In this document: positions 1 through 43,165 of the stretch, one piece after another
Position numbering within the stretch: the first letter of the stretch is position 1
Layout: every line of letters begins with the position of its first letter
From: Rhodospirillales bacterium
GTDB lineage: Bacteria > Pseudomonadota > Alphaproteobacteria > Geminicoccales > Geminicoccaceae
DNA: 43,165 nt
Assembly: GCA_015490605.1 (NCBI GenBank)
Contig: WFXL01000150.1
Coordinates: 1 to 43,165, forward strand
Reading direction: 5' to 3'
Translations under genes and position numbers: made by a program
The notes under the pieces: model-generated
What the model was told of the DNA's origin: nothing
The model's input: the letters and a program-made list of their open reading frames with translations, nothing else
The model's database searches: none

Positions 1-318
1 GCCATAGAGCAGCGGATCGCCCAGGCACAGGAGGGCCACGTCGCGGCCCTGCTGACTGCTGGCGCGGGCGGCCTCGGCGATGGCGCCATAGACGCCGTCC
101 TTGGCGCTGCGGGTTGCCGTCATGGCGAGGGGGAAGAGGCGCAGGCGCGTGCCCGCCGGCAGCTGGGGGCGGACCGCCTCCAGCGCCCGCGCACGGCCGT
201 CGCTGGCGGCGATGGCCCACACCTCCTGCACCCGCCGCAGTTGCTCGAGGGCGGCGAGGGTGAGCTGGCCCGGCGCGCCCGGTCCGGTGCCCACGAGATG
301 GAGGGTGCCGGGCGTCAT
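1..318 (-). CDS. cobI: Precorrin-2 C20-methyltransferase, N-terminal part (cut by window edge)
   Basis: CobI/CbiL adds a methyl group from SAM to C20 of precorrin-2 (or its cobalt form) in corrin ring synthesis, in the cytoplasm. I read 106 codons from an ATG at 318 to the left edge; the C-terminal half lies outside the window. The start reads MTPGTLHLVGTGPGAPGQLT, the glycine-rich opening of the tetrapyrrole methylase fold, and a second family motif, CLGDPLLYG, sits at the end of the visible part. The ATG overlaps the cobL stop (ATGA), so the two are translationally coupled. It is absent from the ORF track because it has no stop in the window. Family assignment is firm; choosing CobI over other corrin methylases rests on the GDPLLYG form and the neighbours. 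Confidence 0.85.
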   Translation of the reverse strand, partial: MTPGTLHLVGTGPGAPGQLTLAALEQLRRVQEVWAIAASDGRARALEAVRPQLPAGTRLRLFPLAMTATRSAKDGVYGAIAEAARASSQQGRDVALLCLGDPLLYG

Positions 319-1541
319 GCGGGTCGGGTCCACACCAGCCGGGTGATGGGGGCAAGGGCGCGCCACACCCGCCGCCGGCCGACGGTAACCAGCCGGCTGG
401 TCTGAAGCCGCACGAGCTCGCCGCCCCGGGCCTCGGCGAACGCCAGAAGCCGCGCTTCACCGGTGGCGGTGACGGCATGGGCCACCAGCCGGCCGCCGGG
501 GCGCAGCCGCTCGGCACAGGTCTCGAGCAGTCCCGGCGCATCCAGCCCACCGCCCACGAAGATGGCGTGGGGCGAAGGTTCCTCGGGCAGTGCCGCCGGC
601 GCCTCACCCTCCACCAGCTGCAGTTCGGGCACACCCAGGCGTTGGGCATTCTCGCGGATGCGGGCGGCTGCCTCGGGGTCCTTCTCGATGGCCACCGCCC
701 GGCTCCAGGGGGTGCTGCGCAGCCACTCGATGGCCACCGCGCCCGAGCCTGCACCCACATCCCAGAGGATGTGGCCCGGCTGGGGGGCAAGCGCAGCGAG
801 GGCGGAAGCGCGCACTTCCGCCTTGGTGATGCGGCCATCGTGGCGGAACAGGGCTTCGGGCAGGCCCGGGGTGCGCGGCGGCAGCGGCCGCGCGGGATTG
901 TCCGGCAGCTCGAAACCCACGAGATTGAGCTCGGCGAAGACCTTGCCGCGGGCCTCGGCGGCACGGCCGTGCCAGCGCGCTTCCCGCGGGCCACCCAGAT
1001 GGGCCAGCACATGCAGGGGCGCATCGGCGAAGCCGTCCTGGCACAGGAGCTCGGCGATGCGTGCCGGTCCCTCCTCGTCGGCGGTAAGCGCCAGGATGCG
1101 CGCACCGGGGGCATAGGCGCGGCGCAACCGCGCCAGCGGCCGGCCGTGGACGGTGGTGGTGACGGTCTCCTCCAGCGGCCAGCCGAGGCGCGCACAGGCC
1201 AGCTGGAAACTTGAGACGTGGGGGACGAAGATCACCTCCTCGGAGGCGAACACCCGCGCCACCAGCCGGCCGACACCGTACCAGAGGGGGTCGCCGGAGG
1301 CCAGCACCACCGTCGGCCGCCCGCGATAGCGGGCGAGATCCCGCACCGCCTGGAGGATCGGCGCGGTCCACACCACCCTGAAGGCGCGCGAGGGTGGGAT
1401 CAGCGCCAGATGGCGGCGCCCGCCCACCACCACTTCGGCGCGGTCCAGCAGCCGGCAGGCATGGGCCGAGAGCCCGGCGAGCCCGTCCTCGCCGATGCCT
1501 ACCACCGCAAGCCAGGGCTCATCCTCCGTTGGCGCCGCCAT
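315..1541 (-). CDS. cobL: Precorrin-6Y C5,15-methyltransferase (decarboxylating)
   Basis: CobL methylates precorrin-6Y at C5 and C15 and decarboxylates the acetate side chain at C12 in cobalamin synthesis. The protein is 408 residues, normal for the fused CbiE+CbiT form. The N-terminal half is a tetrapyrrole methylase (WLAVVGIGEDGLAGL near the start, then VLASGDPLWYGVG). The C-terminal half is a Rossmann methyltransferase with the SAM-binding motif LWDVGAGSGAVAIEWL around residue 250. The ORF track extends this frame to 1958, but that extension is low-complexity read-through of cobH; I chose the ATG at 1541 because it overlaps the cobH stop as ATGA and starts the recognisable domain. Confidence 0.93.
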   Translation of the reverse strand: MAAPTEDEPWLAVVGIGEDGLAGLSAHACRLLDRAEVVVGGRRHLALIPPSRAFRVVWTAPILQAVRDLARYRGRPTVVLASGDPLWYGVGRLVARVFASEEVIFVPHVSSFQLACARLGWPLEETVTTTVHGRPLARLRRAYAPGARILALTADEEGPARIAELLCQDGFADAPLHVLAHLGGPREARWHGRAAEARGKVFAELNLVGFELPDNPARPLPPRTPGLPEALFRHDGRITKAEVRASALAALAPQPGHILWDVGAGSGAVAIEWLRSTPWSRAVAIEKDPEAAARIRENAQRLGVPELQLVEGEAPAALPEEPSPHAIFVGGGLDAPGLLETCAERLRPGGRLVAHAVTATGEARLLAFAEARGGELVRLQTSRLVTVGRRRVWRALAPITRLVWTRPA

Positions 1542-2182
1542 CAGCCCTCCGCCTCCACCAGCACCGCATTGACCGCCGCCGCTGCCAGCGCCGAGCCGCC
1601 GAAGCGGCCCGCGAGGGTGAGGTAGACCAGCCCGTGGGCGGCTGCCAGCTCCATGAGCGCCCGCTTGCTCTCCACCGCGCCGACGAAGCCCACGGGAAAG
1701 GCGAACACCACCGCCGGCCGCACGCCCTCCGCCAGCACCCGCTCCAGCAGGCGGAAGAGAGCGGTGGGGGCATTGCCCACCGCCACCACCGCCCCCTCGA
1801 GGGCCTTGCCCCAGTGCTCCACCGCCACCAGCGCGCGGGTCACCCGCCGCCGGGTGGCCTCGGCCACCACCCGTGGATGGTCGATGGTGCACACCACCCG
1901 ATTGGCGGCGGGCAGGTGGCGGCGGAGGATGCCGGCGGCGGTGGCGTGGGTATCGCACAGGAGCGGCGCGCCGGCAGCCAGCGCTCGGCGGGCGGCGGCG
2001 GCGGGATCGCCGCGATGGCGCAGGTCCTGGACGATCGCCGGAAGGCCGCAGGCATGGACCAGCCGCAGGGCAAAGGGGCGGAGCTCGGGGGCGAGCTCGA
2101 CCCCCTCCAGGGCGGCACGCACCCGCTCGAACGAGAGCCGGTAGATGGCGGCGGGATCACGCAGATAGAAGAGGCCGCTCAC
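1541..2182 (-). CDS. cobH: Precorrin-8X methylmutase
   Basis: CobH/CbiC moves the C11 methyl group of precorrin-8X to C12, giving hydrogenobyrinic acid (or the cobalt form). It has 213 residues, the usual size. Recognisable stretches are the N-terminal YLRDPAAIYRLSFERVRA, the central LLCDTHATAAGI and the glycine-rich VAVGNAPTALFRLLE followed by FPVGFVGAVESKRAL, all typical of the family. The start is GTG and overlaps the cbiX stop (GTGA); the stop overlaps the cobL start. It therefore sits in the middle of a tightly coupled cbiX-cobH-cobL-cobI unit. Confidence 0.95.
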   Translation of the reverse strand: MSGLFYLRDPAAIYRLSFERVRAALEGVELAPELRPFALRLVHACGLPAIVQDLRHRGDPAAAARRALAAGAPLLCDTHATAAGILRRHLPAANRVVCTIDHPRVVAEATRRRVTRALVAVEHWGKALEGAVVAVGNAPTALFRLLERVLAEGVRPAVVFAFPVGFVGAVESKRALMELAAAHGLVYLTLAGRFGGSALAAAAVNAVLVEAEG

Positions 2183-3189
2183 GGTCCGCCGTCGCGAAAG
2201 GCCCGCTCCGCCACCGCCAGCGCCCGCGCCTGGGGGTGCGGGCCGCGGGTGTGGTGGAGGTGCGGATGGGGATGGTCGTGGGCGTGGTGGGCATGATCGT
2301 GGTGGTGGCCGTCGGCGTCGGTGCCGATGCCTTCCACATGGTGGTGGTGGCTCTGCTGGGGGGTGCCCACGTCCGCCTCATAGCCGAGGATGCGCTCGCG
2401 ATACTTGCACAGGGCGCAGTTCATGGCGGTATCGCCCGCGAGGATGCCGCGGATGCGGCGGACAAAGGTGTCGATCACCCCGGGGTGGTGGGCGAGATAG
2501 CCGGCCCTGATGAAGCGCACGGCGGGATGGCGCGCTGCCACTTGGTCGGCGGCGGCATAGATGCGCCGCACCAGCACGCCGGTAAACAGGAACCAGGGGA
2601 ACACCACCACCTGGCGGAAGCCGAGGCGGGCGATGCGGTCGAGGGCGATGTGGGTGCGCGGGTGGGCGACACCGGAATAGGCCACTTCCGCATGCTGAAA
2701 ACCGAGGCCCTCCCACAGCAGCCGGCAGACCTTGGCGACATTGGCGTTGGCATCGGCATCGGAGGTGCCGCGGCCCACCACCACCAGCGCCGTCTCCTCC
2801 GGCGGCACGGGCTCGTCCGCTGTCTCAAGGGCCGTGCGGATGCGATCGCGAGCCGCCTCCAGCAGCCGCGGGTCGATGCCGAGCTCGCGCGCCATCCGCA
2901 CTTCGAGCCCGTGCTCGTGGGCATAGCGGTTGAGCACCGAGGGCACGTCATTCTTGACGTGGCCGGCGGCGAACAGCATGGCGGGAAGGGCGAGGATGCG
3001 CCGCACCCCCTTTGCCCGCAGCCGATCGAGCCCCTCGCGCAGGGTCGGGCGGGCGAATTCGAGATAGCCCATGGCCACCGGCCAGTCGGGAAAGTGCGGC
3101 TCAAGCCGGGCTACCAGCTCGGCGAATTCCGCGCAGGCCTCGGGATCGCGGCTGCCATGGCCGCAGATCATCACGCCGGTCTCAGACAC
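2179..3189 (-). CDS. cbiX: Sirohydrochlorin cobaltochelatase, long form with His-rich tail
   Basis: CbiX inserts cobalt into sirohydrochlorin, the entry to the early-cobalt branch of corrin synthesis. The 336-residue protein has two chelatase repeats: the first carries GHGS with His11 and AGHVKNDVP with His77, the metal-binding histidines; the second (VVVGRGTSDADANANV) has lost the His of the GHGS motif. About residue 255 there is MNCALC, the MxCxxC motif reported to hold an Fe-S cluster in long CbiX proteins. A tail with many histidines (runs of HHHH and HxH) follows, probably for cobalt storage or delivery. The start is GTG with GAGGGAG upstream. It is the first gene of the cobalamin run here; the 71 bases before it look too short for a B12 riboswitch. 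Confidence 0.92.
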   Translation of the reverse strand: MSETGVMICGHGSRDPEACAEFAELVARLEPHFPDWPVAMGYLEFARPTLREGLDRLRAKGVRRILALPAMLFAAGHVKNDVPSVLNRYAHEHGLEVRMARELGIDPRLLEAARDRIRTALETADEPVPPEETALVVVGRGTSDADANANVAKVCRLLWEGLGFQHAEVAYSGVAHPRTHIALDRIARLGFRQVVVFPWFLFTGVLVRRIYAAADQVAARHPAVRFIRAGYLAHHPGVIDTFVRRIRGILAGDTAMNCALCKYRERILGYEADVGTPQQSHHHHVEGIGTDADGHHHDHAHHAHDHPHPHLHHTRGPHPQARALAVAERAFRDGGP

Positions 3190-3260
3190 GGGTCGGGCTC
3201 CCTCGGTGCAAGCGGCGAGCTAGCATCGGCCCGAGGGCGCGCCAAGGGGCCCGCGGCGGC

Positions 3261-3686
3261 TCAGACCGCGAGCGGCACCAGGCCGGCCACCACCAGATAG
3301 CGGAGGCCCTTGCCGAGGGCGACCAGCGGCAGGAAGAGCCAGAGCGGCGTGCGGAACAGGCCCGCCACCAGGGTCAGCGGATCTCCCACCAGCGGCAGCC
3401 AGCTCAGCAGCAGCGCCGGCGTGCCGAAGCGGCGAAAGAGGCGCTCGGCTTGGGCATAGCGCTTGGGGTCCAGCGGAAAGCGGCGGTGGTGGCGCAGCGC
3501 CGCGAGCCCTCGGCCGATGGCCCAGTTCACCAGCGCGCCGAGGGTGTTGCCCAGGGTCGCCGCCGCCACCAGCGGGCCGAGGCGCTCGGGCGCTAGCCAC
3601 ACCGCCCCCGCCAGCACCGCCTCGCTGGAGAAGGGCAGGATGGTGGCGGCGAGAAAGGCGGAGAGAAAGACCGCCGCCAGCGACAC
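3261..3686 (-). CDS. YqaA/DedA-like small membrane protein (VTT domain)
   Basis: This is a 141-residue inner-membrane protein of the YqaA branch of the DedA/VTT superfamily. It has about three hydrophobic segments; FSSEAVLAGAVW near residue 20, the glycine-containing GNTLGALVNWAIGRG, and a central LLLSWLPLVGDPLTLVAGL match the family pattern, including the conserved GDP. Members are thought to affect lipid scrambling or membrane homeostasis, but the role of YqaA itself is not established. The start is GTG, only three bases after the DUF302 stop, so it is the last gene of the cytochrome c-DUF302-YqaA unit and is probably transcribed from the CueR-like promoter at 4551-4581. Confidence 0.8.
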   Translation of the reverse strand: MSLAAVFLSAFLAATILPFSSEAVLAGAVWLAPERLGPLVAAATLGNTLGALVNWAIGRGLAALRHHRRFPLDPKRYAQAERLFRRFGTPALLLSWLPLVGDPLTLVAGLFRTPLWLFLPLVALGKGLRYLVVAGLVPLAV

Positions 3687-3689
3687 GGA

Positions 3690-4079
3690 TCAGACGGCGG
3701 CCACCACCCGCTGCAGGCGGGCCCTGACCTCGCGCGCCACCTCGTGCACCGTGGGATTGTCGATCATCTGCATGGCGGCCTCGGGATCCATGGCCGAGAC
3801 CTCCACCCGGCCATCCTCGAGCTCACGCACCACCACATTGCACGGCAGCAGCACGCCGATGTGGGGCTCGGCCTCCAGCACCCGATGCGCGAGCGGCGGG
3901 TTGCAGGCGCCGAGGATGAGATAGGGGCGCATCTCCAGCCCCAGCTTCTGCTTCAGGGTGGCCTTGACGTCGATCTCGGTAAGGACGCCGAAGCCCTCCT
4001 TGGCGAGCTCCTCGCGGGTGCGTGCCACCACCTCGTCAAAGCCGCGTCCGTCAATGATGCGGTCGATGCTGTAGCCCAT
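3690..4079 (-). CDS. DUF302 family protein
   Basis: A 129-residue soluble protein of the DUF302 family. Family features visible are the N-terminal [17 protein letters not shown], the centre [20 protein letters not shown] and [20 protein letters not shown]. The two conserved cysteines (GACNP and LPCNV) are in place and could bind a metal or be redox active, but the biochemical role of DUF302 is not settled. It starts at an ATG 16 bases after the cytochrome c stop and precedes the YqaA-like gene by three bases. Lying behind a CueR-type operator, it may take part in copper handling; that is inference from context. Confidence 0.85.
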
Positions 4080-4095
4080 GGCCTGTTCCTCCGCT

Positions 4096-4521
4096 TCAGC
4101 GGACGCCGTTGGCCCGCTGCAGTTCCCTCAGATAGGCGATCACCGCCGGAATGTCGTCGTCGGCGACCTCCGGTCGCGGCGGCATGTCGCCGAAATACCA
4201 GTGGTGCTGACGCACGCCGAAGCGAATCGCCGTGGCGAAGGCGAAATCCGCATGGTGGGCGGGGCGGTAGATGGGATGCACCAGCGGCGGCCCGCGATCA
4301 CTGCCACCGGCGGTGGCCCCGTGGCAGCTGGCGCACTGGGCCTCGAACACCGCCTTGCCCCGCTGCGCCAAAGGCGAGAGCTGGCGCGGCAGCGTCACCT
4401 CCACCAGCGGGGCTTCCTGCTGGCGGCTCCACCACCACCAGCCGGCTGCCACCACCACCACGCCCAGCAGCAGCCACCACGCACTGCGCCGACTGCCGGC
4501 GGCAGGGGACGGCTCGCTCAT
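4096..4521 (-). CDS. Membrane-anchored class I cytochrome c
   Basis: The 141-residue protein has a short N-terminus, one transmembrane anchor (about residues 14-31, rich in Val and Trp) and a periplasmic haem domain. Haem attachment is CASCHG at residues 63-68, with Cys63, Cys66 and His67. The likely sixth ligand is Met113 in FGDMPP. Between them lies a His-rich stretch ([12 protein letters not shown] and RQHHWYF) with several extra potential metal ligands. I chose the ATG at 4521, which follows GGAGGAGGGCAGGG, rather than the ORF-track start at 5607, which is read-through of other genes. It is the first gene of a three-gene unit (with DUF302 and YqaA) behind a CueR-like promoter, pointing to a job in copper stress, perhaps as an electron carrier for a copper oxidase not seen here. 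Confidence 0.88.
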
Positions 4522-4550
4522 CCCTGCCCTCCTCCACCGGTTGCCTCCCG

Positions 4551-4581
4551 CAGATGGACCTTCCCCCTGCGGGAAGGTCAA
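4551..4581 (-). promoter_or_regulatory. Predicted CueR-activated promoter of the cytochrome c unit
   Basis: On the minus strand the sequence reads TTGACC (-35), a 19-base spacer, then CATCTG (-10). A perfect dyad ACCTTCCC-GCAGG-GGGAAGGT lies across the -35 and spacer. An over-long 19-bp spacer with a central dyad is the hallmark of MerR-family activated promoters, and ACCTTCC...GGAAGGT is the known CueR box of E. coli copA. A second copy of this arrangement lies before copA in this window. The -35 contains the TGA stop of the upstream membrane-protein gene. The start codon of the cytochrome gene is 30 bases beyond the -10. The operator is seen directly; CueR binding is inferred. Confidence 0.75.
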
Positions 4582-5399
4582 GCGCGCCCGCCCGGGGCAC
4601 TCGCTGCACTGGCATCGGTGCCACGGGCAAGCCGCAGGCCGATGGCGGTCAGGGCCGTGGCGGTCAGGGCGGATTCGGCATAGCCCAGCGAGCGCAGAGC
4701 AAGTTCCAGCAGCACCGCGCCCACGGTGAAGGGACCGCCCTCCGACGGCAGCTTCACCCCGTCCTCGCCCACCAGCCACCCCACGAGGCTCACGCCCAGC
4801 GCCGCCGCCAACACCAGCGGCAGCACCATGCCGAGCTGGATGGCGAGGATCCGCAGCGCCTGGCCGCGGGTGCGCCGCCAGGTGGTGGCCGGGGCGAAGG
4901 TGCCGTCGAGGGCGGCGGCGACTGGCAGCGGCGCGAGCCGCCCATAGACCCACAGCACCACCGCCACCAGCCCGAGCCCCGCCGGCAGCATCAGCAGGCC
5001 GGCCAGCGGCGTGGCTTCGCGTGCGGCCACCGCCAGCAGGGTGAAGAGGAGGAAGGGCATCAGCCCGGCGAGTGCTACCAGCAGCCCCACCAGCAGATGC
5101 CCCAGCAGATAGCGCGCGGCCATGGCATCGAAGGGAGCACCCAGTCGCGGCCAGGGATCGCCGCGGCGGATGTGGCGCACGAAACTGGCGCCCAGGGCAC
5201 TCATGCCGGCGAAATCGAGGAAGCCACCCACCGACGACCAGCCCTCGATGCTCCCGAGCCCCCAGCGCGGCGGCAGCGTGGCCACGGCGAAGGCCGCCAG
5301 CAGCCACGGCAGCGCCAACCGCGCCATCACCGGCTGGTGATGGAGCACGAAGCGCCAGGACTCGGCCACGATGGTGGCGACGGGGAGCGGGCTCGCCAT
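4578..5399 (-). CDS. Polytopic membrane protein of unknown function
   Basis: About 273 residues, dominated by hydrophobic segments: near residues 25-45 (LALPWLLAAFAVATL), 100-125 (LLVGLLVALAGLMPFLLF), 135-160, 185-210 and a C-terminal one, giving roughly five or six membrane passes. I recognise no catalytic motif and cannot assign a family with certainty. The ORF track starts at a TTG (5411); I prefer the ATG at 5399. It lies between ybgC and the cytochrome c unit. In many proteobacteria this place after ybgC is taken by tolQ, but this sequence is not TolQ. Its stop codon is embedded in the -35 of the downstream CueR-like promoter. Confidence 0.75.
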   Translation of the reverse strand: MASPLPVATIVAESWRFVLHHQPVMARLALPWLLAAFAVATLPPRWGLGSIEGWSSVGGFLDFAGMSALGASFVRHIRRGDPWPRLGAPFDAMAARYLLGHLLVGLLVALAGLMPFLLFTLLAVAAREATPLAGLLMLPAGLGLVAVVLWVYGRLAPLPVAAALDGTFAPATTWRRTRGQALRILAIQLGMVLPLVLAAALGVSLVGWLVGEDGVKLPSEGGPFTVGAVLLELALRSLGYAESALTATALTAIGLRLARGTDASAASAPGGRA

Positions 5400-5437
5400 G
5401 GCGGCATCCAATAGCGGCCGGGCCCCTGTGTGGCGAT

Positions 5438-5869
5438 TCAGGCGGGCGAGGACAAGCGCGGCATGGTGCCGGGAAAGCCCGGCGGCAGGGCGCGGGCGAT
5501 GCGCACCGGTCGCAGTTTGGGGTCCAGCGCCACCAGGGTGATTTCCACCACCGCCAGAAGCTCGCCCGCCCGCAGCACCCGCTGGTCCAGCACCAGCCGC
5601 GCTCCACTAACGGCCACCACCCGGGTCTCCACCGTCAGCAGGTCGTCCAGCTGTGCCGGCCGGCGATAGTCCACCACGCAGCGGCGCACGGCAAAGCGCA
5701 CGCCGTGGCGTTCGGCCAGGGTGCGGTGGTCGAGTCCCAGCGCCCGCAGCCACTCGGTGCGGGCCCGTTCGACGAATTTGAGGTAGTTGGCATAGTAGAC
5801 GATCCCGGCGGCATCGGTGTCCTCATAATAGACCCGCACCGGGTGGCGGTGGACGGTCTCAGGCGGCAC
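5438..5869 (-). CDS. ybgC: YbgC-type acyl-CoA thioesterase
   Basis: This is a 143-residue hot-dog-fold thioesterase that hydrolyses short-chain or phospholipid-linked acyl-CoA and is usually associated with the Tol-Pal system at the inner membrane. The signature [19 protein letters not shown] near residues 14-32 contains the catalytic Asp and the Tyr/Asn pair of the 4HBT family; [14 protein letters not shown] follows. The start is GTG, overlapping ruvB by 11 bases. The order yebC-ruvCAB-ybgC is common in alphaproteobacteria, where tolQRAB normally follows; here the tol genes are not next. Confidence 0.93.
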
Positions 5870-6899
5870 CGGGATCCTCCGGGTCGAACAGTTGCGGCTG
5901 GTCGAGGGAGCGCGGCGGCGTCAGCCCCAGATGGTCGAAGGCGAGGCGGGTGAGGACGCGGCCGCGGGGTGTGCGCCGGATCAGCCCCTGCTGCAGCAGA
6001 TAGGGTTCCACCGTCTCCTCGAGGGTATCCCGCTGTTCCGAGAGGGCGGCGGCGACGGTATCGATCCCCACCGGCCCGCCGCCATACTTCTCGGCGATGA
6101 GGCGGAGATAACGGCGATCGAGGGCATCGAGCCCGAGGCCGTCGATCTCGAGCCGGCGCAGCACCTCATCGGCAAGCTCGGCATCCACCGGGGCGGCCTC
6201 GCGCACGGTGGCAAAATCCCGCACCCGCCGCAGCAGGCGGGTGGCGATGCGCGGGGTGCCGCGGGCACGGCGGGCGATCTCGCGGCAGGCGGCATCGGTG
6301 AGCTCGAGGCCGAGAATGCGCGCACCCCGGCGGACGATGGCCTCGAGCTCTTCCACCCGATAGAAGTCGAGCCGGGCGAGGATGCCGAAGCGGTCCCTGA
6401 GCGGGGTGGTCAAAAGGCCGGTGCGGGTGGTGGCACCCACCAGGGTGAAGGGCGGCAGGTCGATGCGCACCGAGCGCGCCGCCGGCCCCTCGCCGATCAC
6501 CAGATCGAGCTTGAAGTCCTCCATCGCCGGATAGAGCACCTCCTCCACCGCCGGCGGCAGGCGGTGGATCTCGTCGATGAAGAGCACATCCCGCGGCTGG
6601 AGGTTGGTGAGGATGGCGGCCAAGTCGCCGGCACGGGCGATGATGGGGCCGGCGGTCATGCGAAAGCCGACCCCGAGTTCGGCGGCGAGGATCTGGGCGA
6701 GGGTGGTCTTGCCGAGCCCGGGCGGGCCGGCGAACAGCACATGGTCCAGAGGTTCGCCGCGGCTGCGGGCGGCCTCGATGAACACCGCGAGATTGGCCTT
6801 GAGCCGGCTCTGGCCGATGAAGGCGGCAAGCCGAGTGGGTCGCAGGCCGGCATCGGCATCATCCTCATGGGCGGTGGCGGCGACGATGCGATCGCTCAC
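5859..6899 (-). CDS. ruvB: Holliday junction branch migration DNA helicase RuvB
   Basis: RuvB is the hexameric AAA+ motor that, with RuvA, drives branch migration of Holliday junctions in recombinational repair. The 346-residue protein is full length. Visible motifs: [12 protein letters not shown] near the start, Walker [11 protein letters not shown], Walker [11 protein letters not shown], the sensor/arginine-finger region [19 protein letters not shown], and the C-terminal winged-helix with [15 protein letters not shown]. The start is GTG, overlapping the ruvA stop (GTGA). It is transcribed with ruvC and ruvA. Confidence 0.98.
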
Positions 6900-7504
6900 G
6901 GGGCGAGCTCCCTCAGCGCCTCACGCACGAGCTCCTCAAGCGGCGGCTCGTCGCGGCCGAGGCGCTGGCGTGCCGCCGCGATCGCCCGCCAGGCCTCGCT
7001 CCGATCATAGCCGAGATGGACCAGCGCCGAGAGGGCATCCTCCACCACCCCGCCGGCGGAACTGGCAGGCGTTCCCGGTGCGGCCGGAGCGACCCCGCGC
7101 GGCAGCTGGGCGATCTGCGGTTCGAGCTCGGCCAGGATGCGGCGGGCAAGCCGCGGCCCGACGCCGGCAGCGCGGGTGAGGCTCGCGCTGTCGCGGGCGG
7201 CGATGGCGGTGTGCAGCCGCTCGGGGTCGAGCACCGAGAGGAGCGAGAGGGCAAGGCGCGCGCCCACCCCCTGCACCTGGCGCAGGCGGCGAAACCATGC
7301 GAGCTCGGCGGCATCGGCGAAGCCGTAGAGAAAGGTGCCGTCCTCGCGGGTCACGCTGTCGATCCGGAGTTCCACCGCCTGCCCCGGCTCGAGCCGCGCC
7401 AGCAGGCGGGTGGGGCAATAGACCCGATAGCCCACACCCTGCACCTCCACCACCAGGGCGTCGTCCTCAAGCCAGGCGATGCGGCCCCGCAGCAGCGCGA
7501 TCAT
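6896..7504 (-). CDS. ruvA: Holliday junction DNA-binding protein RuvA
   Basis: RuvA forms a tetramer that holds the Holliday junction in a square-planar form and loads RuvB. The 202 residues cover the N-terminal OB fold ([20 protein letters not shown], then GVGYRVYCP), the double helix-hairpin-helix domain ([14 protein letters not shown] and [16 protein letters not shown]) and the small C-terminal domain that contacts RuvB ([20 protein letters not shown]). The ATG start overlaps the ruvC stop as ATGA and the stop overlaps the ruvB GTG. Length and domain order are normal. Confidence 0.97.
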
Positions 7505-8004
7505 CGGCCCACCGCCGCGGCGATGCGGCTTTGGGTGGCGCGGTGGTGGGCGTGGCAGATGGCCACCGCCAGGGCGTCGGCGGCATCGCCCTCCAGCGCC
7601 GGGGCGGTGGGCAGCAGCACCCGCACCATCACCGCCACCTGGCGCTTGTCGGCACCGCCGGTGCCGGTAAGGGACCGCTTGATGTGGCGCGCGGCATATT
7701 CGGCCACCGGCAGGCCGGCGTGGGCGGCCGACAGCAGCACCACCCCGCGGGCCTGACCCAGCCGCAGGGAGGTGGCCGGATTGCGGTTCACCACCGTCTC
7801 CTCCACCGCCGCCTCCCGCGGGCGGTAGCGCCGGATCACCTCGGCGAGGCCGCGGTAGAGGGCATCGAGCCGGGCTGCCAGCGGCTCCTCGCTGCGGCTG
7901 GTGACCACCCCGGCCGCCACGAAACCGAGGCTCGCCCCCGCGACCTCCACGATTCCCCAGCCGGTGCGGGCGAGGCCGGGGTCGAGCCCGATGATCCTGG
8001 TCAT
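7501..8004 (-). CDS. ruvC: Holliday junction endonuclease RuvC
   Basis: RuvC makes paired nicks at Holliday junctions to resolve them. The 167-residue protein begins with [17 protein letters not shown], which carries the first catalytic Asp (Asp8) of the RNase H-like fold. The second acidic residue lies in [15 protein letters not shown], and the last in [15 protein letters not shown] near the C-terminus. ATGA overlaps join it to yebC before it and ruvA after it, so ruvC-ruvA-ruvB form one translationally coupled unit. Confidence 0.97.
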
Positions 8005-8744
8005 CCGGCCTGGGCCAGCACCTCCTCGGAGACCTCGAAGTTGGCGATCACCCGCTGGACGTCGTCATTCTCATCGAGCGCCTCCAGCAGCCGGAAGAGG
8101 CTCTTGGCCACCTCACCGTCCACCGGCACGGTGACGGTGGGGCGCCAGCCCAGATGGGCCTCCACCGGCGGGCCGAAGCGCGCCTCCAGTGCCTCGCGCA
8201 CCGCCGCCAGGTCCTCCGGCCGGCAGCGAATTTCGTGGCCGGCCTCCGAGCTCTCCACATCCTCGGCACCGGCCTCGATGGCCGCCTCCAGCATCTCCTC
8301 CTCGCTGGCGGTCTCGGCGGGATAGCGCACAAGGCCGATGCGCTCGAACTGGAAGGCGACGCTGCCGGTCTCGCCGAGACTGCCGCCATGCTTGGAGAAG
8401 GCGGCGCGCACCTCGGCGGCGGTGCGGTTGCGGTTGTCGGTCAGGGCCTCGACGATGATGGCCACGCCGCCGGGGCCGTAGCCCTCATAGCGCACCTCCT
8501 CGTACGACTCGCCGTCGCTGCCCTGACCCTTGCGGATGGCGCGCTCGATGTTGTCCTTGGGGACATTGGCGGCCTTGGCCGCCTGGATGGCCGCCCGCAG
8601 CCGCGGATTGTGCTCGGGGTCGGGCAGCCCCATGCGCGAGGCCACCTGGATCTCCCGCAACAGCCGGGTGAAGCGACGCGCCCGCAGCGCGTCCTGCCGG
8701 CTCTTGCGGTACATGATGTTCTTCCACTGCGAATGTCCGGCCAT
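8001..8744 (-). CDS. yebC: YebC/PmpR-family protein (TACO1 type)
   Basis: YebC proteins were first described as transcription regulators; more recent work links this family to translation of proline-rich stretches. The 247-residue protein starts [19 protein letters not shown], the invariant opening, followed by [20 protein letters not shown] and [21 protein letters not shown] chose the ATG at 8744 instead of the ORF-track start at 8783 because the family always begins at MAGHS. The gene opens the yebC-ruvCAB-ybgC group, and its stop overlaps the ruvC start. Confidence 0.96.
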
Positions 8745-8880
8745 GGTCTCACCGCATCCGCTTCCGCAGAGGTCAATTGGCACGCGTGCTCGGAGGCGAC
8801 AAGGGCACGTGGTCTTAACGATTCGGCAACTTCCAGGCGGCAGGATGGGGGCGGATCCCGGCCCGAGGAAGGGGTATGCG

Positions 8881-9225
8881 ATGGTGATGCGTCGCGAGGG
8901 AACCGTGGGCGCGGTCCAGGCCAGCGAGCGCCGCCTGTTCCGCCGCTACGAGACGGCGCTGCCGGCGCGCTTCGTGGTGGAGGGCGAGGAGGCGTTCGAC
9001 TGCGTGATCCGCGACCTCTCCCTCGGTGGAGCGCGGCTGGTGCCGGGCCGGCCGGAGCTCAGCGGCCGGACGGGCCGCCTGTGTTTCGAGGAGTTGTGGC
9101 ATCCGCCGGGGCTGCCGGCGCGGGTGGTGGCGGCGGATGAGGCGTGCGTGCGCCTCGCCTTCGAGCTCGACCCGCTGGCGGAACAGGCGCTGACCTTCTT
9201 CCTCGCGGCGGCGGTGCACGAGTGA
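8881..9225 (+). CDS. PilZ-domain protein (probable c-di-GMP binding)
   Basis: A 114-residue single-domain protein. The N-terminal [18 protein letters not shown] gives the basic RxxxR-type motif and [12 protein letters not shown] gives the (D/N)xSxxG motif; together they form the c-di-GMP binding site of PilZ domains. No other domain is attached, so it would act as a free adaptor. Its target is unknown. I chose the ATG at 8881, eight bases after GAGGAAGG, rather than the longer ORF-track frame. The gene stands alone on the plus strand, divergent from yebC, and is followed by about 760 non-coding bases. Confidence 0.85.
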
Positions 9226-9984
9226 GGCGGTGCGGGGCGCGGCGTGCCACCGGTCGGAGTCCGCCCGCGCAGCCGCCTCCGGGGATGGGGGAGCGCGTGC
9301 TGATGCGCGACGGGCGCGGGCCGGTCGGTTGCCGCCAATCGAGGCGCCGAACCGCCGCCGGGCCCGCATGGGGTGGCGGAGCCGCTGGTGCGCACGCACG
9401 CACCCGGACAGCCCCCTGCGCTTGCGGGGGCAGTCGCGTCTGCCGCGTCTGCCCGAACGGCCAAAGACGGTCCCGCTCGCGCGGCTTTCTCATCCGAGCC
9501 CGCCGTCGATGCCCCGAGAGTCGTGAGGAGGTCTGATAGCCGAGCGGCATAAACGCACCCGTGAGTGGCGAAGAGGCCTGAGGGCCGGAACCGGCGCAAC
9601 CACCCACGTAGGCGGCGCGGGGGCCTGAGGGCCGAAGCTGGTCGCACAGGGCCGCGAGGCGGCGCCGGGTCTGTGGGCCAGCCGGCCGCCGATCGCCCGT
9701 GGCAAGCGCTCCGAGGGCCGGTGCCGGTGGCATCGGAGCCTGCGGGCGGTCAGGTGGTGGCGAGCAGCGCACGCGCGCTGTCCCCATGGGCTTTCGGGCC
9801 GCGGACGCGCACAGGCCATGGGGACGAAGCCAGCCACCCGCGCCAGGGGTCCGCCACCGGCGGGCGGAGGTTTTCGGACCGTGGGCCGGTGCCCACGGTC
9901 CGTGCAAGGCGGCGTCGGTCGCCGGGACGTCGGCCTCTGTATCGAAATGCGCCAGAGCGGCCGGTGTTGCAGCTCCGGCGACCC
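9226..9984. other. Long G+C-rich non-coding gap with hairpins
   Basis: Both neighbours end here (pilZ from the left, thiY from the right), so this is a convergent gap, unusually long for this packed window. The ORF track shows frames on both strands, but they overlap real genes, have skewed Arg/Pro/Ala composition and show no family motif. Seen in it: a bulged hairpin at 9411-9431 (GCCCCC...GGGGGC), a direct repeat GGCCTGAGGGCCG at 9575-9587 and 9622-9634, an inverted pair GTCCCCATGG/CCATGGGGAC at 9780-9789 and 9816-9825, and the perfect hairpin at 9876-9901. I see no tRNA or known riboswitch. It could hold terminators, a small RNA or a decayed gene. Confidence 0.6.
9876..9901. repeat. Perfect 11-bp stem, 4-base loop hairpin
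   Basis: GGACCGTGGGC, loop CGGT, then GCCCACGGTCC. On the minus strand it lies downstream of the thiY stop (about 85 bases past it) and is followed by GAAAACC rather than a T-run, so it is not a textbook intrinsic terminator, but its strength suggests transcription stopping or mRNA 3'-end protection for the thiamine operon. Confidence 0.6.
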
Positions 9985-10926
9985 TCAGCGGCGGGCGAAC
10001 AGGTCGACGGCGTAGGTCTCTACCGGCGGGGTCTCGCGCAAAAGGCCACGATCTTTGAGGAAGGCGGCAAAGCGGGCGTAGCGGCCCACATCCAGTGCCG
10101 CCGGGCGCAGCGCGAAGCGCGGCAGGGTATCGTACCAGGCGCGGCGGTTGAGCTCATCATCCAGCTCGCGGCCGCTTTTGCGGAAGATCTCCCAGCCCTC
10201 GTCGGAATGGTTCACGAGCCACAGGGTGGCGCGCTCCACTGCCCGCAGGAAGGCCTTGAAGCGGGGATCATCCAGGCGGTCGCGGCGGGCCACATAGATC
10301 AGCTCATCATAGGCCGGCACCCCCTCCTCCTCGGGGTAGAAGGCGCGCCCCTCACGCCCCTCGAGGGCCAGCTGGTTGAGCTCGAAATTGCGGAAGGCGC
10401 CGATCACCGCATCCACCTGGCCCGACAGCAGCGCCGGCGTGAGATTGAAGTTGACGTTGATAAGCTCCACCGAGTCGAGCGTAAGGCCCGCGCGCGCCAG
10501 CATCGTGCCCAAAAGCGCATCCTCGAAGCCGCTTACCGAAAAGCCGATGCGGCGGCCGGCCAGATCCTCGATCCGGCGGATGGGGCTGTCGGCCAGCACC
10601 ACCAGCGAATTGAGGGGGGTGGCCACGAGCGTGCCGATGCGCACCAGCGGCAGCCCCTCCTGCACCTGGAGGTGGAGCTGGGGCTGGTAGGAGACCGCCA
10701 GATCCGCCCGTCCCGCCGCCACCAGCTTGGGCGGATCGTTGGGATCGGTCGGCGGCACCAGCTCCACGTCAAGCCCCTCCTCGGCGAAAAAGCCCTTCTC
10801 GCGGGCGATCACCAGCGGGCCGTGGTCGGGGTTGACGAACCAGTCGAGGATCAGGGTGAGGCGTTCGGCGGCGGCCGCCGGTGCCGCCAGCAGGCCCAGG
10901 AGGAGTGTGATGATGAGGCGTTTCAT
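9985..10926 (-). CDS. thiY: Thiamine-precursor (pyrimidine) ABC transporter substrate-binding protein
   Basis: The protein resembles ThiY of the ThiXYZ importer, which brings in the thiamine pyrimidine breakdown product formylaminopyrimidine for salvage. The 313-residue protein has a Sec signal peptide (MKRLIITLLLGLLAAPAAAA) and the NMT1/THI5-like fold: LILDWFVNPDHGPLVIAREKG near residue 25, PPKLVAAGRADLAVSYQPQ, and DLAGRRIGFSVSGFEDALL. I chose the ATG at 10926, which overlaps the thiX stop, over the longer track start at 11370. It is the last gene of the riboswitch-controlled operon. The true ligand could be formylaminopyrimidine, HMP or a related pyrimidine. Confidence 0.9.
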   Translation of the reverse strand: MKRLIITLLLGLLAAPAAAAERLTLILDWFVNPDHGPLVIAREKGFFAEEGLDVELVPPTDPNDPPKLVAAGRADLAVSYQPQLHLQVQEGLPLVRIGTLVATPLNSLVVLADSPIRRIEDLAGRRIGFSVSGFEDALLGTMLARAGLTLDSVELINVNFNLTPALLSGQVDAVIGAFRNFELNQLALEGREGRAFYPEEEGVPAYDELIYVARRDRLDDPRFKAFLRAVERATLWLVNHSDEGWEIFRKSGRELDDELNRRAWYDTLPRFALRPAALDVGRYARFAAFLKDRGLLRETPPVETYAVDLFARR

Positions 10927-11693
10927 GGGCGTTCTCCGTGGCTGGTCGGGGTCAGGGTTTCCCTTTGCCAGTAGACCAGGCGGGCGGTGAGTCGGTCGAC
11001 CGCCGCCCACAGGGCGATGGCCATGGCCGCCAGCAGCACCAGTGCGGCAAACACCAGATCCACCTGCAGGCGGGCGTTGGCGTGCAGCATCAGAAAGCCG
11101 AGGCCGCGGCTGGCACCGACCCACTCGCCGATGACCGCGCCGATGGGGGCCACCGCCGCCGCCACCCGCAGCCCGCCCGCCAGCGCCGGCAGCGCCGCTG
11201 GCACCCGCAGCTCCAGCAGGATCCTGAGCGGACGCGCATCCATCACCCGGGCGAGCTCGAGCCAGGCGGGATCGGTGCGCCGCAGTCCCTCGAAGAAGGC
11301 GGCGGTCACCGGAAAGAAGATGATCAGCAGCGCCATGGCCACCTTGGAGGCGAGGCCATAGCCGAACCACAGCACCAGCAGCGGTGCCAGAGCGAACACC
11401 GGAATCGCTTGGCTTGCCACCAGCACCGGCTCGAGCCAGCGGCGCAGCGGGCGGAAGGCGGCCAGAGCCGCCGCCGCCAGCACGCCGAGGAGGGTGCCCA
11501 GCACCAGCCCCAGGAGGATCTCCAAAAGCGTGGTGAGACCGTGCTGCAGCAGCAGATCGCCATCCCGCAGCATCCGCTGCGCCACCGCCAGCGGCCCCGG
11601 GAGGATGTAGCGGGGGAGCCCGGCAAGCCGCACCAGGAGCTCCCAGGCGGCCAGCAGGCCGGCAGCCGTCACGAGCGGGCGGAGGCCGCGCAC
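10923..11693 (-). CDS. thiX: Thiamine-precursor ABC transporter permease
   Basis: This 256-residue inner-membrane permease belongs to the BPD type family shared with SsuC and TauC, with about six membrane segments. An N-terminal LPRYILPGPLAVAQRML matches the family, and the EAA-like cytoplasmic loop LARVMDARPLRILLELRVPAALPALAGGL is where the ATPase docks. With ThiZ and ThiY it makes an ABC importer. The start is GTG (11693) and overlaps the thiZ end by 25 bases; the stop overlaps the thiY start. The context (TPP riboswitch, thiMED) gives the substrate class. Confidence 0.9.
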   Translation of the reverse strand: MRGLRPLVTAAGLLAAWELLVRLAGLPRYILPGPLAVAQRMLRDGDLLLQHGLTTLLEILLGLVLGTLLGVLAAAALAAFRPLRRWLEPVLVASQAIPVFALAPLLVLWFGYGLASKVAMALLIIFFPVTAAFFEGLRRTDPAWLELARVMDARPLRILLELRVPAALPALAGGLRVAAAVAPIGAVIGEWVGASRGLGFLMLHANARLQVDLVFAALVLLAAMAIALWAAVDRLTARLVYWQRETLTPTSHGERP

Positions 11694-12454
11694 GGTCCCG
11701 TCTCCTCCGCGAGGGTGGCCGAGGCCAGGAGCTCCCGCAGCAGCTCCGCCTCCCGCTGAAGCAGGGCGGGGTCGGCGGGATCGCGCGGCGGCTCGCCCGG
11801 CGGTGGCGCCACCTCCCGCAACCGCGCCGGCCGCCCGCCCATCACCAGCACCCGGTGGGCCAGCCGCAGCGCTTCCCGGGGGCTGTGGGTTACCAGCAGC
11901 ACGGTGCGATCCCGCAGCAGGTCCGCCGCCAGCTCCTGCAGCCGATGGCGGGTGATGGCATCCAGGGCTGAGAAGGGCTCGTCCATGAGCACCACCGGCC
12001 GTTCCTCCATCAGCGTGCGCGCGAGCGCCACCCGCTGGCGCATGCCGCCCGAGAGGGTGGCCGGCAGATCACGCTCGCGCCCGGCCAGGCCGAGACGGGC
12101 CAGCAGCGCATCCGCCCGGCGTTCGAGTTCGGCCGCGCGCGCCCGGCGTGTCCCCCGCAGCCGATGGCCCAGGAGCACATTCTCGCGCACCGACAGCCAC
12201 GGCAGCAGCAGGTCCTGCTGGGCCATCAGCGCGATCCGCCCGGCCAGCGGCCGGCCATCATCGGTGATCACCAGCGCGCCCGGCACGAGCCCGGCCAGCA
12301 GCCGCAGCAGGGTGGTCTTACCCACCCCCGACGGACCCAGAAGACAGGTCCAGCGGCCGGCCTCGAGCCTGAGACGGAAATTCTCGAACAGCAGCCGGCC
12401 GCCCAGCTCGAGCCGGGGAATGCCGAGGGTGATGGCGGGTGGGCGCTCAAGCAC
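11669..12454 (-). CDS. thiZ: Thiamine-precursor ABC transporter ATP-binding protein
   Basis: The ATPase energises the ThiXY importer. In 261 residues it shows Walker A GPSGVGKTTL, a Q-loop (MAQQDLLLPWLSV), the signature LSGGMRQRVALARTL, Walker B VVLMDEPFSALD and the switch VTHSPREAL. The ORF track runs the frame up to 13141, but that part is a shadow of the TRAP-protein gene. No ATG fits; I chose the GTG at 12454, which overlaps the upstream stop by 8 bases (GTGCTTGA) and gives a normal length. Confidence in the family is high, in the exact start moderate. Confidence 0.9.
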   Translation of the reverse strand: MLERPPAITLGIPRLELGGRLLFENFRLRLEAGRWTCLLGPSGVGKTTLLRLLAGLVPGALVITDDGRPLAGRIALMAQQDLLLPWLSVRENVLLGHRLRGTRRARAAELERRADALLARLGLAGRERDLPATLSGGMRQRVALARTLMEERPVVLMDEPFSALDAITRHRLQELAADLLRDRTVLLVTHSPREALRLAHRVLVMGGRPARLREVAPPPGEPPRDPADPALLQREAELLRELLASATLAEETGPCAASARS

Positions 12455-13526
12455 CGAGGCGGGCCTCCAGGAACCCCATGATCGACACCCGCGGCCATGC
12501 GCCCAGCTCCTCCAGCATGGCGCGATAGGAGCGGTAGATGCGCCCGCTGATCCCCGGCCGGTTGAACTGGGCCAGCACCTCGCGGGCCTGCCGGCGGGCG
12601 GCGGCGATGACATCGGCGGGAAAGCGCCGCAGTTGGACACCGTGGCGGGTGGTGAGGGCCCGCAGGGCGGCCGCATTGCGCCGCTCGGACTCCGCCAGCG
12701 CATAGGCGTTCTCGGCGCGGCAGGCCTCCGCCACCACCGCCCGCAGCTCCTCATCCAGCGCCGCCCACGCCGCGCGGTTGACCAGCGCCTCGCCGGTGCC
12801 GTTGGGCTCGTGCAGGCCGGGCCAGTAGTAGTAGCGGGCCACCTTGTGGAAGCCCAGGGCGAGGTCGCTCGCGGGTCCGGCGAACTCGGCGGCATCGATG
12901 GCACCGCTCTGCAGCGCCGGCAGGATCTCACCCGGCGGCAGCGACACCTGGACGATGCCGAAGGGGGCATAGAGCTCGCCGCCGAGCCCGGGCATCCGCC
13001 AGCGCAGTCCGCGCAGGTCGGCGGCCGAGCGGATCTCATGGCGGAACCAGCCGCCCATGGACATGCCGGTGTTGCCGGCCATGAAGGGCTTGACGCCGAA
13101 GTCGGCATAGAGCTCGTCCCACAGGGCTTGGCCGCCGCCATGCTCGATCCAGGCCGTGTGCTCGAGCGGGGTCAGCCCCATGGGGGCGGCGGTGAACAGG
13201 GCGGCCACCTTGGCCTTGCCCATCCAGAACAGCGCCGCGCTGTGGCCCATCTCGGCCACGCCCCGCCCCACCGCATCCAGCACCTCGAAGGCCGGCACCA
13301 GCTCGCCGGCGGCGTGGAGCTCCACCACCAGGCGGCCGCCGGACATGGCGGCGATGCGCTCGGCCAGCCGCCGGGCGGTCACGCCGGGACCGGGGAGATC
13401 CCGCGGCCAGCTGGTGACCATGCGCCAGCGATGATGTCGGGCCGCGCGCACCACCCGGGGCGCTGCGAGGGGGGCTGCGGCGGTGGCGGCGAGGGCGCTG
13501 CGACGGGTGAGACTCACGGTTGCCAT
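12447..13526 (-). CDS. TRAP-transporter-type periplasmic binding protein (TakP/DctP family)
   Basis: The 359-residue protein has a twin-arginine-like signal (TRRSALA, then an Ala-rich core and AAPRVVRA) and a DctP-fold binding domain. Stretches such as WPRDLPGPGVTARRLAERI, AAGELVPAFEVLDAVGRG, GGGQALWDELYADFGVKPFM, AGNTGMSMGGWFRHEI and LPPGEILPALQSGAIDAAE match the TakP branch, whose known members bind 2-oxo acids. The arginine of the WFR/GLRWRMPG region that usually holds a carboxylate is present. No TRAP membrane subunits (DctQ or DctM) are in the window. It lies inside the thiamine operon between thiD and thiZ, overlapping both, so it is co-expressed with them; it may serve a distant TRAP permease or bind a thiamine precursor. 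Confidence 0.88.
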   Translation of the reverse strand: MATVSLTRRSALAATAAAPLAAPRVVRAARHHRWRMVTSWPRDLPGPGVTARRLAERIAAMSGGRLVVELHAAGELVPAFEVLDAVGRGVAEMGHSAALFWMGKAKVAALFTAAPMGLTPLEHTAWIEHGGGQALWDELYADFGVKPFMAGNTGMSMGGWFRHEIRSAADLRGLRWRMPGLGGELYAPFGIVQVSLPPGEILPALQSGAIDAAEFAGPASDLALGFHKVARYYYWPGLHEPNGTGEALVNRAAWAALDEELRAVVAEACRAENAYALAESERRNAAALRALTTRHGVQLRRFPADVIAAARRQAREVLAQFNRPGISGRIYRSYRAMLEELGAWPRVSIMGFLEARLGA

Positions 13527-14338
13527 CCCTCCAGATGGGGCCAGAGATGCCAGAAGTGGTGGACCGGGCCGTGGCCGTGGCCGATGCCAAGGGCATCGGC
13601 ATGGCGCAGGGCGCCGGTGAGGTAGCGTTTGGCCAGCGCCACCGCCTCGGGCAGGGGGCGGCCGCGGGCTAGCCAGGCGGCGATGGCGGCGGCCAGGGTG
13701 CAGCCGGTGCCGTGGGTGTTGGCGGTGGCCACCCGCTCGGCCTCAAGCCAGTGGAGTTCGCCCCCCACCAGCAGCAGATCGGGGCTTTCCGCCGCACCCA
13801 GATGGCCACCCTTGAGGAGCACATTGCGGGCCCCCAGCCCCTGCAGGCGGGCGGCAAGCCGACCCATGTGGCGGCGCTCGCGGACGGGCTCTGCGCCCGC
13901 CAGCACCGCCGCCTCGGGCAGATTGGGGGTGATGAGGTCGGCAAGCGGCAACAGATGGCGCCGCAGCGCCGCCACCGCCTCCTCACGCAACAGCCGATCC
14001 CCGCTCTTGGCCACCATCACCGGATCGAGCACGATCCAGCGCGGGCGCCAGTGGCGCAGGCGCTCGGCCACCGCCTCGATGATGTCGGCATCCGCCAGCA
14101 TGCCGATCTTGACGGCATCGATGCGGATGTCGGCGAAGACGGCATCCATCTGAGCGGCCACGAAATCCGCCGGCACCTCATGGATGGCGGTGACGGCGCG
14201 GGTGTTCTGGGCGGTGAGGGCGGTGAGCACCGAGGCCCCGTAGACGCCGAGGGCCGAGAAGGTCTTGAGATCGGCCTGGATGCCGGCCCCGCCACCCGAA
14301 TCCGAACCGGCGATGGTGAGCGCCGTGGGCACACTCAT
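13514..14338 (-). CDS. thiD: Hydroxymethylpyrimidine/phosphomethylpyrimidine kinase
   Basis: ThiD phosphorylates HMP to HMP-P and then to HMP-PP. The 274-residue protein starts [20 protein letters not shown], the family signature, with [20 protein letters not shown] after it. The anion hole and catalytic loop [20 protein letters not shown] lie near residue 210, and [13 protein letters not shown] in the middle. I chose the ATG at 14338 (overlapping the thiE stop as ATGA) over the track start at 15130, which is read-through of thiE. The C-terminal [19 protein letters not shown] is a little longer than usual and His/Trp-rich, as in many proteobacterial ThiD. Confidence 0.96.
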
Positions 14339-15009
14339 GGCTCCTCCCTCCCGCGCATGCTCAGGGCCGATTCGACCACCGCCCGCAGCCTTCGGGCGGC
14401 GGCCTCGATGTCCTCGGCCAGGAACAGGGCGCCGATCACCGCCACCCCATCGGCCCCCGCCCGGATCACGGCGGCCGCATTGGCGGCACTGATGCCGGCG
14501 ATGGCCACCACCGGAAAGCCGGGGGCCCGCCGGCGCAGCCGCGTGATCAGCCGGGCGAGCCCGGCCGGTCCCAGCGGCGGGTCGCCGGGGTCCTTGCTGG
14601 TGGTGGGAAAGACCGGGCCGAGACCGGCATAGTCGGCGATCGCAGGATCGATGGCGTCCACCTCCTCGGGACGGTGGGCGGTCACGCCGATGACGCGGTC
14701 CGCGCCCAGGAGACGGCGGGCATCGGCCGGCGCCATGTCCTCGCGCCCGAGGTGCACGCCGGCAGCGTCTGCGGCTAGGGCCACATCCACCCGGTCGTTC
14801 ACGATCAGCGGCACCCCCAGGGGCTGGAGCCGGCTCCTGAGGGTTCGGGCCAGCGCCACCAGGCGCCGGGTGTTGCCGCCCTTGTCCCGCAGCTGCACCA
14901 GGGTGGCACCGCCGCGCACCGCCGCCTCGGCCGCCGCCACGGGATCGCGGCCGCAGGTCAGGCCGGGGTCGAGGATGGCGTAGAGCCGGAGGTCCAAAGG
15001 CGGTTTCAT
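14335..15009 (-). CDS. thiE: Thiamine phosphate synthase
   Basis: ThiE joins HMP-PP and thiazole phosphate to give thiamine monophosphate. In 224 residues it shows the TIM-barrel motifs of the family: [28 protein letters not shown] (pyrophosphate and pyrimidine binding), [34 protein letters not shown] (thiazole phosphate loop) and [20 protein letters not shown] overlaps couple it to thiM before and thiD after. Confidence 0.96.
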
Positions 15010-15779
15010 CGCACCCGTGCCCGCTCATGCAGCAGAGTGGGGGTGAGGGCGTAGAGGGAATCCAGCAGACGGGCGGCCAGCGTCCCCGGCCCCGCAGCCT
15101 CGAAGGCGGCCACTTCGGCGGCCACGCCATAGACCAGGGTGCAGGCGGCGGCGGCCTCGAAGGGATCGCCGTGGACCGCGAGGAAGGCGCCGGTCAGGGC
15201 CGAGAGGGCACAGCCGGTGGCGGTAAGGCGGTCCAAAAGCGCGGTGCCGTTGCCGATCTCAAGGGTGCGACGGCCATCGGTGACGAGATCTGTGGGGCCG
15301 CTTACGGCCAGCACCAGCCCCGCGCGCCGGGCCCACGCAGCCACCACTTCGGGCTCGCTGGAGCCCACCAGCGCCGTCGCCTCACAGCGGTTGAGCCGCA
15401 CCACCCGCGGGCTCTGGGCCAGCAGCTCGTGGGTGAGGGTGTTGCGCGCACCGCTGAGCTCGAGCTTGACCGGATCCAGAAGCCAGGGCGTGCGGCGGCG
15501 GATGGCCTGGCCCACGGCCAGGCGTGCGGCCAGCTCCCGCTCGGCATCGAGCATGCCGAGATTGACCACGAGGGCGTCGGCCGCGCGCACGAAGTCCACC
15601 ACATCCCGCACCCGGATGGTCATGGAGGGGATTGCGCCGGCGGCGGTGAGCACATCGGCCGAGCGCTGGGCCGCCACCGGACTGGTCAGCACATGGACGC
15701 GCGGCCGCAGGCGGCGGAGGCGCTCGAGGATCTCGCCGGCACGGTGGCTGAGGGCGCGGGCGGGGTCAGAAGGCTGCAT
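15006..15779 (-). CDS. thiM: Hydroxyethylthiazole kinase
   Basis: ThiM phosphorylates salvaged hydroxyethylthiazole. The 257-residue protein has the ribokinase-like fold with VHVLTSPVAAQRSADVLTAAGAIPSM, where a Thr-Ser-Pro replaces the usual TN-xV form, WLLDPVKLELSGARNTLTHELL, RLNRCEATALVG and the catalytic loop LTATGCALSALTGAFLA. I chose the ATG at 15779 with GGGGGA five bases upstream; the track start at 15842 is a TTG inside the riboswitch. It is the first gene of the operon, so its translation is the likely control point of the leader. Confidence 0.9.
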   Translation of the reverse strand: MQPSDPARALSHRAGEILERLRRLRPRVHVLTSPVAAQRSADVLTAAGAIPSMTIRVRDVVDFVRAADALVVNLGMLDAERELAARLAVGQAIRRRTPWLLDPVKLELSGARNTLTHELLAQSPRVVRLNRCEATALVGSSEPEVVAAWARRAGLVLAVSGPTDLVTDGRRTLEIGNGTALLDRLTATGCALSALTGAFLAVHGDPFEAAAACTLVYGVAAEVAAFEAAGPGTLAARLLDSLYALTPTLLHERARVR

Positions 15780-15817
15780 CACCGTCCCCCGGGCACGGGC
15801 CGGTCGGGGGACGATGC
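15776..15817 (-). promoter_or_regulatory. Hairpin covering thiM ribosome binding site and start codon
   Basis: In the RNA (minus strand) GCATC-GTCCCCCG, a 13-base loop, CGGGGGAC-GGT-GATGC folds into a 13-bp stem with a three-base bulge. The 3' arm contains the Shine-Dalgarno GGGGGA and the ATG of thiM (in GATGC). It lies 19-60 bases after the TPP aptamer. This is a typical translation-blocking expression platform. The pairing is seen directly; the switching is inferred. Confidence 0.75.
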
Positions 15818-15835
15818 GGGCACGGGCGTGTCGGC

Positions 15836-15933
15836 ATCTCAATTCCCTCCGCCGGTGTTAACCGGATCAGGTTCGACGGGTTGCCGCGAGGCTACGCGGC
15901 TCTCAGCGCCTTCCCGGCGCACCCCGTTGAGAT
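15836..15933 (-). ncRNA. TPP riboswitch (THI element)
   Basis: On the minus strand the leader contains ACGGGGTGC, GCTGAGA, ACCCGTCGAACCTGATC and CCGGTTAACACCGGCGGAGGGA in order, which is the conserved thiamine-pyrophosphate aptamer. P1 is closed by ATCTCAA (15927-15933) and TTGAGAT (15836-15842), a perfect seven-base pairing. GCTGAGA and CCTGATC are the pyrimidine-sensing segments. It precedes thiM and would shut down thiM-thiE-thiD-TRAP-thiZXY when TPP is plentiful. Confidence 0.97.
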
Positions 15934-16058
15934 CCCGGAGCAAGATGGAGCATCCGTCGGGTGCCGGCAAGGGGCGGGCGGGATATGGCGCCCCGTGCCA
16001 CCAGCGCCCGCTTCTGGGCCCCGCCCCGGCGGCAACGCCCGGAGCGACAGCGGGGGCG

Positions 16059-16445
16059 TCAGTCGAGGGCCAAGAGGGCCGCCAGGGCGGCCTCGCTGCG
16101 GGCGAGCACCCAGCCGTCCAGACGGCACAGGCGACGATGGGCGAAGTCCTCGCGGATCCGGCGGGCACACCAGGCGCGCCAGCGCGGGCCATCCCAGGAG
16201 GGGTCAGGTGCTTCGCCGTCACCGGTCAGCATCCGCAGGAGGGCCGCACGGTCGCGGGGCATGAGCTCCCGGTCCAAGAGCTGCCGGCCGAGGCGGCGGA
16301 AGGCCTCGGGGTGCTGCAGCGAGGTCCTAAGCCGGCCGAGGGGATCACCCACGCTGGCCGCGGCCTTCAGGCGGCTCCAGGGTCGCAGGATGGCGGTGGC
16401 GGCCACAAGACGCAGCAGCCAGCGACGGCTGAAGGGCAGGCTCAT
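16059..16445 (-). CDS. Small Tat-signal protein, likely partner subunit of the GMC oxidoreductase
   Basis: A 128-residue protein with a twin-arginine N-terminus: SRRWLLRLVAATAIL near residues 6-20, then a helical, Arg/Leu-rich body (PEAFRRLGRQLL, WRAWCARRIREDF, GWVLARSEAALAAL). It starts at an ATG overlapping the GMC stop as ATGA. In gluconate 2-dehydrogenase, fructose dehydrogenase and related enzymes, a small Tat-signal subunit carries the signal-less flavoprotein across the membrane; size, signal and position fit that role. I see no strong sequence match to name the family, so the function is inference. Confidence 0.65.
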   Translation of the reverse strand: MSLPFSRRWLLRLVAATAILRPWSRLKAAASVGDPLGRLRTSLQHPEAFRRLGRQLLDRELMPRDRAALLRMLTGDGEAPDPSWDGPRWRAWCARRIREDFAHRRLCRLDGWVLARSEAALAALLALD

Positions 16446-18016
16446 GGGGCGAGTCTCCGGCGCAGATGGTCGGCAAGCCGCATGGCCAGGGCGATGATCA
16501 TGAAGGTGGGGGTACCGATGCCGGGGAAGGGAAAGATGGAACTGCCGGCGATGTAGAGATTGTCGATCCCGTGCACGCGCCCGTCGGGGTCGACCACGCC
16601 CTGGCGCGGATCGGTGGCCATGCGAGTGGTGCCCACATGGTGGTTGGCGCCCTCCATGTCCTCCGGCCAGCTTTCGCCCTCCTCCTCGAAGGTCAGGCGC
16701 AGCCGGCCGAGGCCGAGACGGCCCACCTCCGCCCCCAGAAGTTCGGCGCCGCGGGCGATGGTGCGACGATCGAAGGGGGTCAGCCGCCAGTCCAGCACCA
16801 CCCGGGGGCGGCCCAGGGCGTCGCGCTCCTCGCCCAGCAACACCCGGCTTTCGGGATGGGGCACCGGCACGGTAGCGGCATAGACGTCGATCCGGCCGAT
16901 GGGCTGTTGCCATGCCCAGGCCGTCTCATAGGCGTAGTCGAGGACCGAGCCCAGGTCGGTGATGATCGCCAGAAGGTCGTCGCTGACGCCGTCGAAGTCC
17001 CAGCGGGCGAAGCGGCCCCGCAGCCTGCGCAGCGCATACATGCCGGGGGCGTCATAGGACTCGATCGGGATCGGCCGCAGGTCGAAGGTGACCGGCCCCA
17101 CCTGCAGCTCCTCCCAAGCCTCCGGTGCCAGGATGACAAAGGGCGAGACCCGGCCGCCGTCCTCCAGCCAATGGTCATCGTAGAACCAGGCATCCACGCT
17201 CGGGTCCACCGGCAGGATCTCCGCCACCTTCATCACCGGATGTTCGGCGAAGAAGCGGCCCACGAGCCCGTGGGCGTTGCCCAGGCCCTCCGGCTGCACC
17301 GAGCGCGAGAGCAGCAGGATGCGGGCATTCTCGATGCCGCCGGTGGCGAGCACCACCGTGCCGGCGCGGATGCGAAAGCGGCGGCCGTCGGGGGTGGCCA
17401 CCGCGAGCCCTGTCACATGATCGGCGCGCTCATTGGCCAGGATCTCCAGCACGTCGGCATGGAGCAGCACCCGCACGCGCTCGGCCTGGGCGAGCTCGTC
17501 GCGCAGCACCGGGCCCATGCGCACCGGGCGGATCACATGGACCGCATTCTCAAAGCGCCGCGGATCCAGCGGCCACGGCCGATAGCCCAGCCGCTCGGCC
17601 CAGCCGGCCACATTCCAGGCATCAGCGGCAAAGCCGAGGAATTCGGCGGTGCGCCGGATCCACGGGGCCATCTCCTCGGGGCCGAAGGGCCAGCCGCTCC
17701 AAGGGATCCACGGCCGCGGGGCATATTCGTAGGGGCGGAAGGGAAGGCAGAAGCCGGCCCAGTGGTTGGTGGTGCCGCCGTAATAGCGCAGCCTGCAGGT
17801 GTCGAGGTCGAAATAGGGAAGGCCGACATTGCGGCCGACATAGGCATCCTGGATCTCGGGCTCGAGCTCGAAGCCACCCGCCTCCAGCACCAGAATGTCA
17901 AGCCCGCTGTCGCGGAGCTCGTGGGCGAGGGTGAGACCCGCGGCACCACTGCCGACGATGCACAGGTCACAGGCGAGGCTCGCTCCCTCCTCGTAGGTCC
18001 GCAGGTCCTCAAACAC
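16442..18016 (-). CDS. GMC-family FAD-dependent oxidoreductase
   Basis: A 524-residue flavoprotein. FAD binding is by CDLCIVGSGAAGLTLAHELR near residue 18 with VLEAGG closing the Rossmann unit; GTVVLATGGIENARILL is the GMC signature 2 region; the C-terminal domain has NHHVGTTRMATDPRQGVVD, carrying the catalytic His, and NLYIAGSSIFPFPGIGTP. The substrate (an alcohol or sugar) cannot be told. The frame lacks an ATG at the right place; I chose GTG at 18016 (reads VFEDLRTYEEGASL). It has no signal peptide and is followed by the small Tat protein, suggesting export as a complex. It is divergent from mmsA. Confidence 0.9.
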   Translation of the reverse strand: MFEDLRTYEEGASLACDLCIVGSGAAGLTLAHELRDSGLDILVLEAGGFELEPEIQDAYVGRNVGLPYFDLDTCRLRYYGGTTNHWAGFCLPFRPYEYAPRPWIPWSGWPFGPEEMAPWIRRTAEFLGFAADAWNVAGWAERLGYRPWPLDPRRFENAVHVIRPVRMGPVLRDELAQAERVRVLLHADVLEILANERADHVTGLAVATPDGRRFRIRAGTVVLATGGIENARILLLSRSVQPEGLGNAHGLVGRFFAEHPVMKVAEILPVDPSVDAWFYDDHWLEDGGRVSPFVILAPEAWEELQVGPVTFDLRPIPIESYDAPGMYALRRLRGRFARWDFDGVSDDLLAIITDLGSVLDYAYETAWAWQQPIGRIDVYAATVPVPHPESRVLLGEERDALGRPRVVLDWRLTPFDRRTIARGAELLGAEVGRLGLGRLRLTFEEEGESWPEDMEGANHHVGTTRMATDPRQGVVDPDGRVHGIDNLYIAGSSIFPFPGIGTPTFMIIALAMRLADHLRRRLAP

Positions 18017-18241
18017 GGCCGATCCATCCCGATCCCTCCCGTCCCTAGCCAGCCCCGGCGCGCGGTGCAAGCACGGCCGGCCGCGGGGCTGTCTCCGGGG
18101 ACGGCAGCACCACCGTCGCGGGCCCATGGGGGCTGCGACATGCGGGGCGCTGGAACGGCGGCGGAGCGCCCTCGACGCCTCTGCCGGCGGCGGCTAAGAG
18201 AGCCCTCCGGGAGGTGCGGTGCGCATCCGGGGAGAGCATCC

Positions 18242-19738
18242 ATGTCCAAGGAGATCGGCCACTTCATCGACGGTCGGCGGGTGCCCGGCGAGAGCGGGCG
18301 CAGCGGGCCCATCTACAATCCCGCCACCGGCGAGGAGACCGGGCGGGTGGCGTTTGCCAGCGCCGCCGAGGTGGACCGGGCGGTCCAGGCCGCCAAGCGG
18401 GTGCAACCCGAATGGGCCCAGCTTCCCATCATCCGCCGCACCCGCATCATGTTCCGCTACAAGGAGCTCATCGAACGGCACATGGATGAGCTCGCCCGGC
18501 TGATCACCGAGGAACACGGCAAGACGCTGGAGGACTCGAAGGGGTCGCTCATCCGCGGCCTCGAAGTGGTGGAGTTCGCCTGCGGCGCGCCGCATCTCCT
18601 CAAGGGTGAGTACAGCCTCAATGTGGGCACCGGGGTGGACCTGATCTCCCAGCGCTATCCGCTGGGGGTGTGCGCCGGCATCACCCCGTTCAACTTCCCG
18701 GCCATGATCCCGTTGTGGATGGCGCCGCTCGCGCTGGTGACGGGCAACGGTTTCGTCCTCAAGCCGTCGGAGAAGGACCCCTCCTGTCCCATGCGGCTGG
18801 CGGAGCTCGCCCTCGAGGCCGGCGTGCCCGAGGGGCTGTTCAATGTGGTCAATGGCGACAAGGAGGCGGTGGACGCGCTTTTGAGCCACCCGGATGTGGC
18901 CGCCATCTCCTTCGTGGGCTCGACCCCGGTGGCGGAATATGTCTGGCGCACCGGCACCGCCCACAACAAGCGGGTGCAGGCCCTGGGCGGTGCCAAGAAC
19001 CACATGGTGATCATGCCCGACGCTGACCTCGACCAGGCGGTGGATGCCCTCTATGGCGCCGCCTATGGTTCAGCCGGCGAGCGCTGCATGGCGGTGTCGG
19101 TGGCGGTGCCCATCGGTGAGGAGGTGGCCGATCGGCTGATCGAGAAGCTGGCGCCGCGGGTGCGACAGATCCGCATCGGCCCCGGCACCGAGCCCGGCGT
19201 GGAGATGGGGCCGCTGGTCACGCGCGAGCATCTGGAGCGGGTGCGGCGCTACATCGATCTCGGCGTGGAGGAGGGTGCCGAGCTGGTGGTGGACGGGCGC
19301 GACTTCCGCATGCAGGGCTACGAGAAGGGCTTTTTCATCGGGGGGTCGCTGTTCGACCGGGTCACACCCGAGATGCGCATCTATCGGGAGGAGATCTTCG
19401 GCCCGGTGCTGTCGGTGGTGCGCATGCCGAGCCTTGAGAAGGCGGTGGAGATCATCAACCAACACGAGTACGGCAATGGGGTCGCCATCTTCACCCGCGA
19501 CGGCGGGGTCGCGCGGGAGTTCGCCCAAGCGGTGAAGATCGGCATGGTGGGGATCAATGTGCCGATCCCGGTGCCGGTGGCCTATCACAGTTTCGGCGGC
19601 TGGAAGCGCTCGCTCTTCGGCGACCACCACACCCATGGGCTCGAAGGGATCCGCTTCTACACCCGCCTCAAGGCCATCACCAGCCGCTGGCCCGACCGGC
19701 CCCAGGGCCCCGAGTGGACCATCCCGACGCTGGGGTGA
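18242..19738 (+). CDS. mmsA: CoA-acylating methylmalonate-semialdehyde dehydrogenase
   Basis: MmsA oxidises methylmalonate semialdehyde (or malonate semialdehyde) to propionyl-CoA (or acetyl-CoA) in valine, thymine and inositol breakdown. The 498-residue protein has MSKEIGHFIDGRRV, the NAD-binding PFNFPAMIPLWMAPLALV, FVGSTPVAEYV, the catalytic Cys in SAGERCMAVS and the C-terminal VPIPVPVAYHSFGGWKRSLF that marks this subfamily. The ATG at 18242 follows GGGGAGAG. The track frame from 16466 is a shadow of the GMC gene on the other strand. The 225-base gap to the GMC gene should hold divergent promoters; I see no clear -10. Confidence 0.95.
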   Translation: MSKEIGHFIDGRRVPGESGRSGPIYNPATGEETGRVAFASAAEVDRAVQAAKRVQPEWAQLPIIRRTRIMFRYKELIERHMDELARLITEEHGKTLEDSKGSLIRGLEVVEFACGAPHLLKGEYSLNVGTGVDLISQRYPLGVCAGITPFNFPAMIPLWMAPLALVTGNGFVLKPSEKDPSCPMRLAELALEAGVPEGLFNVVNGDKEAVDALLSHPDVAAISFVGSTPVAEYVWRTGTAHNKRVQALGGAKNHMVIMPDADLDQAVDALYGAAYGSAGERCMAVSVAVPIGEEVADRLIEKLAPRVRQIRIGPGTEPGVEMGPLVTREHLERVRRYIDLGVEEGAELVVDGRDFRMQGYEKGFFIGGSLFDRVTPEMRIYREEIFGPVLSVVRMPSLEKAVEIINQHEYGNGVAIFTRDGGVAREFAQAVKIGMVGINVPIPVPVAYHSFGGWKRSLFGDHHTHGLEGIRFYTRLKAITSRWPDRPQGPEWTIPTLG

Positions 19739-20379
19739 GGGTCAGCACCGCTCCTGCCCGTGGGCCTTGCTGGGCTCCGGGGGAACGTGCCATGCTGTCT
19801 TCTTAGGGCCCCATGGGGCGCATCAGTGGCGGTGTACGCCCCCGATGATCTGCGACCTGGCGCGCTGGCAGCGCTCTCGAGGCGGTTCCGGCATGGGAGC
19901 GACGCGCGCCCCGCGCCCGGTGAACCGACCGACCCGCGTGTCCGGGCAGGCGTCCCATCAGGGCATCAGCCGGGCGACATCGGCCAGCACGCGATCGGCC
20001 ATCTGCAGGCAATAGGTGGTTTCATCTTTCCACGAGTCCGCACCGGCAGATGCGGGATAATTGTAGCCCGCTTCGTGGGGATCGCAGTCGGACCTGTTGT
20101 CGGCCGTGGTGACGAGGGCGCCATGGAGATAGTCGCCGGCGTTTTCCTGTGCCGGCTCGAAGCGTAGCTCCCAGATGGCTTCACGAGCGGCGGCTTGCGC
20201 AGACGTTTGGGCACGCCGCTCACCCCGGCTCTCCCGGCAAGCATGAACACGATAGTTCTACGTAAAAATACAGCATCGCTTGTAAATTTCCGCAATGGAA
20301 TTTCTAGTAATGTTTGGTTGATGCAAAGCCGCCAATAAGCAGAATAATTATTCACCAAACAATCTCTAGGAATGCGATG
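19739..20379. other. Transition from G+C-rich chromosome to AT-rich island
   Basis: From mmsA to about 20240 the DNA stays moderately G+C-rich and holds a possible gene remnant on the minus strand. From about 20240 on it turns AT-rich up to alaS. I see no tRNA, transposase or clear terminal repeats. A perfect 12-base palindrome GCCCCATGGGGC lies near 19808, possibly part of a terminator after mmsA. Confidence 0.5.
19958..20257 (-). pseudogene. Open frame without start, possible C-terminal gene remnant
   Basis: Reading the minus strand gives 99 codons open from a TAG at 20258-20260 to a TGA at 19958, with no ATG near the start, so the track missed it. The reading looks protein-like rather than repetitive: [39 protein letters not shown], then EAGYNYPASAGADSWKDETT and QMADRVLADVARLMP. 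It keeps acidic, aromatic and Cys residues unlike the Arg/Pro-rich shadows elsewhere. I do not recognise the family. It may be the tail of a gene truncated when the AT-rich island arrived. Confidence 0.35.
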
Positions 20380-20760
20380 CTATTCTTCAGACAATTTATG
20401 ATATCTCCTGACAACTCTATGCCCCTTTTTAAATCCGAAAAGATCCATATAAATGAGATGCGCTATTCTCTCCTTTGGAAGTTTTTTGTTTGTCGGCTTT
20501 CCCCTCACTTCCGAATATATTGTTGCTAACATATCTTTATTGAACGACTTGGTTAAATACTCAATGCGCTTCTCTTTGTCCTTTATTTCTACCATCTTCC
20601 TCTTAATCTGGTTGATATCGATATGGAATTTTCCTTGATGGCGCTTGTTAAAAGCGTCATGATGCTCATCTTGACTAAAATGTTTTTCAAGAGATGTAGA
20701 AATCCTGTTAATTTCTTCTGCAATTTTTCTCAGTTGTTTAGCGATATATTTTGTATCCAT
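20380..20760 (-). CDS. Small charged protein paired with ParA-like ATPase
   Basis: This 126-residue protein is unlike anything I recognise. It is rich in Lys, Arg, Glu, Asp and His. Residues 1-28 (YIAKQLRKIAEEINRISTSL) look like an amphipathic helix that could form a coiled coil; a second charged helix follows at about 50-75 (IKRKMVEIKDKEKRIEYL). The last third, FNKDMLATIYSEV then KLPKERIAHLIYMDLFGF, has the helix-loop-helix look of a SAP or Rho-N-like nucleic-acid binding motif; this is a guess from pattern only. It begins 12 bases after the parA-like stop, with AGGGAGA upstream, so the two form an operon. It may be the cargo adaptor or DNA-binding partner of the ATPase. Its AT-rich codon use differs from the chromosome. 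Confidence 0.8.
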   Translation of the reverse strand: MDTKYIAKQLRKIAEEINRISTSLEKHFSQDEHHDAFNKRHQGKFHIDINQIKRKMVEIKDKEKRIEYLTKSFNKDMLATIYSEVRGKPTNKKLPKERIAHLIYMDLFGFKKGHRVVRRYHKLSEE

Positions 20761-20772
20761 TTTTGCATCTCC

Positions 20773-21672
20773 CTAAGGCGATGTAACACGATCATAAAAT
20801 TCTTCAGCAAGTTGTTTTATTCTTTTCTCATATTCCTCATCCTGTGCATAGCCAGATAGCGCGATAGGTATGCGAATTTCGGGTCTGGATGCAATCCTGT
20901 CTGAAGTAGGAATCCAAGTTTCGAATACTTTTTCACCGTATTCTCTTTTAATTAAATCCATGATTCGCGCTTGTGTCTGAGCGCCGCCAGTTCTATATTT
21001 CACTTTATTAAATATAATCCCCAGAAGTCGGCAAGACTTTTTAGATGATCCGCCCATGTTTCTATATAGATTCAAGGTTGTCGTAACAGAATGAATAATT
21101 TGTCCGATTCCTATCGTGGATAAATATTCTGGCAACGCCACAATTGCATAATAATCGCTTGATATAATTCCGTTTTGTGTTGAAAGATACATATTAGGAG
21201 GGCAGTCTATCAATATAAAAGAGTATTTTTTCTCAAGGCCGGACAAGGCTATATGAAGAAGATTCATGGTAGTTATATTTTTGTTCCCATATTTTTGAAT
21301 GATTTCCATGTCCATCCCAAAAAGTTCAATATCGGAAGGAACGAGTTCAAGTTTGATATGTTTCTGAAGGCTTTTGAAAAGTCGTTTGGCGATCTCATCT
21401 TTTATAACAAGTTTCTCTAATATATCAGGAAGAGCCGTTATGTCAGAATTGTCATAAAATTGCTTATAAAAGTCTCTTAGAGTTCCGGTTGTGTTTCTCC
21501 TTCTTTCCCATTCTTGCTCGTCGATCAAATAAAATGTAGCATTTGATTGTGGATCGAGATCAACAACGAGGACAGGCTCATTCATTTTTCCAGCCAGGGC
21601 CGCGGCGATCTCAACGCATAACGTGGTTTTTCCAACGCCGCCTTTGAAGTTAATGAAGGAGATCGTTGGCAT
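20773..21672 (-). CDS. ParA/MinD-type partition ATPase on AT-rich island
   Basis: The 299-residue protein starts MPTISFINFKGGVGKTTL with the deviant Walker A KGGVGKTT (residues 10-17), Walker A' LVVDLDPQSNAT near 35-46 and Walker B FILIDCPPN. These are the ParA set, so it should dimerise on ATP and move or position a partner over DNA. It has no N-terminal helix-turn-helix and no ParB gene beside it. I chose the ATG at 21672, eight bases after AGGA; the track start at 21699 is a TTG inside alaS. It is 23 bases after the alaS stop in the same direction, so it may be read through from alaS. Base composition is far from the flanks: one 60-base line I counted (21181-21240) is 33% G+C. Confidence 0.9.
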   Translation of the reverse strand: MPTISFINFKGGVGKTTLCVEIAAALAGKMNEPVLVVDLDPQSNATFYLIDEQEWERRRNTTGTLRDFYKQFYDNSDITALPDILEKLVIKDEIAKRLFKSLQKHIKLELVPSDIELFGMDMEIIQKYGNKNITTMNLLHIALSGLEKKYSFILIDCPPNMYLSTQNGIISSDYYAIVALPEYLSTIGIGQIIHSVTTTLNLYRNMGGSSKKSCRLLGIIFNKVKYRTGGAQTQARIMDLIKREYGEKVFETWIPTSDRIASRPEIRIPIALSGYAQDEEYEKRIKQLAEEFYDRVTSP

Positions 21673-21695
21673 CGTCCGTTTCCTTGCTCTGGAAG

Positions 21696-24353
<2,658 letters not shown>

Positions 24354-24386
24354 GGTCCGTCCGTATCCGGTGGCTTGGGGCCGGGC

Positions 24387-25457
24387 TCAGTCCAGGGCAG
24401 GCTCTTCCTCGGCGGTGAGATCATAGCCCGGGGTGCTGGCGACGATGCCGGCGTTCTCCCGCACCCGGCGCTCGATCTCCTGGGCGATCTCGGGATGGGC
24501 TTCGAGGAACGCCTTGGCGTTCTCGCGCCCCTGGCCGATGCGCTGGTCGCCGTAGGCGTACCACGAGCCCGACTTCTCCACGATGCCGGCCTTCACCCCG
24601 AGATCGAGCAGCTCGCCGGCCTTGGAGATGCCCTTGCCGTAGACGATGTCGAACTCCACCTGGCGGAAGGGCGGGGCGACCTTGTTCTTGACCACCTTGA
24701 CCCGCGTCTGGTTGCCGATCACCCGATCGCGGTCCTTGATCTGGCCCATGCGGCGTACGTCCAGCCGCACCGAGGCATAGAACTTGAGGGCATTGCCGCC
24801 GGTGGTGGTCTCCGGGTTGCCGAACATCACCCCGATCTTGGAGCGGATCTGGTTGGTGAAGATCACCAGCGTGCGCGAGCGGTTGATGGAGGCGGTGAGC
24901 TTTCTGAGCGCCTGGCTCATGAGCCGCGCCTGCAGCCCCACATGGGCATCGCCCATCTCGCCCTCGAGCTCGGCCTTGGGCACCAGCGCCGCGACGCTGT
25001 CCACCACGATCACGTCCACCGCGCCGCTGCGCACCAGCGTGTCGGTGATCTCCAGTGCCTGTTCGCCGGTATCGGGCTGGCTGATGAGGAGATTGTCCAG
25101 ATCCACCCCGAGGGCGGCGGCATAGGTGGGGTCGAGGGCGTGTTCGGCATCCACGAAGGCGCACACGCCCCCCTCCTTCTGCGCCTCGGCCACCACATGC
25201 AGCGCCAGGGTGGTCTTGCCGGAGCTCTCGGGGCCGAAGATCTCGACGATGCGCCCGCGCGGCAGGCCGCCCACGCCGAGGGCAATATCCAGCCCCAAGG
25301 AGCCGGTGGAGATGGTCTCGATCTCGATCTTCTGGTCGCTCTGGCCGAGGCGCATCACCGAGCCCTTGCCGAACGCCCGCTCGATCTGGGCGATGGCCGC
25401 TTCAAGGGCCCGCTGGCGCTCGTCCACCTCGCGACGTCGGCTTGCCGCTTCCGCCAT
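24387..25457 (-). CDS. recA: Recombinase RecA
   Basis: RecA coats single-stranded DNA, drives strand exchange and triggers LexA cleavage. The 356-residue protein has [11 protein letters not shown] near the N-terminus, Walker [23 protein letters not shown], the L1/L2 loops ([16 protein letters not shown] and [17 protein letters not shown]) and a typical C-terminal acidic domain. The ATG is at 25457. The upstream 75 bases hold TATATT as a possible -10 but no GTTC-N7-GTTC LexA box of the usual alphaproteobacterial kind. Confidence 0.98.
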
Positions 25458-25532
25458 GTCTTGAGGACTCGCTGTCGCAGGGGTTGTCGCTGGAGCTAAT
25501 ATAGTGCGGCGGCAGGGTGGGAAAGCCGGGTG

Positions 25533-26537
25533 TTAGAGCAGGCCGGCGGAACGGAAGCTGGTGTGGCCGTGCTTCCCCACGACCACATGGTCATGCACGG
25601 TGATTCCCACCGCCTGCAGCGCCGCCACCACCTGGCGGGTCATGGCGATGTCGGCCTCGGAAGGGGTGGGATCGCCGCTTGGATGGTTGTGCACCAGGAT
25701 CACCGCACTCGCTCCGAGCTCCAGCGCCCGCCGCACCACTTCGCGGGGATAGAGCGGCGTGTGGTCGACGGTGCCGCGTCCCTGCAGCTCGTCGGCGATG
25801 AGGCGGTTCTTGCGGTCGAGGAAGAGGATGCGGAACTGTTCGCGCGGCTCGTGGGCGAGGCTTGCCTCGAGATAGCGCACCAGCGCCGACCAGCTGGAGA
25901 TGAGCTCGCGCTCGCGCACTTCCTCCGCCAGCACCCGCTTGTGGAGTTCATAGATGGCCTTGAGCAGCACCCGGGTGAACAGGAGATCGTCCTCGCGCTG
26001 CTGGCGGCGTTCGCCTTCCGCCACCGCCTCCGGGTCGAGGCCGAAACATTCGCGATAGCGCGAATCATCCGCCGCCAGCACCCCGCCGAGCGAGCCGAAG
26101 CGCCGCAGCATGTCCTTGGCGATGGGCTTGGTATCCCGCCGCCAGACGGCGAAAAACAGCAGCAGCTCCAAAAGCTCATAGTCGGCCAGCGCCGCCCCCG
26201 AGGCCCGCAGGAAGCGCTCCCTGAGCCGCCGGCGATGGCCGTGGTAGTGGCGCTGGCCCCAGCGCACTCGCTCGCCGGCTGCCTGTTCGAAGGTGGCCGG
26301 CCGTTCGGCAAGCCCGTCCTGGGCCGCCAACGCTTCGAGCCGCTCGCACAGACGCGCCAGAGCGGCAGCATCGAGCCGCCAACGCCGGCGCTCCCCATCC
26401 CACCTGCCGCCGGCCGCGCGGATCAGATGGCGCAGGGGAAAGGTCTCGCCGACAAGGGCATAGTCCCCCGCCGCGGCCTCGAGGGTGAGGCCGAAGCGGG
26501 CGAGCCGGCGGTGGAGATCCTCGGGGGCACCGCTCAT
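25533..26537 (-). CDS. radC: RadC-family JAB/MPN protein with extra N-terminal domain
   Basis: The C-terminal two thirds are a RadC protein: [31 protein letters not shown] type UPF0758 helix-hairpin-helix region, then the MPN domain with the zinc-binding JAMM motif [15 protein letters not shown]. RadC was named for DNA repair, but its biochemical role is unclear. The protein is 334 residues against about 225 for most RadC. The first 95 or so residues hold an added module ([19 protein letters not shown], then [17 protein letters not shown]), whose GGRWD...RRW pattern recalls small HARP or DUF5710-like modules. I chose the ATG at 26537, 13 bases after the sfsA stop. Confidence 0.9.
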
Positions 26538-26550
26538 GGCCCCCCGAGAA

Positions 26551-27246
26551 TTAAACCACAGGGATAGCGTCGTCCAGAACGATCTCTTCAAGGTTGATAT
26601 GACAGCGCCGCACCGCCACCTGGACGCCGGCTGTCCGCGCCCGCGCGAAGGCGTCGCCATAGGCCGGGTCCACATCAGCCGCCACCGCAAAGCGGTCCAC
26701 ATCGGCGCGCTGGGCCACGAACAGCAACAGCGTCGCCTCACCGTCGGCGGCAAGGCGGGCGAGCACCTCGAGATGGCGCCGGCCGCGGGTGGTGGGGGCG
26801 TCGGGAAAGGCGGCAAGGCCGCCGCCGCGGTTCCAGGTGATGCCCTTGACCTCGATCCACAGCCGGCGGCCGTCGTCGCGCTCCAGCAGGAAGTCGAGGC
26901 GGGTGCCGCGGCCGGGCGAGGGCTCCGGGCGGATGCGGCGCACGGGGCCGAGGTCGAGATCGCCCGCCGCCAGCGCCTCGCGCACCAGCCGGTTGGGGTT
27001 GCGGCTGTCCACCGCCACCAGCTGGCCGTGCTGTTCCATCAGCCGCACCGTCCAGGCGAGGCGGCGGTGCGGGGCTGGATCGTGCGACAGCCACACCCGT
27101 GCGCCGGGCACCGCCAGCCCCGGCAGCCGGCCGGGGTCGGCGATGTGGGCGGTGACGGTGGTGCCGTCCGCGAGCTCGACATCGGCCAGAAAGCGTCTAT
27201 AGCGTCGCAGCAGCAGACCCGGATGGAGCGGATGGGGCAGGCGCAC
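26551..27246 (-). CDS. sfsA: SfsA family protein (probable nuclease fold)
   Basis: The 231-residue protein matches SfsA, named for stimulating sugar fermentation in E. coli and carrying an N-terminal OB fold plus a restriction-endonuclease-like domain. Visible are [35 protein letters not shown], and the PD-(D/E)XK style core [20 protein letters not shown] with Asp, Glu and Lys in place. The C-terminus has [16 protein letters not shown]. Start is GTG at 27246; the gene is divergent from the cinA-like gene by 26 bases. Confidence 0.92.
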
Positions 27247-27272
27247 GGCAGGCGTTTCTCCGACGAGGTGGC

Positions 27273-28046
27273 ATGAGCGACGGCCAGGTGCGACCGCGGA
27301 CCGCCGCGGTGATCATCATCGGCAATGAGATCCTCTCGGGCCGCACACGCGATGCCAATCTTCCCTTCCTTGCGCGGGAGCTCGCGGCGCTCGGCATCCG
27401 CCTGCGCGAGGCCCGGGTGGTGCCGGATGAGATCGACGCGGTGGTGGAAGCGGTCAACAGCTGCCGGCGCCGGTATGACTGGGTGTTCACCACCGGCGGC
27501 ATCGGCCCCACCCATGACGACATCACCGCCCAGGCGATCGCCCGTGCCTTCGGCCGGCCGCTCGTGCGCCATCCCGAGGCCGAACGGCGGCTGCGGGCCT
27601 GGTACGGCGAGGACGCCCTCAATGCGGCGCGCCTCAAGATGGCGGACATGCCCGAGGGGGCTGAGCTGATCGACAATCCGATAAGCGCCGCCCCCGGCTT
27701 TCGCCTGAGCAATGTGTTGGTGCTGGCAGGCATTCCCGAGGTGGCACGGGCCATGTTCACCACCTTGAGGCCCGTGCTTGCCGGCGGACCGCCCATGGCC
27801 TCCCGCACCCTGCTGGTGCATGCCCCCGAAGGCGATGTGGCAGCGCTGCTGGCGGACATCCAGCGCGCCTTCCGGGATCTCGAGATCGGCAGCTATCCCT
27901 TCTACCGCAAGGGGCAGGTGGGGACCCATGCGGTCTTTCGCGGCACCGATCCTGCGCGGCTGGAAGCCGCCCGCGCGGCCCTCGCGCGCCGGCTGGAGGC
28001 CGCTGGCATTGCCTTTGAGCGGTGGGATGGGGCGGAGGGCGCATGA
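27273..28046 (+). CDS. CinA N-terminal (molybdopterin-binding) domain protein
   Basis: The 257-residue protein has the MoCF/CinA fold: AAVIIIGNEILSGRTRDANL, LARELAALGIRLREARVVPD, and the loop FTTGGIGPTHDDITAQAIA. It lacks the C-terminal amidohydrolase domain of full CinA, which is common in alphaproteobacteria. Activities reported for the family include ADP-ribose pyrophosphatase; its job here is not clear. ATG at 27273 with GAGG seven bases upstream. The stop overlaps the next gene (ATGA). Confidence 0.9.
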   Translation: MSDGQVRPRTAAVIIIGNEILSGRTRDANLPFLARELAALGIRLREARVVPDEIDAVVEAVNSCRRRYDWVFTTGGIGPTHDDITAQAIARAFGRPLVRHPEAERRLRAWYGEDALNAARLKMADMPEGAELIDNPISAAPGFRLSNVLVLAGIPEVARAMFTTLRPVLAGGPPMASRTLLVHAPEGDVAALLADIQRAFRDLEIGSYPFYRKGQVGTHAVFRGTDPARLEAARAALARRLEAAGIAFERWDGAEGA

Positions 28047-28492
28047 GGCGGGATGACGGTGGCTGGCCCGGGGCGCTCTATCCGCCCAGCCTGGACGATG
28101 TGGCTACGGTCGCGCACGAGCTTCTGCGGGCGCTGCCGGAGCCCTTCCGCGGACTGGTGGCGGTGGTGCCGGTGAAGGTGGAGGACTGGCCCGATGAGGC
28201 GACGCTGGCCCAGCTGGAGATCGACGATCCGCTGGAGCTCACCGGCCTCTATCGCGGCGTGCCGGTGGGCGAACGTCAGGCCATGGCACTGCCGCCGGCC
28301 GAGCCCGAGATGATCCACCTCTACCGCCTGCCGATCCTTCACGAGTGGTGCGCCCGCGGCTGCAGCCTTGAGGAGGTGGTGTTCGACGTGCTGATGCACG
28401 AGATCGGCCACCATTTCGGCATGAGCGAGGAGCAGGTGCTGGCGCTGGAGGCGGAGGTCCGCCGCCAGCGCGCCCGCAACAACCCCCCTTAG
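28043..28492 (+). CDS. Small zincin metallopeptidase-like protein
   Basis: A 149-residue protein of the small zincin-like family found in many alphaproteobacteria. The zinc site is VLMHEIGHHFGMSEEQ near residue 120, an HExxHxxG helix followed by a Glu. Upstream stretches LEIDDPLELTGLYRGVPVG and IHLYRLPILHEW are also typical. No signal peptide, so it should be cytoplasmic; substrate unknown. The ATG overlaps the cinA-like stop, so I use 28043 rather than the track start at 28022. Confidence 0.88.
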   Translation: MRRDDGGWPGALYPPSLDDVATVAHELLRALPEPFRGLVAVVPVKVEDWPDEATLAQLEIDDPLELTGLYRGVPVGERQAMALPPAEPEMIHLYRLPILHEWCARGCSLEEVVFDVLMHEIGHHFGMSEEQVLALEAEVRRQRARNNPP

Positions 28493-28531
28493 GCCCTCGG
28501 GCCCTCGCAAAGGAGCGGCGGGGCGTGCGGC

Positions 28532-28906
28532 TCAGATGTGGCGGGCGAAGGGGTCGGGCCGAAGCCGCCAGATGCCGCGGGGATCGCGGCAGGCAAAGCC
28601 GATGAGCGGGGTAGCGCCCGCCCGCTCGATGCGAAACCGCCGGCACCAGCGCCCATCCCGCCGCCGGTAGGTGCCCAGCACCACGATCCGGCCGACAGTC
28701 CCGTCACGGACCCGCAGGGGCTCGCCGCTGCGGCGGGTCTCCAGCACCTCCTGCAGCGCCTGGCCCCAGACGGGATTCTGCAGAAGCCGCTCGAGGGCTG
28801 CCGGGGATGGTACGGCGGCGGTGAGGGCGGCGCGATCACCCCCGCAGCCACCGAGCCATCCCACCAGCAGAAGCAGGGTGCCCAAACACCGTGCGGGCCG
28901 GACCAT
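28532..28906 (-). CDS. Small lipoprotein, RT0821-like
   Basis: A 124-residue exported protein with a lipobox LGGC after a hydrophobic core (LGTLLLLVGWLGGC), so Cys21 should be lipidated. The mature part ends with CRRFRIERAGATPLIGFACR then GIWRL, a pair of Cys around a beta-rich unit like that in RT0821/Lpp0805-type surface lipoproteins. It begins two bases after the stop of the acidic protein gene and is co-transcribed. Role unknown. Confidence 0.75.
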   Translation of the reverse strand: MVRPARCLGTLLLLVGWLGGCGGDRAALTAAVPSPAALERLLQNPVWGQALQEVLETRRSGEPLRVRDGTVGRIVVLGTYRRRDGRWCRRFRIERAGATPLIGFACRDPRGIWRLRPDPFARHI

Positions 28907-28908
28907 GA

Positions 28909-29832
28909 TCAGGATTTCCAGCGAAGCCGCAGGATGATCTCTTCCTCCTCTTCGGGCACGGGCTCATAGTCTTCGGGCGAATCGCCCCCATCCTCGTCCG
29001 CGGGCGGCCTCAGCCAGGGGAGAGGTGGCGTCATGTCCCCGCCCAGCGTCTCATCAACATCCAAGCCATCGTCGCTGTCGTCCTCGCTGTTCGTGGCCGC
29101 AGACGAGTCGTCACCATCCGTTGCCTCGTCCTCCCCGCCCGTTGCCGTAGCGGCTGCGCCGGCATCTTCAGCACCCTCCTCGGTGTCGGCCGTGTCATCC
29201 TCGGCCACCGGGGACTCACTGTCATCGTCGCCGCCGGGCCCGTCACCGCTCCCGTCGCCGTCATCAGCCGGCGCGTCATCGCTCACGCTGTCATTCGCGG
29301 CACCATCGTCCGCCCCCGCGGAGTCCCCGCCGTCGCTGTCGCCCGCATCCGCCGAGGCATCGTCATCGCGGCCATCGTCCGAGGAAGTCCCCTCATCGCT
29401 TAGGGAATCGTCACTGTCCGCGCCGGCATCGTCGTCATCATCACCCGGATCATCCGACGGGTCGTCGGCGGAATCCGCGTTCGATCCCGCAGAATCGCTG
29501 CCGTCGCCGGCACCGTCGTCGTCGGATCCGTCGTCCGCGTCATCACCTTCGTCCCCATCATCGGAACTGCCGGTATCCGCTTCGCCGTCGTCGTCGGAAT
29601 CGTCATCGGCAGCGCTGTCGCCGGACACGTCAGAATCGTCGCGGTCGTCATCCCGGTCCTCATCGCGGTCATCCGCCGGATCGTCTTCATCCTGCTCCTC
29701 ATCCGCCCAGGCGATGCCGCCTCCTGTGAGCGGGGTCACCAGGGGCGGCGTCAGCAGCCACCCCAGCGCCAGCAGCGACGCCCCCAGGAGCGCGCGGGTG
29801 AGCCGTCGGACCTCGTCCATCCTGCCAGCCAT
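28909..29832 (-). CDS. Exported, extremely Asp/Ser-rich acidic protein
   Basis: A 307-residue protein with a signal peptide or anchor (ALLGASLLALGWLLTPPLVT) and AWA just before the mature part. Residues about 45-240 are almost only Asp, Ser, Gly, Ala and Glu in DD, SDD and DDGD runs, a disordered polyanion. The tail is distinct: TPPLPWLRPPADEDGG, then EEEEEIILRLRWKS, a Glu run ending in a basic/hydrophobic strand. Such chains can bind calcium or other cations. I know no named family. The start is ATG at 29832 with GAGGG upstream. The plus-strand frame 29033-31039 opposite it is a shadow. It leads a two-gene unit with the lipoprotein. Confidence 0.8.
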   Translation of the reverse strand: MAGRMDEVRRLTRALLGASLLALGWLLTPPLVTPLTGGGIAWADEEQDEDDPADDRDEDRDDDRDDSDVSGDSAADDDSDDDGEADTGSSDDGDEGDDADDGSDDDGAGDGSDSAGSNADSADDPSDDPGDDDDDAGADSDDSLSDEGTSSDDGRDDDASADAGDSDGGDSAGADDGAANDSVSDDAPADDGDGSGDGPGGDDDSESPVAEDDTADTEEGAEDAGAAATATGGEDEATDGDDSSAATNSEDDSDDGLDVDETLGGDMTPPLPWLRPPADEDGGDSPEDYEPVPEEEEEIILRLRWKS

Positions 29833-30006
29833 GGTGGGCGCCCTCGCATCTCGGAATGTTCTTTTTCGGGAGGATGCTGCCGCGCCAAGCTTGACTCAAC
29901 CTTGCGCCGAAGCCGCGCGGGGGTCATCGCGCAGTACGCGGGTGCTCCCTTCCCCAACCGCGTCCTTCGTGCCACATGGGCGCGCGGGCGGGAAGCGGGG
30001 AGTCTC

Positions 30007-31416
30007 ATGTCCGAACATGCGACGGCGGCCGCCCGGAAGGCGGCACTGGCCCGGCTGGAAGCGCGTTTTGGCGCGCGCGCCTCGCGCAATCCCACGGTCT
30101 TGGCCCAGCACGGTCGCGGCGAGGCATGGCATCCGGCAAGGCCGCCCGAGCTGGTGCTGTGGCCCGAGAGCACCGAGGAGGTGGCGGAAGTGCTGCGGGT
30201 ATGCCACGAGGCCCGGATCCCGGTGGTACCCTTCGGCACCGGCACCTCGCTCGAGGGACATGTGTTGGCCACCCGCGGCGGCGTGTGCCTCGACCTTTCG
30301 CGTATGGACCGGATTCTCGAGGTCCATGGGGAGGACATGGATGTGGTGGTGCAGCCGGGGGTCACCCGCCGAAGGCTGGAGGACCATCTGCGGGATACCG
30401 GCCTGTTTTTCCCGGTGGATCCCGGGGCCGATGCCAGTCTCGGCGGCATGGCCGCCACCCGCGCTACCGGCACCACCACCGTGCGCTATGGCGGCATGCG
30501 CGAGAATGTGCTGGCGCTGGAGGTGGTGCTGCCGGGCGGACGCATCCTCCGGACCGGCAATCGCGCGCGCAAGTCGGCCGCCGGCTACGACCTCACCCGC
30601 CTGTTCCTGGGCTCCGAGGGCACGCTCGGGGTCATCACCCGCCTCACCCTGCGCCTGTGGCCGCGGCCGGAACACATGGCGGCGGCGGTGTGCACCTTTC
30701 CCGAGGTGGGGGCGGCGGTGGATGCGGTGGTGGAGACCATCGGCAGTGGCATTCCAGTGGCGCGGATCGAGCTTCTGGACGAGCTGCAGATGCGCGCCTG
30801 CATCGACTTCGCCCGGCTCGAGGGGTTCGCATCGGCGCCGACGCTGTTCTACGAGTTCCATGGCAGCGAGGCGGCGGTGCGGGAGCAGGCGGAGCTCGCC
30901 GGTGAGATCGCCCGCGCCCATGGCGGCACCGCCTTCCGCTGGGCGACGCGGCCGGAGGAGATGCGCCGGCTGTGGCGCGCGCGCCATGATGCCTTCTATG
31001 CCGCCAAGGCGCTGCGGCCCGGGGCCGAGTCCTGGGTGACGGACGTGTGCGTGCCGGTCTCGCGGCTGCCGGACCAGATCCGCGCGGCCCAGGCGGACAT
31101 CGCCGCCTGCGGTATCCCCGCCACCATCGTCGGTCATGTGGGGGATGGCAATTTTCATCTGATCCTGCTGGTGGATCCGGACTCGCCGGAGGAATGGGCG
31201 CGGGTGCGGGCGCTCAATGAGCGGCTGGTGGCGCGGGCGCTGGCGGCGGAGGGCACCTGCACCGGCGAGCATGGCGTGGGGCTCGGCAAAAAGCGATGGC
31301 TTGGGCGGGAGCTGGGCGAGGAGGCGGTGGCGGCCATGGCGGCCATCAAGCGCGCCCTCGATCCGCACGGCATTATGAATCCCGATAAGGTCGTTCCCTA
31401 TATGTATGAGAACTGA
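30007..31416 (+). CDS. FAD-linked oxidase, D-lactate dehydrogenase (cytochrome) type
   Basis: A 469-residue VAO-family flavoprotein. FAD binding: VVPFGTGTSLEGHVLATRGG and VDPGADASLGGMAATRATGT; then YDLTRLFLGSEGTLGVIT, and C-terminal HVGDGNFHLILLVD with GEHGVGLGKKRWL, which matches D-lactate and glycolate oxidase relatives. It likely oxidises a D-2-hydroxy acid to the respiratory chain. I chose the ATG at 30007 with GGGGAG upstream; the track start 29902 lies before it. The C-terminus PDKVVPYMYEN is longer than the usual ending at NPGKVL and lies where the DNA becomes AT-rich. Confidence 0.92.
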   Translation: MSEHATAAARKAALARLEARFGARASRNPTVLAQHGRGEAWHPARPPELVLWPESTEEVAEVLRVCHEARIPVVPFGTGTSLEGHVLATRGGVCLDLSRMDRILEVHGEDMDVVVQPGVTRRRLEDHLRDTGLFFPVDPGADASLGGMAATRATGTTTVRYGGMRENVLALEVVLPGGRILRTGNRARKSAAGYDLTRLFLGSEGTLGVITRLTLRLWPRPEHMAAAVCTFPEVGAAVDAVVETIGSGIPVARIELLDELQMRACIDFARLEGFASAPTLFYEFHGSEAAVREQAELAGEIARAHGGTAFRWATRPEEMRRLWRARHDAFYAAKALRPGAESWVTDVCVPVSRLPDQIRAAQADIAACGIPATIVGHVGDGNFHLILLVDPDSPEEWARVRALNERLVARALAAEGTCTGEHGVGLGKKRWLGRELGEEAVAAMAAIKRALDPHGIMNPDKVVPYMYEN

Positions 31417-31615
31417 TGGAATATCATTCGCCAAACTTGAGGGTGATAGCCGAATTTACTCCAATCATCATTCTGGTTATACAAGAGTTATTTTGCATCA
31501 CATTTTCGAGATCAGGCAGACAACAAACGATATTATCACATATAAAGCTAAAGAGATTGCCAATAAAATTAAAATCTTTGTTTTTAAACTAAAAACCATT
31601 GAAATCAAATTTTAG
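31406..31615 (+). CDS. Doubtful short ORF in AT-rich island
   Basis: A 69-codon frame starting inside the end of the D-LDH gene. It has no good ribosome binding site. The product is Ile/Lys/Thr-rich (IANKIKIFVFKLKTIEIKF at the end), as expected from any AT-rich sequence. I recognise no motif; it may be a chance frame. Confidence 0.2.
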   Translation: MRTDGISFAKLEGDSRIYSNHHSGYTRVILHHIFEIRQTTNDIITYKAKEIANKIKIFVFKLKTIEIKF

Positions 31616-32080
31616 GTAAATTTATCAAAATTGCAAACACACATCGACATCTGCATATTTTCGATATTTTTGAAAATTTTGCAAGTATTCATTTATGAGC
31701 ATTGCAGATGTAAAATATGCTTTGATATGGTGAATGCGAAATATGCCCTGGTGTTGAGAATGTTAAACGTGTTTTATTAGCGAGAATGCTAAATATGTCT
31801 TGGCGTTGAGAAATCCAAATATATGTCAGTTTGGGCATTGAATTTCGCCCGCCATATTTAGGTCGTTGTTGCTTTGTTTATTTTTTATCATTTTAAAAGC
31901 GCTATGAGTTAGTTTTTTAAGATTCTCGTGTGCTTTACTGAAAAGAATTAGGTTCGCTAAGTTAATTTTGATATGTAGAGCGCATTTGTGAGATCCGATC
32001 GATTCTGGAAAACGGATGTGTGGGCACTTCTAATGATCTGCGACGGCCGCACGTCAGCTCTGGCGCATCTGCACGAAGGA
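31417..32080. other. AT-rich island without convincing genes
   Basis: Between the D-LDH gene and cueR the composition drops sharply; the 60-base line 31621-31680 has 15 G or C (25%). It holds no frame I can support beyond the doubtful 69-codon one, and no integrase, transposase or tRNA. Its middle has a degenerate tandem repeat. G+C-rich sequence resumes at about 32040. Confidence 0.8.
31704..31832. repeat. Degenerate 26-bp tandem repeat, about five units
   Basis: Units begin at about 31704, 31731, 31755, 31781 and 31807, spaced 27, 24, 26 and 26 bases. The third to fifth share GAGAA; the core is AATG-N2-AAATATG, for example GAGAATGCTAAATATGTC and TGAATGCGAAATATGCCC. Length and spacing are like iterons or partition-site repeats. 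I see no unique spacers, so it is not a CRISPR array. Confidence 0.65.
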
Positions 32081-32133
32081 CCCCCCGGTGGCCGGCGTCA
32101 CCACCGCCCGGTGGACGCGCCGCCGCGGGCGGC

Positions 32134-32553
32134 TCACGCCACCGCCCGCGGCTCGGCCGCTTCCTCCTCCGCCGCCAGATCCTCGAGGATCGGACAGTCG
32201 GGCCGGTCCTCCCCGTGACACTTCTCCGCCAGATGTTCCAGCGCCCGCTTCATCGCCTCGAGTTCGCGGATGCGCCGTTCGATCTCGCGGATGCGTGCCA
32301 GTGCCAGCCGCTTGACCTCGGCCGCCGAGCGCTGAGGGTCGAGGTAGAGGGCCAGCAGTTCACGGCAGTCCGCCACCGAGAACCCCAGCGCCCGGGCCCG
32401 CTGGACGAAGCGTAGCAGGTGGACGTCGCGCTCGCTGTAATCACGATAGCCGTTGTCCTTCCGCCCGCTCGGCCGCACCAGGCCGATCTCCTCGTAGTAG
32501 CGCAGCGTCTTCGCGGGCAGCCCCGCGCGCCGTGCCGCCTCGCCGATGTTCAT
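32134..32553 (-). CDS. cueR: MerR-family copper efflux regulator
   Basis: CueR senses Cu(I) and activates copA by untwisting its long-spacer promoter. The 139-residue protein has the MerR DNA-binding head (MNIGEAARRAGLPAKTLRYY, RKDNGYRDYSERDV) and the metal loop CHGEDRPDC with Cys112 and Cys120 at the same numbers as in E. coli CueR. Position 77, Ser in E. coli CueR, aligns with Ala here (DPQRSAAEV), with Ser at 76. ATG at 32553. The gene overlaps the copA 3' end by 113 bases in another frame and should be co-transcribed with it. Confidence 0.93.
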   Translation of the reverse strand: MNIGEAARRAGLPAKTLRYYEEIGLVRPSGRKDNGYRDYSERDVHLLRFVQRARALGFSVADCRELLALYLDPQRSAAEVKRLALARIREIERRIRELEAMKRALEHLAEKCHGEDRPDCPILEDLAAEEEAAEPRAVA

Positions 32554-34975
32554 GGCTCTCCTCCTCCTGTGGGATCTCCGGCCGCCAGCGCCGCAGCAGC
32601 AGCGCGTTGGTGACCACGCTCACGCTCGAGAATGCCATGGCGAAGGCCGCCACCGCCGGATCCAGCAGACCCGCGGAAGCAATGGGAATGCCGGTGACAT
32701 TGTAGATGAAGGCCCAGAACAGATTCTGCCGGATCTTGCGGCGGGTGCGGCGGGCGATGTCGAGGGCCGCCGGCACCAGCACCGGCCGCGGCCGCATGAG
32801 GGTGATGCCGGCGGTCTCGAGCGCCACATCGGTGCCCGAACCCATGGCGATGCCCACATCCGCCGCCGCCAGCGCCGGCGCGTCATTGACACCATCGCCC
32901 ACCATCGCCACCACCCGGCCCTCGCCCTGCAGCGCCACCACCCGCGCGGCCTTCTCCTCGGGCGGCACCGGCGCCAGCACCTCATCGATGCCGAGCCGGG
33001 CCGCTACCGCCTCGGCGGTGGCGCGATTGTCACCCGACATCATCACCACCTTGAGGCCCTCGGCCCGCAGCCGCCGCACCGCCTCGGCCGCATCCGGCCG
33101 CACCCGGTCGGCCAGGGCGATGAGGCCTGCCACCCGACCGTCCACCACCACCCAGGTGACGGTGGTGCCCGCCCGCTCGAGCTCATCCGCCCGGCGCTCG
33201 ACGGCGGGGTCCACCGAAAGACCGGAGGTGGCAAAGCCGGGTCGGCCGACGCGCACCCCGTGCCCCTCCACCTCGGCTTCGATGCCACGCCCGGGTACTG
33301 CCTGGAAGCGGCTCGGCGGCGTCAGGGCAAGGCCGCGCGCTTCGGCCGCCCGCACCATGGCGCGCCCGAGCGGATGTTCGCTGCGGAGCTGGGCGGAAGC
33401 CGCGAGCCGCAGCACCTCCTCCTCCGACGGGCCGAGGGGCACGATCTGGACCACATCTGGCCGGCCCTCGGTGAGGGTGCCGGTCTTGTCGAACACCACC
33501 GTATCGGCGGCGTGGGCGCGCTCCAGGGTTTCGATGTCCTTCACCAGGATGCCGGCGCGGGCGGCCGAGCCGGTCCCCGCCACCAGTGCGGCCGGCGTCG
33601 CCAGACCGAGGGCGCAGGGACAGGCGATCACCAGCACCGACACCGCCGCCACCAGCGCCTGTTCGAAGGTGCCGCCGGCCAGCAGCCAGCCGCCGAAGGT
33701 GAGGGCAGCGATCCCCACCACCACCGGCACGAACACCGCCGCAACCCGGTCCACCAGCTTCTGGATGGGCGCCTTGCCAGCCTGGGCCTGTTCCACCAGC
33801 CGGGCGATGCGGGCCAGGGTGGTATCGCGGCCCACCCGGGTCGCGCGCACCTCCACATAGCCGCTGCCGTTGACCGCGCCGGCGATCACCGTATCGCCCT
33901 CACCCCGGGCCACCGGCAGGCTCTCGCCGGTGACCAGCGACTCGTCGAACTCGCTCTCGCCCGCGAGGATCACGCCATCCACCGGCACCCGCTCGCCGGG
34001 GTAGACCAGCACCACATCGCCCACCCGCACCTCATCCACGGGCACCTCCACCTCTTGCCCGTCGCGGCGGATACGGGCGCGCTCGGGCCGCAGCTCCATC
34101 AGCCGGCGGATGGCCTCGGCGGCGCTGCGCTTGGCCCGCTCCTCAAGCCACTTGCCGATGCGGGTGACGGCGATGATGGCGGCGGAGGCCTCGAAGTAGA
34201 GCAGGCCCGCCGAGGCCGCGCCCAGATCCCATACCAGCCACAGGCTGTAGCCATAGGCGGCGGTGGTGCCGAGCGCGATCAGGAGGTCCATGTTGCCGCT
34301 CTTTGCCCGCAGCGCCTTCCAGGCCCCACGGTAGAAGCGCCAGCCGGCGATGAACTGGACCGGCGTGGCCAGCAGCACCTCCTGCAGGGGCGTCAGATGG
34401 AACGGCCAACCCACAAGGCGCGCCACCATCTGGGCCACCAGCGGCAGGGTCAGGATCACCGACCCCAGGGTCAACAGCGCGTCCATACGGCCGCTGCCGG
34501 CACGTTCCGGCGTCTCGTGCCGCGTCTCGCTCTGCAGATGGGCCTCATAGCCTGCGGCCTTGACCGCCTCGATCAGGGCCCGCGGCTCCACCGCACCCGC
34601 CACCACCTCCACATCCGCCCGCGCCAGCGCCAGATTGACCCGTGCCTCCAGCACGCCCGGGACCCGGCGCAGCGCCTGTTCGATGCGGCGCACGCAGGCG
34701 GCACAGCTCATACCCTCGATGGTGAGGGTGACGGTCTCGCGCGGCACGCCATAGCCGGTGCGCTCCACCGCCTGCACCACCTCCGCAAGCGAGCCCTCGG
34801 ACGCGAGCTCCACCCGTGCGCGCTCCAGCGCCAGGTCCACCTCGACCCCACGCACCCCCTCCAGCTTCTCGAGGGCCTTGCGGATGCGCGTCGCGCAGGC
34901 GGCGCAGCTCATCCCCTCCACCGGAAACGCCAGCTCCTGCCCGGCCTTGTCCATCGCACCGGCTGTCTCGGCCAT
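32441..34975 (-). CDS. copA: Cu(+)-exporting P1B-type ATPase
   Basis: CopA pumps Cu(I) out of the cytoplasm. The 844-residue protein has two N-terminal metal domains (EGMSCAACATR with Cys24 and Cys27, and a second GMSCAAC near residue 95), the membrane CPC motif in VLVIACPCALGLATPAAL, the phosphorylation site DKTGTLTEG, the HP motif SEHPLGRAMV and MVGDGVNDAPALAAADVGIA. I chose the ATG at 34975, preceded by GGAGGGG, over the longer track start. The C-terminus runs 37 codons into cueR: after RRWRPEIPQEEE it has a polar tail unlike other CopA, possibly because the original stop was lost. Expression is driven by the CueR promoter at 35010-35040. Confidence 0.96.
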   Translation of the reverse strand: MAETAGAMDKAGQELAFPVEGMSCAACATRIRKALEKLEGVRGVEVDLALERARVELASEGSLAEVVQAVERTGYGVPRETVTLTIEGMSCAACVRRIEQALRRVPGVLEARVNLALARADVEVVAGAVEPRALIEAVKAAGYEAHLQSETRHETPERAGSGRMDALLTLGSVILTLPLVAQMVARLVGWPFHLTPLQEVLLATPVQFIAGWRFYRGAWKALRAKSGNMDLLIALGTTAAYGYSLWLVWDLGAASAGLLYFEASAAIIAVTRIGKWLEERAKRSAAEAIRRLMELRPERARIRRDGQEVEVPVDEVRVGDVVLVYPGERVPVDGVILAGESEFDESLVTGESLPVARGEGDTVIAGAVNGSGYVEVRATRVGRDTTLARIARLVEQAQAGKAPIQKLVDRVAAVFVPVVVGIAALTFGGWLLAGGTFEQALVAAVSVLVIACPCALGLATPAALVAGTGSAARAGILVKDIETLERAHAADTVVFDKTGTLTEGRPDVVQIVPLGPSEEEVLRLAASAQLRSEHPLGRAMVRAAEARGLALTPPSRFQAVPGRGIEAEVEGHGVRVGRPGFATSGLSVDPAVERRADELERAGTTVTWVVVDGRVAGLIALADRVRPDAAEAVRRLRAEGLKVVMMSGDNRATAEAVAARLGIDEVLAPVPPEEKAARVVALQGEGRVVAMVGDGVNDAPALAAADVGIAMGSGTDVALETAGITLMRPRPVLVPAALDIARRTRRKIRQNLFWAFIYNVTGIPIASAGLLDPAVAAFAMAFSSVSVVTNALLLRRWRPEIPQEEESHEHRRGGTARGAAREDAALLRGDRPGAAERAEGQRLS

Positions 34976-35009
34976 GATCCCCTCCGCCGGAGGTTCCAGT
35001 CCGGTGGAA

Positions 35010-35040
35010 CATCTGGACCCTCCAGCAGAGGGAAGGTCAA
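35010..35040 (-). promoter_or_regulatory. CueR-activated copA promoter
   Basis: On the minus strand: TTGACC (-35), 19-base spacer, CAGATG (-10), with the dyad ACCTTCCC-TCTGC-TGGAGGGT. It closely resembles the E. coli copA promoter (TTGACCTTCCCCTTGCTGG). The -10 lies about 34 bases before the copA ATG. The stop codon of the upstream ABC gene lies in the -35. Confidence 0.88.
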
Positions 35041-36041
35041 GAGGGCAGAGTCGATTCCACGTGGTGTTGGCGATCGCGCGCCACCAGGCGCAGGAAGATG
35101 TCCTCGAGGTCGGGTTCGTGGGTGGACAGGTCGAGGATGCGGAAGCCGGCCCGGCGCACCGCCTCCAGCAGCGCATCCGCCGTCATGTGGCCGCGCAGAT
35201 AACGCACCCTAAGCCGGCCGTCGCCGATGCGCTCGAACCCCAGCCGCCTGAGTTCGTCCGCGAGGGTGGTGGGTGCCGGTTCCACCCGCAGCACCAGTTC
35301 CTTTTCGTCGATGCGGTGGAGCAGCCGTTCGGTACGATCACACGCCACCACCCGGCCGCGGTCGATGATGGCGATCTGATCGCACAGTTCCTCCGCCTCC
35401 TCGAGATAGTGGGTGGTGAGCACCACCGTGGTGCCGCGGCGGTTGAGCTCGCGCATGTAGCGCCAGAGCTGGCGGCGCAGCTCCACATCCACGCCGGCGG
35501 TGGGTTCGTCCAGGATCACCACCGGCGGATCGTGCACCAGCGCCTTGGCCACCAGCAGCCGCCGGCGCATGCCGCCGGAGAGGGTGCGCGCATAGGCGTC
35601 GGCCACATCCTGAAGCCCCAGGGCCGCCAGCAGCTCCTCGGTGCGCCGGCGCCCGGGCGGCACTCCATAGAGGCCGGCCTGGTATTCGAGGGTCTCGCGC
35701 GGGGTGAAGAAGGCGTCGATGTTGAGCTCCTGCGGCACCACCCCGATCAGCCGGCGGGCGAGGCGTGGACGCCGGTCGATGTCCACCCCGAGGATGCGGC
35801 AGCGGCCGGCGGTCTTGATCACCAGCCCGGCGAGGATGTTGATGGTGGTGGACTTGCCGGCACCGTTGGGGCCCAGCAGCCCGAAGAAGCTGCCCCGGGG
35901 GACGGTGAGGTCGATGCCGGCGAGCGCCTCCTTATCGGGCCGCCCGCCCTGGCCGCGGTAGATCTTGCGCAGGCCGCGGATCTCGATGGCGGCTGCGACC
36001 GCTTCGGGACTCGACGCTGGTGGGGCAGGCGGCCTATCCAT
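35037..36041 (-). CDS. ABC-2 type transporter ATP-binding protein
   Basis: A 334-residue ATPase of the DrrA/CcmA-like group of ABC exporters. Motifs: Walker A GPNGAGKSTTINIL, Q-loop VVPQELNIDAFFTPRE, signature LSGGMRRRLLVAKAL, Walker B VVILDEPTAGVDVEL, switch LTTHYLEEAEELC, and the DLEDIFLRLV ending found in this group. No permease gene is adjacent, so its membrane partner must be elsewhere. I chose the ATG at 36041; the track start at 36437 is antisense read-through of the zinc-finger gene. It is divergent from the zf-CHCC gene by 36 bases and ends inside the copA promoter. Confidence 0.92.
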   Translation of the reverse strand: MDRPPAPPASSPEAVAAAIEIRGLRKIYRGQGGRPDKEALAGIDLTVPRGSFFGLLGPNGAGKSTTINILAGLVIKTAGRCRILGVDIDRRPRLARRLIGVVPQELNIDAFFTPRETLEYQAGLYGVPPGRRRTEELLAALGLQDVADAYARTLSGGMRRRLLVAKALVHDPPVVILDEPTAGVDVELRRQLWRYMRELNRRGTTVVLTTHYLEEAEELCDQIAIIDRGRVVACDRTERLLHRIDEKELVLRVEPAPTTLADELRRLGFERIGDGRLRVRYLRGHMTADALLEAVRRAGFRILDLSTHEPDLEDIFLRLVARDRQHHVESTLPS

Positions 36042-36077
36042 GACGGCGCGACCTCGATGATCGGAGATACACTGTTC

Positions 36078-36329
36078 ATGTCGGCTGCGGCGATGGCGAG
36101 TAAAGGGATCGAGGAACACTACATCCTCGACGGCGAGGAGGTGGTGATCACCGACCGCCTCGAGGTGAGCTGCGACGGCGGCGGGGGCGTCCTCGGCCAC
36201 CCGGTGGAATACATCACCCTGGAGAAGGGCGGCGAGGCGGTGTGCAAGTACTGCGACCGCCACTTCTACCATGTGGCGCACCCGCGGGTGGCGGAGATCC
36301 GCCAGAAGGGCGAGCCCTTCGCCGGCTAG
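36078..36329 (+). CDS. zf-CHCC zinc-finger protein (NDUFS6-like)
   Basis: An 83-residue protein with the zf-CHCC fold: EVSCDGGGGVLGHPVEYI, then CKYCDRHFYH, giving Cys-His-Cys-Cys ligands. It is related to the mitochondrial complex I subunit NDUFS6 and is typical of alphaproteobacteria. I chose ATG at 36078, ten bases after GGAGA; ATGs at 36057 and 36093 are possible. It may be co-transcribed with the acyl-CoA synthetase 25 bases on. Confidence 0.85.
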   Translation: MSAAAMASKGIEEHYILDGEEVVITDRLEVSCDGGGGVLGHPVEYITLEKGGEAVCKYCDRHFYHVAHPRVAEIRQKGEPFAG

Positions 36330-36354
36330 GGCCGGGTCGTCGGGGGAGGGGACC

Positions 36355-37890
36355 ATGGACATCGGCCGCTGGATCGAACGCCATGCCGCCTTCCAGCCGG
36401 AACGGCCGGCCCTGCGCTTCGGCGAGCGGCTGCTCACCTATGGAGCGCTGGATGCGCGGGTGCGGGCCATGGCCCGGGCCCTCAAGCACGGTCATGGCGT
36501 TGGTCGCGGCGATCGCATCGCCTGGCTCGGCTACAACCACCCCGACATGCTGGTGCTGCTGTTCGCCGCCGCCCGCCTCGGCGCCATGCTGGTGCCCCTC
36601 AACTGGCGGCTGGCGCCGGCCGAACACGCCTGGATCCTGCGCCATGCCGGCTGCGAGCTGTTGCTCTGCGGCCCCAGTTTCGCCGCGGCCGGCTACGATC
36701 TCGCCGACCAGGTGCCGCGGCTGGTGGCGCTGGCGGTGGAGCCGGAGGATCCGCTGCCCCACCTGGACCTCGAAGCCGCACCCGAAGGCGATGACCGCAA
36801 CCCCCATGTGGAGCTCACAAGTCCGCTCCTGGTGGTCTACACCTCCGGCACCACCGGCCGGCCCAAGGGGGCGGTGCTCACCCAGGAGGCGCTGTTCTGG
36901 AACGCCCTCAATGCGCTTCACATGCACGAGCTGACCGGGGCGGACCGGGTGCTCACGGTGCTGCCGCTGTTCCATGTGGGCGGGCTCAACATCCAGACCA
37001 CGCCGGCTCTCTATGCCGGCGGTGAGGTGGTGCTGCTGGAGCGGTTCGACGCCACCCGCACGCTTGCCGCCATCGCCCGCCACCGCCCCACCCTCACCGT
37101 GCTGGTGCCGGCCACCATGCAGGCGCTCGTGGACCATCCCCGCTGGCCGGAGACGGACTTAGGCTGTCTGCGGATGATTGCCTGCGGCTCGCAGATGGTG
37201 CCACGCCATCTGCTGGAGGCCTTCAACCGCCGCGGCGTGCCCGCCGCCCAGGTCTATGGCGCCACCGAGACCTGCCCGATCGCGGTCTATCAGCGGCGCG
37301 AGGATGCGCTGGCACGGCCCGGGTCCGTCGGCAAGCCGGGGTTGCATGTGGAGATGCGGCTGGTGGACGAGCACGGCCGCGAGGTGGCCGCGGGCGAGGC
37401 GGGCGAGGTGCTGATCCGCGGTCCCAATGTGATGTATGAGTACTGGGCGGATGAGGCCGCCACCCGCGAGGCCTTCCTCGACGGCTGGTTCCGCACCGGC
37501 GACATCGGCCGGCTCGACGAGTGTGGCGATCTCTGGATCGTCGACCGCAAGAAGGATGTGGTGATCTCCGGCGGCGAGAATATCTATCCGGCCGAGCTGG
37601 AGGCGGTGCTGCGGGAGGATCCCCGCATCCGGGATGCGGTGGTGGTGGGCCGGCCCGACCCGCACTGGGGCGAGATCCCGGTGGCGGTGGTGGTGCGGGC
37701 CGATCCCACCCTCGACGAAGCGGCGGTGCTGGCGCTGTTCGCCGGCCGGCTCGCCCGCTTCAAGCATCCCCGGGCGGTGGTCTTCATGGACGAACTGCCG
37801 CGCAACGCCATGGGCAAGGTGCTGAAGTATCGCGTGCGCGACTGGATCGCCCGCGGCTGTGCGCCCTGTCGCCCGTTTACCGGATCTTGA
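36355..37890 (+). CDS. AMP-forming acyl-CoA synthetase
   Basis: A 511-residue ligase of the ANL superfamily that activates a carboxylic acid via acyl-AMP to acyl-CoA. Motifs: VVYTSGTTGRPKGAVLT (P-loop), VYGATETCP, YWADEAATREAFLDGWFRTGD, and the hinge IVDRKKDVVISGGENIYP, with the C-terminal lysine in PRNAMGKVLKY. The substrate cannot be told; it resembles medium- or long-chain fatty acid, or aryl acid, synthetases. ATG at 36355 with GGGGGAGGGG upstream. Confidence 0.92.
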   Translation: MDIGRWIERHAAFQPERPALRFGERLLTYGALDARVRAMARALKHGHGVGRGDRIAWLGYNHPDMLVLLFAAARLGAMLVPLNWRLAPAEHAWILRHAGCELLLCGPSFAAAGYDLADQVPRLVALAVEPEDPLPHLDLEAAPEGDDRNPHVELTSPLLVVYTSGTTGRPKGAVLTQEALFWNALNALHMHELTGADRVLTVLPLFHVGGLNIQTTPALYAGGEVVLLERFDATRTLAAIARHRPTLTVLVPATMQALVDHPRWPETDLGCLRMIACGSQMVPRHLLEAFNRRGVPAAQVYGATETCPIAVYQRREDALARPGSVGKPGLHVEMRLVDEHGREVAAGEAGEVLIRGPNVMYEYWADEAATREAFLDGWFRTGDIGRLDECGDLWIVDRKKDVVISGGENIYPAELEAVLREDPRIRDAVVVGRPDPHWGEIPVAVVVRADPTLDEAAVLALFAGRLARFKHPRAVVFMDELPRNAMGKVLKYRVRDWIARGCAPCRPFTGS

Positions 37891-37931
37891 CCTTCACCCG
37901 CCATGCTGGCCGGGAGCGCGAGGAGCCGAGG

Positions 37932-39017
37932 GTGACCGTCGTCCGCGAGATCGAACATCGCGAGAGCACGCCGCCGGCCACCGTTCCGCCGGCGCCATCG
38001 TCTCCGGCGGTGTCGGCCACCACCGATGCCGTGCACCGCCCGTCGCGCCTGTGGCTCAAGCGGCTGGTGTCGCTGGCCGTGGGCCTGGCTCTGCTCGCCT
38101 TCTCCCTCAAGGTGCTGGCCGGCTGGGCCGCACATGTGACCCTCGCCCAATTGTGGGCCGAGCTCGTGGCCATCGGGCCCACGCGGGTGGTGCTGGCGGT
38201 GGTGTTCACCGGGCTCAGCTTCGTGGCGCTGGTGGGGTATGAATACTATGCCGTGGGCTATACCCGCCGCCAGCTGGCGCTGCCGGTGGTGGCGCTCTAT
38301 TCCTTCATCACCCAGGGGATCGCCCACGCCACCGGCTTCGCCATCTTCATCGGCGCCACCGTGCGCTACAAGCTCTACGGTGCGCGCGGCTTCAGCCTGC
38401 TCGATGTGATCACCATCCAGGTCTATTTCTCCACCACCTTCGGCCTCGCCCTGTTCATGCTGGTGGGGCTGGGGCTTGCCCTCGACCCCGAACCCCTGGC
38501 CCACGCCCTCGGCACCGGCACCTGGCCCTGGCGGCTTGCGGGCAGCCTGCTGATCCTGGCGGTGGCGGCGGTGGTGTTCACAAGCTCGGTGCTCCACCGC
38601 AAGATCCGCCTCTTTGGCCATCTCATCGACCTGCCCTCTCTCGGCACCAGCCTGTTCCTGCTCTCCCTCGGGGTGGGCGATCTGTTGGGGGTGGCGGCGA
38701 CGCTCCATGTGCTGCTGCCCGAAGCGCTGGGACTCTCCTATTTCGAGACCCTCGCCATCTTCGTCGCGGCCCTGGGCCTGGGGCTGCTTTCCTCCATGCC
38801 GGGCAGTCTCGGCGTGTTCGAGGGGGCGGTGATGCTGCTGGTGGATCCGGCGCCGGAGCTGGCGGCGGCGGTGCTGGGCGCGCTGGTGGCCTTCCGCGCC
38901 ATCTACTACATGCTGCCGCTGCTGCTGGCGCTCTTGAGCTTCGGCCTGGTGGAACTGGTGCGGCTGGTGCGCCGGCCGGCGCTGGCCCGGCCCGACGACG
39001 CCCGCCCGGGCCTGTGA
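37932..39017 (+). CDS. YbhN/UPF0104-type membrane protein (LPG synthase TM region-like)
   Basis: A 361-residue polytopic membrane protein with about eight passes, matching the lysylphosphatidylglycerol-synthase transmembrane region family (COG0392). Visible: RLVSLAVGLALLAFSLKVLA, GYEYYAVGYTRRQLALPVV, ITQGIAHATGFAIFIGATVR and GLGLLSSMPGSLGVFEGA, which is the most conserved block. It lacks the C-terminal catalytic domain of MprF, so it is likely a lipid flippase or unknown. The frame has no ATG at the right place; GTG at 37932 follows AGGAGCCGAG. Confidence 0.85.
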   Translation: MTVVREIEHRESTPPATVPPAPSSPAVSATTDAVHRPSRLWLKRLVSLAVGLALLAFSLKVLAGWAAHVTLAQLWAELVAIGPTRVVLAVVFTGLSFVALVGYEYYAVGYTRRQLALPVVALYSFITQGIAHATGFAIFIGATVRYKLYGARGFSLLDVITIQVYFSTTFGLALFMLVGLGLALDPEPLAHALGTGTWPWRLAGSLLILAVAAVVFTSSVLHRKIRLFGHLIDLPSLGTSLFLLSLGVGDLLGVAATLHVLLPEALGLSYFETLAIFVAALGLGLLSSMPGSLGVFEGAVMLLVDPAPELAAAVLGALVAFRAIYYMLPLLLALLSFGLVELVRLVRRPALARPDDARPGL

Positions 39018-39120
39018 GAGGTGCCAGGGAGCGCCGGGCCCCGGGGATGACGGCGGCCTTCAGGTCAGGAAGGTCCTATGACGCGGCGTGCTGCGCGTGC
39101 CGGTGGATTCGATCGGGCCA

Positions 39121-39137
39121 GGGATGGGGCATCCCTG
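39121..39137. repeat. Short hairpin in convergent gap
   Basis: AGGGATG, GGG loop, CATCCCT: a perfect 7-bp stem in the 292-base gap between the YbhN-like gene and the next oxidase gene. No T-run follows; it may still act as a terminator. I see no other supported feature in 39018-39309. Confidence 0.4.
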
Positions 39138-39309
39138 CGGGCGCAGCGCGGCCGGGAGCCGAAGCGGGCTCCGCAGGGGCCTGGGCGCGGTGACCTTTCC
39201 TTCGGATGGTGAAGGGACCCGCCACGGCCTGCGGACATTCCGCCGGAGCCAAGGCCGATCCGCGCAGAGGCTGTGGCAAGACTGTGGATGGCGTCGGTCA
39301 CCGACCCTC

Positions 39310-40701
39310 TCAGGCGTCCACCACCTTGCCGGGGTTGAGGATACCGTTGGGGTCGAGCGTGCGCTTGAGACGCCGCAGCACCGCCAGGTCGGCGCGCCCG
39401 CGCACGAGATGAAGCCAGGGCTTCTTGATGGTGCCGATGCCGTGTTCGGCCGAGATGGTGCCGCCGAAGGCGCCGGCGGTCTCATAGACCAGCGCCTCCA
39501 CCTCCCGCTTGGCGACCCCTTCGGGCAGGCCCGTCACCACATGGATGTTGCCGTCGCCCAGATGGCCGAAAAAGACCGCCACAATGCCGGGAAAGCGGCG
39601 CGGCAGCTCGCGCCGCAGCGCCTCCACGAAGGGCTGGGTGCGCTCCGGCACGAAGCCCAAGTCGAAATTCACGTGGCGGTCGTGGCCGAAGAGGATGGGG
39701 AATTCCGCCACCGCATCGCGCACCGCCCAGAAATCGCGCACATCCGCCTCGGAGCGCGCCAGCGCGGCATCCTCCAGCAACCCCTCCTCCACCATCTCCT
39801 CCAGAAGCCGCTGGAAGCGGCCAGGGTCGGTCTCGGGATCATGGCCCTGGGCCTCCAGCAGCACATACATGCCGTGACGGCCGGCAAGCGGCCGGCGCAG
39901 GCGCGCCACCCGCGACATCATCAGCTCATAATATTCGGGCCACATGGCCTCGAAGGCCGACAGCAGCCCGCCCAGGCGGGCGCGCGCCCGCCGCAGGAGC
40001 GTGATCACCGCGGCGAAGTCCTTGAGACCGCAGAAGGCGGCCATGGTGGTGACGGGCTCCGGCTGCAGCCGCAGCACCGCGCGGGTGATGACCCCGAGGA
40101 TGCCCTCCGAGCCGATGAACAGCCGCTCCAGATCGGGGCCGGCATTGTTCTTCACCAGGCGATTGAGCCGGCCCACGTGGGTGCCGTCGGCCAGCACCGC
40201 CTCGAGCCCGAGACAGTTCTCCCGCGCCATGCCGAAGCGGATCACCCGATTGCCGCCGGCGTTGGTGGCCAGCACCCCACCTACCTGGCATGAACCCCGG
40301 GCCCCCAGATCCAGCGGCAGGAACAGTCCCGCCTCGCGCGCCGCCGCCTGGGCGCGCTCCAGCACCACCCCGGCCTCCACCACCATGGTGGCGCCGTCCG
40401 GGTCCGTGTCCACCACCCGATCCAGCCGCTCGAGCGACAGCACCACCGCTCCCGGGCTCGGCCGCGCGGCCCCGGCAAGGCCGGTACGGCCGCCCTGGGG
40501 CACCACCGGCTGCAGATGGCGGTGACAGATGGCAAGGGCCAGGGCCACCTCCTCGGCCGTGTGCGGTCGCACCACCGCCTTGGGGGTGACCGGCTCGAGC
40601 CCCGCCCAGTCGTTGGCATAGCGGGAATCCGCCTCCTCGCCCGCCATCACCGCCGCGCGCCCGAGCGCATCCGTAAGCTCCCGCAGGACCGGATCCTTCA
40701 C
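39310..40701 (-). CDS. FAD-linked oxidase, D-2-hydroxyglutarate dehydrogenase-like
   Basis: A 463-residue VAO-family flavoprotein. [20 protein letters not shown] and [20 protein letters not shown] are the FAD-binding parts; [33 protein letters not shown] and [15 protein letters not shown] match the D2HGDH/GlcD branch. It should oxidise a D-2-hydroxy acid. It is a distant paralogue of the oxidase at 30007-31416. The start is GTG, overlapping the argH stop as GTGA. Confidence 0.92.
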
Positions 40702-42146
40702 CGCTCCTCCTCTCCCGCCGCTTCATCCTGCTCGAGGCCGAAGCGGCGCACCGCTTCGGCCAGGGCCGCCCGCACCCGCTCGGGGGCGGTGCCGCCATAG
40801 GAGCGGCGGCTTGCCAGCGCCTGCTCCACGGTGAGCACCGCCAGTGCCGCCGCATCCAGGCGCGGATCCACCGCCCGCAGATCCTCCGCCGTAAGCTCAT
40901 GGAGCTCCACCCCGCGCTCCTCCGCCCGCCGCACCACCCGTGCGGCGATCCCGTGGGCCTCGCGGAAGGGTATGCCTTTCGTGCGCACCAGCCAGTCGGC
41001 CAGATCGGTAGCGAGCGTATGGCCGACCGTGGCGGCGGCGCGCATGCGCTCGGGGTTGACCGTCATGGTGCGGATCATCTCGGCCGTCACCGCGAGGCTG
41101 AGCTCGAGGGTGTCGGCGGCATCGAAGACGCCCTCCTTGTCCTCCTGCATGTCCTTGGAATAGGCCAGCGGCAGACCCTTGAGCACCACCAGCAGCCGCT
41201 CGAGGTCGCCGCAGATGCGCCCGGCCTTGGCCCGCACCAGCTCGGCGGCGTCGGGGTTGCGCTTTTGGGGCATGATGGAGCTGCCCGAGGTGAAGGCCTC
41301 GGCCATGCGCACGAAGCCGAACTGGGGGGTGGACCACACCACCAGCTCCTCCGCCAGGCGCGAGAGATGGACCGCGGTGATGGCGCAGGCGGCGAGATAT
41401 TCGAGGGCGAAGTCGCGGTCCGAGACGGCGTCGATGGAATTGGCACAGGGCCGGGCGAAGCCCAGCTCGGCGGCGGTCATGAAGCGGTCGATGGGATAGG
41501 AGGTGCCGGCCAGCGCCGCCGCCCCCAGCGGACATTCGTCCATGCGCCGGCGGGCATCGGCGAAGCGGCCGCGGTCGCGGCCGAACATCTCCACATAGGC
41601 CAGCAGATGGTGGGCGAAGCTCACTGGTTGCGCCGCCTGCAGGTGGGTGAAGCCCGGCATGGGGGTGGCCACATGCTCCCGCGCTCGCACCACCAGCACC
41701 TGCTGGAGTGTGCGCAGCCCCTGATCGGCGCGCGCGCAGGCGCCTTTGACCCACAGGCGGAAGTCGGTGGCCACCTGGTCGTTGCGCGAGCGCGCGGTGT
41801 GCAGCCGGCGGCCGGGCTCGCCCACCAGTTCGGTGAGGCGCGCCTCGATGTTGAGGTGGATGTCCTCGAGCGCCGGCGAGAAGGCGAAGCGGCCCTGTTC
41901 GATCTCGTAGGCGATCTGGTCGAGACCCGCAAGGATGGCGTCGCGATCGGCCGGCGTGATGATGCCGCAGGCGGCGAGCATGCGCGCGTGCGCGCGCGAA
42001 CCGGCGATGTCCTCGCGCCACAGCCGGCGGTCGACATCGATGGAGGCGTTGATACGTTCCATGAGCGGCGCCGCATCCTCGCCGAAATGCCCGCCCCAGA
42101 GGGCGCGGGCGGTGGGGGTGCGACGCTCCTGGTCCCGGTCACTCAC
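40698..42146 (-). CDS. argH: Argininosuccinate lyase
   Basis: ArgH splits argininosuccinate to arginine and fumarate, the last step of arginine synthesis. The 482-residue protein shows [56 protein letters not shown] and the fumarase-type signature [12 protein letters not shown]. The start is GTG at 42146 in a 15-base divergent gap with the thioredoxin gene, an arrangement common in alphaproteobacteria. The stop overlaps the oxidase start. Confidence 0.97.
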
Positions 42147-42161
42147 GGGGAGGTCTCCCTG

Positions 42162-42689
42162 ATGGTGCGAATCGCGACTCTCGTCCTGATCCTGCTGATG
42201 GCCGTCACAGCCCCGGCGGCGGCGAAACTCGAGCCGACGCCGCCCGCGGCGCGCTCGCCGGTTCCCGAATTGCCGATGCGCGGCCTCGACGGCAAGTCGA
42301 TGCGGCTCGAGGACTTCCGCGGCAAGGTGGTGGTGCTCAATGTCTGGGCCACCTGGTGCCTGCCCTGCCGCGAGGAGATGCCCACCCTCGAGCGGCTGCA
42401 GCAGGCCTTCGCCGACCGGCCGGTGGTGGTGCTGGCGCTGTCGGTGGACCGCGGCGATGACGAAAAGGTGGTGGCCTTTCTCGACGAGATCGGTGTGAAG
42501 AGCCTCACGGTGGCGCGCGATCCCAAGATGCGCACGGTGCGCATCCTCGGTATCCCCGGCCTTCCCGCCACCCTCGTGATCGACCGCGAGGGCCGCGAGG
42601 TGCTGCGCCGCTTCGGCCTCTACGAGTGGGACGGAGAGGATGTGAAGGCGCTGATGGAAGCACTGCTGGCGGAACCCCCGGCCTCCTGA
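42162..42689 (+). CDS. TlpA-family thiol:disulfide protein
   Basis: A 175-residue exported thioredoxin-fold protein. A signal peptide or anchor ([15 protein letters not shown]) leads to a TlpA/ResA domain with [20 protein letters not shown]; the active site is [20 protein letters not shown] carries the cis-Pro. It probably reduces periplasmic disulfides, for example in cytochrome c or copper-site assembly. ATG at 42162, GGGGAGG nine bases upstream. Its 3' end overlaps the antiporter gene by 70 bases in opposite orientation. Confidence 0.93.
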
Positions 42690-43165
42690 GGCCCATTGCC
42701 GTCCGCGGGCGGGCGACCGCCTGCGGGCGCCCGCGCCAGTGCCGGTGGCGTGCGCACCACCGCCTCGGGCAAAAGCCGCATGAGGTCGGCTGCGAGGTGG
42801 CGGCCCGTCTCCACCACCTCCGGCACCACCACCGTCGCCCCGAGCTCGAGATAGGCCTCCACCTCCTCCTCGAGATGGGCCCGCACCAGGACCGGCATCT
42901 CGGGGAAGAGATAGCGCACGAAGGCCATCACCCGGCGGGTGCGGGCAGGGCCGTCGAGGGCCAGCACCAGCGCCCGCGCCTCGGCGAGGCGGACATCATC
43001 CAGCACGTCGGGCTGGGTGACGTCGCCATAGTAGAAGGGCAGGCCCCGGCGGCGGGCGGCCTCCACCCGCACCGGATCGCGATCGAGGCCGATCACCGGC
43101 ACGCCCGCCGCCTGCAGGCTCTCCACCACCTGCCGACCGACGCTGCCAGCCCCCGCCACCACCAC
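42620..43165 (-). CDS. Kef-type K+/H+ antiporter, C-terminal RCK domain (cut by window edge)
   Basis: The last 181 or so residues of a CPA2 transporter of the KefB/KefC kind. The visible part is the RCK/TrkA-N domain: [20 protein letters not shown] (NAD binding), [18 protein letters not shown] and [21 protein letters not shown] low-complexity tail ([16 protein letters not shown], then Ser-rich) follows. The membrane part and start lie beyond the right edge. The tail overlaps the thioredoxin gene end by 70 bases. Confidence 0.88.

Follow-up and report, generated by a model that had tools for sequence, protein, structure and literature searches.

A predicted CueR-activated promoter lies at positions 4551 to 4581 (minus strand) of the window, by which we mean the whole 43,165-nucleotide stretch of DNA analyzed here, and it would add an operon encoding a cytochrome c, a DUF302 protein and a YqaA-type VTT membrane protein, perhaps together with a CbiX-type chelatase, to the copper regulon of an alphaproteobacterium. 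Judged from its sequence features, we consider CueR control of this operon highly likely. The fuller reading, in which the operon is both controlled by CueR and serves copper handling, appears likely as well, if less secure.

A candidate CueR promoter before the cytochrome gene

The candidate promoter has a perfect counterpart before the same operon in another genome of the genus (G009). On the minus strand it is made up of a -35 box TTGACC (4581-4576) and a -10 region CATCTG (4556-4551) with a 19-bp spacer between them, its letters reading cgcTTGACCTTCCCGCAGGGGGAAGGTCCATCTGcgg...GGTGGAGGAGGGCAGGGATG. From 4581 the strand runs TTGACCTTCCCGCAGGGGGAAGGTCCATCTG, followed by a GGAGG-type ribosome site and the ATG of the cytochrome gene (4521-4519). 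The -35 box shares bases with the stop codon of the upstream open reading frame (TGA, 4580-4578). Within the 19-bp spacer lies a dyad at 4558-4578 that contains no mismatches. An earlier note had described TTGACC, the spacer and the dyad upstream of the cytochrome gene, and all three were found; the dyad occupies the same 21 bp, although the two 8-mers around a 5-bp center in which it had been presented are better written ACCTTCC-N7-GGAAGGT.

Scored against the oriented 16-letter motif TTGACCTTCC-N7-GGAAGG, the cytochrome site matches at 16/16 positions. The only other close match to the dyad in the window, at 35017-35037, contains one mismatch (15/16) and lies before copA in a CueR-type promoter of the same arrangement (35010-35040, minus strand; TTGACC, 19 bp, CAGATG), bearing out the resemblance that had been claimed between the two promoters. 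A Markov model trained on the window (69.5% G+C) predicts 0.005 sites of at least 15/16 per 43 kb, counting both strands. The copA gene (32441-34975, minus strand, start read as ATG 34975) encodes a copper P1B-ATPase with two HMA stretches (TIGR01511, 601 bits against a cut-off of 397, and Pfam). Located 3' of it is cueR (32134-32553, minus strand), encoding a 139-residue Cu(I)-responsive regulator of the MerR family (TIGR02044, 169.6 bits against a cut-off of 147.4) that the ZntR, MerR and CadR models score below their cut-offs. If both frames are used in full, the end of copA and the start of cueR overlap by ~113 bp (32441-32553) in different frames. The metal loop of the CueR protein is CHGEDRPDC (Cys-x7-Cys) and its dimer helix, QRSAAEV, bears Ser in place of Cys, which we take to be consistent with a sensor of monovalent metal.

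By the E. coli rule the -10 hexamer of the cytochrome promoter is poor, CATCTG agreeing with TATAAT at 2/6 positions; it does agree with the consensus that copA genes of the lineage have in front of them. C26, A27 and T30 of the -10 region are common to thirteen promoters of the order that were chosen by eye and lie mostly before copA, and CATCTG can therefore be regarded as the lineage's own version of this element.

The same TTGACC box, 19-bp spacer and dyad, together with linkage of cueR to copA, are found in the Cue system (E. coli copA and cueO) and at alphaproteobacterial and rhizobial HmrR promoters, and a comparative study describes the CueR and HmrR signals and their spacer (PMC1526738). 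The promoter discussed here differs from these in its lineage-specific CATCTG and in its target, a cytochrome c-DUF302-VTT operon containing neither a pump nor a multicopper oxidase. As the earlier note held, these genes are not part of the classical Cue system, and the unit would represent an addition to the CueR regulon. It is very likely that the 4551-4581 element works as a promoter for CueR. Cu(I)-filled CueR would distort the DNA over the over-long 19-bp spacer, allowing RNA polymerase to use the promoter, as at copA in the same window.

The operon and its cytochrome

All four genes lie on the minus strand. The cytochrome gene (4096-4521; PF00034, 4.1e-15) encodes a monohaem cytochrome c of 141 residues, identified also by residues conserved in 68 relatives and by its predicted fold, with an N-terminal membrane anchor. 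It is followed after 16 bp by the DUF302 gene (3690-4079, 129 residues; PF03625, 2.7e-30, 104.5 bits against a cut-off of 23), after a further 3 bp by the gene for the YqaA-type VTT (DedA/SNARE-associated) membrane protein (3261-3686; PF09335, 2.4e-14, 54.3 bits against a cut-off of 33.9), and after 71 bp by the CbiX-type chelatase gene (2179-3189; PF01903, 1e-53), a possible read-through member of the operon. The domain matches confirmed the assignment of the first three genes that had been made from the letters.

The cytochrome has the CxxCH motif (63-67), the distal Met ligand (Met113) and the fold of a class I c-type cytochrome, the predicted model (mean pLDDT 87) placing an N-terminal helix at 11-34 ahead of the cytochrome domain. 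In addition to its haem ligands it contains HH at 89-90 and HHW at 106-108. Alignment with the 68 relatives revealed that H90, H106, H107, W108 and M113 are kept in 68/69 sequences, the single exception being a broken frame, and H89 in 65. Near-invariant non-haem histidines (HH...D and HHW) thus accompany CxxCH and Met across the family, as the remark on extra histidines in the earlier note had anticipated for this one protein. These histidines probably bind or contact copper; they could instead serve the structure of the haem pocket or the docking of a partner. The nearest PDB sequences, at low similarity, are cytochrome domains of CcoP and bc1. The nearest folds, modest matches with E above 0.001 and TM ~0.5, include cytochrome domains that accept electrons from quinoproteins or copper proteins, which may be taken as a weak hint of electron acceptance.

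Neither a signal peptide nor a membrane helix is evident in the sequence of the DUF302 protein. It matches the solved proteins TT1751 (1J3M) and APC35924 (1Q9U) over most of its length, and both of its cysteines (Cys59 and Cys80) align with cysteines there. Both are invariant in 14/14 sequences, as had been claimed; their proposed value as a sign of copper chemistry was rejected because they are conserved family-wide, including in DUF302 proteins of genomes in which no link to copper was apparent. In contrast to the solved proteins, a copper link for DUF302 comes only from this operon and its counterpart in genus g10, described below. We also rejected DUF302 as a general CueR target: when nine DUF302 loci from the class but not the genus were inspected, only one had nearby sites of at least 13/16, at a distance of ~1 kb, and in none of the nine did the 3.4 kb inspected contain the cytochrome. 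A link of either DUF302 or YncE to the copper response was not found in the literature searched, which is weak evidence given that few subscription journals were covered.

Conservation and other CueR-type sites

In G009 the 16/16 site is followed in the same order by the cytochrome (81-86% identity), DUF302 (92%), VTT (79%) and CbiX (83%) genes. The genus is represented by four genomes, and no such cytochrome was found in two of them (G007 and G008). Genus g10, which belongs to the same family, has a cytochrome of ~50% identity adjoining a DUF302 gene of ~75% identity (G016-G018). Behind this pair in G018 come a gene of the CMD family, a 14/16 site, a copper-type P-ATPase, a YncE protein and a second cytochrome, and it follows from this gene order that in g10 the cytochrome and DUF302 genes stay linked as part of a copper cluster. 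The CueR-type site of g10 thus lies downstream of the pair and before the copper ATPase; directly before the pair no good site was found in G016-G018, the best scoring 9-12/16. The pairing of DUF302 with the cytochrome is confined to these two genera of one family.

Members of the cytochrome family occur in 32/385 genomes of the class. We scanned 370 bp around 43 cytochrome starts. A site scoring 13/16 or better was present at 16 of them, compared to 23/2016 control windows (1.1%) from the same loci and 0.2% of shuffles; the control windows take in some genuine sites belonging to other copper genes. Site scores at the cytochrome starts were bimodal, and the 16 starts with a site represent 14 genomes and 8 GTDB families. 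The earlier note had made its prediction of CueR control hinge on whether relatives retain the dyad. Its retention in G009 and at these 16 starts lends support to that prediction at the level of sequence. Of 41 cytochrome loci, 31 had either a site scoring 14/16 or better or, inside the stretch, a core copper gene, meaning one for CueR (identity of 45% or more), for a Cu-ATPase or multicopper oxidase, or for CopB or CopC; this is a linkage count without a matched control. A different subfamily of cytochrome c, with the motif DTGHTWHH, is preceded by a 15/16 CueR-type site in G019 (L102:3025).

Among named plasmids, 162 records contain a relative of the cytochrome. Eight plasmid loci were opened (Ruegeria pomeroyi, Shinella, Phaeobacter inhibens, Paracoccus yeei, Bradyrhizobium BTAi1, Dinoroseobacter shibae, Indioceanicola and Roseovarius indicus), and all eight are copper islands with a multicopper oxidase, Cu-ATPase, CopB/C/D or YncE gene, and sometimes a VTT gene, beside the cytochrome. 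In contrast to the operon described here, no CueR-type site scoring 13/16 or better precedes the cytochrome in any of the eight, and other copper regulators therefore also seem to use it; in some roseobacter islands a two-component system adjoins the gene. VTT-domain genes are present in two roseobacter islands, one of them in a run (DUF6010-VTT-cation diffusion facilitator-DUF411) behind a CueR-type site with a CATCTG -10 region on the D. shibae plasmid pDSHI06 (L211:2866). It is very likely that this cytochrome belongs to the copper response and occurs widely, and its pairing with the promoter across many Alphaproteobacteria suggests an overlooked, widespread part of the handling of toxic copper.

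Scanning the 2.2-Mb assembly to which the window belongs (G000) for TTGACCTTCC-N7-GGNARG yielded four sites with 0-1 mismatches in promoter orientation: those of the cytochrome operon and copA, and two others, at C37:31116 and C134:7592. A fifth match was the cytochrome-operon dyad on the opposite strand. The C37 site (31116-31138; L056:9117) is perfect and precedes a coxB-coxA-cupredoxin operon for a CuA haem-copper oxidase (CuA motif of coxB, CLNYCGLGHAQM), whose orthologue in G008 has a 14/16 site. The C134 site (7592-7570; L057:7592) precedes a gene for a YncE-type beta-propeller with a Met/His-rich loop, and the YncE-type gene of G009 likewise lies behind a CueR-type site (C39:109615; L090:616). 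In other Alphaproteobacteria this propeller family adjoins copA. Across the order, many of the opened sites stand before ATPases of the copA type, and a single one stands before a copZ-like gene.

Proposed role in copper handling

The main product of the operon would be a membrane-anchored, periplasmic monohaem cytochrome whose histidines probably contact copper, and a copper-handling role for it is likely. Its most likely role would be to take electrons from periplasmic Cu(I), either directly or via a cupredoxin or multicopper oxidase, and to pass them to the respiratory chain, lowering periplasmic Cu(I) while CopA exports Cu(I) from the cytosol. We infer this specific electron step only tentatively, and place it somewhat short of an even chance. 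A sharper version, to which we give perhaps one chance among several, is that the cytochrome is a respiratory cuprous-oxidizing protein, with an invariant four-His Cu(I) site at the periplasmic face of the membrane and a haem that accepts the electron and hands it on to a terminal oxidase, which in this genome may be the CuA oxidase under CueR control. For this genome we rejected the idea that the cytochrome replaces an absent CueO: the genome has multicopper-oxidase domains, as do G008, G009 and all three g10 genomes, and a further Cu(I)-oxidizing route is therefore not required.

We also considered that CueR may control an ordinary respiratory carrier, one that replaces or supplements copper-damaged cytochromes and keeps respiration going under copper stress without direct copper chemistry. 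The class I fold and Met ligand fit such a carrier, as does the placement of the CuA-type oxidase operon behind CueR-type sites both here and in G008; moreover, a title cited by a review (PMC4600104) names c-type cytochrome assembly as a target of copper toxicity. However, the invariant paired histidines beyond the haem ligands, and the steady presence of multicopper oxidase, CopA and YncE genes nearby, point to copper itself, and we regard an ordinary carrier as possible but rather unlikely. Still less probable is a function in the assembly of copper enzymes, whereby the cytochrome would supply electrons that let copper or thiol chaperones load the CuA and CuB centers of oxidases when copper is plentiful. 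While the site before coxB-coxA-cupredoxin is consistent with that function, as are the DsbA-family genes that plasmid islands carry close to the cytochrome, most relatives are adjoined by detoxification genes rather than oxidase genes.

Recognition of the site by another MerR-family regulator, or its use as a repressor site, would make the unit answer a different signal. A second MerR-type gene does lie directly upstream of a multicopper oxidase in this genome (C134:11859-12245, in the region C134:10391-12335; L057). However, its product bears the dimer-helix Cys of the divalent type, whereas the CueR next to copA has Ser and passes TIGR02044; no site reaching 12/16 turned up near the operon of the second regulator itself, and the cytochrome site is nearly identical to that of copA. 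We consider this quite improbable. That the dyad is a chance or relict palindrome without a regulatory role might be argued from its absence directly before the cytochrome in G016-G018, but is very hard to reconcile with the minute expectation from the Markov model and with conservation in G009 and 8 families.

The notion of CueR-controlled cytochromes is not wholly new, since CueR sites before cytochrome genes were predicted by comparative genomics in three Vibrio species (Permina et al. 2006; PMC1526738). The prediction of CueR sites upstream of cytochrome genes is common to both cases. The Vibrio case differs in class, however, and the nearest characterized relatives reported for its proteins are cytochromes c552/c544; no DUF302 or VTT partner is reported in the text consulted. 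Neither the breadth of the association, nor the HHW family, nor the DUF302 and VTT partners were found in the literature searched.

If CueR control and the copper-handling role are right, many Alphaproteobacteria would have a respiratory-type redox protein in their CueR regulon, and a single sensor would therefore link copper tolerance to electron transport. For a family that bears no annotation beyond 'cytochrome c', this would supply a defined condition and testable residues, and DUF302, a domain of solved structures, would gain its first physiological context. Were the cuprous-oxidizing reading true, copper detoxification would be coupled to respiration, alongside the CueO-type multicopper oxidases.
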